A stretch of 64,000 nt of DNA. Source: Alkalinema sp. FACHB-956. Its GTDB lineage: Bacteria > Cyanobacteriota > Cyanobacteriia > Leptolyngbyales > Leptolyngbyaceae. A model generated the notes under the pieces. The model saw only the letters and a list, made by a program, of their open reading frames with translations. It was not told where the DNA came from and searched no databases. Each line of letters begins with the position of its first letter. Position 1 is the first letter of the stretch. The translations under genes and the position numbers were made by a program. This document shows, in pieces, positions 1 through 64,000 of the stretch. The stretch lies in NCBI RefSeq assembly GCF_014697025.1, contig NZ_JACJRC010000022.1:1-64000 (forward strand). The letters are read 5' to 3'.

Positions 1-88
1 GGCGACAGTCTTTACACAGATAATTTTGTTTACCTCTTTGTTTACCGTTCTTACTGATACTAGTGGAGCCACATTCGGGACATTGCAT
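1..88 (-). CDS. IS1-family transposase, N-terminal zinc-ribbon part (partial, runs off window)
   Basis: Read on the minus strand from an ATG at 88, the sequence encodes a protein beginning MQCPECGSTSISKNGKQRGK and continuing to a second cysteine pair (CKDC) before it leaves the window. The CPECGS...CKDC zinc ribbon followed by a basic stretch is the N-terminus of IS1-family transposases (InsA-like), which are common in cyanobacteria. Only 29 codons are present, so the catalytic part, the inverted repeat and element integrity cannot be judged. The element's end should lie just to the right of position 88, almost on top of the following SH3 gene. Confidence 0.72.
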   Translation of the reverse strand, partial: MQCPECGSTSISKNGKQRGKQNYLCKDCR

Positions 89-117
89 CGGTTTTATCCT
101 CTTTTCATATCCCTATT

Positions 118-486
118 ATGCAACGCCCAGTTTCCCAATCTGCCCCGCAACAAGCACCACCACAAACCATAATTGTTCAAGCTGCCCCCTCTGACAGAGA
201 AGCGATAAAGGAAGTCGAAACAGAAAGAGAACCTGACAAGCCTGTTAAAAAGCCTGTTAAAAATACAGGTAATACTAATGCAACGATCGTTGGTCAGCCT
301 GGGAGTAAGAATATTCGGTCGGGTCCAGGAACTGTATATGATTCAAAGCATATTGCTTATCCGGGCGATCGAGTCCGTGTTTTAGAGCGGAGTATTGATT
401 CTGGTGGTTACACCTGGTACAAAGTCTATTTTCCAGAATCTGGTGCTGATGGATGGATTGCAGGTCAATTATTGAGTATTGATTAA
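118..486 (+). CDS. SH3b-domain protein, possibly truncated at its N-terminus
   Basis: A 122-residue product with a Pro/Gln-rich, then Lys/Glu-rich, low-complexity first half and one bacterial SH3 domain at about residues 52-121 (N-IRSGPGTVYDSKHIAYPG, then a W-YKVYF and GWIAG core). Such domains usually bind cell-wall peptides or mediate protein contacts. No signal peptide or membrane segment is visible, unlike most relatives. The frame stays open upstream of the ATG at 118 right into the IS1-like sequence, so an original N-terminus may have been cut off by the insertion. The M15 carboxypeptidase gene follows after 46 bases in the same direction, supporting a cell-envelope role. The domain is clear; the function is inferred. 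Confidence 0.6.
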   Translation: MQRPVSQSAPQQAPPQTIIVQAAPSDREAIKEVETEREPDKPVKKPVKNTGNTNATIVGQPGSKNIRSGPGTVYDSKHIAYPGDRVRVLERSIDSGGYTWYKVYFPESGADGWIAGQLLSID

Positions 487-532
487 TTTAAATTGTCAAT
501 TCATTTTTAGCCCCTTTATTATCCATGGTGTG

Positions 533-1435
533 ATGAACCGCCCCACAACTCGCCAGCAGAAGCCAAATTCAGGCAATCCAATTCAAACCTTTGGTATGTT
601 TTTACAAAAACATATTAAGTTCATCCTAATTATGGTTTGTAGTGCAACAGTCATTACTGTACTTGGAATGAATGGTCTTCGTTCTGATGTGTCAAGTAGT
701 ATTCCTCAGCCAAGTTCACAAGTAACTTCTGTTACTTCTCAACAACCATTGAGAATTGAGCATAATCAGAATAGCTCTGCTCAAGCTCCGGCAGTAAGTT
801 TCGAAAAAATGGTAAAGCCGTCTTCTCCAAAAGGGACGATCGTTCAACCATCATCACCTATTTTTCCTGTTCAGCAGGCTTCACCAGAAATTCCCGTGAC
901 TTCTCAAGTTCGAACAAAATTTGGACATTTCCCCTATCAGGAAGCCGACCCAAGTCGTCTGGTAAATGCTGGAAAGTTTGTTCGAGAAAATTATGAACGC
1001 TCGGAACTACTCGACCAAGAGGCTTATGAGGCTTTTCAACAAATGAAAGCTGCAGCAGCTTCTCAAGGAGTTTACCTAATGATTATTTCGGGATTTCGTA
1101 GCATCACAGATCAAGCTGCTCTATTTGAGAGACAAATTGCTAGAAGAGGAAGTGAATCTGAGGCGGCAAGATCGAGTGCGCCTCCTGGATATAGTGAACA
1201 TCATACAGGCTATGCTTTAGATATTGCAGATCAGCAGTCAGACACTGATCTTAAAGTTGCTTTTCAAGAAACAGCTGCTTATCAATGGCTAGTTACCAAT
1301 GCCTATAAGTATCAATTTGAACAGTCATTTCCACTCAATAATCGACAGGGTATAAATTTTGAGCCATGGCATTGGCGATACATCGGACCACCCAGAGCCT
1401 CACAAATCTTTGCTGCTGCTAGACAAGCTTCTTAG
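533..1435 (+). CDS. D-alanyl-D-alanine carboxypeptidase, M15 (VanY/DacB-type) family
   Basis: A 300-residue membrane-anchored peptidase that trims the terminal D-Ala from peptidoglycan stem peptides. A membrane segment lies at about residues 27-47, then a Ser/Pro/Gln-rich linker to about 125, then the catalytic domain. The M15 signature SxHxxGxAxD is visible as SEHHTGYALD (Ser221, zinc ligands His223 and Asp230), and the second half as EPWHW (catalytic Glu277, zinc ligand His280). The SGFRS motif before them is also typical of VanY-like enzymes. The ATG at 533 was chosen because the 18 extra codons back to a TTG at 479 overlap the preceding SH3 gene and look non-coding; GTG at 530 is an equal alternative. 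It may be co-transcribed with the SH3 protein gene. Family call is firm. Confidence 0.88.
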   Translation: MNRPTTRQQKPNSGNPIQTFGMFLQKHIKFILIMVCSATVITVLGMNGLRSDVSSSIPQPSSQVTSVTSQQPLRIEHNQNSSAQAPAVSFEKMVKPSSPKGTIVQPSSPIFPVQQASPEIPVTSQVRTKFGHFPYQEADPSRLVNAGKFVRENYERSELLDQEAYEAFQQMKAAAASQGVYLMIISGFRSITDQAALFERQIARRGSESEAARSSAPPGYSEHHTGYALDIADQQSDTDLKVAFQETAAYQWLVTNAYKYQFEQSFPLNNRQGINFEPWHWRYIGPPRASQIFAAARQAS

Positions 1436-1957
1436 TACAGTAGCAAAGTGTTTAAGGGGTTGCTATAAGGAGAGAGTCTCATGTACTAGAGAGATGGTTG
1501 AAAAGCACATGGCTAGGTTTGCTGACTGACTCGCACGCCAGTTAACAAGGCCCCACATCGTCATCGAACTCTACAGATTGGCCAAAACGGCTACAACCAG
1601 ATCTGCCTCTAGCCACTCCTGCGATCGACTTCTGGAGAAAATTGCCAAATATTACAGGATTGCAAAATTTTGAAATACGGTTGACAGAACCTTCGTTTGT
1701 CCGTAGGCTTGTTTCTCATAGCTGAGTACAACCGTGTTAAACACCCCGATGGAATCAGCTTAAGCTCCCGAAAATTAAGGCGCTACCCAATGTTGATTGA
1801 GGCCAACAAAGGGCAGCTAAACCCCCAAGCTGGTATAAGCAGCTGGGCGGTCTGACACGGATTGTAACATTCGATCGGGCCACCCTACTTGTCCTGCGCA
1901 AAAGGGTGGCTTTAATTTTTGGGGTTTCTTCCCGTCCCTACAATCAGGAGAAATCCC
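1436..1957. other. Intergenic stretch with one hairpin
   Basis: No open frame with recognisable protein features is visible on either strand. The only clear structure is the GC-rich hairpin with a T-rich tail at 1879-1920, just before the next small gene. Nothing else supportable was seen. Confidence 0.5.
1879..1920 (+). terminator. Hairpin with T-rich tail (terminator or leader attenuator)
   Basis: An 8-bp perfect stem GCCACCCT (1879-1886) / AGGGTGGC (1903-1910) with a 16-base loop is followed by TTTAATTTTT. It has the shape of an intrinsic terminator on the plus strand, but sits only about 38 bases before the start of the next small gene, so it could also act within that gene's leader. Confidence 0.45.
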
Positions 1958-2176
1958 ATGGTCATTAACTTTAATGGAGTCGATCGTGTAATCGATCCCG
2001 ATCGTAAACCGTTGCAATTTTATCTCTTCGGCACTCGCGAAGAAGTCCAGTCTACAATCAACCAATTGCATGTCCTGCGATTTAGCGATCGAGTTCGTTG
2101 GAGTCCACCCGTTCCAGTGGTGGGTTCGGATTGGCAGTACGTCAGCATGATGGAGCGCGATCGATCGGCAGAGTAA
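1958..2176 (+). CDS. Small conserved-looking hypothetical protein (72 aa)
   Basis: A 72-residue soluble acidic/basic mixed protein starting MVINFNGVDRVIDPD, with no membrane segment, signal or known motif. The start is supported by a good ribosome-binding sequence CAGGAG at 1945-1950, eight bases before the ATG. The gene ends in front of a perfect 15-bp terminator hairpin. HIP1-like GATCGATC tetramers occur in it as in the neighbouring real genes. I do not recognise a family and give no function. Confidence 0.55.
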   Translation: MVINFNGVDRVIDPDRKPLQFYLFGTREEVQSTINQLHVLRFSDRVRWSPPVPVVGSDWQYVSMMERDRSAE

Positions 2177-2208
2177 GGGCGATCGATCAATTGTCCCGAG
2201 GGTTGTCT

Positions 2209-2241
2209 AAAAACCGGGATTTTTAGAAAATCCCGGTTTTT
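2209..2241. terminator. Bidirectional intrinsic terminator
   Basis: A perfect 15-bp stem AAAAACCGGGATTTT (2209-2223) / AAAATCCCGGTTTTT (2227-2241) with a 3-base loop. A-rich and T-rich outer arms make it a terminator in both directions, between the small plus-strand gene ending at 2176 and the minus-strand SH3 gene ending at 2261. Confidence 0.85.
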
Positions 2242-2260
2242 GAAGAGACACCTTTAGGTT

Positions 2261-2758
2261 CTAAAGCTGCAAAAAGCGCCTTGCCGCCCAACCCCGCGTT
2301 CCCCCGTAGGCCACAGGTACCCAGACTTCCCCATTGGCCGCAAACCGCTGCCCCGCCGTCACATTCACCCGTTGTCCACAGGGAACCGTCCCCAACACCC
2401 GCGTCAACCCCGCACTCTGGCGAATATTCACCACCCGAATCGGCTGGGGACACAGCACCAGCACCCCCCGCCTAGGCGTCGATTGCGCCACGATCGGCGT
2501 TGCAGAAGGAGCCGTATTCGTTACCGGCCTAGTTTCATTCTTCGCAGATTCCCCATAGGGTGGCACCGAAAAGGTAAACTTCGGCAACTCCAGATTGAGC
2601 TTGGTAAAATCAGGATGCCCCACAATCCCCCAAGCCGCAATGCCTAACAGCGTCCCATAGGCCGCTCTATCAAATCCATCCAACTTCTTCTTAGGTGTGA
2701 CAGGCGGAAATAAAAGTGCGAGAATCGAGCCAATCGTTGGTAATTTCAATGCCCCCAT
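2261..2758 (-). CDS. Membrane-anchored SH3b-domain protein
   Basis: A 165-residue protein with a short hydrophobic stretch near the N-terminus (about residues 8-18, then a PKKK turn), a second hydrophobic stretch around 30-45, a Thr/Pro-rich linker, and a C-terminal SH3-like domain from about 95 to the end (VLVLCPQPIRVVNIRQSAG, then VNVTAGQRF and GWAARRFLQL). The ATG at 2758 is preferred because GGGAGA lies at the right distance; a TTG five codons further upstream is possible. This is the second SH3-type protein within 2.5 kb of the M15 carboxypeptidase. The role is probably cell-envelope binding, but this is inference from the domain only. Confidence 0.6.
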   Translation of the reverse strand: MGALKLPTIGSILALLFPPVTPKKKLDGFDRAAYGTLLGIAAWGIVGHPDFTKLNLELPKFTFSVPPYGESAKNETRPVTNTAPSATPIVAQSTPRRGVLVLCPQPIRVVNIRQSAGLTRVLGTVPCGQRVNVTAGQRFAANGEVWVPVAYGGTRGWAARRFLQL

Positions 2759-2877
2759 CGTAGTTTCTCCCAATCACTCTAGCTAACTTGATCTAACGCA
2801 TCCCATTTCCAGGAACCCCATCCCAACTAACCCTATCAAACCGGCCTCCTATCCTGCCTGATTGAAATCACGGAACC

Positions 2878-4044
2878 ATGACCCTACTGCAAGTCCTCGG
2901 AGCCACCTTAATTTTTATTGTGTGTCCCTTGCTGGCCTTCCTGCCGGACTGTAACCAATTGCAAGATGGGTTTAAAATTCTACTTAAAATTATAAAAGGA
3001 TTGGCGATCGTCGGTCTTTCCAAAGTCTTCTTTCCCGCCAACCCCGAATGGGACATGATCGCCCTAGCCGCCTACGCCTTTGGTCGGTACGGGCGTCAGC
3101 AGCCCACGGAACTCACCACCCTCTTAGCCGGATTGGGTCTACATCACCCGATCGCTGCTGCCTTTGTCATTCCCTTAACCTTCGTCGGGACAACCCTGTT
3201 TCGGTCTCCCCAACAAAGTCGCTGGGTGGCCTTAGCATTGATGATTGTGATGAACGCCGCCTTTCAACCGCGCAACTCTGCCCTCCTCGTGATGACGATC
3301 GTGATGGCAGGCGTAGTCAGTTGGGGCGATCAAAAACGAACCGAAACCCTCACCAAAACCGCCAAGAAAACTGAATATCGAGCCTTTCGCCCCGCAGGCA
3401 CGATCGCCACCTTAGACGATGCCCTCAAACTCCCCAAAGCCGGACACCTAGCCACCGCCCTCGCCTCCCTCAAACGGGCTAGCTTACCGATCGTCTCCGG
3501 TTGGGTGCTGTATCCCGGCGACGATCCAGATCCCCTATTCCAACTACTGCAACCTTCCCGCCGAGAACCCGTTATCATCCGGGTTTCCGCCGTTGAGCAA
3601 CCCAACTTAGATTACAATCTCGAAATTACTAGCATCAATGCCTTTTGGGACGCGATCGTGCAATGTTTTGAAGCCCAACGCAACAGTACCGTTGCCCTCG
3701 TCGTTCAACCCAAACTGTGGCCAATTTTTTACGGAACTGCTAGCCCAATCGCCCCAGATACCGCCACCCTAGAAGTCACCGTCTATTCCGAAGGTGCAGC
3801 GCCTACAACCCATCAACTCCAGCCCCTTGCTTCAGAAGATGCAACCACTTGGACAAGCCGTTCGATCGCCGAGGACATTCCCCCCAAGCTCTTGCAAGAA
3901 GTTGCAAGCCTCAGCGATCGCGCCTTCCAGGTATTCCATCAAGCCTCCGCCAAATTTCCCAGCAAACCCGCGATCGTAGAATGGAGTCACGATGGAGAAC
4001 GGTTATGGATTACCGGAATTCGATTTGAACTTAAATCACCTTGA
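2878..4044 (+). CDS. Membrane protein: PlsY-like N-terminal segment joined to degenerate PEP-synthase-type (PPDK_N) domain
   Basis: A 388-residue protein. Residues 1-150 hold about four hydrophobic segments and a DGFK...GRYG stretch that resembles cyanobacterial PlsY-type glycerol-3-phosphate acyltransferases, without the full glycine-rich motifs of active enzymes. Residues about 175-385 follow the order of the ATP-binding half of PEP synthase/PPDK: KAGHLATALASLKRASLPIV (the GGKgasL...g.pVP position), then PVIIRVSAV (where active enzymes have VRSSAv-ED), then VALVVQPKLWPIFYG, and at the end PAIVEWSHDGERLWI (where enzymes have diEWayDg-lyilQ). The phosphate-binding arginines, glycines and QSRP end are lost, so catalytic ATP or PEP use is doubtful. 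I recall longer cyanobacterial proteins that combine these two parts; this one looks shortened. Function unknown; assignment rests on pattern memory. Confidence 0.5.
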   Translation: MTLLQVLGATLIFIVCPLLAFLPDCNQLQDGFKILLKIIKGLAIVGLSKVFFPANPEWDMIALAAYAFGRYGRQQPTELTTLLAGLGLHHPIAAAFVIPLTFVGTTLFRSPQQSRWVALALMIVMNAAFQPRNSALLVMTIVMAGVVSWGDQKRTETLTKTAKKTEYRAFRPAGTIATLDDALKLPKAGHLATALASLKRASLPIVSGWVLYPGDDPDPLFQLLQPSRREPVIIRVSAVEQPNLDYNLEITSINAFWDAIVQCFEAQRNSTVALVVQPKLWPIFYGTASPIAPDTATLEVTVYSEGAAPTTHQLQPLASEDATTWTSRSIAEDIPPKLLQEVASLSDRAFQVFHQASAKFPSKPAIVEWSHDGERLWITGIRFELKSP

Positions 4045-4106
4045 CCATCAACCCTAACAACACTTGAATCTTCACTTTAACAACAATAGCGAAAGCACAA
4101 CTGCCT

Positions 4107-4850
4107 CTACTCCATCAATGAATCGGGATCAAGCCCTTGCGATAGTAGATAAGCCGTAAGCTGCTCTAACTTGCGTTGGGCGGCTGCTTTCTCCTGACGT
4201 TCAGCTTGTAACTGCGATCGTAATTCATTAGCAATCATCTCAGGTGTCACTTCTGCCTGCCCCTGGATATCATACCAAGTCAAAATCTCCTGCTCAATTC
4301 CGCCAATCATCTGCCGCGATCGGCCAATCCCTAAACCCACTTCCGGCATCCAATAGGGTTCACCCATTTGCAGGTGATAGGCCCCATCAATTAATTTGTA
4401 AACCTCAAAGGGTTGATGCCCATCCCGCTGCCAAAACTCAGGATTGTAGATCAGATAATACAACACACCCAAGTTTGCATAAATCTCTCGCTTTTCGTCA
4501 TATTCTCCCCCCGGACGATGCGACACCATCTGCAACACAAAGCTAGGCACCACATCATTCTCTTCCCAGGTCGCATAGCTACGGCGTGATTTACCACCCT
4601 TCTTCCGTTCCACACCCAAACTCAAAAAACCATCCGGCACGATCGGAACTTTGGGGCTAACCCCAGTCGTGTGATAGATCGCCATATCTACCCCAAAAAA
4701 CCAGTCCATACGACTGGCCCAAAGATTCGTTAGTAGAAATAGAAGCAAATTCGGCAATAAATTCTGATCTTCGTTATCCACAGGGGTATCATCTGAGCAG
4801 GGTAACTCTTCGGTCGAAGGCAACGGGGATCTGTAGTTGGACGTAAGCAT
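4107..4850 (-). CDS. Uma2 family (DUF820) protein, putative PD-(D/E)xK nuclease fold
   Basis: A 247-residue protein typical of the Uma2 family that is greatly expanded in cyanobacteria. Visible family landmarks are PIVPDGFLSLGV (PD motif), SFVLQMVSHRPGGEYDEK, YANLGVLYYLIYNPE, PFEVYKL and GEPYWMPEVGLGIG. Residues about 195-247 form a Gln/Glu/Lys-rich coiled coil that ends in QLTAYLLSQGLDPDSL, also standard. In most members the middle motif is VLEVVS; here the acidic residue is Gln, which may remove a metal ligand. The ATG at 4850 was chosen over a TTG at 4928 because the extra N-terminal residues do not look like the family. Family functions are largely unproven. A decayed relative is at 39867-40115. 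Confidence 0.8.
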   Translation of the reverse strand: MLTSNYRSPLPSTEELPCSDDTPVDNEDQNLLPNLLLFLLTNLWASRMDWFFGVDMAIYHTTGVSPKVPIVPDGFLSLGVERKKGGKSRRSYATWEENDVVPSFVLQMVSHRPGGEYDEKREIYANLGVLYYLIYNPEFWQRDGHQPFEVYKLIDGAYHLQMGEPYWMPEVGLGIGRSRQMIGGIEQEILTWYDIQGQAEVTPEMIANELRSQLQAERQEKAAAQRKLEQLTAYLLSQGLDPDSLME

Positions 4851-4931
4851 GGCAAACCAACTCCCGAAGTGAGATGTGATACTCCCAGCATAGAACAATG
4901 CAAAAATTCGGTACCGCCCCTCAAACAAACT

Positions 4932-5792
4932 CTAAAACAAACTCAGTTGCGAAGGCGTTTCGTCAGCCATTAAATTCCACGGTAATGGCGGCACTTCCAG
5001 CCCTGCCTGTTCCAACATCGCCTGAAACCGTCGCGCATTCCGGGGTGAATGATCTTCCAACGGACAATGGACAAAGAAATAGGTTTGTTTCCCCTGCGCC
5101 ACCCAATTCGCAACAATATCAACCCACTCTGCAAAATAATCTAGATTATTCTCAAGAACGGGATGGCTAATGTAACGGACAAAGCTAAAGGGAGCAGTCA
5201 CGATCGGATCTAGGGGAACATCCGGCTTTTTATTTTGGGAATACTGTTGCGGATTATCCGTCGCACGGTAAATTGCCCGAGTATCCAACAACACTCGCCC
5301 AACTTGATGATGGGTCAATAACTCATTCAGCCGATCGCGATAACTCGCTTGAAACCAGCCGATATGCCGTACTTCCACCGCCAACGGAGCTGCCGTCGCA
5401 GCCTGCCAGCCTTGAATGAATAACTCTAAATCTTTGTAATAGGCCGGACTATAGCTCGGTGGCAATTGCAGAAACATCACCCCTAACCGATCGCCCAATC
5501 CCTGCATCAATGCCAAAAACCGCAAGGCATCCGGCAAATGCGGCAACAAATTGCCCTCGTGCGTCACCGTTTTAGGCAACTTCGGAAAAAATAGAAATCC
5601 TTCCGGCGTCTCCGCCGCCCAGCGCTTCACCGTATCCCGATCGGGGATGGAATAAAAGGTCGTATTCCCTTCCACGATCGAAAACCGTCGGCTATACAAC
5701 TTCAGAAAATCCCGCGCCGCTGCCTTCGCCGGAAACAACTCCCCCAACCACCCCTTATAGCCCCAAATTGCCAACCCCAGGGAAAAACTCAT
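4932..5792 (-). CDS. DUF72 (YecE-like) family protein
   Basis: A 286-residue TIM-barrel-type protein. It begins SLGLAIWGYKGW-GELFP and carries the family landmarks FSIVEGNTTFYSIPD, TPEGFLFFPKLPKTVTHEGN, LGVMFLQLPPSY, PLAVEVRHIGWF and a C-terminal tail with YFFVHCPLEDHSPRNAR (family form N-N..g..P..a..l). The ATG at 5792 gives the usual N-terminus; a GTG at 5819 would add nine residues. The biochemical role of DUF72 is not established. It is 81 bases upstream of the Uma2 gene on the same strand, but nothing suggests a functional link. Family assignment is firm. Confidence 0.85.
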   Translation of the reverse strand: MSFSLGLAIWGYKGWLGELFPAKAAARDFLKLYSRRFSIVEGNTTFYSIPDRDTVKRWAAETPEGFLFFPKLPKTVTHEGNLLPHLPDALRFLALMQGLGDRLGVMFLQLPPSYSPAYYKDLELFIQGWQAATAAPLAVEVRHIGWFQASYRDRLNELLTHHQVGRVLLDTRAIYRATDNPQQYSQNKKPDVPLDPIVTAPFSFVRYISHPVLENNLDYFAEWVDIVANWVAQGKQTYFFVHCPLEDHSPRNARRFQAMLEQAGLEVPPLPWNLMADETPSQLSLF

Positions 5793-5979
5793 CTCTTGCC
5801 CACCCAACCTTAACTGCACCCGAGCATCTGTCCGCCAGTTTAGCGCACCCGCTTCCTCAGTCTATCAAGCACACCTCAGACACACTGTAATCCATTCGTT
5901 CATCACCCGCATCCCCTACCGATCCTCTGCCGCCCGCGATCGGCTAGCATAGACGCAGCAATCTCTGGAACCGAAGCGC

Positions 5980-6579
5980 ATGTCACAGGCAGAACAAGAA
6001 ACCAAAGCATTAATGGCAGAACTGAAAGCCCATGCTTGGATTTTGGGTGGCTTGGTCGGACTGATGTGGGCGATCGAATTTGCGGATCTGGCCCTGGGAG
6101 GCCGCCTAGAGTTATTAGGCATCCGGCCCCTGTCGCCTGCGGGCTTGCCCGGTATTTTCTTTGCCCCCTTTCTCCATGCTGGATTCCGCCACCTGATCAG
6201 CAATACCCTCCCCTTTCTGGTATTGGGCTGGTTGATTATGGCGCGGGATGTGCAGGAATTCATCGCCGTTTCGGTCATTGCAGCCCTAGCCAGCGGGATT
6301 GGGACGTGGCTCTTTGGCGTCCCAGGAACACTGCATATTGGAGCCAGTGGCGTCATTTTCGGTTACTTTGGCTATCTCATCCTCCGAGCCTGGTTTGAGC
6401 GCAGCCTCGGCTCTATCTTCATTGCGCTGGTCGTTTTCTCCCTCTTTGGCGGCATGATTTGGGGCATCTTACCCATCCAAATTGGTATTTCCTGGCAGGG
6501 GCATTTGTTTGGTCTCATCGGTGGGATTGTCGCGGCCCGCTTGATTTCCTGGATCAACGGGCAAGCCAAACCATTGTAA
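5980..6579 (+). CDS. Rhomboid-family intramembrane serine protease
   Basis: A 199-residue, six-segment membrane protein that should cleave transmembrane substrates within the bilayer. The catalytic serine is visible in HIGASGVIFGYF (Ser123 of GxSG) and the partner histidine in SWQGHLFG (His175). The supporting HxxxN oxyanion motif is HLISN (His71, Asn75). The length matches the minimal six-helix bacterial rhomboid core without extra domains. The start ATG follows directly after a short hydrophilic head. It is transcribed divergently from the DUF72 gene. Substrates are unknown. All key residues are present, so activity is likely. Confidence 0.92.
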   Translation: MSQAEQETKALMAELKAHAWILGGLVGLMWAIEFADLALGGRLELLGIRPLSPAGLPGIFFAPFLHAGFRHLISNTLPFLVLGWLIMARDVQEFIAVSVIAALASGIGTWLFGVPGTLHIGASGVIFGYFGYLILRAWFERSLGSIFIALVVFSLFGGMIWGILPIQIGISWQGHLFGLIGGIVAARLISWINGQAKPL

Positions 6580-6654
6580 CTAGCCCAATAACGAGCTAAA
6601 ACTATCGCTGTAGCCCAGACAATTAGGACAATCTTATCTTCACGCGCCAGTCGC

Positions 6655-6768
6655 TAGATCCGCCTAAATCCCCCGATCTCCTTCGGAGAGGCTACGCCGA
6701 GAAAAAGGGGGCCTTTGAGTCAATCAAGCAAAAACTAGAAATTCTAGGAACTTTTCTCCGATTTCCTC
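6655..6768. repeat. Cyanobacterial dispersed-repeat-like sequence
   Basis: The stretch contains AAATCCCCC ... AGGGGGCCTTT flanking CTCCTTCGGAGAGGCTACGC, a type of C/G-rich interspersed sequence frequent in cyanobacterial spacers. It lies directly left of the insertion sequence. Copy number in the genome cannot be seen here. Confidence 0.4.
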
Positions 6769-6787
6769 CTGTTCCCCCCTTAATAAG
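6769..6787. repeat. Left flanking direct repeat of the ISAs1-like element
   Basis: The 19 bases CTGTTCCCCCCTTAATAAG occur here and again identically at 7983-8001 immediately outside the other end of the insertion sequence. They mark the target site, which is part of the palindrome CCCCCCTTAATAAGGGGGG. The exact border is uncertain by two bases because the outermost bases can also be read as part of the inverted repeat. Confidence 0.75.
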
Positions 6788-7982
6788 TAGGGTGGTTTCA
6801 TTTAGGGGGAGAAAAGCCATGAGTGAGTATGGAATAGACCTTGTGGAGCTGATTGGTGAGTGCACGAATGCCCTGTGGAATGGTACGGTAAGCTAATTGG
6901 CGCACAATGCTAATTACAAAACAGTTCAAGATTGCCCAGGTAATCGGAGCATTGCCCCCAGGCCGAGCAGAATCCTCTTCAAATAAGACATCTCGCACCC
7001 AATGGAGTCGATTTTCAATGCCCCAATGCTGTTGAATCTGGGTCAGAAAACGCTCTGCACTCAGGCAAAGACTGCTAATGTAGCCGCTTTGCTCGTGAAA
7101 CGGTTTGCCCTCTCGCACGCCTGAGCGTTCTACCCAAATCAAACATTCTAGTCCCGCCCACTGGCGTTTCAACTGCATCGGTGCAGCGTAGACAGAGACC
7201 TGACGTTGCACTTGGCGATTGTGGGTGAGATCGACCTGATGGGCTTGAGATAAACAATTCCCCCGTTTCCGTAAGCGTTGAACTGTCCGATAAAGCGTCG
7301 GTTGATTCGCCTTGAGTCCAATTAGATAATGTTGCTGTTGCTCAGTGATGTGCTGGACTGTTTTTTTTGGCAATGGAGCGCATCTAACGTAAACATCACA
7401 GGCTGTCCAGCCAAGCTCTGAATCAACTGACGCACCACTTCAATCTCGCTGACCTGTTTATTATTCATGACCCGTAAACCCAGAACCACTCCACTTTGAT
7501 GGGTGAAGGCAGCAACGGTGCAGACAAAATTCTGATACGACGCTTGGTAATCTTTTAAGGTACTTTTGATACTTTTGCCATCTAGCGCCACCCAGGTAGG
7601 TTCGCTCAGAGGAAAGGCCATCTGACTCCACTGATTAAACAAGGCCAGTAACGGTTCAAACTCGACATGCAACAAGACCCGCCGAAACGTGGAGTAGGAC
7701 GGAATCCGGGTCTGACTCGGTAAGTCTAACAGCTCACAGAGGCCCGACCAGTGTTGCTGAGCAAAGTCTGCTAAGGGCCGATAGCCTCGATACCCACAGA
7801 GGGTTCCGAGCAAAATCAAGATCATGACGAGCCAGAGTTCATGGCGTTTGCCTTTATTTTTTCGGTAGTCTGGGATTTGTTTGAGTGCGTCGATGAGATT
7901 CAGGGTGGGAGGAGCAGTCATGATGAAACCTCAGGCAGCTCCTTCCAGTTTCATTTTTATACCCATAAATGAAACCACCCTA
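6788..7982 (-). mobile_element. ISAs1-like insertion sequence, about 1.2 kb, complete ends
   Basis: Terminal inverted repeats are visible: TAGGGTGGTTTCATTTAGGG at the left (6788-6807) and its near-perfect complement ending CCCATAAATGAAACCACCCTA at the right (7962-7982), differing at one position of the first twenty. A 19-base direct repeat flanks the element. The interior is filled by one transposase gene read in two overlapping frames. Length, transposase type and end structure fit the ISAs1 (H-repeat-associated) family. The long flanking repeat is more than the 8-10 bases usually quoted for the family; part of it may be coincidental symmetry of the target palindrome. Confidence 0.85.
6798..7921 (-). 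CDS. ISAs1-family transposase, split by a -1 frame change at an A8 run
   Basis: The first frame starts at ATG 7921 and encodes the N-terminal DUF4372-like part (LIDALKQIPDYRKNKGKRHE) and the first catalytic aspartates (VALDGKS and FTLDALHCQKK). At 7361-7368 (minus-strand A8) this frame runs into a premature end; the -1 frame continues QKK-TVQHITEQQQHYLIGL and holds the catalytic Glu region HWGIENRLHWVRDVLFEED and the C-terminus to 6798. Joined, the product is about 374 residues, the normal length of the family, with all DDE residues present. The minus-strand sequence CC-A-AAA-AAA-C is a classic slippery site, so programmed -1 frameshifting or transcriptional slippage could restore the enzyme. 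Simple inactivation or a homopolymer sequencing error are the alternatives. The stop codon lies in the left inverted repeat. Confidence 0.85.
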
Positions 7983-8006
7983 CTGTTCCCCCCTTAATAA
8001 GGGGGG
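7983..8006. repeat. Right flanking direct repeat and remaining target palindrome
   Basis: Positions 7983-8001 repeat the 19 bases left of the element. Continuing to 8006 completes a palindrome with a one-base centre (CCCCCCTTA-A-TAAGGGGGG, 7988-8006), the intact form of the target. Such C6/G6 palindromes followed by GCTAGGGGGGATC are recurrent spacer elements of cyanobacteria. Confidence 0.65.
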
Positions 8007-8112
8007 CTAGGGGGGATCGGATCTGTGGCATGGACGAATTAATTTGGATACCACTGTCCTAAATCCATGGGCTGTAGCAATATCCAGCCAGCAATCCACT
8101 AAACATTATTCC

Positions 8113-9645
8113 CTACATTACACAGCGAATTGCCTCCAGCATTGCCCTTGCTTTATTCAGCGTTTCTTCGTACTCACTTTCCGGCACAGAATCCGCAACC
8201 AGACCCGCACCCGCCTGCACGCTCACCCGATGCTGGCCATTCTCCATCGGCTGCACAATCATGGTACGAATCGCGATCGCGCTATTCAGTTGCCCCTCAA
8301 AATCGTAGTAACCATACACCCCGGAGTACACCCCCCGGCGGCAAGGCTCCAGATCATGGATAATTTGCATGGCCCGAATCTTGGGTGCACCACTCACCGT
8401 CCCCGCCGGGAAGCAAGCTTTCAGCAAATCCCACGCCGTTTTATCAGACCGTAAATCCCCAATCACATTACTCACAATGTGCATGACATGGGAATAGCGC
8501 TCAATGATCATCAATTCATCCACTTTAACGCTGCCGTTAATGCAAACGCGACCGAGATCATTGCGCCCTAAATCCACCAGCATCACATGTTCCGCAACTT
8601 CCTTCGGGTCGCTCAGTAAATCCTGTTCCAAGGCCAATTCTTCCTGGGGCGTTTTACCCCGCTTCCGCGTTCCCGCGATCGGACGTACCGTGGCAATTTT
8701 ACGATCGCCCTCCGGCGCGTTTTCCGCCTTCACCATAATTTCTGGACTGGAACCAATAATCTGCCAATCGCCAAAATTAAAGTACGACATGTAGGGCGAT
8801 GGATTGACCAGCCGCAACGATCGATACAAATTAAACGGATCGCCCGCATACTCCGTAGACAGCCGCTGGGAAATCACCACCTGGAAAATATCCCCCGCCT
8901 TAATATGCCCCTTAGCTTTCTCCACCGCCTGACAGAAATTTTCCTTCGTAAAATTGCTCGTAATGGCAATCTCTTGGGCGTTGCTTCTGGCGTTGTTCGG
9001 TTTCCAATCGAAACGTTTTGCTCGATCGGTAATAGGCGATTCTAATTTCCGCACCAATTCCTTCACCCGATCGCAGGCTTTGGCATAGGCTGTTTGTAAA
9101 TCCGTATTCGGATCTCGCAAATCGGCATAGGCAATCGCCCACACCTTGCGCTTCACCTGATCAAAAATCAACAAGTTATCGATCTGCATCCACAACCCAT
9201 CGGGCAAATCCCCTTCCTGGGGCGGATAAATCGTGACCGTGGGCTCAATCCAGTTAATTAACTCATACCCCCAAAAACCAAACAGTCCACCAATACCCGG
9301 TGGCAGTTCCGGCAACTTGACCGGGTGGAAGTCGGCCAACCCATTCGCCAAGGCAATAAACGGATCCCCGGTGAATTCATGCTGGGAGCCATCGCGATAG
9401 GTCTGCACGGTGCGATCGCCCCGCGCTTCCATAATCCACAGCGGATCGCAGCCCAAAAAGCTGTAGCGACCCACCGTTTCCCCGCCTTCCACCGATTCCA
9501 ATAGAAAGTTGTAGGGGCGATCGCTACAGACCCGATACCAAGCAGAAACGGGCGTATCTAAATCCGCAACCCACTCTTGGTACACGGGAACAAAATTACC
9601 TTGCTGGGCTAACTTAGAAAACTGATTAAAGTCAGGAAAAATCAT
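8113..9645 (-). CDS. trpE: Anthranilate synthase component I
   Basis: A 510-residue enzyme making anthranilate from chorismate and ammonia, the first committed step of tryptophan synthesis; it normally works with the glutaminase TrpG, which is not in this window. The N-terminal region starts MIFPDFNQFSKLAQQGNFVP and includes the feedback-site segment LLESVEGGETVGRYSFLG. The chorismate-binding C-terminal part shows QVVISQRLSTEYAGDPFNLY, SPEIMVK, RPIAGTRKRGKTPQEE, HVMLVDLGRNDLGRV, FPAGTVSGAPKIRAM and RRGVYSGVYGYY. The ATG at 9645 gives the usual cyanobacterial N-terminus; an ATG-like start at 9690 would add 15 unconserved residues. No leader peptide or attenuator is evident. The gene is single, as usual in cyanobacteria. 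Confidence 0.95.
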   Translation of the reverse strand: MIFPDFNQFSKLAQQGNFVPVYQEWVADLDTPVSAWYRVCSDRPYNFLLESVEGGETVGRYSFLGCDPLWIMEARGDRTVQTYRDGSQHEFTGDPFIALANGLADFHPVKLPELPPGIGGLFGFWGYELINWIEPTVTIYPPQEGDLPDGLWMQIDNLLIFDQVKRKVWAIAYADLRDPNTDLQTAYAKACDRVKELVRKLESPITDRAKRFDWKPNNARSNAQEIAITSNFTKENFCQAVEKAKGHIKAGDIFQVVISQRLSTEYAGDPFNLYRSLRLVNPSPYMSYFNFGDWQIIGSSPEIMVKAENAPEGDRKIATVRPIAGTRKRGKTPQEELALEQDLLSDPKEVAEHVMLVDLGRNDLGRVCINGSVKVDELMIIERYSHVMHIVSNVIGDLRSDKTAWDLLKACFPAGTVSGAPKIRAMQIIHDLEPCRRGVYSGVYGYYDFEGQLNSAIAIRTMIVQPMENGQHRVSVQAGAGLVADSVPESEYEETLNKARAMLEAIRCVM

Positions 9646-9930
9646 GGGGTTTCTACTCAAGATCGATGAGACGGCAGACAATGGAAACACAGATGGCTAG
9701 TTGTAGCGATAGGGCAAACTATTGGGCGGCATCCGCCCATCCCTTCCATCCGATCGTCCACAGATTCTGCATCACCCTAGTCATGATTGCTGGAGAATTC
9801 TACTCTAACGATTGTACGAGTTAACGTCCCAGTTCCCTGAAAAATCTTCCTGCTTCGCGGGATGTCCCTTGCAACCGACTCCATGCAGCAAACCCAATCC
9901 CAGCAGCAGCCCCAATCCCAACCCAGAAAC

Positions 9931-9987
9931 CCTAATAAAACCTAATAAAAAATTGTGGAGACACCCTAAAAGAGCATCTCCACAATT
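9931..9987 (-). terminator. Intrinsic terminator downstream of psaD
   Basis: A perfect 11-bp stem AATTGTGGAGA (9951-9961) / TCTCCACAATT (9977-9987). Read on the minus strand it is followed by TTTTTATTAGGTTTTATTAG, a good T-rich tail. It lies 37 bases after the psaD stop codon. Confidence 0.85.
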
Positions 9988-10023
9988 ATGCTGAGTCCAG
10001 CTAGTCAGGCTCTAGAAAGCAAA

Positions 10024-10446
10024 TTACGGATCGATCGTCCGCTTGCCACTGAACTTCAGCGTAGAAGGGTTGGGGTTGGAACCGATGTTACGGGGTACAT
10101 GGTTCACAATTTCCCGGCCAGCGTTCACCTTTTCAGGGAAGACGCCGTCAGCAGGGTGCAGGTATTGGATCTCACCATTGGGATAAACCCGGTAGATCTT
10201 GTAGTTGGTGATTTTAAACTTCGTCTTGAGTTGGGTCCCAAGCGCTAGGCAGTGCTCTTTGCGAGCGAGGTATACCAGGTTCTCACCCTCATGCATGGTT
10301 GCCGCACCACCCATGGGCATTTCGAACACTTGGGACTTTTTACTTTCCCAGGTGATGGCATACTTCTCTTCAACCTCAGCCTTGGTCAGCAGGCCGCCGG
10401 TGCTGCCCGGAAAGATGGGCGCTTTTCCAGTAAGCGTTTCTGACAT
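10024..10446 (-). CDS. psaD: Photosystem I reaction centre subunit II (PsaD)
   Basis: A 140-residue stromal-side (cytoplasmic) extrinsic subunit of photosystem I that forms the ferredoxin docking site and holds PsaC and PsaE. The sequence is highly conserved: [72 protein letters not shown] and [20 protein letters not shown]. The length equals that of other cyanobacterial PsaD proteins. The start ATG is preceded by a purine-rich GAGAGA. It is a single-gene unit with its own terminator and a 387-base upstream spacer, consistent with strong independent, light-dependent transcription. Confidence 0.98.
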
Positions 10447-10833
10447 GGTTCTCTCTCTAAGAACATTTTCCGCAATTCTACCTTTCAGACTTCCCTGGTT
10501 TAGCGAGTTCGTTGGGATCTGTAACAGTTGTTAATACCTATCCAGTTCCTAGGCCGCTTTGTCCTTCCATATAACCCTCCTAGGCCGATCGAAACCCCAT
10601 TTTCCTTGGGATCCAGAGAACACTCTACAGAATGATCCTTAGGATTTATTAATCGTTTGGCAATCATCTGTAAAGGAGCCAGGTCGGGATTCAGGATCGA
10701 TTGATCTGCCAGTCATCCCTAAGCGGCCCTTAGTCTTTGCTTAAACCTTCGTGACAAGGCCTATGACGAGCCCTGTGACAAGCTTTGTCATAAGCCTTGT
10801 CATCAGCTTCGGAATAGCTTCCATCAGCCTCGG
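10447..10833. other. psaD upstream spacer with imperfect GACAAG palindromes
   Basis: No gene seen. The right part (10752-10803) has four related copies of a GACAAG/CTTGTC-type word, including the hairpin TGACAA-GCT-TTGTCA at 10776-10790. It follows the stop of the cyclic-nucleotide-domain gene and could end its transcript, but there is no T-tract. The left part should hold the psaD promoter; I cannot place it precisely. Confidence 0.4.
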
Positions 10834-11376
10834 TTAATAACCTCGGAGCCGCTTCACCAAGGTTTCCAGCCGATGCCGTGCTTGGGGCAATTTCTCAATG
10901 ACCGTCGGACTGAGTTCCCGTGCCATGGGGATGGGCGATTCCAACGGATATTCGTTGCCATAGCCCAGCATTCCTACAGTGTTACGCATCCGATCGGCCA
11001 AAAAGAGGGCGATCGCGCGATAGAAGTGAGCAGCGAAGTCTCCATCCTCTTCCAGTTTGCGCTGCAATGACTCCCGAGGAATCGCAAAGACTAAGCTATC
11101 GCGCTCCGCAGTCACCGTCGCCATGGGGGGGCGGGCGTCTAGGAACGAGATTTCTCCCACCACATCCCCACTGGTCAGTTGAGACACCTCAATCCCTTGA
11201 TGGGACTCGATCGTAACTTTGAGGAGACCGCTCAACACGATATAAAAGGCATCGACGGGGTGACCTTCTTCAATGAGCTGGGTGCCTGCTGGAAGCTGCT
11301 CCTTCCGCCCCACGTACAGCATCCAATCCATATCGCTATCACTCAATTCTCCCAACAAGAAGAATATTTTTCGCAT
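10834..11376 (-). CDS. Cyclic-nucleotide-binding-domain protein without DNA-binding domain
   Basis: A 180-residue protein with one CRP-type cNMP domain at about residues 5-125: LPAGTQLIEEGHPVDAFYIV, LSGLLKVTI, QLTSGDVVGEISFLDARPPM and ATVTAERDSLVFAIPRE. No helix-turn-helix follows; the last 50 residues are a helical tail, so it is not a classical Crp/Fnr regulator. The arginine that contacts the cyclic phosphate in CRP-like domains (R-x-A-T position) is replaced (PPMATV), so nucleotide binding may be absent or altered. ATG 11376 is preferred to TTG 11397. No neighbour suggests a partner. It is monocistronic. Confidence 0.8.
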   Translation of the reverse strand: MRKIFFLLGELSDSDMDWMLYVGRKEQLPAGTQLIEEGHPVDAFYIVLSGLLKVTIESHQGIEVSQLTSGDVVGEISFLDARPPMATVTAERDSLVFAIPRESLQRKLEEDGDFAAHFYRAIALFLADRMRNTVGMLGYGNEYPLESPIPMARELSPTVIEKLPQARHRLETLVKRLRGY

Positions 11377-11966
11377 AGGGCTGGCCGAGAAAGACAACTA
11401 CGATGCGCGGCAAAAATTGCAGCAGAGGCAGAACATTATGGATCCTACCCAAGGGCTAAACCAACATCCTTCCGATGAATTTTCCGTAATCCAATGATAA
11501 ATCCTCCGTACTTTTGTCCAATAGCCTTTCCCCCGTCAAGCCCCATGACTGGGTCTCTAGTTCAGAAATACCTAGTAGACAATTTGCGAGTCTTCATCCA
11601 GTATCAACAACAATCCTACGCTGCCCTAAGATAGGATCCCTAAGGTCATAAACCTATGACTTGCGACCATTGGTCTAGGACTCAGATCGGAAAGTTCGAG
11701 ATCTGAAAGTTTAGGATCTGAAATTCTGAGTGGCAGCGTAGCGGGAAGCATCCAGCCCATTGATCACCCATTGATCATTAGATGATCAGTCAACTGGTGC
11801 CATCCTTGTTCTTAAAGTCTATCGAGGTTGAGACTGACGGGGGGCGATTACATAGAAAATCTTCTGATTTACTGAAAAGTCAACCCACGAGAATCCCACC
11901 CGTTCAGCCTCTGGCAAACGTCTAATGGCAAACGTCTAACCTCCATTGGCTAACGGCCCTTCGCAG
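11377..11966. other. Intergenic stretch with no gene recognised
   Basis: 590 bases without a supportable frame. Around 11686-11736 there are three related words (GATCGGAAAGTTC, GATCTGAAAGTTT, GATCTGAAATTCT), another example of the short imperfect tandem repeats found in many spacers of this window. No convincing terminator or RNA gene was seen. Confidence 0.4.
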
Positions 11967-13289
11967 TTAACGAATCGCGTAAAGATCGCTGCCACCTTTG
12001 AGGGAGAAATGTAAGGAGTGCGCTAAATCCTTGCTAGAGCGGGTTGTAAATAACAGCAACCCCAAAAGAGAAAGCCCCGCAGAAATCCCAAAAACACCAC
12101 GATAGCCCACAAAATCAGCCAGTCCGCCCACTAGAGGTCCCGCCAGAAAAACCCCAAGATCAAACCCCGCAATACATAGGCTAAAAATCCGTCCCCGTTC
12201 CCCAGGATTCGATCGATCGGCCAACAGCGTGATTGTAATGGGGAGTAACGTACCTCCACCAATTCCTTCCAGGAGTCCGGCCAAGATAAACAGATCGTTC
12301 CGGGGAGCCAACCACAACATCAACATTGAAATGCAATAGCAAGCGAGTCCCAGGGTAATAAAGCGCCCTCGACCGTAGCGATCGCTATTCCTTCCGGCTA
12401 AAAATCGCATCAGGAAGCTGGTCATGGCAGCAGAGGTATAAAACGTACCTGCTGTGACCGTCAGTTGAGTTTCGCGCAGATACAAGGGCACGAAAATACT
12501 GAGAATGCCAAAGGCCATACCCACAATCAGCAGGGTCAGCGTCGGAATTCGCAGGCGATCGCTCCAGAGAATCTGCCAAAATGGTTGCCCCTGGGAAGTC
12601 GCCACAGCCCCAGCGGGATAGCCTTCGGAAATTACCGGGGCCGTCTCCAACACCGATGGTGGCACTTGAGGAGATGCCCCGGTAGGCTGAACTGACCTAG
12701 GTTGGGGCTGGGTCGCAGCAACGCCCCCAATACCCAGGCCAAAGATTAAACTCAAACCCGCGATCGCACTGGCAGCCAGAAAGCAAAGGCTATAGCCCCA
12801 TTGATGCAGCAACCAATCACCCAACAACGGCCCCAACGCCATTCCAATCGGGGTCACCAAGGTCATGTAACCAATCACTTCCCCTCGGCTCTGGGGCGGG
12901 GCGATGTCCGTCACCAAGGTACTGTAGGCCGTAGTAAAGGCCGCAATACTCAGTCCATGAAACACCCGCACCAGCAAAAGGAGTTCCTTCGGCTGGGTCA
13001 GAAAATATCCCAATGGCGCGATCGTGGCCGCCACAATCCCAATGAGAAGGACTAATTTGCGGCCTCGATGATCGGCCAAATGTCCCATGTGCGGACGAAA
13101 GAGCAACAGTCCAACGGCAAATGCAGCCATCACAATACCTAGTTCTTGAGCCGTTGCCCCGTTATCACGGATGTACAACGGCAAGACGGGCAGGAGACTA
13201 GCCATGCACATCCAAAATAAAAGTCCACAGGCAAATAATGCACTCAGACTACGGCGAATAGAAGGCGAAAGCTGCGCAATAGCACCCAT
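11967..13289 (-). CDS. MFS transporter, drug-exporter-like (DHA1 type)
   Basis: A 440-residue inner-membrane transporter with twelve predicted hydrophobic segments and a central cytoplasmic loop (about residues 190-235, Pro/Gln-rich). Motif A of the superfamily is visible between segments 2 and 3 as GHLADHRGRKLVLLIG and repeated in the second half as GRNSDRYGRGRFITLG. The segment LVTPIGMALGPLLGDWL after helix 4 resembles motif C, typical of antiporters that export compounds. The ATG at 13289 is used; TTG 13295 would add two residues. Substrate cannot be told. No regulator gene lies next to it. Confidence 0.88.
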   Translation of the reverse strand: MGAIAQLSPSIRRSLSALFACGLLFWMCMASLLPVLPLYIRDNGATAQELGIVMAAFAVGLLLFRPHMGHLADHRGRKLVLLIGIVAATIAPLGYFLTQPKELLLLVRVFHGLSIAAFTTAYSTLVTDIAPPQSRGEVIGYMTLVTPIGMALGPLLGDWLLHQWGYSLCFLAASAIAGLSLIFGLGIGGVAATQPQPRSVQPTGASPQVPPSVLETAPVISEGYPAGAVATSQGQPFWQILWSDRLRIPTLTLLIVGMAFGILSIFVPLYLRETQLTVTAGTFYTSAAMTSFLMRFLAGRNSDRYGRGRFITLGLACYCISMLMLWLAPRNDLFILAGLLEGIGGGTLLPITITLLADRSNPGERGRIFSLCIAGFDLGVFLAGPLVGGLADFVGYRGVFGISAGLSLLGLLLFTTRSSKDLAHSLHFSLKGGSDLYAIR

Positions 13290-14195
13290 GGTCAAGCAAT
13301 AGCACCCATCAGCAAAGGTTTCAGTCTAAAAGCTCAGAGAGTCAAGCAGTTCAGAGATTCAAACAGTTCAGAGGTTCAAACAGAAGTTCTAGGATAGCAA
13401 CTTAACTTAACAGTTGACAGAATCCCGGATAAATTCGCTTGAATAGAAAAATGAGCAGCAGACTGAATCCTCGGGCAACCATCCCATGATCTGCCTAGAG
13501 GGCATGTCCAGCATGGAGGGTGTTTCTAGAAAGTCCGATGGAATGCATGGGAATCAATCAGAATCTAGACACAATTGAAGGCACGATCGAATTCGATCGC
13601 GATCGGGGATAACAATGCTGCCAGAAGCAATGCAGAAATCATATAGAAAGGATGCAGAAATAAGTCTCTCTTCAAAAGAATATTGCGATCGGCAATCCAT
13701 TTCATACACCAAATTGATTCCATACAAAATAAGTCCAGGCCATGGAACCATGACCTGGACTCGGTTTTAATATTCTAGCCTTCTATAAAATACAGTTCCC
13801 GCGATACAGCTTAAGAACTGTACAGCGTAAGAACGACTTGGCCAGAGGTTTTCATCAGAAAAACTAAACTTTTTGCTATCTATTACTAGGTTAATGGGGA
13901 GAAAACGGGAATTGTTGAAATCTATACATAACTTTAGGAAAGTCGCAAATTTTCGTTACAAGTGACCAGGCTTGGCTCCCCGCTTGGCTTTGCGCTTCCA
14001 GCACCTATCTCCCCATCCCCTTAGGATTTGATTGGTACGAGAGGCCCTAAGGCCATCGTCTTGCTCCATCAATGACCCTTCTCAGCCGAGATAACCACTT
14101 TCACAATACCTTTGAAAATGTAGCCTACAATGCAATTTAGGCCGGAACGGTATCGCGAGAACAACTGCAAAGCGGAAGGTTTCGCCCCAGCGACT
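13290..14195. other. 906-base intergenic stretch with one terminator-like hairpin
   Basis: No convincing gene. Near 13316-13388 there are imperfect repeats of TCAGAGATTCAAACAGT. A weak minus-strand frame (13554-13751) starts inside the hairpin at 13733-13760 and has no recognisable content, so I do not call it. The hairpin implies a transcript reading rightwards through about 13400-13730, perhaps a small RNA, but no known RNA family was recognised. Confidence 0.4.
13733..13772 (+). terminator. Terminator-like hairpin with no obvious upstream gene
   Basis: GTCCAGG (13733-13739) pairs with CCTGGAC (13754-13760), and inside it CCATGG/CCATG can pair further, giving an extended stem. The tail TCGGTTTTAATATT is T-rich on the plus strand. 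There is no plus-strand gene in the 440 bases before it. Confidence 0.5.
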
Positions 14196-15002
14196 CTACT
14201 GATTACCCAATTCTTTGGAACGGTTAGATGCGGCGCGCACGGCTTCAATTAACGCCGATCGCAGTCCCTGTTTCTCCAACTGTGCAATTCCCGCGATCGT
14301 CGTTCCACCCGGACTCGTAACCCGATCCTTGAGTTCTCCCGGATGCAGTCCTGATTCTTGTAATAATTGCGCCGTGCCTAACACAGTTTGAATGGCTAAT
14401 TGCAGCGCGATCGGTCGGGGCAATCCTGCAGCCACACCACCATCGGCCAAGGCTTCCACCACGAGGGCCACATAGCCTGGGCCAGACCCCGACAAACCCG
14501 TTACCGCATCCATGAGCGACTCTGGAATTTCAATCACACTCCCGACCGTCTCTAAAATGGTGCGAGCCCGTTCGACGTGGTGAGGTTGGCTATGCTGTCC
14601 TCGCGCGATCGCGGTGACGCCAGCACCCACCTGCGCGGGAGTATTGGGCATGGCCCGTAGGATGGGTTGCTCGGGAAAAGCGGCTTCTAATTGTGCGATC
14701 GAGGTTCCCGCTAGAATCGACAGCAGCACCGCCGATGTATGTGGCAAGGAGGCTGTCAGCTCAGTTGCAACCTGAAAAAAAATCTGGGGCTTAATCGCCA
14801 GCAAAACGACATCACTCGCGAGGGCCGCTTCGGAGTTCTTTGAAGTGACTTGAACCCCGTACTGACTTTGCAAAAAGCTGCGACGATCGCCATTCGGCTC
14901 ACTGACCAAAATTTCGATCGGTTGATATACAGATTTCATAATGAGGCGGGATATGAGCGCCTCGCCCATTACCCCGCCTCCAATCATGCCTAATTTAACC
15001 AA
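14196..15002 (-). CDS. proC: Pyrroline-5-carboxylate reductase
   Basis: A 268-residue enzyme for the last step of proline synthesis (P5C to proline with NAD(P)H). The N-terminal Rossmann motif is GMIGGGVMGEALISRL, followed by VVLLAIKPQ, MPNTPAQVGAGVTAIARG and the ProC signature region GLSGSGPGYVALVVEALADG and VTSPGGTTIAGIAQLEKQGL. The start is uncertain: a TTG at 15002 gives MVKLGMIGGG, exactly the family N-terminus, while a TTG at 15056 would add 18 unconserved residues but lies close behind sepF. sepF ends 17-70 bases upstream on the same strand, so the pair is probably one operon, a common cyanobacterial order downstream of pipX-pipY. Confidence 0.93.
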   Translation of the reverse strand: MVKLGMIGGGVMGEALISRLIMKSVYQPIEILVSEPNGDRRSFLQSQYGVQVTSKNSEAALASDVVLLAIKPQIFFQVATELTASLPHTSAVLLSILAGTSIAQLEAAFPEQPILRAMPNTPAQVGAGVTAIARGQHSQPHHVERARTILETVGSVIEIPESLMDAVTGLSGSGPGYVALVVEALADGGVAAGLPRPIALQLAIQTVLGTAQLLQESGLHPGELKDRVTSPGGTTIAGIAQLEKQGLRSALIEAVRAASNRSKELGNQ

Positions 15003-15072
15003 GGTCGTTTCGCTGAATAACAACTCTAAGTAACTTCCAGAAGGAACTCCTGGCAAAGCAACTTAGCCGCTA

Positions 15073-15684
15073 TTACTGTACCATGCGAACTTGTTCCGTA
15101 GCCCAAGTGGGAGCTGCTGTCGTTGCGGGACGAGCAGGCCGTGCCGGTTGGGGCTGAGGCACTTCATGAATCACGCCGGACTGAGTGCTCACTTGGACAC
15201 AACTGGGGGTGAAGAGGAAGATGCTTTCACCAATGCGTTCTTGGTGACCATCGATCGCGTAGGTACCACCAGCCACAAAGTCTACCGCCCGTTGCGCTTG
15301 GTCAGGGTCCATAATGGTGAGATTGAGAACCACAGACTTACGTTCCCGGAGAGATTGGATCACCTGGGGCATTTCCTCAAAGGAACGGGGTTCCATCACA
15401 ACCACCTCAGAGATTCCATTTGCGGCACCCGGCATACCAATTACATTACCCATAGGGACTGTTGCAGCAGAAGTAGTATTTGTCGTAGCAGATTCAGTAC
15501 TGGTCAAAGAAGAACGATCGCGGAAACGACGACGAGAGCGAGCATCATCTTCTTGAGCAGAAGCTGTGTTTTCTTCTTGGTAGAGATCCTGGTACTCTTG
15601 CCCATCCATCTCGTCGTACTCGTACTCGTAATCCATGGATTCGTTAAAACCAACAAAGTCACGAAGCTTACCGAAGATACCCAT
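15073..15684 (-). CDS. sepF: Cell division protein SepF
   Basis: A 203-residue cytoplasmic protein that tethers and bundles FtsZ at the division ring (Cdv2 in cyanobacteria). The N-terminal [13 protein letters not shown] is the membrane-binding amphipathic helix. An acidic Tyr/Glu/Asp-rich stretch and a variable linker (about 17-95) follow. The conserved core is at about 95-170: [60 protein letters not shown] and TPSCVQVST. The C-terminus is Pro/Ala-rich. It is followed closely by proC. Confidence 0.95.
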
Positions 15685-16680
15685 TATTCACACTCCATTA
15701 CAACCAGAAACCACAGGGACAACACTTCATCTATTAAATAGATGCAAAAGTCTGTATAGACAGATACATCAGAAACCAAAATTTAAGAGGGAATACCCAA
15801 AACATGGAACACACTGCATCTCAAATCAATGGCCAGACCCCAGATAATTCTTTAGATGCACACCTGACCTGATTGAGGAGTAGAGTATATCGCCGTTGAA
15901 TACTTCAGATCGAGTCGTGCAGAACAAAACAACTGAGTATTTACCGTGCGTTAAAGTTATACCTTACCTCAGGGGTTTGATCAATCCGTTATATGCCCAT
16001 TGACAATTTCTTGAAAACCTGAATTTTACAAGTTATCTAGAAAAGCTGATAAGCAAATTTAGGCCAATCATGGAACCAGGTCAAATCTGCGCAGTCAATT
16101 GCTTTACAAACAGCAACAAATGAGTAGCCACTTCACTCAGAGAGATGAAATGCAAGTGTACTAGCTTGGCCTCCTTGAAACAAAAAAATGAATGATAAGG
16201 TTCAACTGCATTTTTACCTTTAAGAACAACATTCAACAGCACTGTAATAATTTATTCAGAATGCCGTGAACCTTGGTCTTGCAAGGAATAGAAAGATAAC
16301 GTTCAACTTACATTTACAACGTTCCTAACCCGGTTTATTGACAGGCTCATCATCTCTACCGGATAAGTGATCTGCCCATCAAGAAATCAATCTTGTTACA
16401 GCAGACGAGCTTGCAGAAACTCGAAAGCTGACGTTAAATCACTAAGCTGTGGGTTAATGATTTATTCGATCGCCGCTTGAGTAAATCATGAGGATTGTGA
16501 CTTGCACAATTCCAAGGTATTGACTCAAAGGGGGAACACCAGTGCACTCCAGGAACCGGTTGGGCGTTGTGGACAACAATCTAGCACAAAAAATCTGAAC
16601 GGTCTACTAGATATAGAGATTTTTTGGACTTTTTTCTGAAGAACACGCCAGGGGTAGCGCTATCAACGCAAAACGCAGGG
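15685..16680. other. About 1 kb spacer between pipY and sepF
   Basis: No protein-coding frame or RNA gene could be supported. It is AT-richer than the genes around it. The phrase AGATAACGTTCAAC and relatives occur twice near 16200 and 16290. It separates pipX-pipY from sepF-proC, which are often directly adjacent in other cyanobacteria, and should contain the sepF promoter. Confidence 0.45.
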
Positions 16681-17370
16681 TTAGGGCTGCTGTGATCGAT
16701 TATCGAAGAGAATCCGACCAGGCCGAATCATTGTAGCGCCAGATGCGATCGCAAGTTGATAATCTTCAGACATTCCCATGGAAAGTTCCCGAAGATTGAG
16801 GCGCGGCCAAGCCTGCTGATTGATGGTGGTGGCCAAGTCACGGGCCTGTTGGAACAACCCGCACAAATCTGCTTCAGATAACCCCAGCGGCGGAATCACC
16901 ATCAGTCCAGCAATATGAACCTGGTCTAGCTGGTTCAGTTGGGGCAGATCCGCCAGTAGTTGTTCCACGCTCCAGCCAGATTTATTGGGATCGGGTCGCA
17001 ATTTAACTTGGAGACACAGGTGGGGGGGAGACGCTAATGCCCCCGCCAAACGATCGATCCGCTCCGCCAGCTTCAGGTTATCCACCGAATGAATCCATTG
17101 AAACCGTTCTAACGTTTTGGCCACTTTATTACTTTGCAAATGACCAATAAAATGCCAAGTCACATCCTGGAGGTCAGCCAATTCCGCTTGCTTTTGCACA
17201 GCTTCCTGTAACCGACTTTCCCCAAAGTGGCGAAGTCCTGCGGCATAGGCAGCTCGCATTTGTTCCACGGACGCTTGTTTGGTCACCGCAATGGTGGTGA
17301 CATGGGCAGGAATGCTCTGCTGAAATTGGCAAATGTGATGGACAAGCAAGTCAAAGGCGATCGGCTCCAT
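16681..17370 (-). CDS. pipY: PipY / YggS-type PLP homeostasis protein (PLPBP)
   Basis: A 229-residue single-domain PLP-binding protein that buffers pyridoxal phosphate and amino-acid/keto-acid balance; it has no known catalytic activity. The PLP lysine lies in TTIAVTKQASVEQMRAAYAA. Other landmarks are GLRHFGESRLQEA, WHFIGHLQSNK, IHSVDNLKLAERI, CLQVKLRPDPNKSGW, GLMVIPPLG and the phosphate-binding end LSMGMSEDYQLAIASGATMI and RPGRILF. It lies 170 bases downstream of pipX on the same strand, the standard pipX-pipY arrangement, and is functionally linked to PipX in nitrogen regulation. The first copy of an 18-bp triple repeat touches its start codon. Confidence 0.93.
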   Translation of the reverse strand: MEPIAFDLLVHHICQFQQSIPAHVTTIAVTKQASVEQMRAAYAAGLRHFGESRLQEAVQKQAELADLQDVTWHFIGHLQSNKVAKTLERFQWIHSVDNLKLAERIDRLAGALASPPHLCLQVKLRPDPNKSGWSVEQLLADLPQLNQLDQVHIAGLMVIPPLGLSEADLCGLFQQARDLATTINQQAWPRLNLRELSMGMSEDYQLAIASGATMIRPGRILFDNRSQQP

Positions 17371-17420
17371 TCGGGTTGAACTATTGATTCGAGTTGAACT
17401 ATTGATTCGGGTTGAACTAT
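17369..17420. repeat. Three tandem copies of an 18-bp unit between pipX and pipY
   Basis: ATTCGGGTTGAACTATTG is repeated at 17369, 17387 and 17405 with one substitution in the second copy and a shortened third. The array abuts the pipY start codon, so on the minus strand it forms the pipY leader. Confidence 0.85.
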
Positions 17421-17540
17421 CTACATGACGAGGAGACGAGGAGACTGAATCGCACTCAGGGACTCAATCATAGGAGCCCTAGCGCAGCCAATCCCGGTGG
17501 AATCTTGACTGGGATGGAACGCTTCACTGAGATGGAAACT

Positions 17541-17810
17541 TCACTGAAAGGTTTGCCGATGAACAGCAACTAGCTGAGTATATTCTTGCGGAGTTCCTTG
17601 ACGACGTAGCCATCGCATACGGTTCTCGACCAGAATTTTGGCATCTGCTCGACTGATAGAGTCAAATTGCAACCCGCCGGACCCGTTACTGACGATGAAA
17701 AAGAGTCTTTGAGCATACAAGGTCGTAAACAGTTCCTGGTGCTCTTCAATCAAACAGACTCGAAACAGCAAACCAAAGGTGGGATGGTTGAGATAGGATT
17801 CAATGCCCAT
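17541..17810 (-). CDS. pipX: PipX, PII- and NtcA-binding co-regulator
   Basis: An 89-residue cyanobacterial regulator. When 2-oxoglutarate is high it binds and stabilises active NtcA; when low it is captured by PII. The diagnostic N-terminal Tudor-like half is present: YLNHPTFGLLFRVCLIEEHQ and ELFTTLYAQRLFFIVS. The C-terminal helices follow: SRADAKILVENRMRWLRRQG and TPQEYTQLVAVHRQTF. Length and sequence match known PipX. It heads the pipX-pipY pair. No clear NtcA box (GTA-N8-TAC) was found in its upstream region. Confidence 0.96.
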   Translation of the reverse strand: MGIESYLNHPTFGLLFRVCLIEEHQELFTTLYAQRLFFIVSNGSGGLQFDSISRADAKILVENRMRWLRRQGTPQEYTQLVAVHRQTFQ

Positions 17811-18159
17811 TCAAGAATATTGTCGCGAAAGGATGAATACCGAGAAGACAGTTACAACCGTAACCGTTTTCGATTCGTTTTCGATTGAAAACTTAAACTT
17901 AAAAATTGTAAATAAAAAATGCGCGACTGCTCAGATAATTTCGCCGCTAGGCGGGAAATCACTGCTAGATGGGAGATCCAACACGACAACCGCACCATCA
18001 CGACCCACTGCCAGCTTGCCTGCGATTACTTGAATCCCTTTAATCCATTAATCCACGGTGAGCCCAGTTTGGTGAACCCACCCGCAGAACCCATGCATCC
18101 CTCGGGGCGGCTGGAACGCGCTTGGCGCAATGATCCCCGGCTTGTTCACCAAGCTTAGT
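17811..18159. other. pipX upstream spacer, no supported gene
   Basis: A plus-strand frame from ATG 17919 to 18158 (79 codons) has no recognisable feature and no ribosome-binding site. On the minus strand 17930-18050 reads in one frame like a protein C-terminus (GKLAVGRDGAVVVLDLP...) but is interrupted upstream, so it may be a gene relic. The pipX promoter must lie at the left edge. Confidence 0.35.
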
Positions 18160-19029
18160 TTAACTTGTCGTAGGCGATAGCAAAAAGGCCAACAGTTCGC
18201 GATTCACCGTCTGAGGGGCTTCTTGCTGAATCCAATGGCCACAGTTAGGAACAAATTTGAGCTGGAAGGAAGCGCTTACCACTCGCCGTAAGTCCTCAGC
18301 CAACGATCGGCTTAACACCGCATCTTCATCACCCCAAAGCACCAAAGTCGGAGCGGTAATCGGCGGGGTTGCGGATCCCCAACCTTTGATCCAGGTCATC
18401 GGAGAGAGAAATTGGCGGTAATAACTGAGAGCGGCGGCGATCGCGCCGGGCTTTTGAAGGGCTGCTTCGTACATCCTCGTGTTTTCCTGCGTGAAGACCC
18501 CCTTGCGAACGGCCAGTCCTCGGAAAACATTCTGAACGAATTCCTGAAGATTATTTTGAATCACCCATTCCGGCAATCCAGGGATCTGAAAGGCAAAGAG
18601 GTACCAACTACGCTGCAACTGATCCAGATTGCGGGCCAGATAGGGCAAAAAGCGTTGGGGATGGGGAGCGCTCAATATGGCGAGGCGCTCCAGCGACTGG
18701 GGAAACTGCTGGGCAAAATTCCAGGCGATCGCGCCGCCCCAGTCATGGCCAATAACATGGGCACGGCCATATCCCAAGGTTTGAATCAATCCCTGGATAT
18801 CTGCCGTTAAGGTCGCGAGATCATAACCACTGTCGGGTTTGTCCGAGTCGTTATAGCCCCGTAAATCAGGCACAACGACCCGAAAATGCTGAGCCAAGGC
18901 CGGGATTTGATATCGCCAGGAATACCAAAATTCAGGAAAGCCATGCAAAAGGACAACCAGTGGACCGTCTCCCTGTGTCACACAGTGAAGACGGATCCGA
19001 TTAGTCTCAACAAATTGATGATGCCACAC
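18160..19029 (-). CDS. Alpha/beta hydrolase, epoxide hydrolase / haloacetate dehalogenase-like
   Basis: A 289-residue soluble hydrolase. The oxyanion motif is LLHGFPEFWYSWR and the nucleophile elbow is GHDWGG with Asp96, which separates it from serine esterases and points to epoxide hydrolases or haloalkanoate dehalogenases. The acid lies in LVLWGDEDAVL and the catalytic His265 in NCGHWIQQEAP. A lid domain covers about residues 125-215. The start is a GTG (MWHHQFVETNRIRLHCVTQG). Substrate is unknown; HGFPEFWYSWR is usual for both subfamilies. The DUF1815 gene lies 45 bases upstream on the same strand, so they may share a transcript. Confidence 0.88.
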   Translation of the reverse strand: MWHHQFVETNRIRLHCVTQGDGPLVVLLHGFPEFWYSWRYQIPALAQHFRVVVPDLRGYNDSDKPDSGYDLATLTADIQGLIQTLGYGRAHVIGHDWGGAIAWNFAQQFPQSLERLAILSAPHPQRFLPYLARNLDQLQRSWYLFAFQIPGLPEWVIQNNLQEFVQNVFRGLAVRKGVFTQENTRMYEAALQKPGAIAAALSYYRQFLSPMTWIKGWGSATPPITAPTLVLWGDEDAVLSRSLAEDLRRVVSASFQLKFVPNCGHWIQQEAPQTVNRELLAFLLSPTTS

Positions 19030-19074
19030 GAGATGATCCCAATAAACAACCCGTGCGATCGCCGTTAAGAAGAC

Positions 19075-19416
19075 CTAAATAGCTGCTCCAATCAATTGAG
19101 GCTCGGCAGCCTGAAACGGAAACTTGATCAGGTCAGCCAATTCTTGAAGTTGGCTAATGGCTTCCGCCCCTTCCAGCTTCATAAGTTCCCGATCGTCTCG
19201 CATCTCTGTCCAAGTGATGCCATAGTCCGAAACCAGGAACCGAATTAAATGATTCTCTCCCAAGCTCACCATAAAGGAGGCACTATTCATTTCACCGCCG
19301 CAGGTATAGCAGGATGCTAGATAGCCGCGATTCTCGAGAACGATCGCCAGTGCTTGGAGGTTCATCACAAGATCCTGGACGAATTGACGATGTTGATCTG
19401 CAAGTCTTGTGAACAC
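19075..19416 (-). CDS. DUF1815 family protein
   Basis: A 113-residue soluble protein of a small family confined to cyanobacteria. The conserved pieces are FTRLADQHRQFVQDLVMNLQ, LENRGYLASCYTCGG, SASFMVSLGENHLIRFLVSD and YGITWTEMRDDRELMKLEGA. A CYTCG pair could bind metal or form a disulfide. It starts at GTG. The family's role is unknown. The strong conservation to recalled family members makes the assignment firm. Confidence 0.85.
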   Translation of the reverse strand: MFTRLADQHRQFVQDLVMNLQALAIVLENRGYLASCYTCGGEMNSASFMVSLGENHLIRFLVSDYGITWTEMRDDRELMKLEGAEAISQLQELADLIKFPFQAAEPQLIGAAI

Positions 19417-19814
19417 AGTGGGACTCCATTCACCACTAACAATTCTAAAACTTTTCTTAAGATTCTCACTCTAACCTGAGAACCAATCTATTGAACTCCG
19501 TGGATGAATAAAAGTAAGGTCAAAAATATTACAAACCCTAGTGTCCTACATCCTAACGCCATCCGGATAAAATGTGGCGTATTCAATGTAACAAACCCTC
19601 TGAAAGTCGCTCTGGATAACAACTAGAGAGATTCCAGCACCCTCCATTCTTTAGGTCAACAAGACTCGGTAGCTCTTGTCACCATCAATTCCTTCAATGA
19701 GCCCTATAGGAAATTGTGATGGGAATTGTGATGAACGATAGGGGCTGATGGAGGAGAGCGAGGCAATTATCCCAAGGCGAAAGCACCATCACGATCGAGC
19801 GTATTAGGACACCT
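19417..19814. other. Intergenic stretch, nothing recognised
   Basis: About 400 bases upstream of the DUF1815 gene. It should hold that gene's promoter. No frame, repeat or hairpin worth reporting was seen. Confidence 0.4.
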
Positions 19815-19845
19815 GAAAAAGGGGTATACCGTCAAGCATACCCCC
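19815..19845 (-). terminator. Intrinsic terminator for the DUF2839 transcript
   Basis: GGGGTAT (19821-19827) pairs with ATACCCC (19838-19844) over a 10-base loop. Read on the minus strand the stem is followed by TTTTTCAGG. It ends transcription coming from the DUF2839 gene about 210 bases upstream. Confidence 0.8.
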
Positions 19846-19856
19846 TAGGTTCTGAA

Positions 19857-19950
19857 TTGATTACAGGATCGTGAGTAAATGACCGATTGATTACAGGATC
19901 GTGAGCTAAATAACCGTGAGCTAAATAACCGTGAGCTAAATAACCGTGAG
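19857..19950. repeat. Tandem 15-bp repeats and a longer duplication
   Basis: GTGAGCTAAATAACC is repeated at 19901, 19916 and 19931 with a fourth partial copy at 19946. Just left, TTGATTACAGGATCGTGAG occurs at about 19857 and 19887. On the minus strand this lies between the DUF2839 stop codon and its terminator, so it forms the 3' untranslated end of that transcript. Confidence 0.8.
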
Positions 19951-20054
19951 TTCAGCTGCCTACTGCGAACCCAAAGGTTGAGGGCATTGCGCCCATTGCG
20001 CAGGACGACCAGACTAGTAACCCAACCTGCCACCAAACCAGCGACCCAACCAGA

Positions 20055-20276
20055 CTATTGCAGACCCGTTAGCTGCCACCAACCAAAGGCTGGCCCAATA
20101 AAGCGAATCGTGACCCAACCTGCCACCAGGATCCCGATCCCGATCCAAGCACCGGTGATCGTAATCCGATTCAATTGTTCCGCTTGGGCCTTGGTTACAG
20201 GCAGCCAAGGCAAGAAGCGCTCTTCTTTCCCATAGTTTTCTCCAAGGGTTTCTTTACGTCGTTTTGAATCACCCAT
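20055..20276 (-). CDS. DUF2839 family small membrane protein
   Basis: A 73-residue protein of a cyanobacterial family. It starts MGDSKRRKETLGENYGKEER, has the conserved PWLPVTKAQAEQ segment, and one or two hydrophobic stretches (AWIGIGILVAGWVTIRFIGP and AFGWWQ). An upstream ATG at 20291 would add five residues, but the family normally begins MG(E/D)xKRRK. Function unknown. Downstream, 19990-20050 contains a degenerate copy of its VAGWVT coding region, suggesting local duplication. Confidence 0.82.
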   Translation of the reverse strand: MGDSKRRKETLGENYGKEERFLPWLPVTKAQAEQLNRITITGAWIGIGILVAGWVTIRFIGPAFGWWQLTGLQ

Positions 20277-20372
20277 AGGTTTCCTTGCCATTACACTGAG
20301 GGTCTAATAGCTTTCTATTATCCCGCACTGCTTGACTTCGTCGAGTGCGGCAGAACGTTCGATCGTGCCCCC

Positions 20373-21890
20373 CTAAGCCCCCAGCGTGTCTTCGTCCCAA
20401 GGGGTTTCCAGGTAACTGATGCGAGCAAAGGGACTCAGAGCCGCTAACACCTGTTGCCCATAGCTACGGTGGAGAACTCGACTATCGAGCAATGCCACCA
20501 ACCCTTGGGCATCTCGAATCGGGGAAATGGCCCGCTGAAGCTCCATCAGGGCCGTGGGCAGGAGATAGAGCCGAAACCAATCCTGACGATTTTTTTTGTA
20601 ATAGTTAACCCGACCCGCAACCAAAGGATGTTCTAGGGAAGGAATGGGCAAGGTGGCGATCGCGATGCAGGTCGGCGTAGGTAAAGCCTGTTGATGGGTT
20701 TGCCAAAACTCCCAGCCACAAACCAAAATGCTGTATTCATCTAGGCTGGTGCGTTCGACTTGGACGCGCGAGCCAAATTCTGCGGCCAAGACCGATCCCA
20801 CCTGGCTCCGCAGCGGTGTATCTCCTACAAGCACGACGGCAGGGCCTTGGGGAGCATGGCTCAGGAGGTAGCGTAATTCCTTCAGGAGGCTCGTTTGGAA
20901 CTGGGGGGTGTTGGGCATTGGCATGCCGTCCGGTTGATAAAGCTGCACGATCGCATCCTGCCGATCGGGGGAGAACTTGAGGCAGGTTAAATCGCCCAAG
21001 CCTACGGTTTGACGATAGATCGTCGCTTCGGTTTCTAGATCCAGAGCGCTCCCAATTAACACCGTTGGCTGGGTCAGCCAGAGAGGATCCAAAAACGATC
21101 CCACTTCCGTAGGACTACTATGTAGAGAAAACGTCCCTTGGCTGCGGTGAATCGTGGCCCAAGTCAATCGGTGGCTCTGCTGCAATTGTTCAAACAAAAG
21201 CTGCCAGGGGGGGGGCACCATGGCTTGACTTCCTTTCGCCAGCTGATGGAGATCTTGAAGTAGCGATCGCTCCGGGTCATCCATCAAATAACACTCGTAG
21301 GGATTGGCAGGACGATGGAAAATCGCTCGAGTTAAGCCAACCCGAATATCGCGAATCGCATCCATTTGGCTGGGGATCGCTAACATTAAGCTGTCCCACT
21401 CAGTGGCCGGAAGGTGGCTAGTCAGCACTTGGCGAGTCCAGGTTTCCAAGTCATCCACCCCATCCATCACCGTGGAAATCCCTTGAGGAAATCGGCCTTC
21501 GTGGTAGAAGCGATCGCGCAACCAAGATTCTGGCGTGGTCAGCAAAATCCCCTCAAAGGTTCCCTGGGGCCAACGATCGCCGACTTGAATCGGTTTAGGT
21601 TGCGCAATCCACTGTTGCAGTCGAGGTAGCTCGACCCGCAGCAAGGGTTGATGTAAGCGTTCCGGCGTGACCAGGAGCACTGGGCCTTTCCAGAGCAGCA
21701 ACGGCAACAGATAACTCAGCCGATAGGGAGCAGGAAAACCCGTCGTTGTTCCCGTTTGGATGAGGGCACTTCTCCCTAAGCGCAGGGCACGAGCAACTAA
21801 CCGTGCCATCGTCAAATGATGTGCCCAGTGGGGTTCTCGCTGCTCTCGCAGAAAGGCTCGCAGTTGCTGATGAACCTCGGCTTCGATCAC
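20373..21890 (-). CDS. DinG/XPD-like helicase homologue with non-canonical Walker A
   Basis: A 505-residue protein resembling the cyanobacterial DinG-type superfamily 2 helicases (residues 1-70 REQREPHWAHHLTMARLVAR and ALRLGRSALIQTG). At the Walker A position it reads QTGTTTGFPAPYR instead of the AGTGTGKT type, lacking the invariant lysine; at the DEAH position it has VMDGVDDLE. The C-terminal helicase-like half has PTVLIGSALDLE (where DinG has the ...SATL motif), GPAVVLVGDTPL and a terminal RVLHRSYGQQVLAALSP. It is shorter than typical DinG (about 700 residues) and lacks a visible 4Fe-4S cysteine cluster. ATP-driven unwinding is therefore doubtful. It may be a structural or regulatory derivative. 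It is transcribed toward DUF2839, 96 bases away. Confidence 0.65.
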   Translation of the reverse strand: MIEAEVHQQLRAFLREQREPHWAHHLTMARLVARALRLGRSALIQTGTTTGFPAPYRLSYLLPLLLWKGPVLLVTPERLHQPLLRVELPRLQQWIAQPKPIQVGDRWPQGTFEGILLTTPESWLRDRFYHEGRFPQGISTVMDGVDDLETWTRQVLTSHLPATEWDSLMLAIPSQMDAIRDIRVGLTRAIFHRPANPYECYLMDDPERSLLQDLHQLAKGSQAMVPPPWQLLFEQLQQSHRLTWATIHRSQGTFSLHSSPTEVGSFLDPLWLTQPTVLIGSALDLETEATIYRQTVGLGDLTCLKFSPDRQDAIVQLYQPDGMPMPNTPQFQTSLLKELRYLLSHAPQGPAVVLVGDTPLRSQVGSVLAAEFGSRVQVERTSLDEYSILVCGWEFWQTHQQALPTPTCIAIATLPIPSLEHPLVAGRVNYYKKNRQDWFRLYLLPTALMELQRAISPIRDAQGLVALLDSRVLHRSYGQQVLAALSPFARISYLETPWDEDTLGA

Positions 21891-22041
21891 ACAGTTGTAC
21901 TTAATAGATTGAAAGAGTATTTGATCATTGTGGCACAGCGTCTAAGGAAACTACGCCATCCCACCTGAAAGCACCTCGATCGGGTCGGCCAGTTCTAACC
22001 AGTCTCCATTTCATTGGTCGGACTCATCCCATGGGCTTACC

Positions 22042-22986
22042 TTAACGCCGACTCCGACGGTTGCCAAAGGACGATCGCGATCGCGAAGTCCCAGATCCAA
22101 ACGATCTCGATCGCTGGCTGCTGCCAAAACTACTGTCCGACCGTTTAGGTGTGGTTTGGCGGGACGGCTTCAGGTTGCTGGAACCGTAGCCGGAACCCGT
22201 TGAGCGATCGCGATTTTGCAGCGATCGATTGGGAGAACTGAAAGAATTATTGGGAGAATTGCTGCGTCCAGTACTGCGAAAAGCAGTGCGATTGCGGACA
22301 GCAACGGGATCCTGCTGATAGCGATCGCGGTAGTTGCGCACAGCATCATTGGCACTGGCTCCATAGCCCCCATACCCCGTCATTGCAATCCCCGGTTGAT
22401 ATTGGGGTGGCATGTAATGTTGCGGACGGAAGAGCATACTGCCGATCGCCTGCCCTGCCAAGTTACCCGCCAAGCTACCGGCAAAGGGACTCCAAAAATT
22501 CGATTCTTTTTGCACGACCACCGTTTCAGTACGCCCCGTATTGGGATTGGTTTGCTGTTCCGTCACACTGTGGATGTACTGGATTTGGAAGTCTTCCGTC
22601 AGGTAGAGCGCAGGTTGGCCATTTTCCACTTTGAGGAAACTTTTTTCACCCGCTTTCATTTGCTCATCCGTCAGCCGTGCCATGGGGACATTCTCCAGTT
22701 GCAACGCGGAGCCATACCCCTGAGGCGCATTCAGCACCATCAGTCCATAACGACCATCTACATCGTTATAGGTCGCCTGCTGCAAAGGATATTGACCATC
22801 CGGTAGCATTCGCTGGTTTTGCAGTGGGGGTTGGCTCGCGCCATTGGGATTTGCCGATCGCACTTGACTTGATTGATTCGTTGGTTGATTAGCCTGAGGC
22901 AGGGATTGGCTCGTATTAGCCTCACAACCGATCGTCATACTGCCAAACAAAACGATCAATGAGAAAAGGACAAGTCTACGAAACAT
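22042..22986 (-). CDS. Putative lipoprotein with Ser/Arg-rich C-terminus
   Basis: A 314-residue protein with a lipoprotein signal (MFRRLVLFSLIVLFGSMTIG followed by Cys21), so it should be anchored in a membrane facing the periplasm. Residues 22-65 are Asn/Gln/Pro-rich. A middle part (about 65-150) has GQYPLQQATYNDVDGRYGLM and LYLTEDFQIQYIHSVTE. Residues about 155-200 include a small Gly/Ala hydrophobic stretch (FAGSLAGNLAGQAIGSMLF). From about 215 to the end it is dominated by Arg, Ser, Asn and Gly. Cyanobacterial proteins of this general design are known without function. I do not recognise a domain. Confidence 0.65.
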   Translation of the reverse strand: MFRRLVLFSLIVLFGSMTIGCEANTSQSLPQANQPTNQSSQVRSANPNGASQPPLQNQRMLPDGQYPLQQATYNDVDGRYGLMVLNAPQGYGSALQLENVPMARLTDEQMKAGEKSFLKVENGQPALYLTEDFQIQYIHSVTEQQTNPNTGRTETVVVQKESNFWSPFAGSLAGNLAGQAIGSMLFRPQHYMPPQYQPGIAMTGYGGYGASANDAVRNYRDRYQQDPVAVRNRTAFRSTGRSNSPNNSFSSPNRSLQNRDRSTGSGYGSSNLKPSRQTTPKRSDSSFGSSQRSRSFGSGTSRSRSSFGNRRSRR

Positions 22987-23122
22987 GGGGTCCTCTGAAA
23001 AAGAATATGTTTAAAACAGGAAGGGCGATAGGAGATGAGATCCCTGGAACCAGCCACGTCTGCACAACTCAGAACAGTGGCAAACAGCACAAACTGATAC
23101 ACGCAAGCCTATGAGCACAAAT

Positions 23123-23722
23123 TCATAGCGGAATCAATTCGGGAAATTGTTGCAAAACTTGATCTTCCGTCAGCTCATCCCCCATTTGGGCCGGTGAGAA
23201 ATGAACTTGGATCGCCCGTAGACGATTCTGCTCGACTAAGTTCGTCAAACTAAGTAAGCCTTGTTTTAATGCATTCAAATCGGCGAGATCCGTTTCCAGA
23301 TGCGGATCTTCCCCCTCAAAAGCGACGGTGATCATCACCACCAAATTGTGGCTAATGGGAAGGGACAAGGGGGTATCTGCGGCGGGTTCTTCTGGTGGCA
23401 AGTCACTCAAGTACCGTTGGGCTGAATCCATAAATAACTCGTTAACCAATTGTTCAGCTTCACCCTCGGACCAAAACACGTCACCCTCGTTGGCCGCAGC
23501 ATACCAATAGGTCTGGTGTTGCAGTAGGCTCTGACAAATTTGGATTAAACCACTGCCTAAGGTGGCCAAATCCCCTTCTGCAAAGGCCGCATTTCGTCCT
23601 GCCTGGTTCAGTACACCCAGTAACGGGGTAACTTCTTGCCCTTTGAAGTGGATAAACAACCGACAGACCACCAGTCGATCGCGGCCAGTCAGGGAATTGA
23701 ATCGATCGTGCCAGGAATTCAT
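23123..23722 (-). CDS. Conserved cyanobacterial protein resembling the DUF1517 C-terminal region
   Basis: A 199-residue soluble acidic protein. Segments such as GRDRLVVCRLFIHFKGQEVT, PLLGVLNQAGRNA, YWYAAANEGDVFWSEGEAEQ, ELFMDSAQRYLSDL and LRAIQVHFSPAQMGDELTED match my recollection of the soluble C-terminal part of DUF1517 proteins of cyanobacteria and plastids. The membrane-bound N-terminal half of that family is absent. No signal peptide. Function unknown. The lipoprotein gene lies 136 bases downstream on the same strand. Confidence 0.6.
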   Translation of the reverse strand: MNSWHDRFNSLTGRDRLVVCRLFIHFKGQEVTPLLGVLNQAGRNAAFAEGDLATLGSGLIQICQSLLQHQTYWYAAANEGDVFWSEGEAEQLVNELFMDSAQRYLSDLPPEEPAADTPLSLPISHNLVVMITVAFEGEDPHLETDLADLNALKQGLLSLTNLVEQNRLRAIQVHFSPAQMGDELTEDQVLQQFPELIPL

Positions 23723-24261
23723 TGCAAAATTTACCGTACTAGTTAACGTACTGACTTAGCAGATTACTTATCGCGGATTACTTGTCGCGGATTATTTTCG
23801 ATGGCCGTTGCTGCAATCAGCTTCATATCAAACTTCATATCAAACTTCATACCAGCAGTGTAGATCTCGCTTGAGGGAATGACCATAGCGGTTAAACGAA
23901 CCAACCCTCTGAGCGGTTTAGCGACTCTGGGCCGGTTTCGAACTGGATTGCAGAACTGGATTGCAGAACTGGATTGAATTTTTTGTTCCAGGGTTTTAAT
24001 AGCTTCCTACAAATCATGAACTTTTCTCAATGGGGTGCAAGGTTAGTGATATCTAGAGAAATACCGCCTTGAAATTGAGCCGATCGCCACTTCAGTGCTT
24101 CCTAGTCCCTTCTGGACGAACCATGGTGACATGGTGACTAACGCGAGGGGTGACGATGGCACATTTTCTTCATTCACTTCACCGACGTTCTTGGAACCTG
24201 TGTCCACTGACGCCCTACAGACTGATTTTCGATCGATGTATTCGGTGGTTGAGAGATTGAT
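23723..24261. other. Divergent promoter region with two tandem-repeat tracts
   Basis: A 539-base spacer between two divergent genes. CTTCATATCAAA is repeated at 23821 and 23833 with a partial third at 23845. GAACTGGATTGCA is repeated at 23940, 23953 and 23966. No gene or known riboswitch was recognised. A c-di-AMP (ydaO-type) riboswitch was looked for upstream of the KimA-like gene and not seen. Confidence 0.5.
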
Positions 24262-26115
24262 ATGACGTTTTCACAGTTAAAGCGGTTGCTGGTAGGAGAA
24301 TCGCTACCAACCAGTGCCCACGCAGAAGAGCGCTTAACCAAAGCCGCAGCCTTGGCAGTGCTATCTTCCGATGCCCTTTCCTCCGTGGCCTATGCGACCC
24401 AGGAAACCCTGTTGGTCTTAATGGCTGCGGGAAGCAGTCGCCACGTTTTGGGCTGGTCTCTGCCGATCGCCCTCGCGATCGTGATCTTGTTGATCATTGT
24501 CATGGTGTCCTACCGTCAAACCATTCGGGCCTACCCCAAGGGCGGGGGATCCTACATTGTGGCGCGGGAGAACTTGGGACTCTACCCCGGCCTGATTGCT
24601 GGAGCCTCATTAATGATTGACTACATTTTGACGGTGGCTGTCAGCGTCTCAGCGGGGATTGATAACTTGGTTTCCGCCTTACCTGCGCTACGGCCCCTGA
24701 CCGTGGACTTATGTTTGATCTTTATTTTCCTGCTGATGATTGCCAATTTGCGGGGGGTGAAGGAGTCGGGGCGCATCTTCATGGTGCCCACCTATGCCTT
24801 TATTGGCAGTATTTTTCTGCTGCTAGGAATTGGATTTTTTAACCAACTCACTGGCAACATTACCCCCGTTCCCCCACCGGCGGAATCCATCCACCACATT
24901 GGCGAAGAATTGAGTTTATTCCTAGTCCTGCGGGCTTTCGCAGCGGGATGTACAGCCTTGACAGGGGTGGAAGCCATTTCCGACGGGGTGCTGGCCTTCA
25001 AACCACCGGAATGGAAAAATGCGCGACAAACCTTGTTGGCGCTGGGGATTATTCTCGGCATCATGTTTCTGGGCATCACCTACCTCGCAAACCTCTACCA
25101 AGTGGTTCCCGCAGACAAAGGCGAAACGGTGCTTTCCATTCTGAGTCGGCAAATTGTTGGAACCAATTTTCTGTACTACTTTATCGTCCTGTTCGCGACG
25201 CCAACCATCCTGTTACTGGCTGCCAACACCAGTTACGCAGACTTCCCTCGGCTTTGCTATTTTCTAGCACGGGACGGATTTTTGCCCCGGCAGTTGTCGC
25301 TGCTGGGCGATCGCTTGGTTTATTCCAATGGCATTTTGTTACTCAGCTTGTCGGCAGCATTATTGGTGATTATGTTTAAAGGGGATACTACTGCCATCAT
25401 CCCGCTGTACGCGGTAGGGGTCTTTACATCCTTTACCCTGTCCCAGGCGGGAATGGTACGCCATTGGTTTAAGGAACAATCAAAGGGTTGGCAGGTCAGT
25501 GCTTGGATCAATGGCATTGGAACTTTGGCAACGCTGTTGGTGTTGGCGATCGTCATTTGGACGAAATTTGCCCTAGGGGCGTGGGTGGTCGTGTTTGCCA
25601 TTCCCTGCCTCGTCATATTTTTTGGCAGTATCCACCGCCATTATCGTTACGTAGCAGATAAGTTAAGTTTGGCGACCCTCACCCCAAAACAATATGTCGC
25701 AAAACCAGCGACGACAGCCGTGTCCCATCCGGCGATCGTGATTGTGGGGCAAGTCCATCGCGGGACGATCGAAGCCTTGGACTACGCCCGTGGCATTGCT
25801 GACAAGATTGTGGCCGTTCACGTGGATATCGGGGGAGACAACGAGAAGTTCCAGCGGGATTGGCAAACCTTTGCACCAGATATTCCCCTTAAAGTCCTCC
25901 CTTCGCCCTATCGATCGGTCGTAGAGCCGATCGTGGACTATGTACGGGACTTTGAAGCTCGCTATCCCGGTGTTTTAACCACGATTATTATTCCGGCCTT
26001 TGTGACTCGACGCTGGTGGGAAGAGTTGTTGCACAACCAAACAACCCTGTTCTTAAAAAATGCGCTGCGAACGAAGAAGAGTCGGGTCATCACCACGGTG
26101 CGCTATTACCTGTAG
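24262..26115 (+). CDS. KimA-like high-affinity potassium importer (APC superfamily)
   Basis: A 617-residue membrane protein close in sequence and layout to Bacillus subtilis KimA (YdaO). It begins with a short soluble head (LLVGESLPTSAHAEERLTK), then AALAVLSSDALSSVAYATQE, SYRQTIRAYPKGGGSYIVAR, GLIAGASLMIDYILTVAVSV and CTALTGVEAISDGVLAFKPP, all in the order of KimA's twelve helices. From about residue 470 a cytoplasmic universal-stress-protein-like domain follows (AIVIVGQVHRGTIEALDYAR, IVAVHVDIGGD, SPYRSVVEPI and the end KKSRVITTVRYYL). KimA proteins are proton-K+ symporters inhibited by c-di-AMP. Amino-acid transport is the alternative reading for APC members, but the USP-like tail favours KimA. 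It is monocistronic and convergent with rpoC2. Confidence 0.85.
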   Translation: MTFSQLKRLLVGESLPTSAHAEERLTKAAALAVLSSDALSSVAYATQETLLVLMAAGSSRHVLGWSLPIALAIVILLIIVMVSYRQTIRAYPKGGGSYIVARENLGLYPGLIAGASLMIDYILTVAVSVSAGIDNLVSALPALRPLTVDLCLIFIFLLMIANLRGVKESGRIFMVPTYAFIGSIFLLLGIGFFNQLTGNITPVPPPAESIHHIGEELSLFLVLRAFAAGCTALTGVEAISDGVLAFKPPEWKNARQTLLALGIILGIMFLGITYLANLYQVVPADKGETVLSILSRQIVGTNFLYYFIVLFATPTILLLAANTSYADFPRLCYFLARDGFLPRQLSLLGDRLVYSNGILLLSLSAALLVIMFKGDTTAIIPLYAVGVFTSFTLSQAGMVRHWFKEQSKGWQVSAWINGIGTLATLLVLAIVIWTKFALGAWVVVFAIPCLVIFFGSIHRHYRYVADKLSLATLTPKQYVAKPATTAVSHPAIVIVGQVHRGTIEALDYARGIADKIVAVHVDIGGDNEKFQRDWQTFAPDIPLKVLPSPYRSVVEPIVDYVRDFEARYPGVLTTIIIPAFVTRRWWEELLHNQTTLFLKNALRTKKSRVITTVRYYL

Positions 26116-26172
26116 TCAACCTAGTCAACCTAGTCAATCTGGTCAACCTAGTCAGCCTGGTCAGCCTGGTCA
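26116..26172. repeat. 9-bp tandem repeat directly after the KimA-like stop codon
   Basis: TCAACCTAG-type units follow the stop codon with six near-identical copies (26116, 26125, 26134, 26143, 26152, 26161) and a degenerate seventh. The variants are TCAATCTGG and TCAGCCTGG. The last codons of the gene (CTG TAG) look like the seed of the array. Confidence 0.85.
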
Positions 26173-26232
26173 ATCGATAAACCGACAGGTCAATTGTTTC
26201 AATCCTTGAACAAATGCAAACTTGAACAAATG

Positions 26233-26262
26233 CAAAAAAGGAGGCTATTACAGCCTCCTTAC
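26233..26262 (-). terminator. Strong terminator of the rpo cluster, shared with the KimA-like gene
   Basis: AAGGAGGCT (26238-26246) pairs perfectly with AGCCTCCTT (26252-26260) over a 5-base loop. On the minus strand the stem is followed by TTTTGCATTTG (six consecutive T including the stem end), ending the rpoC2 transcript. On the plus strand it can also stop the KimA-like transcript, with a weaker tail. Confidence 0.88.
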
Positions 26263-26351
26263 TGTTATTACGGGCTTTTAATTACGGGTGATTGAGCACC
26301 CCAGCCCAAGACTCACTGAATGACTCGCTAGATGACTAAATCTTGATCTTG

Positions 26352-29300
26352 CTACAGCAGATCATCCTCATCTAAGTCATCATCCTCGTCATTCCGGTTA
26401 ATGCTGCTGTCGTCAATCAGTTCATCATCATCCAGAATGGGCGAAAAACCGCTGGCAAATTCACCCCCCTCTCCTTCTCCAGAGCCAAAGCTCTCGAAGC
26501 TGAAGCTGGGCCGATCTTCAAAGCTTTCTAAGCCATAGGCCCGAGCCGTACGATCGTCGAGAACGACATCCGTCAGATCCGCATCATCATCCAGCATCTC
26601 AAAGCTGAGATCGATATCCTGAGGGCCACCGGATTCTTCATAGGCGTTAAAGCCGGTACCCGCTGGAATCAGACGACCAATGATGACGTTTTCTTTCAGA
26701 CCGCGCAACCAGTCAGACTTCCCTTCGATCGCCGCTTCCGTCAGAACCCGCGTGGTTTCTTGGAAGGATGCCGCCGAGATGAAGCTGTCGGTGTTCAAGG
26801 AAGCCTTGGTAATCCCCAGCAGGACAGGCGTATATTTCGCCGGAGCACCCCCGGTAATCGCCATGGCTTCATTGACCTGCTCCAGTTGGTTCAGTTCCAC
26901 CAACTCACCGGGCAGCATCGTAGTATCACCGCCATCATCCACCCGCACCTTAGAGGTCATCTGCCGCACAACCACTTCAATGTGTTTGTCGGAGATGTCA
27001 ATGCCTTGGGATTGGTAAACCCCTTGCACTTCCGCCACCAGGAAGGTTTGCACTTCCTGCAAGCTCTTCAAGGCAGCTTCGTGGATGCCCTGTTTTTCCG
27101 AGTTGGCCAAAAAGAGAATTTCTAGCAACTCGTGGGGATTGGTCGGGCCGTCGGTCAGGCGTTCCCCGGCTTCCACCGCTTGGCCATCAAGGACGATGAC
27201 GTTTTGCCCAGGGCCGAGGGGATACTCCGTGATCAAACCATCGTGATCAACAATTTTGACTTCCACGGAATCATCCTCCGCGTAGATCACTTGGGCAGTA
27301 CCCGACTGGCGCGCAATGATGCAAGCTTCCTTGGGTTTCCGGGCTTCCAACAGTTCCTCAATCCGAGGCAGACCTTGAATGATGTCCCCGGTCTTAGCCC
27401 GTTCAAAGATGAGTAGCACTAAGCTATCCCCCCGTTGCACGAGGTCGCCGTCATCAATGTGCAAGACCGCACCAGGAGACACCCGATAGGGACGGGCCAA
27501 TCGAAGTTTGGCTTGTTTGCCTTCAACGGCCATTACCTGACCGGATTCTTTCAGGTGTTCACCCAGGTCATGGGAGCCACTGACCAGCAGATCACCCTTT
27601 TTCAGCTTGGCAGTTTCAGGGAGGTCGATCGCTAAGGTATCCGCATCGCGCACCACCAGAATCCGACGCACGGCTTCACTGCCATCACGAATCCCTTGAA
27701 CTTCCCCCGCTTCTTTACAGAGGATTTCGGTTCGAGCGACAACAGCACCGGGTGGAATTTGCTCCCCATCCTGTACCAAAATTCGGGTATTGGTACTGCC
27801 TTGGGTGGTATCAGCGGTGATATCGCGCCGAATCACCAGCGATTCCAAAATCACCAGTTGTAACCGCAGCAGTTCCTCATCCGTTTCATCAGGAACTAAC
27901 TCAATGTCGGCAGCCAGCTGAGATTCCTGATCCACTTCCAGAACGAGTTGGGTTCGCAGCAGCTCCAAGCCTTCGATCGAGCGCACCCGATCGCCATCCT
28001 TGTAGGGAATGCGCTGCACGGCCCGTAGACGAATCGATCGACCGGATTCCTGCGCACCAGAATCTTGACTCGGAACCGCAGGTTCATCCGGCACTTGGAA
28101 TTCCACCACCGGTCGCAGCAGCAGGGCAGGACCTTCAGGCGTTTCTACATACTCGACATAGGCCAGTTCTTCGGCGGTCAGTCCCGGCATAATGACCTGA
28201 CCGGGGTTCACCAAAACCGGCTCGCGGGTATTCACCCCATCCAAGCTGTCTAACATGTGGATCGAACCGGGCTTGATCACCACTTCCCTCAGAATGTCGT
28301 TCTTCTGAGTCACTTCAATCACACCACTGCTTTGACAGAAAATCTCCTTGACGACTTCCGTGCCCGCTTCCACGTACTGGCCGTCTTCTACCATCAACAG
28401 CGAAATATCTTTGTTGACTTCGTGGGATTCTTCTGGAATCCAGAGCAGGGTTCCCCCCTTCAGGACTTCGTAGCCCTGTTTGGCCTTACCGCGTTTACCC
28501 ACTTCAACGCCAGAGTAACGCAGGATCCCACCGGTCTGCGTGTGGTAGCGATCGTCAATTAATTCCGCCACCACTTGCCCATTGGTCACCTGAGTCCCAG
28601 GGGCTGCTTTAAGGGAGAAAATTTGACCGCTGGTGGTTTCGAGTCGGTATTGATCACCCCCTTGGTGGCTTTCTACCTTGCGCACCCGAGCCTGATCCAA
28701 CATGACCGAAGCAGTGATGATTTGGATTTCCCGACCGCCTTTGCCTTCGTTGGTATCCGCAAGACGAACCGTACCACCGTTTTCGGTAATCACTTTGGTT
28801 TCGGCAATGACGCCATTGGTTTCGACCCGATCACCATTCTTGACCGCAGGCTCAGCACCGGGCGGCAGGTTATACACATCCCCCGACAGCACCCACATCA
28901 AGCCACCCCGTTGGGCAATGCGGGTCGTGTTACCTTGACGGTCTTTCTTTTCTTCCGGCACCACGTCCGCAAACATGACCTCCCCAGCGAGGTGGGAGAA
29001 CACGTCCATTTGGGCTTTTTCCGTCGTTTTACGACCGCGACCGGACAGGGGGATTTCTGCCAAAATTTGGCCCTGCTTAACCGATTCCCCATCCCGCACC
29101 ATCAAGGTTGCCCCTTGGGCCGCAGTAAAGACTTGGTTTTTGCCGTTGCTGCCTTCGATCGTAATCTTGTTGGCAGAATCCGCCGATTCCACGGTGAGGG
29201 CATCTTCCCCGTGGCGGGTCCGGAAGGGGCGGGACTTCAACTTTTTCGGGAGCTTGACGACCCCGTCAAATTCCGCCCGTTCCTGCCGCGCCATTTCCCC

Positions 29301-30344
29301 GGAGAAAACGCCCCCGGTGTGGAAGGTCCGCATGGTGAGCTGGGTACCCGGTTCACCGATCGACTGGGCCGCAATAATTCCTACCGCTTCGCCAATATCA
29401 ACGAGGTGCGCGTGGGCCAAACTCCAGCCGTAACAACGTTGGCACACCGATCGGGGCGATTCGCAGGTCAGGGGCGATCGCACAACCACTTCCTGCACCT
29501 TAGCTTTGCCAATTTCCTCTGCAATTTCATTGGAAATGGCATCATTGCGGGCCACAATCACTTCCCCCGTCTCGGGATGGAGGACATCCTGGGAAACGAC
29601 TCGACCTAAAAGGCGATCTTTGAGCGGAATTAAGACCCGTTCCCCATCAGTCATGCTGCGAACTGGAATGCCTCGAGCAGTACCGCAATCTAGTTCACGA
29701 ATGATCACATCCTGGGAGACATCCACCAGACGGCGGGTCAAATAACCGGAGTCCGCTGTCCGTAGCGCCGTATCCACCAAGCCTTTACGCGCCCCGTAGG
29801 AGGAGATGATGTATTCGGTAACCGTCAGCCCTTCCCGGAAGTTGGTCTTAATCGGGAGGTCAATAATTTCCCCCTGGGGATTCGCCATCAGACCCCGCAT
29901 CCCCACCAACTGACGCACCTGGGAGATATTCCCCCGAGCGCCGGAGAAGGCCATCATGTACACCGAGTTCAGCGGGTCGTTGGAGCGGAAGTGTTTAACC
30001 ACCTCATCCTTCAGTTCCTCGGAGGTTCCGTTCCAAGTGTCAATCACCTTTTGGAACCGTTCCACTTCGGTGATTTCGCCGCGCGTGTACTTTTCTTCCG
30101 TCGATCGAATGGTTTCTTCCGCACTTTCCAGAAGTGCTTTTTTCGTCGGGGGGATTTGCAAATCGTCTACGGAAATTGAGACCCCGGCTCGCGTTGCATA
30201 GCGGAAACCCAAATCCTTCACGGCATCTGCCATTTGTGCGGTTCGGGCAGTGCCGTAATGGGTAAAGGCCCAGGAAACGAGATTTTGCAGTTGTTTTTTG
30301 TTGATGACGCGGTTACGGAAAACTTGCTTGCCTTGCTCTGCCAT
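26352..30344 (-). CDS. rpoC2: DNA-directed RNA polymerase subunit beta'' (RpoC2)
   Basis: A 1330-residue subunit forming the C-terminal two-thirds of beta-prime. The start at ATG 30344 ([20 protein letters not shown]) matches other cyanobacteria; a longer frame to 30488 would add unconserved residues. Zinc-binding cysteines are at 220, 294, 301 and 304 ([17 protein letters not shown]). The trigger loop/bridge region is [20 protein letters not shown]. The cyanobacteria-specific insertion SI3, rich in beta sandwich-barrel hybrid repeats, spans about residues 345-990. The C-terminal jaw and clamp follow ([32 protein letters not shown]), then an acidic Asp/Glu/Ser tail. It is the last gene of rpoB-rpoC1-rpoC2. 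Confidence 0.98.
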
Positions 30345-30505
30345 GTCTGCCCCACCAAATGCTGATGTTGGATTGAAGTTGTAAACAAAGGGGGAAAGGT
30401 GTGGAAATTGGCCCTTACTGCCAAGAGAAGCCACACCTTGATAAACCGCGATCCATCGCACCGTTCCAATTGATTTTGTGGCTTGCAACAGTGCGATCGC
30501 GGGCG

Positions 30506-32377
30506 TTAGTCAGCTAACACATCGATGACGGTTTTGTTGTAAATAATCCGTCCCGGCGTCGTCTTGATGTACTGGGAAATCAAGTTCCCTTCGGGATCCT
30601 GCCGTACCCGTCGGTAGTTATAGAGGCGAGTCACATAGCCCTCTTCCGAGGTTTGTTCCTCCACCAGCGCATCATCCAAGTCCGTCTCGACCTCACCGTC
30701 AAATCGCACCCAAACGTAGGAATGGAGATCGACTTCCTTCTGCTCGTAGGCGGTGATAGCGTCATCCAGGTTGGCAAAGTAGCGACCTGCGCCCTTGGTC
30801 GCGGCGGGGTTTTCCGCAGTCAGGTAATAGCAGCCCAACACCATGTCTTGGCTCGGTGTGACGATCGGACGCCCCGTGGCTGGAGACAGAATGTTATTCG
30901 ACGCCAGCATTAAGAGGCGGGCTTCGGCCTGGGCTTCCAGGGACAACGGTACGTGCACCGCCATTTGGTCTCCGTCAAAGTCCGCGTTGAAGGCCGGACA
31001 GACCAAGGGGTGGAGTTGAATGGCACGACCATCAACCAGGATCGGTTCAAAGGCTTGAATCCCCAAACGGTGCAGCGTCGGGGCCCGGTTCAGCATGACA
31101 GGGTGCCCTTCAATCACTTCATCCAAGACATCCCAGACTGTGGGGTCGTTGCGTTGGATCAACTTTTTCGCAGCCTTAATGTTGTTGACCAAGCCTTGGC
31201 GAATCAACCGGTGAATCACAAAGGGCTGGAACAGCTCGATCGCCATTTCCTTGGGCAGACCGCACTGGTGAATCTTCAGTTTGGGGCCAACCACGATCAC
31301 AGAACGACCGGAGTAGTCCACCCGTTTCCCCAGCAGGTTTTGCCGGAAGCGACCCTGTTTCCCTTCGATAATGTCCGACAGGGACTTGAGGGGACGGTTG
31401 TTCGCACCCACGACGGTACGACCGCGGCGACCGTTATCGATCAGCGCATCCACCGCTTCCTGGAGCATCCGTTTTTCGTTACGGACGATAATTTCCGGCG
31501 CGAGGATTTCCTGGAGGCGGGCCAGACGGTTGTTCCGGTTAATCACCCGGCGATACAAGTCGTTCAAATCAGAGGTGGCAAAACGGCCCCCATCCAGTTG
31601 CACCATCGGGCGCAGATCCGGCGGAATGACGGGAATCACATCCAAGACCATCCAGTCTGGCTGGGAACCTGTCGCAATAAAGTTATCAATCACCCGCAGG
31701 CGTTTGATCAACTTGGCCCGCTTTTGTCCCTTGGACGCAGCAATTTCTTCCCGCAGCCGTTCCGCTTCTTCATCCAGATTGATGTCTTGCAGGAGTTGTT
31801 GCAGCGCCTCTGCCCCAATGCCTACTTCAATGCCTTCCAGCTTAGAATCTTCGCTGTACAGCTCGTCTTCAATTTCAATCCACTGATCTTCCGTCAGCAG
31901 TTGCTTATAGCTCAATCCTTCAGCGTTACCAGGATTCAGCACGACATAGGCATTGAAGTAAACGATTTGCTCAACATCCCGCAGGGGCATGTCTAGCAAA
32001 ATTGCCATGTAGCTTGGAATCCCTTTGAGATACCACACGTGGGCCACAGGAGCCGCCAGCTTGATATAACCCATGCGATGCCGCCGCACGCGGGATTCCG
32101 TGACTTCTACGCCACAACGTTCACACACAATCCCCCGGTGGCGCACCCGTTTGTACTTCCCGCAGTGGCATTCCCAGTCCTTCGCAGGCCCAAAAATCCG
32201 CTCACAGAAAAGACCATCCATTTCCGGTTTCAGGGTCCGGTAGTTGATGGTTTCGGGTTTGGTGACTTCACCGACAATTTGGCCATTGGGCAGGGTACGT
32301 TCCCCCCACTGACGAATGCGTTCCGGGGATGCCAGACCAATTTTGACGTAGTCGAATCGCTGTTCAAGCTTGGGCAT
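30506..32377 (-). CDS. rpoC1: DNA-directed RNA polymerase subunit gamma (RpoC1)
   Basis: A 623-residue subunit equal to the N-terminal third of bacterial beta-prime; the split is diagnostic for cyanobacteria and plastids. A zinc finger is formed by Cys70, Cys72, Cys85 and Cys88 ([16 protein letters not shown]). The catalytic magnesium loop [12 protein letters not shown] is at about 464-475 with Asp466, Asp468 and Asp470. The clamp and lid segments ([36 protein letters not shown]) are normal. The ATG at 32377 gives [20 protein letters not shown] as in relatives. It is separated from rpoB by 168 bases and from rpoC2 by 161 bases. Confidence 0.98.
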
Positions 32378-32545
32378 CGCGTTCTCTTTCCTGAAGTGAT
32401 TAAGTTTTGACTAATCGGTTTGACTGATTTGGGTTAACAGGCGCGTTCTGAAAAAGTCCCATCGGAAGTCAACAACCAAGAGGGCAGATAAAGCACTTCA
32501 GTTTATCTCCCCTCCGGTGGACTGGGATCCCTTTGATCCCGTTAA

Positions 32546-35860
<3,315 letters not shown>

Positions 35861-36257
35861 GCGTCTCCTCTAAAGGTTCACGCCCAGCGCGAATCCCAGA
35901 TTTTAGGCTACTTGCACAGTTATGTCAACATAAAAACATTGGCTCCCGACGGCAGGATCCAACTAATTGTGATAAATATTTGGGGTTAAAACTTTGAAGG
36001 CATGGATTGCTTGAGGGCTTGAAAGTCTTCTGAAAGGGGGAATACAGCCATTACATCAAACCAAGGGCAAATGACCATTCCCATTATTACCCACAAAGGC
36101 TCAATTGTGGCTTGACGAATCCAAGAAAATTGTGTAGGAAATCAGACTTGATGGGTTTAATGGATGAAGATCGACGAGTTCCCAGGAGCTCCTACTGTCC
36201 CAAGACCCTCTAGCGATTGATCGCAATCACCCCCTGGAAGTCAGCAAGACCGACCTC
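35861..36257. other. Spacer between tatD and rpoB
   Basis: 397 bases without a gene. It must contain the ribosome-binding site of rpoB (GAGGAGACGC directly upstream of its ATG on the minus strand) and probably a promoter. GACCTC/GAGGTC at 36251-36272 can form a small hairpin around the tatD stop codon, but has no T-tract. Confidence 0.45.
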
Positions 36258-37091
36258 TTAAACGGATGAGGTCGCCAAGTTTGATACGATCGTTCTCGCT
36301 GCCTCCGGTCGAGTCAGCCGAAACAACCGACAGGCATTTGCCGTTGTGTGATCAGCAATTTCAGCTAAGCTCACCTGCCGCAATTGGGCTACCTGTTGAG
36401 CCACGTACTGCACGTAGGCGGGTTCATTACGCTTTTCACCCCGCTTGGGAACCGGGGCCAAAAACGGACAGTCAGTTTCAACCAAGAGACGATCCAAAGG
36501 GACAATTTTGGCAGATGCCTGGATCGGCTCTGCTTTTTTGAATGTCACGGTTCCACTAAAACTGATGTAGAAACCCAAATCCAAAAACCACTGAGTTTCC
36601 TCCGGTGATCCCCCCCAACAGTGCATCACTCCTTGAACCGCACCGATTCGCTGCCAAAACCCTTGGAGGAATTCTGCGAGCACCGAAGCGGCGTCTCGGC
36701 AGTGGAGAATGACGGGCAAATTCAACTGATGGGCAATGCGCAGTTGCGCCTCAAGGCTCTCTAACTGCTGATCAACGTTATCCGCCTTAAAGAAATCTAA
36801 GCCCGTTTCTCCGATCGCGACCACCCGATCGTCCGATTGCGCCAATGCCAAAATTTCGGCCTCTCGTGCGGGATGCCACAGTTCAGCCACATCCAAGGGA
36901 TGCAACCCCACTGCAAAGGCAACCTCGGGGTAGCGATCGGCGATCGATCGAATCGCGGGAAACTCAGAAGGCTCGACACACGAATGAACCAGACGCACAA
37001 CACCGGCTTCTCGCCACCGCGCAGCTACGGCATCTAAGTCTGGTTCAAACAAGTCGAAATTAATGTGGACGTGCGTGTCGATTAATTGCAT
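36258..37091 (-). CDS. tatD: TatD-family metal-dependent hydrolase
   Basis: A 277-residue TIM-barrel hydrolase with 3'-5' exonuclease-type DNase activity in characterised members. Metal-binding residues are visible: [11 protein letters not shown] at the N-terminus (His-x-His), [11 protein letters not shown] (Glu), VILHCRDA (His), [10 protein letters not shown] (His) and [20 protein letters not shown] (Asp). The end [17 protein letters not shown] and TTANACRLF is standard. It begins 12 bases after the rpsT stop, so the two are co-transcribed. The order rpsT-tatD-rpoB is widespread in cyanobacteria and places this repair/quality-control enzyme with transcription and translation genes. Confidence 0.94.
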
Positions 37092-37103
37092 GGAGGCTAA
37101 TGC

Positions 37104-37400
37104 TTACTTCGTCGCCAAAGCCACTTTTTTCAGGGCACGGGCCAGACGAGACTTTTTGCGGGCACCGTTGTTTTGGTGCAAGACGCCGCGTTTCACCGCT
37201 TTGTCGATTTTGCTAGTCACAGCGGACATCGCAGCTTTCGCTTCCTGGAGGGTCTCTTCGGAAGGGGTTGCAGCATACTTATCAACGGCTGCAAAGTAGC
37301 TCTTCATGAGGGTTTTAACCGCAGAAGAATAGGTTTTGTTGCGCATGCGGTTGCGCTCGGCAATCTGAACTCGTTTTTCAGCAGACTTGATATTAGGCAC
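37104..37400 (-). CDS. rpsT: 30S ribosomal protein S20
   Basis: A 98-residue, very basic, all-helical protein of the 30S subunit. It shows the expected [35 protein letters not shown] and the C-terminal [26 protein letters not shown] region. It binds 16S rRNA early in assembly. It is the first gene of the rpsT-tatD-rpoB cluster; its promoter must lie in the 133-base divergent spacer shared with hisD. Confidence 0.97.
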
Positions 37401-37533
37401 GGTTCTCTCGGAAGTAACGCTATCTAAGGTGTTTAAGAATTTCCAGACATACTAATATAGCACCAATTTCCCCTCAACATGATCCACAAAAATCCAGTTA
37501 AGCTATAGAAACGATACTGACACTCCTAACTCC

Positions 37534-38841
37534 ATGCTGCGAATCATTACCCAGTTGACCGAGGCGAAAGCTGAACTGCACCGGATTTGCGATCGTACCC
37601 ACGACGATCAAGTATTCAATAAGGAAGCGACGGTGCGGCAAGTTTTACAAACGGTGAAGCGGCAAGGGGATAAGGCCGTCCTGGATTACACCTTGGAATT
37701 TGATGGTCAGGCCTTTACCGCCGATCAGCTTCGGGTTGCCCCCGAAGAACTCGATGCCGCCTATCAAAAAGTGGATCAGGACCTGATTAACGCCATTCGG
37801 CTGGCCAAGGAAAAAATTGAAGCCTTCCACAGAATGCGGGTGCCCCAGAGTTGGGTGCACTTTGCCGAGGATGAGGTGGTGTTGGGCAAGCGCTATACGC
37901 CGGTGGATTCTGCGGGGCTCTACGTTCCCGGTGGCCGTGCCGCTTACCCCAGCACAGTCCTGATGAACGCCGTGCCCGCTACCGTGGCCCAGGTACCCCA
38001 CATTGTTATGGTGACTCCACCCGGGCCGGAAGGCGTAATCAACCCTGCAGTGCTGGTCGCAGCCCAGGAAGCTGGGATCCAGGAAATTTATCGCGTCGGT
38101 GGGGCTCAGGCCATTGCGGCCCTCGCCTACGGGACGGAAACGATTCCTAAGGTGGATGTGATTACGGGGCCTGGAAATATCTATGTGACCTTGGCCAAGA
38201 AGCAGGTCTATGGCACCGTGGGGATTGACTCCCTGGCTGGGCCTTCGGAGGTCTTGGTCATTGCCGATGGCAGCGCCAATCCGACCCATGTGGCAGCGGA
38301 TTTATTAGCCCAGGCAGAGCATGACCCCATGGCCGCCGCAATTCTGATTACAACGGATAGCAATCTGGCCAACAAGGTGGTGCAAGAAGTAGAGGAGCAA
38401 TTGGCGGATCACCCCCGGAAACTCCTGACGGAAAAGGCGATCGCCCACTATGGCTTGATCATTGTGGTGGACGACCTCGCAGCAGCGGCGGAACTGTCCA
38501 ACGAATTTGCACCGGAGCATTTGGAACTTGAGATCGCTGAACCTTGGGATTTGCTGCCCAGCATTCGTCACGCAGGCGCGATTTTCCTGGGTAGCTCAAC
38601 CCCAGAAGCCGTGGGAGATTACCTCGCTGGCCCTAACCATACCCTTCCGACTTCTGGATCCGCTCGTTATGCTTCTCCCTTGGGAGTGGAAACCTTCCTG
38701 AAGCATTCCAGTTTGATTCAATACTCTCCAACGGCCCTCCGCAAAACAGCCGCCGCGATCGAGACCCTGACCCAGGCAGAAGGATTACCCTCCCATGGCA
38801 AGTCCGTTTCCCTGCGCATGGAGCAACCCCACGCAGAATAG
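37534..38841 (+). CDS. hisD: Histidinol dehydrogenase
   Basis: A 435-residue zinc enzyme that oxidises L-histidinol to histidine in two NAD-dependent steps. Landmarks are YTPVDSAGLYVPGGRAAYPS, VITGPGNIYVTLAKKQVYG, IDSLAGPSEVLVIADGSANP, ADLLAQAEHDPMAAAILIT (zinc/substrate residues), EFAPEHLELE and YLAGPNHTLPTSGSARYASP. Length is normal. The ATG at 37534 is the first possible start after the divergent promoter region. It is alone on the plus strand, as his genes are scattered in cyanobacteria. No histidine leader is present. Confidence 0.97.
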   Translation: MLRIITQLTEAKAELHRICDRTHDDQVFNKEATVRQVLQTVKRQGDKAVLDYTLEFDGQAFTADQLRVAPEELDAAYQKVDQDLINAIRLAKEKIEAFHRMRVPQSWVHFAEDEVVLGKRYTPVDSAGLYVPGGRAAYPSTVLMNAVPATVAQVPHIVMVTPPGPEGVINPAVLVAAQEAGIQEIYRVGGAQAIAALAYGTETIPKVDVITGPGNIYVTLAKKQVYGTVGIDSLAGPSEVLVIADGSANPTHVAADLLAQAEHDPMAAAILITTDSNLANKVVQEVEEQLADHPRKLLTEKAIAHYGLIIVVDDLAAAAELSNEFAPEHLELEIAEPWDLLPSIRHAGAIFLGSSTPEAVGDYLAGPNHTLPTSGSARYASPLGVETFLKHSSLIQYSPTALRKTAAAIETLTQAEGLPSHGKSVSLRMEQPHAE

Positions 38842-38997
38842 AGAGGCATCGCTTCTGCAACCAGGCATTTCCGGAGCGATCAAGGGAGCCAACGTTGATT
38901 TAGACAAACGTTAATTTATACGGCATGATCGTTCCGATTCTAGGAAACCCGTATTACGCTCAGAACGACAAGGGTATCGATGGGTGGAGGGTTCGCC

Positions 38998-39453
38998 ATG
39001 TTGAAAACCGTTTTAGTGGCGTTGGATCCAGCAGATTTAAATACGTCTGTAAGGACATCGATGACTAGCCAAGTGGTGGAAGCTTTGCAGATCTTGCACT
39101 TGGATGCAAACAGTAAGATCGTGCTGTCCCACGTTGTGGCCACAGAGCATTTAGGCATGGATGTCTTGAGCGATCGGCCTCCAGTCGAGACGCAGACCAT
39201 GAGCGATCTGTGGGCAGTGCAACTCTCGGCCTATCAGGAGCAACTGCCCTGCCCAAGCACCCTGGAAATTGTCACCGGTGACCCCGCAGAGGAGATTGTT
39301 CGTCTAGCAAAAATTCACCAAGCCGATCTCATTGTGATTGGCAGTCGAGGACTGACGGGTATGCAACGGATTTTGCAGCGATCGGTCAGTAGCCAGGTCT
39401 TTGATGAAGCCCCTTGCTCAGTGCTAGTGGTAAAGCCCAGTCCCGATCGCTAA
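38998..39453 (+). CDS. Universal stress protein (UspA family)
   Basis: A 151-residue cytoplasmic protein with one Usp domain. It starts MLKTVLVALDPADLNTSVRT, and ends with the ATP-binding type motif GSRGLTGMQRILQRSVSSQV (G-x2-G-x9-G-S/T), then APCSVLVVKP. The motif suggests the nucleotide-binding Usp class. The ATG at 38998 is supported by GGTGGAGG (38983-38990); an ATG at 38980 would overlap that ribosome-binding site. The Usp role is usually stress adaptation; no specific trigger can be inferred. Confidence 0.88.
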   Translation: MLKTVLVALDPADLNTSVRTSMTSQVVEALQILHLDANSKIVLSHVVATEHLGMDVLSDRPPVETQTMSDLWAVQLSAYQEQLPCPSTLEIVTGDPAEEIVRLAKIHQADLIVIGSRGLTGMQRILQRSVSSQVFDEAPCSVLVVKPSPDR

Positions 39454-39866
39454 GCCCCATAACTTGCTCAACCCCATTACCAAAGTGATGGGCATAATTC
39501 TCTTTTGAACCTTAACGGGGGATAACAGAGCTAGAGAGATTGCTGGATTAGGGATAGGGTATGAAACCCACGCTAAAAATGAAGCCGTTTATGGGGTTTG
39601 AGAGCGATCGGCCACGGTATCCAATGGGCCCATAGCGTCATGACATACTGGAGTGTCATGACATACTAAAGTGCCATGCCATACCGACATCGTTGTCCAT
39701 ACAGGCCAAGACTAAAGTCACTCTGGCGCAGGGTTTTGTCTTAGTGCTCTTGGAGACATCCAGCATAAGATCTAGATCGACTTTCCTCATCTATAGCCCT
39801 TGCCAAGTGGCTGTGGTATAAGCCATTGCAATCAACAGAACTAAGGCTAAAAACCCAGCAATTCTC
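39454..39866. other. Spacer with an 18-bp tandem repeat
   Basis: No gene. TCATGACATACTGGAGTG at 39638 is followed by TCATGACATACTAAAGTG at 39656 and a degenerate third copy at 39674. The upstream 350 bases of the Uma2 relic do not contain its missing N-terminal half. Confidence 0.5.
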
Positions 39867-40115
39867 ATGACGAAATTAGCAGAATACGAATCGATCGGAG
39901 TGCAGGAATATTGGATCGCCGACTACGCTGGACCAGGTGACGTGCATTATCTCGGTCAGCCCAAATAGCCCATGCTATCAATCTATGCAATGGATCGTGC
40001 AGCGGCAGAATATGGTGAGCCATTGCAGTTGCGGGGAGATGCGCCAATCATCTCGCAGGTGCTGACAGGGTTATCCGTAACGGCAGAGCAAATTTTGGGC
40101 CAGATGGCTGGATAA
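39867..40115 (+). pseudogene. C-terminal relic of a Uma2 family gene with an internal amber codon
   Basis: From ATG 39867 the frame reads KLAEYESIGVQEYWIADYAG, the helix-strand core near the C-terminus of Uma2 proteins, then GQPK and a TAG at 39966-39968. In the same frame it continues MLSIYAM..., then LTGLSVTAEQIL to a TAA at 40115, the normal family ending (LTLTAEQIF). A single CAG-to-TAG change explains the stop. The N-terminal two-thirds with the nuclease motifs are missing upstream. It is therefore a non-functional fragment, unlike the intact relative at 4107-4850. Confidence 0.75.
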
Positions 40116-40156
40116 AGAGATAGGTGATCGTATCATCCACGATCAGCTTCAGATAA

Positions 40157-40204
40157 CCACTAAAAACCCGATCGCGCATTCAAAAAACACACGATCAGAA
40201 ATTA
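40157..40204 (-). terminator. First copy of a duplicated terminator element
   Basis: This 48-base sequence is nearly identical to 40862-40908 (two substitutions and one inserted A). On the minus strand it gives a stem of CTGATCG with CGATCGG (one G-T pair) followed by TTTTTAG. It lies about 40 bases downstream of the broken retropepsin gene and would end its transcript. Confidence 0.65.
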
Positions 40205-40241
40205 GAAATCATTAAACTGTCAAACAGTTAACATTGCCAAA

Positions 40242-40757
40242 CTAAAACACTGAATCTAATTCTTTTCCCTTGCCTTTGATCTCTCCATTCTCAACATCCA
40301 CGATCGCCTGAGCCTGATTCAGAAAATCCATCCCTAACAATCCATCAATTTCAGTACGAGGAGGCAAATCTAAGGCTAAAACCATGAAATCTTCCAACTG
40401 AGTCCCAAGGCAATTGAACCAAGGGACTGAACAAATTGGCACTTGCAACACACCACCGGCTGCTGTTACCCGTATTGTCTGCGATGGGAAGTCAACATTT
40501 AAACCAAATCGCTTTAATAGTCGGAAAGGAAGAACCGTCCGTCTTGCACCTATCCGGCATTTTGACAAAACATTCGATCGCTAAATTCTGCCCCTGACCC
40601 AGCGAAACTGAATCGTAGACTGTATCCCGATCGGTAGAATGGGCAATCACTTCCCCTGTGATCGGCTTCAGATTGGGATCAAGCTCGGTATAAGCAATCA
40701 ATACTCATTCGCCATCATAACGACGTTGATCTCATCAAAACTCAAAACTTCAGCCAT
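40242..40757 (-). pseudogene. Retropepsin-like aspartic protease gene, frameshifted in the catalytic DTGA motif
   Basis: The downstream frame reads GARRTVLPFRLLKRFGLNVD, TIRVTAAGGVLQV, TEIDGLLGMDFLNQAQAIVD: the strands, TA-G flap and GLLGMDFL core of bacterial retropepsin-like proteases. The upstream frame reads ITGEVIAHSTDRDTVYDSVS ... AIECFVKMPD and then shifts. Between them the DNA is GAT-A-GGT-GCA where GAT-AC(N)-GGT-GCA would give DTGA, so two bases appear to be lost inside the active-site triad (near 40548). A second break occurs at the N-terminus: ATG 40757 opens MAEVLSFDEINVVMMANEY and meets TGA at 40698-40700, while the next frame goes on IAYTELDPNLKP. The gene is thus broken twice and should be inactive. 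Confidence 0.65.
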
Positions 40758-40861
40758 CCTCCATCCTCCAACGGCAAGTTCAGACTTCATCGCTATTGTA
40801 GCAAGCCCACCCAACCCTCACCCCTAGATCTCACCCCTAGAATCGTCATTGTTCTACCTAC

Positions 40862-40908
40862 CCACTAAAACCCGATCGCGCATTCAAAAAACACACGATC
40901 GGGAATTA
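40862..40908 (-). terminator. Terminator of ilvE, second copy of the duplicated element
   Basis: On the minus strand the sequence gives CCCGATCG ... CGATCGGG, a perfect 8-bp stem with a T-rich loop, followed by TTTTAGTGG. It sits about 47 bases after the ilvE stop codon. The same 47-48 bases recur at 40157-40204. Confidence 0.75.
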
Positions 40909-40954
40909 CTAAGTATTAAACTTTAAAACCAGGGAAACTAAAAACCTGAAACCC

Positions 40955-41869
40955 TTAGTCCAACGCGATCGGAAACACCCAATCTTGATACTTCGAATCA
41001 CGATTTTCAGTAATCGCCGTAATCTTCTCCCGTAGCGCATCCGTAATCGGACGTTCCTTCGGTAAATGGTAAGTTTCCACCTGCTTCACAGGCGTGACCT
41101 TCGCTGCCGTCCCACTCAAGAACACCTCATCGGCAATAAACAACTCCGACTTATCCACCGGACGCTCCACCACCGGAATCCCCAAATCCCGCGCGATCGT
41201 CAGCACACTATCCCGCGTAATCCCTTCCAGGATGTCCTGCTCAAAACCCGGCGTAATAATTGCACCATTCCGCACAATAAAAACATTCATCCCCGAAGCT
41301 TCACTCACCTTGCCGCTCGAGTTCAGCAGAATCGCCTCATCAAAGCCCGACTCCACCGCCTCAGTCTTCGCCAGCGACGAGGTAATATACGCCCCACTAA
41401 TCTTGCCCCGCAGCGGCAAACTCCGGTCTTCCTGACGACACCAAGAGCTAATCCGACAGCTCACACCCTCGGGAGACAGGTAATCACCCAACTCAATCCC
41501 GTAGACAAAAAAGTCCTTCTCAATCTTGTGCAGCCGGGGCGCAATCCCCAACCCAGACGTGTAGACAAAAGGCCGCAGATAAAACGACACCTTCGGCTTA
41601 TTTTGCTTCACAAAATCCGTAATCACCGCCTGGATTTTGTCCGCAGGCAAATCAAAGTTCAATAACTTTGCACTATTGCTCAGTCGTTTAGCATGGAGAT
41701 CGAGGCGAAACAGCAACACTTGATTCGGATTAGCCGGATCCGGAATTCCCCGTAGACCGCCAAAGGCACCGGTCCCATAGTGGAGTGCATGGGTCGCGAT
41801 CGAAAGGTTCGCCTGCTCAAAGGGAATAAATTGATTTTTGAAGTAGGCGATCGGCAGAAAATTATCCAT
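40955..41869 (-). CDS. ilvE: Branched-chain amino acid aminotransferase
   Basis: A 304-residue class IV PLP aminotransferase for the final step of leucine, isoleucine and valine synthesis. The PLP lysine is Lys156 in RGKISGAYITSSLAKTEAVE, followed by GFDEAILLNSSGKVSEASGM and NVFIVRNG, then GITRDSVLTIARDLGIPVVE, ADEVFLSGTAAKVTPVKQV. The N-terminal HYGTGAFGGLRG and FRLDLHAKRLSNSAK are typical. The ATG at 41869 is used; GTG 41881 would add four residues. Its terminator is the hairpin at 40862-40908. purA is divergent, with 205 bases between the two starts. Confidence 0.94.
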   Translation of the reverse strand: MDNFLPIAYFKNQFIPFEQANLSIATHALHYGTGAFGGLRGIPDPANPNQVLLFRLDLHAKRLSNSAKLLNFDLPADKIQAVITDFVKQNKPKVSFYLRPFVYTSGLGIAPRLHKIEKDFFVYGIELGDYLSPEGVSCRISSWCRQEDRSLPLRGKISGAYITSSLAKTEAVESGFDEAILLNSSGKVSEASGMNVFIVRNGAIITPGFEQDILEGITRDSVLTIARDLGIPVVERPVDKSELFIADEVFLSGTAAKVTPVKQVETYHLPKERPITDALREKITAITENRDSKYQDWVFPIALD

Positions 41870-42068
41870 AGGAGTTAGCACTCAGATGCGATGGTCGGGT
41901 AGGTAAGTGGGCAGGGCTCTTAGCGGGGAATCGCTGTTTGAATAGCCGTCTAGCAATGATTTCACGGCTTCGCCACCCAATTCGCCACCATTAAGGATCG
42001 AGTGGTTGACACCCGTTCCGTTTACTGATGATAATGGGAGATTGTTGAAAACTCTACCATTGTTTTGA

Positions 42069-43424
<1,356 letters not shown>

Positions 43425-43511
43425 GGGACTGAATGCGCAGGGCTGAATTTTTGTGTTCACGCCCGATCTATCCCTGAACAACATCCCTGAGAACAACACG
43501 AGAACCGAGTC

Positions 43512-43811
43512 ATGGCACTGAAATTTTCGATCGAAGCAAGCAAGCGTCCTGAAGGCAGCAAACCCAATGCCCTACGTCGCGGTGGTCAAATTCCTGCAAC
43601 GGTTTACGGCCACAATGGTACGGAATCCGTGCAATTGGTGGTGAACCAAAAAGAGGCTGAGTTCCTCATCCGGGATGCAGGCAGAGGCGCAACGGTAGAA
43701 CTGAAGGTTCCCGACATGAACTGGACAACCGGTGCAAAAATCCAAGAAGTGCAAGCCCATCCTTGGAAAGGGAGCCTGTACCACATCAGCTTCCTCTCTG
43801 CAAAGGGCTAA
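43512..43811 (+). CDS. rplY: 50S ribosomal protein L25
   Basis: A 99-residue protein of the short L25 type, which binds 5S rRNA. The sequence ALRRGGQIPATVYGHNGTES, VQLVVNQKEAEFLIRDAGRG and IQEVQAHPWKGSLYHISFLS fits the family without the long C-terminal CTC extension. The start ATG lies 87 bases after purA on the same strand; the two share the terminator at 44056-44081, suggesting an operon, as in other cyanobacteria. Confidence 0.92.
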   Translation: MALKFSIEASKRPEGSKPNALRRGGQIPATVYGHNGTESVQLVVNQKEAEFLIRDAGRGATVELKVPDMNWTTGAKIQEVQAHPWKGSLYHISFLSAKG

Positions 43812-43879
43812 TAGAGCACTCCAGCGATAGCCATCCTAGTTGTGACCTGTCAATTCCTGGCGAACCGCCCTCATCCCCA

Positions 43880-43964
43880 CCCCTTCTCCCAGTTTGGGAG
43901 AAGGGGGCCGGATTTCAAAGTCCCTCTTCCAATTTCAAAGTCCCTCTCCCAGTGTGGGAGAGGG
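43880..43964. repeat. Pair of C/G-rich hairpin repeats (REP-like)
   Basis: CCCCTTCTCCC-AGTTT-GGGAGAAGGGG at 43880-43906 and CCCTCTCCC-AGTGT-GGGAGAGGG at 43942-43964, joined by two copies of ATTTCAAAGTCCCTCT. Related 'TCTCCCA-N-TGGGAGA' spacer repeats followed by GATTTAGGGTGAGGGC are common in cyanobacterial genomes. It sits in the 3' untranslated region of purA-rplY. Confidence 0.7.
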
Positions 43965-44055
43965 ATTTAGGGTGAGGGCGCAATGCAGGGGCAGCACGAG
44001 TTATTCAAGACTACGATCGCTAAATGCGCTGGACAACTAAATCATGCATAAGGTG

Positions 44056-44081
44056 AGGTAGGGGACTTCCCTACCTTTTTT
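44056..44081 (+). terminator. Intrinsic terminator of purA-rplY
   Basis: AGGTAGGG (44056-44063) pairs with CCCTACCT (44069-44076) over GACTT-type loop bases, followed by TTTTTT through 44081. Confidence 0.9.
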
Positions 44082-44228
44082 GTTGCCAATCCGCTGAGAT
44101 GATATCCCCTAATCCCGATCGCCTAATTTTGCAGATCGGGTCATTAGGCTTGGAATAGCAAAGTTCCGCCCCCCTGAGGGCACTCTGAACCTAGCATTTA
44201 TCATCAGCGCAGGGGATGGTCGGTCATC

Positions 44229-46559
44229 ATGTCAGGGATGGCATTCGTTTGTCTTGCTTATATTTTGGGACTATTGGCTACAGCGATTCCCTGGGGGCTC
44301 GCGATCGTCCCTGTCCTGCTGAGCTTGGCGGCCATCACCTATCCCACCTGGCGATCGCGCTGGAAACTCCACGCCTTCAGCCGCAAACACCTGATTGCCG
44401 CTGGGTGTGTTGCCCTCCTCGCCAGCTTCTGGTACCAGTTGCGCATTCCCCAACCGGGAACCCATGATATCAGCCGCTTTGTTCCCGCACTGACGGATCG
44501 ATCGGTGGCCGTCCAGGGCGTGGTGGAAGCCTCGCCTCGGATGACACGGAGCGATCGGCGTCAAATTTGGCTCCAGGTGCAGGGTTTGGATCCCAAGGGC
44601 ATTCAACTCAGTACCGACCCGGCCCAAGCGCGGGGTAAACTCTACGTCACCGTCGGGGCCAATTTAGGCAAAGACTTGTATCCCGGCGCAAAGGTCACAT
44701 TGACCGGAAAACTCTATCTGCCCCAAGCGGCAAAGAATCCTGGAGCCTTCGATTTTCAGCAATATCTTGCCCAGGAAGGCAGTTTTGCAGGGCTACGGGG
44801 TGAAAGCATTCAAGTCCCTCCCGGCCAGCAACCCCGATGGGGCCTATGGCAAATCCGCCAACGGATTGTCCGATCGCAAACCGCTTGGTTACCCCATCCC
44901 GAAGGCGAACTGGTCAGTGCCATGGTCTTGGGGGGGAAGGCCGTAGACTTGCCCACGACGGTCAAAGAGGACTTTCGCCGTGCCGGATTGTCCCATGCGC
45001 TGGCGGCATCCGGCTTTCAAACATCCTTGATTTTGGCCGTTGTTTTGGCCTTAACCCGCCGCTTTTCCTTACGAACCCAGGTGATGGCAGGTGGGACAGC
45101 CCTGGCAATCTTTTTGGGGTTGGCGGGGGTGCAACCGGCGATCCTCCGGGCGGTCGTCATGGGGGCAGCGGTGCTGGTGGGCATGGCCTTGGAACGGCAG
45201 GTCAAACCGATCGGGTCATTGCTCCTGTCCGCCACGCTGTTACTCTTGATTAACCCGTTGTGGATCTGGGATTTAGGCTTTCAACTGAGCGTGTTAGCCA
45301 CCATGGGACTATTGGTCACTGTTCCGCCCCTCACCCAATGGCTCGATTGGATCCCCAGTCAACTCATTCCTGCGATCGCCGTTCCGATCGCGGCCTATCT
45401 CTGGACAATTCCCTTACAATTACAGACCTTTGGTCTAGTTTCTCCCTACAGCATTGTCGCCAACGTTCTCACCACCGTTTTCATTTCTGTCATCAGTCTA
45501 GGCGGAATGGTAAGTGCGTTGTGTGCAGTCGTCTATCCCTTGGCCGGGAGCGCAACGGCTTGGCTCTTGCATTATCCAGTCTGGGCCTTACTGGCGATCG
45601 TGCGAGGCTTTAGTCAACTTCCCGGCAACAATATTGCGGTGGGAACGTTACCGCTAGTGCTGATGCTGGCGCTCTATGGCGCGATCGTGTTGTTATGGCT
45701 CAGACCCAATTTACGGCGCTATAGCTGGGCCTTTTTCCTCGCGGGGGTCGCCATGGTGTTTTTACCCGCATGGCAAGCCCAGGCCCAGCTCACCCAGGTC
45801 ACTGCATTGGCCACCAGTCCCCAAGCCGTTTTAGTCGTCCAGGATCGGGGCAAGGTGTTACTCATCAATTCAGGGGATGCCGCTACGGCGGAAATGACCG
45901 TTGTTCCCTACCTACAAAGCCAGGGCATTAACCAAATTGACTGGGCGATCGCCCTGCAAAAGCCGAACCCAGACGCTTGGGCTGCCCTACGAAAAAACAT
46001 TGCGGTGCGTAACTTGTATGTTGATTCTGCCGTTGATTCCACAATGAGCCAACAGTTAAAAACTCAGTTACAAGCTCAGTTAAAAACTCAGTTAAAAACT
46101 CAGTTAAAAACGCGATTACCCAGCGGCCAAACCCAAGTCCTTGCCCTGGCAGCGGAGGCTCGTTATACCTTTGGCCAAATGGTGATGCAATCCCAACCCA
46201 CAGGATTAACCTTGACCGTGCGCAATCAACCTTGGTGGTTGGGCCGATCGCGGGTACAACCGTCAGCCCATTCAACCCCGTCTAAGGTTTTGGATCCTCC
46301 AGTGATTGCATCCAGTACTGCCAACCGTTTACCAATTCTTTGGTGGGCAGGCGGAGCGATTCCAGATGCCTGGTTAGAACAATGGAAACCGCAGGCCGCG
46401 ATCGCCCACGGCAAGCGGCTAAATGCACAAGTGGAATATACCCTCAAAACCCAGAAAGTGCCTCTGCATTGGCTTCCGCAGAACGGTGCACTACGCTGGC
46501 AGCCCCAGACTGGATTCACAACTTTTTCAGGAGAAGGCTCTGAATGGTCATCGCTGTAG
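44229..46559 (+). CDS. comEC: ComEC/Rec2-family DNA uptake membrane protein
   Basis: A 776-residue membrane protein that forms the DNA channel for natural transformation. Residues about 1-60 hold two membrane segments; about 75-200 is the DUF4131/OB-like domain (GKLYVTVGANLGKDLYPGAK, KNPGAFDFQQYLAQEG); about 215-500 is the Competence domain (GGKAVDLPTTVKEDFRRAGL, SHALAASGFQTSLILAVVLA, GVQPAILRAVVMGAAVLVG, INPLWIWDLGFQLSVLATMG). The last 260 residues correspond to the metallo-beta-lactamase-like domain but lack the HxHxDH zinc motif, so nuclease activity at this domain is unlikely. Residues about 609-628 are a QLKT repeat encoded by five 12-bp tandem units (46053-46112). The ATG at 44229 follows a purine-poor leader; no operon. 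Confidence 0.9.
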   Translation: MSGMAFVCLAYILGLLATAIPWGLAIVPVLLSLAAITYPTWRSRWKLHAFSRKHLIAAGCVALLASFWYQLRIPQPGTHDISRFVPALTDRSVAVQGVVEASPRMTRSDRRQIWLQVQGLDPKGIQLSTDPAQARGKLYVTVGANLGKDLYPGAKVTLTGKLYLPQAAKNPGAFDFQQYLAQEGSFAGLRGESIQVPPGQQPRWGLWQIRQRIVRSQTAWLPHPEGELVSAMVLGGKAVDLPTTVKEDFRRAGLSHALAASGFQTSLILAVVLALTRRFSLRTQVMAGGTALAIFLGLAGVQPAILRAVVMGAAVLVGMALERQVKPIGSLLLSATLLLLINPLWIWDLGFQLSVLATMGLLVTVPPLTQWLDWIPSQLIPAIAVPIAAYLWTIPLQLQTFGLVSPYSIVANVLTTVFISVISLGGMVSALCAVVYPLAGSATAWLLHYPVWALLAIVRGFSQLPGNNIAVGTLPLVLMLALYGAIVLLWLRPNLRRYSWAFFLAGVAMVFLPAWQAQAQLTQVTALATSPQAVLVVQDRGKVLLINSGDAATAEMTVVPYLQSQGINQIDWAIALQKPNPDAWAALRKNIAVRNLYVDSAVDSTMSQQLKTQLQAQLKTQLKTQLKTRLPSGQTQVLALAAEARYTFGQMVMQSQPTGLTLTVRNQPWWLGRSRVQPSAHSTPSKVLDPPVIASSTANRLPILWWAGGAIPDAWLEQWKPQAAIAHGKRLNAQVEYTLKTQKVPLHWLPQNGALRWQPQTGFTTFSGEGSEWSSL
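46053..46112. repeat. In-frame 12-bp tandem repeat inside comEC
   Basis: CAGTTAAAAACT occurs at 46053, 46077 and 46089, with variants at 46065 and 46101: five copies coding for QLKT/QLQA repeats in the C-terminal domain. Copy changes would keep the frame. Confidence 0.85.
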
Positions 46560-46700
46560 TATAGTAAGGAAGTTGGCTCTTCCGGGTCGCTGTTTTTGGT
46601 GCGGGCACTTAGGATCGCTGTCCAGTGCAAGTATTTCATGGAAGTACTAAGCTTCAAATCCGCAATTAACCCACGGTCAACCTAATTGAATAGGCCAATT

Positions 46701-46785
46701 GGAGAGGTGGCAGAGCGGTTGAATGCGGCGCACTCGAAATGCGTTTTAGGGAAACCTAACGGGGGTTCGAATCCCCCCCTCTCCG
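46701..46785 (+). tRNA. tRNA-Ser (anticodon CGA)
   Basis: An 85-base class II tRNA. The acceptor stem GGAGAGG (46701-46707) pairs with CCTCTCC (46778-46784), discriminator G at 46785. The anticodon arm is GCGCA-CTCGAAA-TGCGT with anticodon CGA, reading UCG. A long variable arm (TTAGGGAAACCTAA) marks it as a serine tRNA, and the T arm is CGGGGGTTCGAATCCCCC with the normal TTCGAAT loop. The 3' CCA is not encoded, as usual in cyanobacteria. Confidence 0.96.
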
Positions 46786-46894
46786 TTCAAGTAAAATTTC
46801 AACTCACAATTGATTAGATATCTAAACTCCGGTAACTGGAGAAAGTAGACACCGGAAAGCTGATTCGATCGTTTATCGATGCTGGCTACTATAG

Positions 46895-47491
46895 GTGAAT
46901 ACGATATTGATCACCAAGCAAAAACCAGCTTACATTTTCCGCCAGCTTACATTTTCTGCCAGCTTGCATTTTCTGTTAGTTCACTTTGACAAAGACTTAA
47001 GCCATCGCGACCATGGCTTAATCATCCATTTAGCCAGCGGGCACCTTGGTGCACAACTCAATCCCTCAGCCTTTCAACAGGAAGCACGCACCTTTCTCGA
47101 TGAATTCGATCGCATTTATCCCGGCGCAAAACAACAGGTTAGCTATGACGATCGGCGACACATTTTAGGGCATCTTGAACAGTGGACGTCCAACCCATTT
47201 ACAAAAGGCTCCTACCTCTGCTAACGCCCGGGACAACTCACGCGATTTGCAGAACTCGAAGGGCAGCCCATTCACAATCTCCTTTTTGCAGGAGAGCACA
47301 CGAACTCGTTCTACGAATGGCAAGGATTCCTAGAAGGGGCAGCCCTGTCTGGTCTCGCTGCCGCTCGTCATATTCTGGTTTCAGGTAGGCTCCCAGGTAC
47401 CTCCCCCAGGGCAAATCTCCGTGAGATTGACTCAAGGGATCTGCTCCTTGGAAATTCTTCTGAAATCTACACACAATTCTGTGATGTTTGA
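46895..47491 (+). pseudogene. C-terminal relic of a flavin monoamine oxidase gene, with an internal stop
   Basis: The plus-strand frame reads LVHFDKDLSHRDHGLIIHLA, EFDRIYPGAKQQVSYDD, HLEQWTSNPFTKGSYLC, then TAA at 47222-47224, then in the same frame RPGQLTRFAELEGQPIHNLL and FAGEHTNSFYEWQGFLEGAA LSGLAAA to a TGA at 47491. This is the substrate-domain end and the second FAD-binding motif of amine oxidases (W-sNPyakGSY-CYRPGQ ... NLfFAGEH...GFleGA). The stop replaces the tyrosine of CYRPGQ. The N-terminal FAD-binding half is absent; the beginning (46895-46975) is a 17-bp triple repeat. It is clearly decayed, directly downstream of the tRNA-Ser gene. Confidence 0.75.
46925..46975. repeat. Three tandem copies of a 17-bp unit
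   Basis: CCAGCTTACATTTTCCG at 46925, CCAGCTTACATTTTCTG at 46942 and CCAGCTTGCATTTTCTG at 46959. They lie at the left edge of the amine-oxidase relic. Confidence 0.88.
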
Positions 47492-47597
47492 TGTATATTT
47501 AGAATTCTGTGCGTCAAACCCTATTGATTAACAAGTGGGTGTTAATTTCATCTAAATTTGTCGTCCATCTGCTGGTTGGCAGCAAAAGGCTCGTTCT

Positions 47598-48050
47598 ATG
47601 CAACAGTACGATTTTTACGGTAGACACCTCTTGCTCAACTTTTCAGGCTGCGAAGCAGACCTGAATGATCTAGAAATGATCAAGCGAGATATGACCGACG
47701 CAATTAATGTGATCGGGGCTACGATTCTTTCCCATTTGGAGCATAAGTTTACTCCAGAGGGGCTTTCGATAATCTTCTTGCTTTCAGAATCTCACGCGAG
47801 TATTCACACTTATCCTGAATACAACGCTTGTTTCCTGGATGTATTCACGTGCGGCGAGACTATTTTTGTTGAACCTTTCGGCGACATTCTGGAAGAACGA
47901 TGGCGGCCCCGCTGGGTTTCGCGACAGATGCAGGAACGTTTCGATCCGGCTCGGTTCGATCCCACGAAACTGGATGCAGAAAAACTCAATTCCGTGCAAC
48001 TTGATCCCTCGCAGCTCAAGTTGCCAGTACTTAGTGGTGCAGTGAGGTAA
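47598..48050 (+). CDS. speD: S-adenosylmethionine decarboxylase proenzyme (SpeD)
   Basis: A 150-residue proenzyme of the bacterial class 1B type. It cleaves itself between Glu64 and Ser65 in LLSESHASIHTYPE, turning Ser65 into the pyruvoyl cofactor; His70 and Cys85 (DVFTCGE) are the usual processing and proton-donor residues. The product, decarboxylated AdoMet, provides aminopropyl groups for spermidine. From residue about 113 the chain carries an unusual tail with a regular five-residue period (FDPAR-FDPTK-LDAEK-LNSVQ-LDPSQ-L). The start ATG lies about 107 bases after the amine-oxidase relic. No speE is present in the window. Confidence 0.93.
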   Translation: MQQYDFYGRHLLLNFSGCEADLNDLEMIKRDMTDAINVIGATILSHLEHKFTPEGLSIIFLLSESHASIHTYPEYNACFLDVFTCGETIFVEPFGDILEERWRPRWVSRQMQERFDPARFDPTKLDAEKLNSVQLDPSQLKLPVLSGAVR

Positions 48051-48130
48051 CCCCCACGATCGCTAGCTAGCTCAAAACCCGTTGACGCATAGGATGGGGG
48101 ATACAGGATTGTGGACAAGCTTGTCACACT

Positions 48131-48331
48131 GTGTCTCCCATTATTTATTGGAACGATGAACGAATTTGTAATCGACAACTCGCCGAAAAGCTACGCTTGT
48201 ATGACGAGGTTCTACATCCCAGTTTGTTGTGTTTGCCTAAGGAAATTCGTCACAATTTAGCCAAGCCTGCCCGAATTCTGGAAGACAGCAAAAGGATGGC
48301 CCATGTCGAGTGCATGGTTCAACCGGTCTAG
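48131..48331 (+). CDS. Possible small protein (66 aa), unrecognised
   Basis: A GTG-started frame of 66 codons ends 18 bases before the methyltransferase start. The product (MSPIIYWNDERICNRQLAEK...) has no membrane segment or motif and there is no good ribosome-binding site. It is listed only because of its position and its open frame in an otherwise compact stretch. It may equally be non-coding or a relic. Confidence 0.25.
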   Translation: MSPIIYWNDERICNRQLAEKLRLYDEVLHPSLLCLPKEIRHNLAKPARILEDSKRMAHVECMVQPV

Positions 48332-48349
48332 TGAATGGTGAAAAGCATT

Positions 48350-49042
48350 ATGCGTCTAGAACAAGTTTTACCCTGGGGCCGATCGCTCAAGGAATACCGG
48401 GACATGTTTGGGCTGACCCAGGCCGAATTGGATCTCCAGATCCTGGATTGTGCAGGGGGGCCAGCGAGCTTTAATGCGGAAATGACCGCGTTGGGCAAAC
48501 GGGTGGTGTCCTGCGATCCGGTATACCAATTTTCCGCCGAACAAATTGCCCAGCGGATTGATGAAGCCGTCCCGCAGATTGTCAAAAGTGTGGAGGCCAA
48601 CCGCGAAAAGTTTGTCTGGACTGGGATCGATACCCTCGATGAGCTACTGCGGATTCGCCTCACGGCTATGCAAACCTTTTTAGCGGACTTTCCCCAGGGG
48701 TTACAGGCGGGACGCTATCGGCAGGATGCCTTGCCCCAACTGCCCTTTCCCGATCGGGCCTTTGATTTAGTCGTTTCCTCTCACCTGTTGTTTACCTATT
48801 CGGAACATTTGTCCTTGGATTTCCACATCGCTGCCATTACAGAAATGGGTCGGCTAGCGCCCGATGTCCGCATCTTCCCATTGTTAATGAATATGACAGG
48901 AGAACGATCGCCCTACGTGGATCCTGTGATAGAACATTTCCAAGCCCTGGGTTATACCCTCCAGATCCAAACGGTTCCCTACGAGTTCCAGCGGGGCGGC
49001 AACCAGATTTTGCGGCTTTTATCAGCACCAGCGGGCAACTAA
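48350..49042 (+). CDS. Class I SAM-dependent methyltransferase-like protein
   Basis: A 230-residue soluble protein with a Rossmann-type methyltransferase fold. Motif I is LQILDCAGGPASFNAEM, followed by VVSCDPVYQF (motif II with acidic residue) and a later FDLVVSSHLLFTYSEHLSLD, the usual motif IV position. The end includes VRIFPLLMNMTGERSPYVDP and YTLQIQTVPYEFQRGGNQIL. Substrate unknown. The ATG at 48350 fits the recalled family N-terminus (MRLEQVLPWGRSLKEY); ATG 48335 would add five residues. It could share a transcript with speD, whose product uses the same SAM pool, but this is only proximity. Confidence 0.75.
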   Translation: MRLEQVLPWGRSLKEYRDMFGLTQAELDLQILDCAGGPASFNAEMTALGKRVVSCDPVYQFSAEQIAQRIDEAVPQIVKSVEANREKFVWTGIDTLDELLRIRLTAMQTFLADFPQGLQAGRYRQDALPQLPFPDRAFDLVVSSHLLFTYSEHLSLDFHIAAITEMGRLAPDVRIFPLLMNMTGERSPYVDPVIEHFQALGYTLQIQTVPYEFQRGGNQILRLLSAPAGN

Positions 49043-49100
49043 TAATTGATCCCCAGCTTGCGGCGTTACCTAGATGAATTGCAATACCCCAACCATGAAC

Positions 49101-49135
49101 AAAACGTTATGTAACAAAACGTTTTGCTAAACGTT
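49101..49135. promoter_or_regulatory. Three AAACGTT direct repeats upstream of psaK
   Basis: AAAACGTT occurs at 49101-49108 and 49116-49123, and AAACGTT at 49129-49135, spaced 15 and 13-14 bases apart. They lie about 100-130 bases before the psaK start, where a transcription factor could bind. No known motif is matched with confidence; an overlapping GTTACATAAC-type word on the minus strand is only a partial HLR1 resemblance. Confidence 0.35.
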
Positions 49136-49232
49136 AACAATTGCTGCGATCGCGGGACGGCGCTGGCGTTTTTTGGAAGAATGCTTGGTACATAAAGATT
49201 TCCACGCGTTAACAAAAAGAAGGAGACACACC

Positions 49233-49493
49233 TTGGTTACCACAACCTTACTCGCTGTTGCTCGCTCAGTGGAATGGAGCCCCAAAGTTGCAATTGTCAT
49301 GATCATTTGCAATGTTTTGGCCATTGCGATCGGGAAATACACGATTCAACAAAAAAACGTTGGTCTGGGGCTGCCCTCCGCTGACCAGTTCTTTGGTGGC
49401 ATGAGCCATGGTGCAATGCTAGGCGTGACCAGCTTGGGTCATATCCTGGGAGCTGGCGCAATTCTAGGGCTATCCTACGTGGGCGCGCTGTAA
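49233..49493 (+). CDS. psaK: Photosystem I reaction centre subunit X (PsaK)
   Basis: An 86-residue membrane subunit at the periphery of photosystem I that binds chlorophyll and helps state transitions and antenna coupling. Two membrane helices are seen: WSPKVAIVMIICNVLAIAIG and, near the end, GVTSLGHILGAGAILGLSYV, joined by a loop with KYTIQQKNVGLGLP. The start is TTG at 49233 (MVTTTLLAVARSVEWSP as translated), directed by AAGGAG at 49220-49225 eight bases upstream; the only in-frame ATG is 60 bases upstream and would give an unrelated N-terminus. It has its own terminator at 49542-49570. Confidence 0.94.
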   Translation: MVTTTLLAVARSVEWSPKVAIVMIICNVLAIAIGKYTIQQKNVGLGLPSADQFFGGMSHGAMLGVTSLGHILGAGAILGLSYVGAL

Positions 49494-49541
49494 GACGCCC
49501 TGGGTTTGCAGTTTCAAGTCCTCTGCTTCTGATGTCTCACG

Positions 49542-49570
49542 AGCTGGAGTTTATGCGCTCCAGCTTTTTT
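49542..49570 (+). terminator. Intrinsic terminator of psaK
   Basis: AGCTGGAG (49542-49549) pairs with CTCCAGCT (49558-49565) over an 8-base loop and runs into TTTTTT through 49570. Confidence 0.92.
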
Positions 49571-49637
49571 ATTGAAACTGCCAACTCTGCCCCATTCGTT
49601 GGTTGTTTGCAGAGCTGTTTCTACGGCTATTTGCACC

Positions 49638-50942
49638 ATGAAACATTTTCAATTTCCCACGCGCCGCACATTTCTGAGTTGGGCCGCTCTGGGGCTGGGA
49701 GGGTTAACCCAAGCCTGCCAAGCCTCTCCTCGATCGACCTCCCAAAACGCCGCAACCGGGGCGATCGAACTCACCGTTATGATTGGGGCCCAGGAAATCC
49801 CCACCTGGAAGCCCGTGATTGATCAATGGGAAGCCCAGCAATCCCAAATTCGCATCAAAATTATTGAAGGCCCCACAGCGACCAACTTAGTGGAAGATCT
49901 CTACACCTCAGCCTTTTTGCTCGGGAAGTCGCCCTATGATTTGATTTTCATGGATATTGTTTGGGTGCCAAAATTTGCCGCTGCGGGATGGTTGCTGGAT
50001 CTCACCGATCTGCTCTCAGCGGCTGATTTAGCCGATTTCCTCCCAGCCGATGTGGCGGGGGGACGCTATGCAGGGGGGCTGTATCGGCTGCCCGCCCGTA
50101 CCGATGCAGGACTGTTGTTCTATCGTCAGGACTTACTCGCAGCGGCGGGCTATCAACCACCGGAAACCACGTTGGAACTGCTCAAAATTGCCCAAGACCT
50201 CCAAAAGCAACAAAAAGTGCGGTGGGGCTATCTCTGGCAAGGGAAACAGTACGAAGGATTACCGGCCATGTTTGTCGAAATTCTGGCGGGCCATGGGGGA
50301 TTTTGGGTCGATTCGGAAACCCGCACAGTGGGCCTCGATCGGCCCGAGGCGCTCAATGCCTTGCAATTTCTAGCAGAGACCCTCGCTGCAAAAATTTCAC
50401 CACCTGGCGTCACGACTTACCAAGAAGAAGAAACCCGCCGCATGTTTCAAAATGGCGATGCCCTCTTCCTGCGGAACTGGCCCTACGTCTGGCCCTTGGC
50501 CAATGCCACCGACTCCCCAGTGCGCGGCAAAATTGCCTTGAAACCCATGGTGCACGCGCCGGGATTTGCCAGTGCTGGCTGCTTGGGTGGTTGGGGCTGG
50601 GGCATTGCCAAATCCACACGGCATCCCGAAGCCGCATGGCAGGCGGTGCAACATTTATGCAGTTCCATAGCGCAAAAACAAATGACCCTAGCCTACGGTT
50701 ATCTGCCGACCCGCCGATCGCTCTACCAAGATCCGGAAATTTTGCAGAAATACCCGTTTTTCCCATCAATGCTGACGGTGTTGGAAGCAGCGGTATTGCG
50801 CCCCCCGATCGCCCAGTATGCCCAAGCTTCCGATATCCTCCAGCGCTACCTCAGTGCCGCTTTGAGCAAACGCCTGTCCCCGGAACAAGCCCTGCAAGCG
50901 GCAGCCACTGAAACGCGACGTTTGTTAGGAACCGGCCCATGA
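49638..50942 (+). CDS. Sugar ABC transporter substrate-binding lipoprotein
   Basis: A 434-residue family 1 solute-binding protein. The N-terminus TRRTFLSWAALGLGGLTQAC has a twin-arginine pair, a hydrophobic core and a lipobox ending at Cys, so it is exported (possibly by Tat) and lipid-anchored. The mature part shows IELTVMIGAQEIPTWKPVID, SPYDLIFMDIVWVPKFAAAG, YRLPARTDAGLLFYRQDLL, PETTLELLKIAQDLQKQ, MFQNGDALFLRNWPYVW and LGGWGWGIAKSTRHPEAAWQ, as in maltose/trehalose-type binding proteins. The ATG at 49638 places the signal correctly. It overlaps the next gene by four bases (ATGA) and heads a four-gene importer operon. The sugar is not predictable; glucosylglycerol/trehalose-type systems are candidates. 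Confidence 0.9.
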   Translation: MKHFQFPTRRTFLSWAALGLGGLTQACQASPRSTSQNAATGAIELTVMIGAQEIPTWKPVIDQWEAQQSQIRIKIIEGPTATNLVEDLYTSAFLLGKSPYDLIFMDIVWVPKFAAAGWLLDLTDLLSAADLADFLPADVAGGRYAGGLYRLPARTDAGLLFYRQDLLAAAGYQPPETTLELLKIAQDLQKQQKVRWGYLWQGKQYEGLPAMFVEILAGHGGFWVDSETRTVGLDRPEALNALQFLAETLAAKISPPGVTTYQEEETRRMFQNGDALFLRNWPYVWPLANATDSPVRGKIALKPMVHAPGFASAGCLGGWGWGIAKSTRHPEAAWQAVQHLCSSIAQKQMTLAYGYLPTRRSLYQDPEILQKYPFFPSMLTVLEAAVLRPPIAQYAQASDILQRYLSAALSKRLSPEQALQAAATETRRLLGTGP

Positions 50943-51865
50943 GTGATTCTCGATCTGTGAACGATCGCACGATCCCAACGATCGTCCAACGGGAACGGCG
51001 TACCCATTGGCTATTGCTAGCTCCCGCCCTGCTACTGCTACTCTGCGTGTTTGCTTACCCGATTCTGCGGGCGGTCTGGCAAAGTTTGTTTATCCAGAAT
51101 TTAGGCACAGAACTACAACCCCAATTTTCTGGATTGGCAAACTATGGGCGAATGGCGGCGGATAGTCGATTTTGGCAAAGTTTGATGAATTCCGCTGGAT
51201 TTACGATCGTCTCTGTGGCGATCGAATTAATTCTCGGTATGGGAGTCGCGCTGTTGTTAAATCAATCGTTTCGGGGTCGGGGCATTGTGCGGACGATCGC
51301 AATTTTGCCCTGGGCGTTGCCGACCGCATTAATTGCCTTGGCTTGGACGTGGATTTTTAATGATCAGTTTGGCATTGTTAATGATTTACTAATGCGGATT
51401 GGGATGATACAACAGGGCATCAATTGGCTGGGCGATCCCACCTTAGCGATGGTTGCGCTGATTGTGGCAGATGTTTGGAAAACGACACCGTTTATCAGCA
51501 TTTTATTACTCGCCGGACTACAAGCAATTCCCACCGACCTTTACGAAGCCCACGCGATCGATGGCGCGAGCTCTTGGCAAAGCTTCTGGAAAATCACCTT
51601 ACCGCTATTGATGCCGCAGATCATCATTGCAGCCCTCTTTCGCTTTGCCCAAGCCTTTGGCATTTTCGACTTAGTTGCCGTCATGACAGGCGGTGGCCCT
51701 GGGGGGGCAACGGAAATGGTGTCACTCTACGTTTACGCGACTATTATGCGTTACCTCGATTTTGGCTATGGTTCAGCGCTAGTCGTTGTGACTTTTCTCC
51801 TGTTAATGCTGACTGTTGCCGTGATGACGCTACTCGTGAAAAAACTCCGCAAAAACTTGGCCTAG
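50939..51865 (+). CDS. Sugar ABC transporter permease, MalF/UgpA type
   Basis: A 308-residue inner-membrane permease with six predicted helices after a short cytoplasmic head. The EAA loop that contacts the ATPase is EAHAIDGASSWQSFWKITLP. Other typical pieces are LLLAPALLLLLCVFAYPILR, LPWALPTALIALAWTWIFND and VMTGGGPGGATEMVSLYVYA. Translation is coupled to the binding-protein gene through the ATGA overlap. It should pair with the following MalG-type permease to form the CUT1 channel. Confidence 0.93.
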   Translation: MSDSRSVNDRTIPTIVQRERRTHWLLLAPALLLLLCVFAYPILRAVWQSLFIQNLGTELQPQFSGLANYGRMAADSRFWQSLMNSAGFTIVSVAIELILGMGVALLLNQSFRGRGIVRTIAILPWALPTALIALAWTWIFNDQFGIVNDLLMRIGMIQQGINWLGDPTLAMVALIVADVWKTTPFISILLLAGLQAIPTDLYEAHAIDGASSWQSFWKITLPLLMPQIIIAALFRFAQAFGIFDLVAVMTGGGPGGATEMVSLYVYATIMRYLDFGYGSALVVVTFLLLMLTVAVMTLLVKKLRKNLA

Positions 51866-51880
51866 AACTTTTGATTCACT

Positions 51881-52720
51881 ATGATCATTTCCCATCAATT
51901 TTCCAAAGTCCTTCGATCGATCGTCATTGCGATCGTCGTTCTGTTCTGTCTTGCCCCAATCCTTTGGCAAGTGCTAACTTCCTTTAAAACCAATACAGAT
52001 ATTGCAGCCATTCCCAACATATTTCTACCCCGACAATTCACCCTAGGCCACTATGAAGAACTCTTTGCCCGTCGTCCTGTTTGGAATTATTTACTGAACA
52101 GTACAGGGGTCGCGAGTATCTCCACGCTTTTATCCCTGGGCTTGGGGGCACCTGCGGCCTATGTGCTAGCTCGGGCTAAGTTACCGGGAGAACGGCTGAT
52201 TTTAGCAACTATTTTATTACTGACGTTATTTCCATATATTCTTCTGTTTCTGGGATTATTGGAACTCGTGCAAAACTTTGGTTTAGGCAACCAATATCTT
52301 GCCCTGATCATCCCTTACACTGCCATTAATCTGCCCCTAACGATTCTGGTATTGCGGAGTTTTTTCCAGCAGTTACCGATCGAACTTGAAGATGCGGCGC
52401 GAATCGATGGTTACAGTACCCTTGCCATGCTGGTTCAGATTGTCCTCCCGATGACGGTGCCTGCGCTGGTGACAACGGGGATTCTAGCGTTTATTTTTGC
52501 TTGGAATGAGTTTATTTTTGCCTTGACCTTTATCACCCAAGAATCCATGAAAACCATTCCCGTTGCGGCCTCCCAGCTAGGTGGAGCCTCGGTGTTTGAA
52601 ATTCCCTACGGCCCGATCGCGGCAGCCACCGTCCTGGGAACATTGCCGTTAGTGGGATTAGTGTTGGCGTTTCAACGACGAATTATTAGTGGGTTAACCG
52701 CTGGTGCAGTCAAGGGATAA
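51881..52720 (+). CDS. Sugar ABC transporter permease, MalG/UgpE type
   Basis: A 279-residue permease with six helices. It begins IISHQFSKVLRSIVIAIVVL and carries the EAA loop EDAARIDGYSTLAMLVQIVL-P and the typical end FAWNEFIFALTFITQESMKT, VAASQLGG and QRRIISGLTAGAVKG. It starts 15 bases after the first permease gene. Together the two genes encode the membrane part of a CUT1 importer. Confidence 0.93.
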   Translation: MIISHQFSKVLRSIVIAIVVLFCLAPILWQVLTSFKTNTDIAAIPNIFLPRQFTLGHYEELFARRPVWNYLLNSTGVASISTLLSLGLGAPAAYVLARAKLPGERLILATILLLTLFPYILLFLGLLELVQNFGLGNQYLALIIPYTAINLPLTILVLRSFFQQLPIELEDAARIDGYSTLAMLVQIVLPMTVPALVTTGILAFIFAWNEFIFALTFITQESMKTIPVAASQLGGASVFEIPYGPIAAATVLGTLPLVGLVLAFQRRIISGLTAGAVKG

Positions 52721-52827
52721 GTCAATGATCAGAAGATTGTCGATTTAACATAGAGCATTTTTAACATCGAGCATTGTAGAAACTGCAAAGATTAGCCATC
52801 GCTCAAGAGATTGCTGGAGGTTCATCC

Positions 52828-53940
52828 ATGACAGCCCTAGAATTACAAAATCTGCGAAAGACTTATAGCACAACGGTCATTCCTGTACAGCAAATTAATC
52901 TAACGGTACAGGAAGGAGAATTTTTAACACTGTTGGGGCCTTCAGGCTGCGGTAAGTCTACGATTTTGCGTTTAATTGCGGGCTTGGAACAGCCTACCCA
53001 AGGCAAAATTCTGATTAATGGCCAAGATGTCACTGCGCTCAGTCCGGGCGATCGCAATATCGCCATGGTGTTTCAAAGTTATGCCCTCTATCCCCACATG
53101 ACTGTGCGCGATAACATCGCCTCTGGCCTGAAACTGCGCAAAGTTCCTGCGGGTGAAATCCAGCGACGGATTCAAGAGGTTGCCCTCTTTCTGGGGTTGG
53201 AAGCGCTCATGGATCGCAAACCGGGTCAACTCTCCGGCGGGCAGCGCCAACGGGTAGCTGTGGCACGGGCATTGGTACGTCAACCCGCAGTCTTTTTGCT
53301 GGATGAACCGTTGAGTAATTTGGATGCGCTACTGCGGGAACAGGTGCGGGCAGAACTGAAGCAACTGTTTGCAGCCCAATCTGCCCCCGTAGTCTATGTC
53401 ACCCACGACCAAACGGAAGCCATGACGCTCTCCACCCGAGTTGCAGTTCTGTACGACGGCGAGTTGCAACAACTGAATACACCGCAACAGATTTACGCCC
53501 ATCCCGCCAATCAGTTTGTCGCAGGATTTATTGGCAGTCCGCAAATGAATTTTTGGACGCTACCCTGTAGCGATCGCACCGTTAGTCTAGGCCCTTTGCA
53601 CATTCCCTTACCGTCCCAGGTGCCGAACTCCAATGCTGTCGTGTTGGGAATTCGACCTGAACAGGTGGGACTCGCCTTGGAAAACAACGATCGCTGTCTT
53701 ACAGGGCGCGTTCAACTCGTCGAGCATCTGGGCATGTCATGGTTAGTCACAGTTGCAATTCCGGCATCAGATCCAGCTATAGACAATCAACCGTTGACAA
53801 TACGGGCCGTTTTACCCGCCGATCGTAGTTATTCTGTGGGTGATGAAATTTCTCTGCAATGTCCGATCGAGCATCTCCATTGGTTTGATGTCACGAGTGG
53901 TCGAGCCTTTGAGTCCGATCGAACTGCGTCGAGGCTTTAA
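52828..53940 (+). CDS. Sugar ABC transporter ATP-binding protein, MalK/UgpC type
   Basis: A 370-residue ATPase with all motifs: Walker A GPSGCGKST, Q-loop VFQSYALYPHMT, signature LSGGQRQRVAVARAL, Walker B VFLLDEPLSNLD and H-loop YVTHDQTEAM. After residue about 235 a MalK-type OB/TOBE region follows (IGSPQMNFW, VVLGIRPEQVGL), which in relatives receives regulatory signals. It lies 107 bases after the second permease gene; in many cyanobacterial sugar systems the ATPase is encoded elsewhere, so its presence here makes the importer self-contained. Confidence 0.94.
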   Translation: MTALELQNLRKTYSTTVIPVQQINLTVQEGEFLTLLGPSGCGKSTILRLIAGLEQPTQGKILINGQDVTALSPGDRNIAMVFQSYALYPHMTVRDNIASGLKLRKVPAGEIQRRIQEVALFLGLEALMDRKPGQLSGGQRQRVAVARALVRQPAVFLLDEPLSNLDALLREQVRAELKQLFAAQSAPVVYVTHDQTEAMTLSTRVAVLYDGELQQLNTPQQIYAHPANQFVAGFIGSPQMNFWTLPCSDRTVSLGPLHIPLPSQVPNSNAVVLGIRPEQVGLALENNDRCLTGRVQLVEHLGMSWLVTVAIPASDPAIDNQPLTIRAVLPADRSYSVGDEISLQCPIEHLHWFDVTSGRAFESDRTASRL

Positions 53941-54320
53941 ATAACCGCTAAGGACAATTTGGAAAGCGGCATGTATTTTAGCGTCATCTATCTCCCAAAT
54001 CGCTACACTGACGATCATTCAATCAATCATTCAGCCCAATTATCAGCACCTCTTCCAGGGTGATGTGGAGAACTTGCTTCCATTGCTGACGACCTGTTCA
54101 TAGATTGCTCACGAACTGTTCATAGAGCGCATCTTCAAATTGCTCGATCTTCTAAACTGATCGATAAATGGTTCATCAATAGCGCTATAGTCATGGGGCG
54201 ACCGTTCTACCTTTTTGCCCATGGTTTACCGTTAGATTGACCGTTAATGGCTGTCCCACGGATGATTAATGGAGCTAATGCCTCGCTATCTACCGCCTTG
54301 CTGTCCCATTCTGTGTTCCT
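53941..54320. other. Spacer with a weak terminator-like stem
   Basis: Directly after the ATPase gene CCGCT ... AGCGG (53946-53967) followed by CATGTATTTT may form a weak terminator. AACTGTTCATAGA and GACCTGTTCATAGA recur near 54090 and 54115. No gene was seen in the rest. Confidence 0.35.
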
Positions 54321-55016
54321 ATGACTAAATTTCAGCCCTACGGATTATCTTCCAAGCAAGCTCAGCAAGATACCAAAATGGACATCGATCGCATGCGGGA
54401 AGTCGTCATCCTGCTGGAGCATTTGGCAAAACAGGAAGAAAATACCCTACGGATGATTTTAGATCGTTTGTATGATGTTGGTTCTACCCATCTGATCAAT
54501 CAAAAACTGCCGCAACCTTGGCTGAATAAATTTTCTAGATCGATCGCTGGCATGTCCAAACCTGTTTTTCGGACATTTGCAGTGCGGTGGTTTCACAAAA
54601 ATTGTCCTCAAATGATTGCTGATTGGCTATACACGGTAGCCACTTTTCAAACCCAGCGTACTCGCCGTCAGAACCAAACCGATTCCGATTCAGGGCAAAA
54701 GACCATGCAAGAGGCTGTCATCTTGACAGCGGCTCCTACACCCGTTTTACCCGCCGCCACCCCAAGTTTGCAACCGGCTGATTCGGGTGAAGTGCCTGCC
54801 ACGATCGTGGTGCTCAATCAACTACAAGCCTCACAGCAGGAAATTCAATTTCTCAGAACTCGGATTAAGTGGATGACGGGCGTTGTGGTTGGATTAACGA
54901 TCGCCGTTGGGAGCCTCACCGTGAGTCTGACAAGACCCCTGCAATGGGTTCCTACCACGAATAGTGCACCGCCTGCTCAACAGGGTTCAGCGTCTACGAT
55001 CGGTCAAATGCCCTAA
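54321..55016 (+). CDS. Hypothetical single-pass membrane protein (231 aa)
   Basis: The N-terminal 110 residues are helical and charged (KMDIDRMREVVILLEHLAKQ, LRMILDRLYDVGSTHLI, FRTFAVRWFHKNCPQMIADW). A Pro/Ala/Thr-rich linker follows (about 125-160), then a short coiled coil (LNQLQASQQEIQFLRTRIKW), one membrane helix at about 183-204 (TGVVVGLTIAVGSLTVSL) and a short Pro/Ser-rich end. I do not recognise the family. The layout suggests a cytoplasmic head tethered to a membrane. It precedes the histidine kinase gene by 302 bases in the same direction; a link is not shown. Confidence 0.6.
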   Translation: MTKFQPYGLSSKQAQQDTKMDIDRMREVVILLEHLAKQEENTLRMILDRLYDVGSTHLINQKLPQPWLNKFSRSIAGMSKPVFRTFAVRWFHKNCPQMIADWLYTVATFQTQRTRRQNQTDSDSGQKTMQEAVILTAAPTPVLPAATPSLQPADSGEVPATIVVLNQLQASQQEIQFLRTRIKWMTGVVVGLTIAVGSLTVSLTRPLQWVPTTNSAPPAQQGSASTIGQMP

Positions 55017-55318
55017 CCCGCAATAGGTCAGTAGCTCCATGGGGGAACGCAGTGACGATGTAGGACGTTGGGAGTCTGGAACGTTGGGGCTCTAGGACTT
55101 GACAGATAGCCTCACTAGTTCAGCCCCCACTGGTTCAGCAAGTCTGCCAGCCAACTGGCCCTGCAATCGCCAAGCGAGAAATAAACAGGCTCAAGGAATA
55201 ACCGGACTAATAATTATAAGAAAATTGTTAATTCTTGTAGATAATCTAGCAAAGAGTTGATTGAGGATGGGAATGCTATGGATCTAGAGTCATCCCAATC
55301 AGCGACAAGCGGTAAGAC
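55017..55318. other. Spacer upstream of the histidine kinase gene
   Basis: 302 bases with no frame. ACGTTGGGAGTCTGGAACGTTGGGGCTCT near 55063-55093 is another imperfect tandem repeat. AT-rich sequence at 55200-55260 probably contains the promoter. Confidence 0.4.
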
Positions 55319-58072
55319 ATGGTTATCTCGATCTCGGCAAATCCTAGCGTTTCTCTACATTTAGGCAATTTACTGCACCGAATTAACCACCAGATTCGGA
55401 AATCCATGGATCTGGTCACCATTCTGGATGCAACTGCCACAGAGTTACAAAGATTCTTGGAGATCGATCGCCTCAAAATTTACCAATTCCATGGCGATGG
55501 CAGTGGCAAAGTCGTGGCGGAAGCCCTGGGAGCAGAACAGCGCTTACCGACTCTGTACGGCTTAAACTTTCCAGCGGATGATATTCCACCCGAGATTCGC
55601 CAGCTTTTTATCGCAGCCAAAGTAAGAACGGTGGTCGATGTTTCATCCCGCGAAATTGGGCAAAGCTGCCTGCGCGATCCACAAACCGGGGAACTGCAAG
55701 CAGAAGATTGGCACTTTCGCCCCTTGGATCCGTGTCATGCAGAATATTTAACCGCCATGGGCGTGAAGTCTTCCCTGGTGGCTCCGATTCTGCATCAGGA
55801 TCACCTCTGGGGTCTGATTGTCGCTCACCATGCTGACCCAAAACGGCTGGCCACAGAGCAGATTGAAGGGGTGCAACTGGTGGTTGACCAAGTGTCGATC
55901 GCGATCGCCCAAGCCACCTTAGTGCAACAAGCCCAGGAAAAAGCCTCGCGGGAATCGGCGCTCCGACGCATTACGAACTTTCTCTATTCCTCTACCCAGA
56001 TTGAACTTCAAGCAGCCCTCGAGGAAACCATTAAGGCCTTTCAGGGAACTGGCGGACGTTTATTTATTCGACCTGGCGTGTTGACGCAGGCGTCAGATCT
56101 GGCTTCGACCCATCAGGTCATGGAAGCCATGGTCTACACTTGGGGCTTACAACCCGATCAACAATTCTCTCCCCTCTCCAATATGGAGGAATGCCATGGG
56201 CTACAACAACACTTCGCGACGGGCGAGGGGCTAGCTTGGGCAATCAATGACATCTTTCAAGTTCCTGTACTGCGAACGATTCAGCCCCTATTCCATACCA
56301 CCTCCATTCGTAGTTTGTTGATTATTCCCTTAATTGCAAGACAACGGCTGCTTGGGTACTTAACCGTTTTTCGCAATAGCTTTGAAACCGAAACTCTGTG
56401 GGCCGGAGAATTTAATCCCGATCAGCGACAATTCTATCCCCGTCAGTCCTTTGAAATTTGGCGACAGTCTCGCACCAATCAAGTGCACTCCTGGACAGAC
56501 AGTGATGTAGAACTATCACAAGTGATTGGCAATCAATTTTCCGCTGCGATCGAACAATATGAACTCTACCAAAAGCTACAAATCCTCAACGCAAGCCTTG
56601 AACAGCAGGTAGAACTTCGCACCGCTGAATTGCAAGAAACGACGGATGATTTACAACAGGTAACGGATCAACAACACATTCTTTTTGAAGTGGTGACTCG
56701 CATTCGTGAGTCACTGGATTTGCAAACGATGTTCCAAACCACGACTCAAGAAATCTGTCAGGCATTGCAAGCCGAACGTGTTGCCCTTTACCAGTTTCAT
56801 CCAGACTGGAGTGGTCGTTTTGTGGGGGAATATGTTGTATCCGGTTGGAGAAAGTTAGTCGAACAAGACTCCGGCATCACGATCGAAGATACCTATCTCC
56901 AAGAAACCCAAGGAGGACGATATCGGAATCACGAATTTTGGGTTGTTAACAATGTTCAGCAGGTTGGGCTTGCCGACTGTCATATAGAGCTATTACAGCA
57001 TTTCCAGGCTCAGTCCTTTGTCATTGTCCCAATTTTTATGGGACAAGATTTGTGGGGACTGCTGGGTGCCTATCAAAACTCGCAGCCTCGTGAATGGGAA
57101 GAGTCGGAAGTCAAATTTCTCGTTCAAATTGCAGCCCATCTAGGAGTGGCCATTCAGCAAGCAAGTCTTTTGACACAGACACAACAGCAAGCAACGGAAT
57201 TAGAAAATGCCTTAGCAGAACTCAAGCAGACCCAAACCCAACTGATCCAAACCGAAAAGATGTCTAGTTTAGGGCAGTTAGTGGCGGGGGTGGCCCATGA
57301 AATCAATAATCCGGTGAATTTTATCCATGGCAATATTCGTCATGTGAGCGATTATGCAGACGATCTGCTCAATTTGTTGAAACTCTATCAACAGGAGCAT
57401 CCCATTGCCAGCGATCGGATTCAGGATTGTCTTCAGTCTGTGGATTTAGATTTCCTCGTGGAGGATTTACCCAAGACCTTAAATTCCATGAAGATTGGGA
57501 CAGAACGGATTCGACAAATTGTCTTGGCTCTACGCAATTTCTCACGGCTGGATCAAGCGGAAATTAAACCCGTAGATCTCCATGAAGGGTTAGAGAGTAC
57601 GCTGATGATGGTGCAACATCGTCTTAAAGGCCAGTGTGATCATCTCCCTATCCAAATCGTGAAGTCCTATGGGGGCTTACCTGAGGTGGAATGCTGCGCA
57701 GGGGCCATCAATCAGGTCTTTATGCACCTGTTGAGCAATGCGATCGAGGCGATCGAGGAAAAAAGGCGGCATCTGTCGTTAGAAGAACGGGCCTTGTATT
57801 TGAGTACGATTGAAATTCGGACAGAAGTTGTGAATGACGATCGCGTCGCCATTCATATTGCTGATAATGGGCAGGGAATTGCTAAGGAAATTCAACAATT
57901 GATTTTCGATCCCTTCTTTACGACCCGTCCCGTTGGCCAAGGCACAGGTTTAGGGCTCTCCATCAGCTACCAGGTCATTACAGAACAACATGCAGGGAGT
58001 GTGACTTATACATCGGATTGGGAACGGGGCAGCGAGTTTACGATCGAATTACCCATTACCTTCCATGGGTAG
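55319..58072 (+). CDS. Multi-GAF sensor histidine kinase with two Cys-His (phytochrome/cyanobacteriochrome-type) GAF domains
   Basis: A 917-residue soluble kinase. GAF1 (about 20-200) reads FPADDIPPEIRQLFIAAKVR and FRPLDPCHAEYLTAMGVKSS, with Cys139-His140 at the bilin-attachment position of phytochrome-like GAF domains. GAF2 (about 215-415) has SIRSLLIIPLIARQRLLGYL and no cysteine there. A coiled coil (about 420-450) leads to GAF3 (about 455-615), where VGLADCHIELLQHFQAQSFV and WGLLGAYQN again show Cys554-His555 at the cyanobacteriochrome position. Then comes the kinase: QTEKMSSLGQLVAGVAHEIN with His660, NQVFMHLLSNAIEAIE (N box), ADNGQGI (G1), IFDPFFTTRPVGQGTGLGLS (F and G2). Light-sensing is inferred from the two Cys-His pairs; bilin binding must be tested. 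No response regulator gene is adjacent. Confidence 0.85.
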   Translation: MVISISANPSVSLHLGNLLHRINHQIRKSMDLVTILDATATELQRFLEIDRLKIYQFHGDGSGKVVAEALGAEQRLPTLYGLNFPADDIPPEIRQLFIAAKVRTVVDVSSREIGQSCLRDPQTGELQAEDWHFRPLDPCHAEYLTAMGVKSSLVAPILHQDHLWGLIVAHHADPKRLATEQIEGVQLVVDQVSIAIAQATLVQQAQEKASRESALRRITNFLYSSTQIELQAALEETIKAFQGTGGRLFIRPGVLTQASDLASTHQVMEAMVYTWGLQPDQQFSPLSNMEECHGLQQHFATGEGLAWAINDIFQVPVLRTIQPLFHTTSIRSLLIIPLIARQRLLGYLTVFRNSFETETLWAGEFNPDQRQFYPRQSFEIWRQSRTNQVHSWTDSDVELSQVIGNQFSAAIEQYELYQKLQILNASLEQQVELRTAELQETTDDLQQVTDQQHILFEVVTRIRESLDLQTMFQTTTQEICQALQAERVALYQFHPDWSGRFVGEYVVSGWRKLVEQDSGITIEDTYLQETQGGRYRNHEFWVVNNVQQVGLADCHIELLQHFQAQSFVIVPIFMGQDLWGLLGAYQNSQPREWEESEVKFLVQIAAHLGVAIQQASLLTQTQQQATELENALAELKQTQTQLIQTEKMSSLGQLVAGVAHEINNPVNFIHGNIRHVSDYADDLLNLLKLYQQEHPIASDRIQDCLQSVDLDFLVEDLPKTLNSMKIGTERIRQIVLALRNFSRLDQAEIKPVDLHEGLESTLMMVQHRLKGQCDHLPIQIVKSYGGLPEVECCAGAINQVFMHLLSNAIEAIEEKRRHLSLEERALYLSTIEIRTEVVNDDRVAIHIADNGQGIAKEIQQLIFDPFFTTRPVGQGTGLGLSISYQVITEQHAGSVTYTSDWERGSEFTIELPITFHG

Positions 58073-58138
58073 GTCAACCCGATGGAGACAACGTAGTAAT
58101 CTCGATAGAGACAACTCAATACAGTCAACTTCAAATAC

Positions 58139-58187
58139 AACCCATTCCAGCAATGAGCCTACAATTAACGCATCGCTGGAATGGGTT
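58139..58187. terminator. Bidirectional hairpin between convergent genes
   Basis: AACCCATTCCAGC (58139-58151) pairs perfectly with GCTGGAATGGGTT (58175-58187), a 13-bp stem over a 23-base loop, lying 66 bases after the kinase stop. The T-tract is short (GGGTTTATC), so it may act more as a stabiliser than a strong terminator. Confidence 0.65.
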
Positions 58188-58252
58188 TATCGATTCAGGG
58201 GACTCTACTCCCCCGCCCCCCGAAAGTGAATTCTCCGTCCAAGGACAGGGGA

Positions 58253-58302
58253 TTTGTGAGGGACATTTTTGTGAGGGATATATTTGTGAGGGACATTTTT
58301 GT
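58253..58302. repeat. 15-bp tandem repeat between the kinase and the double ATPase
   Basis: TTTGTGAGGGACATT-type units start at 58253, 58268 and 58283 with small changes in the second, and a decayed fourth at 58298. Confidence 0.85.
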
Positions 58303-58347
58303 TTATTGAACTCACGTGATATTCACAACTGGGTCGCCACCTTCGTT

Positions 58348-60249
58348 CTATCCTGCTTTTTGCTGGCGTTCCTGTTGGCGTTCGCGAATTTGTTCCAGCG
58401 TGCCCACCGGAATTGCCTGGATGAGCGTTTTCGTATATTCCTGTTGGGGGGATTCGTAAATCCGATCGGCAACATCCATTTCCTCGATTCTGCCACGATT
58501 CATCACCATAATGCGATCGCTCATGAATTTGACAACGCTGAGGTCATGGGAAATAAAAACATACGTTAGGCCAAATTCCTCTTGAAGCTCTTTCAATAAA
58601 TTCAACACTTGCGCTTGAACTGAGACATCCAAAGCGGAAACAGATTCATCACAGATAATAAATCGAGGATTCATCGCCAACGATCGGGCAATACAAATCC
58701 GTTGTCGCTGTCCTCCGGAAAATTGATGGGGATAGCGGGTCATGGCATCTGCCGACAAACCTACTCGGTTTAGCAGATAACTAGCACGATCGCGAAATTC
58801 ACGGCTATTTTTACCACCAAAAATCTTCATCGGTTCCATAACCGCTTCCCCGATACTCATGCGTGGATCGAGGGAACTGAAAGGATTTTGGAAAATGATT
58901 TGCATTTCCTTGCGCAATTGCCGGAGCGCATTGGGCTTTAATGCCAGAATATCTTGGCCATCGAACAGAATTTTACCCGACTGTGCATTGACCAATCGCA
59001 GAAGTGTTCTTGCTAGCGTTGTTTTACCACAACCGGACTCACCCACCAATCCCAGGGTTTCCCCAGGATAGATATCAAAAGAGACATCATTGACCGCCAT
59101 CATATAGTGCTGGGTTCGCCCCAACACACCTTTGATGGGATAAGCAACCCGCAAATTTTGTACCGATAGCAGCGGGGGTTGCGATCGCAGAGCCTGCAAG
59201 CGATCGTGTTTTTCCGCTGGTGTCACTTCTGGGAGGGTTTGTAAAACCTGATCCACATTGACCTGTCGGGCTTCAATGCGTCGCTCCCCGGTTTCCGTGG
59301 TCACAACTTCCATGAAATCGGAGACGGTGGGCAATACTTTGAACGAGCGATCGGGGCGAGGCCGACAGGTTAACAATCCTTGGGTGTAGGGATGGCGCGG
59401 CTGTTCAAACAGATCTGCTACAGCCCCGTATTCAACAATTTTGCCTTCATACATCACCGCAACTTGATCGGCAATTTCGCCGATGAGACCCAAATCATGG
59501 GTGATAAAAATCATGCCCATGCCCCGGCGATCGCGCAATTCCCGCAGCAATTCCAGCACCTGGGCTTGAATGGTGACATCCAGCGCCGTTGTCGGTTCAT
59601 CTGCAATCAACAGCGCAGGATTACAGGAAATTGCCATGGCAATCATGACCCGCTGCAACTGTCCACCGGACATTTGGTGAGGATAGCGATTGAGCAGGGC
59701 TTCCTTTTGCCGATTCATAGCGCGATCGATTTCCCTCACCCCGTCCGTCAGCAACTGTTCCCGCAGATCATGGTCACTGGGCAGCAAGCGCACTTCCTGG
59801 AGCAGGGACACAGCTCGACGACGGGCTTCCGCTTCTCCGACCTGTTGGTGGAGTTGGATTGCTTCGGTCAGTTGGAACCCGATCGTATGAACCGGATTGA
59901 GGGAACTCATCGGTTCCTGGAAAATCATGGCAATCCGTCCACCCCGCAGGTCTCGTAGCTGCTGGGGCGCAATTTTTAATAAATCAATCTGGCGATCGCC
60001 CTCCTGAAACCAAATTTCTCCGGCTGTCACCTTTCCCGGTGGGCTGGGTACCAACCCCATCACCGCTAAGGAGGTGACCGATTTTCCGGATCCTGACTCG
60101 CCCACAATGCCCAGGGTTTGTCCCGGCAAGACCTGAAAGGAAATCCCATCCACCGCATTAATCACAGTAGGGGCATTGCCTTTGCCAGAACTGGCCTCGG
60201 TGGTGAACTGTACTTGCAGATTGCGAACATCCAGGATGGGTTGAGTCAT
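58348..60249 (-). CDS. Dipeptide/oligopeptide-type ABC transporter, two fused ATP-binding domains (DppD-DppF/GsiA-like)
   Basis: A 633-residue protein with two complete ATPase domains. The first (about 5-275) has Walker [26 protein letters not shown], signature [14 protein letters not shown] and Walker [15 protein letters not shown]; the second (about 345-610) has [41 protein letters not shown] and [14 protein letters not shown], where the usual Glu after DE is followed by S. HPYTQGLL and [11 protein letters not shown] are the oligopeptide-type C-terminal signatures. Fusion of the DppD and DppF halves is known in GsiA and in several cyanobacteria. No permease or binding-protein gene is near, so its partners lie elsewhere. 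The ATG at 60249 ([15 protein letters not shown]) is preferred to a TTG at 60270. Confidence 0.93.
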
Positions 60250-60382
60250 AGCGGCTACGAAGGTGAACAACTCCAGACTAGCTTATTTGCCATCTTACAG
60301 GAGGACTCCTCTATTCAGGTGCTCTCCGGTTGCAGTGGAGAGTGAATTTATTCCAGGTAAGTTGAGTGAAGTCGCCGCCGGA

Positions 60383-60434
60383 GATGACTTTGGGAGTTCT
60401 GTCCTTATGCAGGGGCAGAACTCCCAAAGTCATC
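60383..60434. repeat. 19-bp inverted repeat spanning the stop codon of the giant repeat protein gene
   Basis: GATGACTTTGGGAGTTCTG (60383-60401) is the exact complement of CAGAACTCCCAAAGTCATC (60416-60434). The loop of 14 bases contains the TAA stop (60405-60407) of the minus-strand gene. No T-tract follows on either strand. Confidence 0.9.
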
Positions 60435-63400
60435 AAATCCTTCTATCCGCCAGTTCAAGTCTGAGTAGCTGGGTAGAACGATCGCACTACCGTAGTTAAC
60501 CCCATTCATGTACCACACTTGAGTAGAGCCAGTACCAGGATTCACCCAGAAAACATCCAAAAATCCATCCCGATTAAAGTCGCGAATGCCCTGAATTTGC
60601 CAATTTCCACTGGGTGCTGGCTTCACACGATAGGACTGAACCAAATTAAAGCCGTTCATTGTCCAGATAGCTACATCTTGGGTCGAGGAATTAAACCAGA
60701 GAAGGTCTACTCGACCATCTTTGTTAAAATCACCAATTGATTCAATACGCCATGCAATATCTGCCACTGATGGTAAGTTGATGCTTTGTAGATAGCTAAA
60801 TCCATTCATTTTCCAAATCGCTGTCTGCCCAGTGCGGTAATTGCGCCAGAGGATGTCAGGTTTACGATCGAGGTCAAAGTCCGCAATACCTTCAATTTGC
60901 CACGACAGATCGGCAACCGTGATCAGAGTGTGACTTCGAACATAGCGATCGCGATTCATTTCCCAAATGCCAACTTGGCCAGTAGAGCGATTTTGCCAAA
61001 GGATATCAAGATCTCCATCCCCATCGAAATCTGTCGCCCCTTGGACTTTCCAGCTTACATCGGTTACCTGAGGAATGTTAAATGTGGCAGTCACAAGCTG
61101 CGTATTGTTCATGATCCAAAAGCCACTAGATCCCGTGCGCTGATTGCGCCAGAAAATGTCAACTTTTCCATCCCCATTAAAGTCACCCGTCAATTCAGCC
61201 TTCCAACTCAAATCATCAATTCGAAAAACGTTAAATGCTTGATTAAAGGTGGAACTATCAACTGTCCAAATATAGGTTTCACCCGTTTTAGAATCTCGCC
61301 ACAGGATATCAGCATTTCCATCAGTACCAAAATCACTCAAACCGGCAATCGACCAACCGCTAGGTGCATTCGGTAGCACAACCGCCACTCCATAGGCATC
61401 GCGATTCATATACCACAGTGCGACTTCCTGGGTTTGCTGATTTTGCCACAGGAGATCCGAGCTACCATCTTTATTAAAGTCTGAAATCCCCTTAATCTCC
61501 CACTGAGCTTCAGGAACCCTAAACAATTTGGTACTGCTAACGAACCGACCGTTATTCATGATCCAAATCCCATTTTCTCCAGTGCGGTAGTTGCGCCAGA
61601 GGATATCAGACTTAAGATCGCCATTGAAGTCCGCAATTCCTGCAATTTTCCAGGACAGATCCGGAACCGATAGCAAATCAACGGGTTGCAAACGAATTCC
61701 AGTCGCATCAGGGCGAATCAACCAATCGGCCATCGCCCCTGTAAGTTGATTTCGCCAAACAATATCAGTCACCTTATCGCCATCTAGATCACCGACGCTT
61801 TCAACAACCCAATCACCATTCCCAATTGTGAGCAGGCCATAACCGTTAGCGACGACAGTGCCATTCATAGCCCAGACTTGTACTGCACCCACTTGCGTTT
61901 GACGCCAAAGAATATCAACCCGTCCATCACCTGTAAAGTCTCCAATGCCTTCAATCTTCCAATTAGTATCCGCAACAGTTGGTAGAAGTACATCTTCAAC
62001 ATAGCTGGTTCCGTTCATTCGCCAAATCAAATTGGCTCCAGTGAAGAGGTTACGCCAGAGAATATCAGCATCTCCATCTCCATCAAAATCTGCCGTACCC
62101 TGAACTTGCCAATTGGAGTTGCCAATAGATTTGTTGAGGTTATATTGGTTGACCGAGGGAGTTTGATTGATCTGCCAAAAGACAACATCACCTGTATTGG
62201 TATTCCGCCACAAAAGATCGGTATTGCCATCAAGAGAGATATTAGTTGCCATATTAGCTGCATCATCGTTAATAATTAAACCGTTGGCAGAAGCTGTACC
62301 AATTGTTGCTCCAGAGGCATTACTTAACTGGACGGAGAAGTTCTCATCAGACTCAGTAACCGTATCTCCCTTGACATCGATCGTAATGACCTTAGAAGTC
62401 TCACCCGTAGCAAAGGTCAATGTTCCTGCTTTTTGGACATAGTCGTTATTCGCGATCGTTGCTGTCCCATCTACGGTTGTATAGTTCACCGTCACTGGAG
62501 TCGTCGCAGCCTGGGAAAGATTGACGGTAAATGTAAAGGCTTTGGTGCCGCTGTTACCTTCAGTTTGCGCCGCGTTAGTCGGTACAATGCTCAGACTGGG
62601 GGACGGGGCAACATCATCATTTTGAATAATTCCATCTTGGCTGGCGGTCCCGATCGTCACACCGACAGGATTCTTCAGTTGTACCTTAAAGGTTTCATTC
62701 GATTCGACTTTCGTATCTCCATTTACCGTAATACTAAACGTCTTTGTCGTTTCACCTGCATTAAAGGTCAGACGGCCATTACTCACTGCAAGATAGTCAT
62801 TATCCGCGATCGTTGCAGTGCCATCGATCGTGTCATAGTCAACAGTCACAGTCGAAGTGGCTGCTTGGGATAAGGTTGCTGTAAACGTATAGGTCGTTGT
62901 TCCTGCATTGCCCTCATTTTGGCTAATCGCAGTCATTCCTAGGGAGACAGTGGGTAACTGTCCGTTGGTAGAGTCGTCATTAGAAATGGTTGCAAAGGCT
63001 GAAAGGACATCAATCTTAGCGTTAGTTGGGTTGCTCAAGTTCAGCGAGAAGTCCTCATCCGCTTCAACAGTATCATCTCCACGAATGGTCACATTGACGG
63101 TTTTACTCGTTTCCCCAGGTGCAAAGGTGAGAGAACCTGACACTGGCACATAATCATTGCCTACTGAAGTGGCCGTCCCATCCACCGTTTCATAGGTAAC
63201 GGTCACAGGTTGTGTAGCAGCACTGGACAACGAAATTGTAAAGGTCACAGTTTTTGTGGTTCCAGTATTCCCTTCAACCACAGTATTCGGCGTGGCAATG
63301 ACGGAAAGCCCGGGTAATGGGGCAGCATCATCGTTGACAATTTCACCCGTTGCTTCGGTGCTTCCCAAGAGTGCATTTTGAGGATTACTGAGTTGGAGTT

Positions 63401-64000
63401 TGAACGTTTCATTCGCTTCAAAACTGGGATCCCCAAACACTTCGATCGTCACGGTTTTAGTCGTTTCACCGGCAGCAAAAATTAGTGTACCGGCCTTGCC
63501 ACCATAGTCTGCGGATAGACCAGCACTCACGGCTGTACCATCGACGGTGGCATATTGTACTGAGACCTGTTGCGTAGTGGGTTGATCTAGCTGGATAGTG
63601 AATTGGTAGAACTGGCTACTGCTATTACCTTCCGATTTAGAAACTAAGGTTGGAGTGACAGAAATTCTCGGGACAACGGGAGCATCATCATCGGTAATGG
63701 TTCCGGTACTCGCCAGTGTTGCAGCTCCACCCGTGAAGGTGGCGTTACTAGCACCACTGAGTTGAACTTGGAAGGTTTCATTGGCTTCCGGTGTTGTGTC
63801 TCCAGCAACTTGAACGGTAATGTTTTTACTAGTTTCGCCAGGATTGAACGTTAACGTCCCCGTATTTGCTGTGTAGTCCGATCCCGCAGTGGCTGTCCCA
63901 TCCTGGGTCGTATAGTTAACAGTGACAATTTCACTGGAGGGGTTTGACAAATTGATGGTGAAGACTGCAGGTGTATTACCACTATTGCCTTCCGCTGTAG
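60405..64000 (-). CDS. Giant surface/exported protein: Calx-beta domains followed by FG-GAP/VCBS repeats (5' end outside window)
   Basis: The frame is open to the window end; about 1198 C-terminal residues are visible. The first part has five Calx-beta domains (first partial), each with an EGNSG opening, TVNYTT/VDGTAT, a NNDYxx..GTLTFxxGETSK core and NDD at the end; these are Ca2+-binding beta-sandwiches. From about 62250 downward twelve repeats of about 50 residues follow, each with an F-x-D/NGDG-DILWRN loop and a TG..-IW-MNG half (for example DFDGDGDADILWRN). The aspartate loops resemble Ca2+-binding FG-GAP/VCBS blades, so a beta-propeller-like adhesin or exoprotein is likely. The chain ends shortly after the last repeat in DDFGSSAPA. 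The N-terminal secretion signal cannot be seen. Confidence 0.9.
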   Translation of the reverse strand, partial: TAEGNSGNTPAVFTINLSNPSSEIVTVNYTTQDGTATAGSDYTANTGTLTFNPGETSKNITVQVAGDTTPEANETFQVQLSGASNATFTGGAATLASTGTITDDDAPVVPRISVTPTLVSKSEGNSSSQFYQFTIQLDQPTTQQVSVQYATVDGTAVSAGLSADYGGKAGTLIFAAGETTKTVTIEVFGDPSFEANETFKLQLSNPQNALLGSTEATGEIVNDDAAPLPGLSVIATPNTVVEGNTGTTKTVTFTISLSSAATQPVTVTYETVDGTATSVGNDYVPVSGSLTFAPGETSKTVNVTIRGDDTVEADEDFSLNLSNPTNAKIDVLSAFATISNDDSTNGQLPTVSLGMTAISQNEGNAGTTTYTFTATLSQAATSTVTVDYDTIDGTATIADNDYLAVSNGRLTFNAGETTKTFSITVNGDTKVESNETFKVQLKNPVGVTIGTASQDGIIQNDDVAPSPSLSIVPTNAAQTEGNSGTKAFTFTVNLSQAATTPVTVNYTTVDGTATIANNDYVQKAGTLTFATGETSKVITIDVKGDTVTESDENFSVQLSNASGATIGTASANGLIINDDAANMATNISLDGNTDLLWRNTNTGDVVFWQINQTPSVNQYNLNKSIGNSNWQVQGTADFDGDGDADILWRNLFTGANLIWRMNGTSYVEDVLLPTVADTNWKIEGIGDFTGDGRVDILWRQTQVGAVQVWAMNGTVVANGYGLLTIGNGDWVVESVGDLDGDKVTDIVWRNQLTGAMADWLIRPDATGIRLQPVDLLSVPDLSWKIAGIADFNGDLKSDILWRNYRTGENGIWIMNNGRFVSSTKLFRVPEAQWEIKGISDFNKDGSSDLLWQNQQTQEVALWYMNRDAYGVAVVLPNAPSGWSIAGLSDFGTDGNADILWRDSKTGETYIWTVDSSTFNQAFNVFRIDDLSWKAELTGDFNGDGKVDIFWRNQRTGSSGFWIMNNTQLVTATFNIPQVTDVSWKVQGATDFDGDGDLDILWQNRSTGQVGIWEMNRDRYVRSHTLITVADLSWQIEGIADFDLDRKPDILWRNYRTGQTAIWKMNGFSYLQSINLPSVADIAWRIESIGDFNKDGRVDLLWFNSSTQDVAIWTMNGFNLVQSYRVKPAPSGNWQIQGIRDFNRDGFLDVFWVNPGTGSTQVWYMNGVNYGSAIVLPSYSDLNWRIEGFDDFGSSAPA

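Follow-up and report, generated by a model that had tools for sequence, protein, structure and literature searches.

A probable All2699-type histidine kinase with two photosensors in the cyanobacterium Alkalinema sp. FACHB-956

A gene of Alkalinema sp. FACHB-956 probably encodes a soluble histidine kinase of the All2699 type with two photosensors. Located at positions 55319–58072 of the forward strand (on which all of its features described below also lie), in a window of 64,000 nt that comprises the whole stretch of DNA analyzed, it is open for 917 codons from an ATG and, according to the ORF and Pfam matches, has the layout GAF1-PHY-GAF3-histidine kinase. The two-sensor design is already known from Nostoc (All2699), and for the window protein a dual-bilin reading of the sequence is very likely.

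From the domains, residues, predicted fold, and family of the protein, we infer how bilin attachment, colours, kinase control, and partner might fit together. GAF1 would carry phycocyanobilin on Cys139 in a pocket closed by the PHY tongue, and would switch between a red dark state and a far-red photoproduct. GAF3 would carry a second phycocyanobilin on Cys554, with a dark state that is red or orange-red and a photoproduct that is orange or green. Both sensors would be joined through helices to the single kinase, which would autophosphorylate on His660 and hand the phosphate to a response regulator whose gene lies elsewhere.

Domain layout and the phytochrome module

Pfam recognizes three GAF stretches, a PHY domain, and a HATPase_c domain in the 917-aa protein. 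The predicted structure, which was based on an alignment of 56 sequences (55 of them from the 66 relatives described next), has a mean pLDDT of 81.4 and a pTM of 0.48, with pLDDT below 50 at residues 361–379 (tongue) and 627–646 (coiled coil preceding the kinase). Helices at residues 179–222, 394–442, 445–464, and 595–693 are situated between sensors and kinase.

The 66 full-length relatives were drawn from 110 loci, 39 of which were dropped as having no ORF with a single match of more than 800 residues; these 39 include longer proteins with two tandem GAFs. Also dropped were L001 (the window itself), L063, L078, and L084 (longer ORFs), and L034 (a duplicate of L005). Sets of 67 proteins below consist of the 66 relatives and the window protein; one relative, L027, lacks its first 60 residues. 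Pfam scans of six relatives (L004, L018, L027, L039, L050, and L064) gave matches to GAF, PHY, HATPase_c, and HisKA in each of them. With the whole protein as query, 149 of the 291 genomes of the class, including that of Alkalinema itself, have a match at E ≤ 1e-100; because many of these matches are partial, the design occurs in at most this number of genomes.

The Cys-His pairs that a sequence-only reading of the window had placed in two GAF domains, Cys139-His140 (PCHAEYL) and Cys554-His555 (DCHIELL), are present at those positions, and each motif is followed by an LWGL strand. Both bilin cysteines are kept in 64 of the 66 relatives (the exceptions being L056 and L070), a retention beyond chance, which makes it unlikely that one domain is a blind remnant, as had also been suggested. 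When the bilin pockets were aligned, the other pocket residues were found in both GAF1 and GAF3, save for the lid Trp of GAF3, so that the proposed dual-bilin photoreceptor is well supported at the level of sequence.

GAF1 (approximately residues 34–203; 55418–55927) has a phytochrome-type bilin pocket, with Cys139 encoded at 55733–55735. It matches 6ozb and 6oza over residues 6–201 (E = 9e-64 and 9.5e-64, respectively), and in the model, it superposes on chain C of 6ozb with an rmsd of 1.4. Positions that we take to be pocket-lining after canonical phytochromes are kept in nearly all relatives (Y55 in 65 of 66, D88 in 66, I89 in 65, P90 in 65, R103 in 65, and R134 in 61), as are Cys139 (65/66), H140 (65/66), and H170 (66/66).

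The region that the sequence-only reading called GAF2 is a PHY domain (approximately residues 204–440; 55928–56638). Pfam PHY (PF00360) scores 30.7 bits against a cut-off of 27 at residues 333–412, a weak match compared to two far stronger PHY matches elsewhere in the same genome (206 and 198 bits, on contigs C9 and C12); the tongue motifs and the structural matches to 8w26 and 4bwi give the same assignment, and a degenerate GAF is thereby ruled out. The earlier remark that this domain lacks the cysteine holds for the bilin site, but the domain is not a GAF. An unrelated Cys292-His293 pair lies inside the PHY domain, apart from the bilin site. No N-terminal PAS domain was found in the Pfam scan of the 917-aa protein, in which GAF1 starts at approximately residue 34. 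Because the second domain is PHY, the GAF1-PHY module is, by its domain layout, a knotless (Cph2-type, group II) phytochrome.

The best solved sequence relative of the module is 8w26 (residues 17–437, E = 3.5e-77). In the structural ranking of the model, 8w26 (SyB-Cph1 GAF-PHY) also comes first (TM by target of 0.81), followed by 8upk (a full bacteriophytochrome) and then by 4bwi (Cph2). The likeness to Synechocystis Cph2 and to SyB-Cph1 is that of the GAF1-PHY module, to which the comparison refers; the outputs of Cph2 are GGDEF and EAL domains.

The PHY tongue spans approximately residues 355–395 (56381–56503). Of the three tongue motifs defined as W(G/A)G, PRXSF, and WX(D/E) (PMC6696110), the window protein fits the first two with WAG and PRQSF, whereas its third is WRQ; the model has a pLDDT below 50 at residues 361–379 of the tongue, whose packing on GAF1 is therefore putative. 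Among the 66 relatives, W361 is kept in 65, G363 in 64, P374 in 61, R375 in 52, S377 in 65, F378 in 65, and W381 in 64; PRxSF is whole in 50. Position 383, in the third motif, is E or D in 61 relatives and Q, as in the window protein, in 4. A salt bridge between D87 and R380 is described in All2699 (PMC6696110), and the counterparts of these residues in the window protein are D88 and R375.

All2699 of Nostoc 7120 is reported to have a histidine kinase preceded by three GAF domains, of which GAF2 is PHY-like with a tongue (PMC6696110), and All2699g1g2 has been named a knotless phytochrome (PMC12907550). Its g1 binds phycocyanobilin and converts from 638 to about 685 nm, and its g3 binds phycocyanobilin and converts from 645 to about 595 nm (PMC6696110). 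Dark reversion of All2699g3 takes 20 s, and such domains are described as likely power sensors (PMC6121604). The notion that one kinase may integrate two colours is to be taken with caution: both photoactive domains of All2699 have red dark states, and they differ in photoproduct and dark reversion.

Like All2699 of Nostoc (Anabaena) sp. PCC 7120, the window protein combines GAF1-PHY, a cyanobacteriochrome GAF, and a kinase in one chain and has both cysteines, but its GAF1 is only 53 per cent identical to that of All2699. The relative nearest to All2699, L039 of Nostoc parmelioides (GAF1 95 per cent identical to the 6ozb sequence), shows an identical set of Pfam domains but W at the lid site, where the window protein has Ile522. 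In the GAF1-PHY tree, the front end of the window protein branches apart from the Nostocales clade to which L039 belongs, which speaks against strict orthology to All2699: a single clade of the window GAF1-PHY and the 14 Nostocales proteins is rejected (p-AU = 3e-4, indicative only, as the group was named after the tree was seen).

A red/green-type GAF3 with isoleucine at the lid site

GAF3 (approximately residues 456–627; 56684–57199; Cys554 encoded at 56978–56980) is assigned to the red/green type of cyanobacteriochrome domains by sequence matches and by its position in the GAF3 tree, where it shares one clade with 22 other red/green-type domains (support of 100). It matches 6bhn, 5zoh, and 3w2z over approximately residues 457–627 (E = 1.1e-54 to 9.1e-53) and has the red/green (XRG) marks Cys554, His555, Asp524, and GGRY; among the relatives, Cys554 is kept in 65 of 66 and H555 in 54. 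In its pocket, Asp524, Cys554, and GGRY, the domain resembles NpR6012g4, AnPixJg2, and Slr1393g3, with which we identify the matched entries 6bhn, 5zoh, 3w2z, and 5dfx. It differs from these domains in being placed behind a phytochrome and in having Ile522 (codon at 56882–56884 by alignment) in place of the tryptophan that forms the ring-D lid of red/green domains.

The lid site is W in 21 of the 22 other full-length proteins with a red/green GAF3. Across the 112 distinct red/green-type domains of the sampled loci (window included), it is W in 96, V in 9, L in 3, and I in the window protein alone, so that 16 domains, 9 of them with Val, lack the Trp, mainly within a single group. The usual residues at D524 and L527 are each found in 111 of the 112 domains, and the tuning positions F501 and F562 are F in 96 and 63, respectively.

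Slr1393g3 variants with H, Y, or L at the lid site (W496) are reported to have a mixed dark state that is blue-shifted by 26–30 nm and a nearly unchanged photoproduct; more generally, lid-site substitutions in Slr1393g3 and NpR6012g4 gave mixed dark states and partial photoconversion, and the Trp is described as partially conserved and dispensable for the photocycle (PMC11733413). Its absence is therefore no bar to membership in the XRG class. By analogy with the W496 variants, the dark state of the window GAF3 is predicted to be blue-shifted and mixed, and the domain can be regarded as a natural counterpart of the published lid-Trp mutants. Its photoproduct could be orange or green, as L039 has the same two Phe and yet the product of All2699g3 is orange.

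The incomplete photoconversion of the lid variants of Slr1393g3 and NpR6012g4 (PMC11733413) would also be consistent with GAF1-PHY being the sole working switch, GAF3 then binding bilin, switching poorly for want of its lid Trp, and serving mainly to link the phytochrome to the kinase. We consider this unlikely, given the dispensability of the Trp reported in the same source, the near-universal retention of Cys554, and the 16 red/green-type domains that do without the Trp. A GAF3 that switches as a second sensor is the preferred reading.

Second sensors among the relatives

The part of these results worth following is a pattern at the level of the family. GAF3 types of the 67 proteins, labeled by motif pattern and then by eye, comprise 23 red/green-like domains (window included), 15 DXCF domains with a second Cys, 4 DXCF-like domains without it, 24 domains of a third type, and 1 domain with no Cys. 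The DXCF label was given by motif only and was neither confirmed nor refuted by a PDB search with the GAF3 of L018, in which 6oap and red/green entries rank above 3vv4 and 4fof, which we take to be DXCF proteins. A PDB search with a third-type GAF3 (L050) gave no clear assignment.

All trees are of a quick kind. The red/green type, a single clade on the GAF3 tree, requires 8 changes on the GAF1-PHY tree, at least 4 of them by starred branches, and its grouping as a single clade there is rejected (AU test; p-AU = 5e-65). On the kinase tree, it requires 9 changes (at least 2 by starred branches), and the rejection of a single clade is weaker there (p-AU = 0.006) in a test that excluded L027 and L042, both of which are long branches. 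The groups 'P0001 + 14' and 'P0001 + L003 + L031' were chosen after seeing the trees, and their p-values are indicative only.

The front end of the window protein joins L027 (DXCF) with a support of 97, and then L004 and L014 (DXCF lineage) with a support of 95; the window protein and L027 are both on longish branches. Its kinase falls in a set of nine that is mixed (four red/green and five of DXCF lineage), and the kinase therefore does not settle the kin of the window protein.

Thus, GAF3 type is discordant with the GAF1-PHY tree, and red/green, DXCF-like, and third-type domains occur on similar kinases, so that the second sensor may be a cassette that has been exchanged, or else the remainder of longer GAF arrays. 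In the tree of the 112 red/green-type domains, the nearest to the window GAF3 is the second tandem GAF of Nostocales kinases of approximately 1,100 aa, although no starred branch holds the window GAF3; for the window protein, loss from an array and import of a cassette thus explain the pattern equally well. These longer kinases, found at L064:5962–9306 and at similar loci among L060–L088, have GAF1-PHY followed by two tandem red/green-type GAFs. They share with the window protein the Pfam matches to GAF, PHY, HisKA (weak), and HATPase_c, and the identity of its GAF3 to their second tandem GAF is at most 61 per cent, but the window protein has one red/green-type GAF and not two.

We tentatively propose, at slightly less than even confidence, that these proteins combine a fixed red/far-red phytochrome front and a kinase back with a second sensor (red/green, DXCF, or third type) that has often been exchanged or dropped from longer arrays; in the window protein, a red/green cassette whose tuning changed when the lid Trp was lost would then sit on a front whose nearest kin have DXCF-lineage sensors. 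If so, the kinase interface accepts differing second colours without being rebuilt. GAF-domain shuffling among cyanobacteriochromes is a common view, and an earlier account of second-sensor exchange was not found in a search of open-licence PMC papers but may exist. All2699-like kinases offer a natural series, with one phytochrome and varied second colour sensors, which could reveal directly how the input of two light switches is read by a single kinase and at which junctions sensors can be swapped.

Kinase, chromophore supply, and genomic surroundings

The kinase region begins with a HisKA-like stretch (residues 641–746; 57239–57556) that scores 23.1 bits against PF00512, under the cut-off of 26.9, and contains the putative phosphoacceptor His660 in AHEINNP. 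The HATPase_c domain follows (PF02518, E = 1.5e-22; residues 797–913; 57707–58057). H660, N807, D849, and G851 are kept in all 66 relatives and G875 in 65. The H-box His and the ATP-binding N and D/G motifs are thus all present, which by sequence classifies the protein as a histidine kinase.

For bilin supply, the genome has two heme oxygenase matches and three ferredoxin-bilin reductase matches, two of which adjoin on contig C11 (10165–11582), with the third elsewhere. The adjoining pair, which we guess to be PebA and PebB, suggests phycoerythrobilin synthesis. These three reductases, together with 6ozb being a phycoerythrobilin-bound crystal structure of an All2699-type GAF, would allow for a protein that carries phycoerythrobilin in place of phycocyanobilin and is not photochromic; we give this only a slim chance, as phycoerythrobilin-bound All2699g1 has been likened to a fluorescent, non-photochromic protein (PMC9705869) and would provide no switch. 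It is equally improbable that the protein serves as a scaffold irrespective of light, or senses something else, with inherited bilin pockets that stay empty in the cell, since the pocket residues and both cysteines are conserved and the genome has bilin synthesis genes. Phycocyanobilin in both domains remains our preferred reading.

As the sequence-only reading had noted, no response regulator adjoins the kinase gene: a receiver-domain model built from 9 seeds (replacing a 2-seed version), which matched 30 of 30 control loci, has no match in the 64,000-nt window. The genome has at least 151 receiver-domain matches, and among the matches listed, the only one on the contig of the window lies outside it, at C22:75551. 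A receiver domain occurs within 1 kb of the kinase in 5 of the 67 proteins (L004, L010, L018, L020, and L032), of differing kinds and strands. No conserved neighbouring regulator was found at the 67 loci, where, as only 29 are longer than 14 kb, partners may have been missed. At L004, a receiver-plus-kinase hybrid of 374 aa is encoded 246 bp downstream of the kinase on the same strand, and it represents a possible partner type for a close relative of the window kinase.

Upstream of the kinase gene, the window encodes an S-adenosylmethionine decarboxylase family protein (47598–48050, +), a sugar-type ABC importer (49572–53940, +) that consists of a solute-binding protein and, after it, two ORFs resembling permeases and one resembling an ABC ATPase, as read from the ORF list, and a 231-aa protein (54321–55016, +) whose sole match is a sub-threshold DUF3038. 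Downstream, a double ABC ATPase of the oligopeptide type (58348–60270, −) is convergent with the kinase gene, and it is followed by a large protein (60405–63950, −) with five Calx-beta repeats, several repeats of FG-GAP-like type, and a weak match to W_rich_C.
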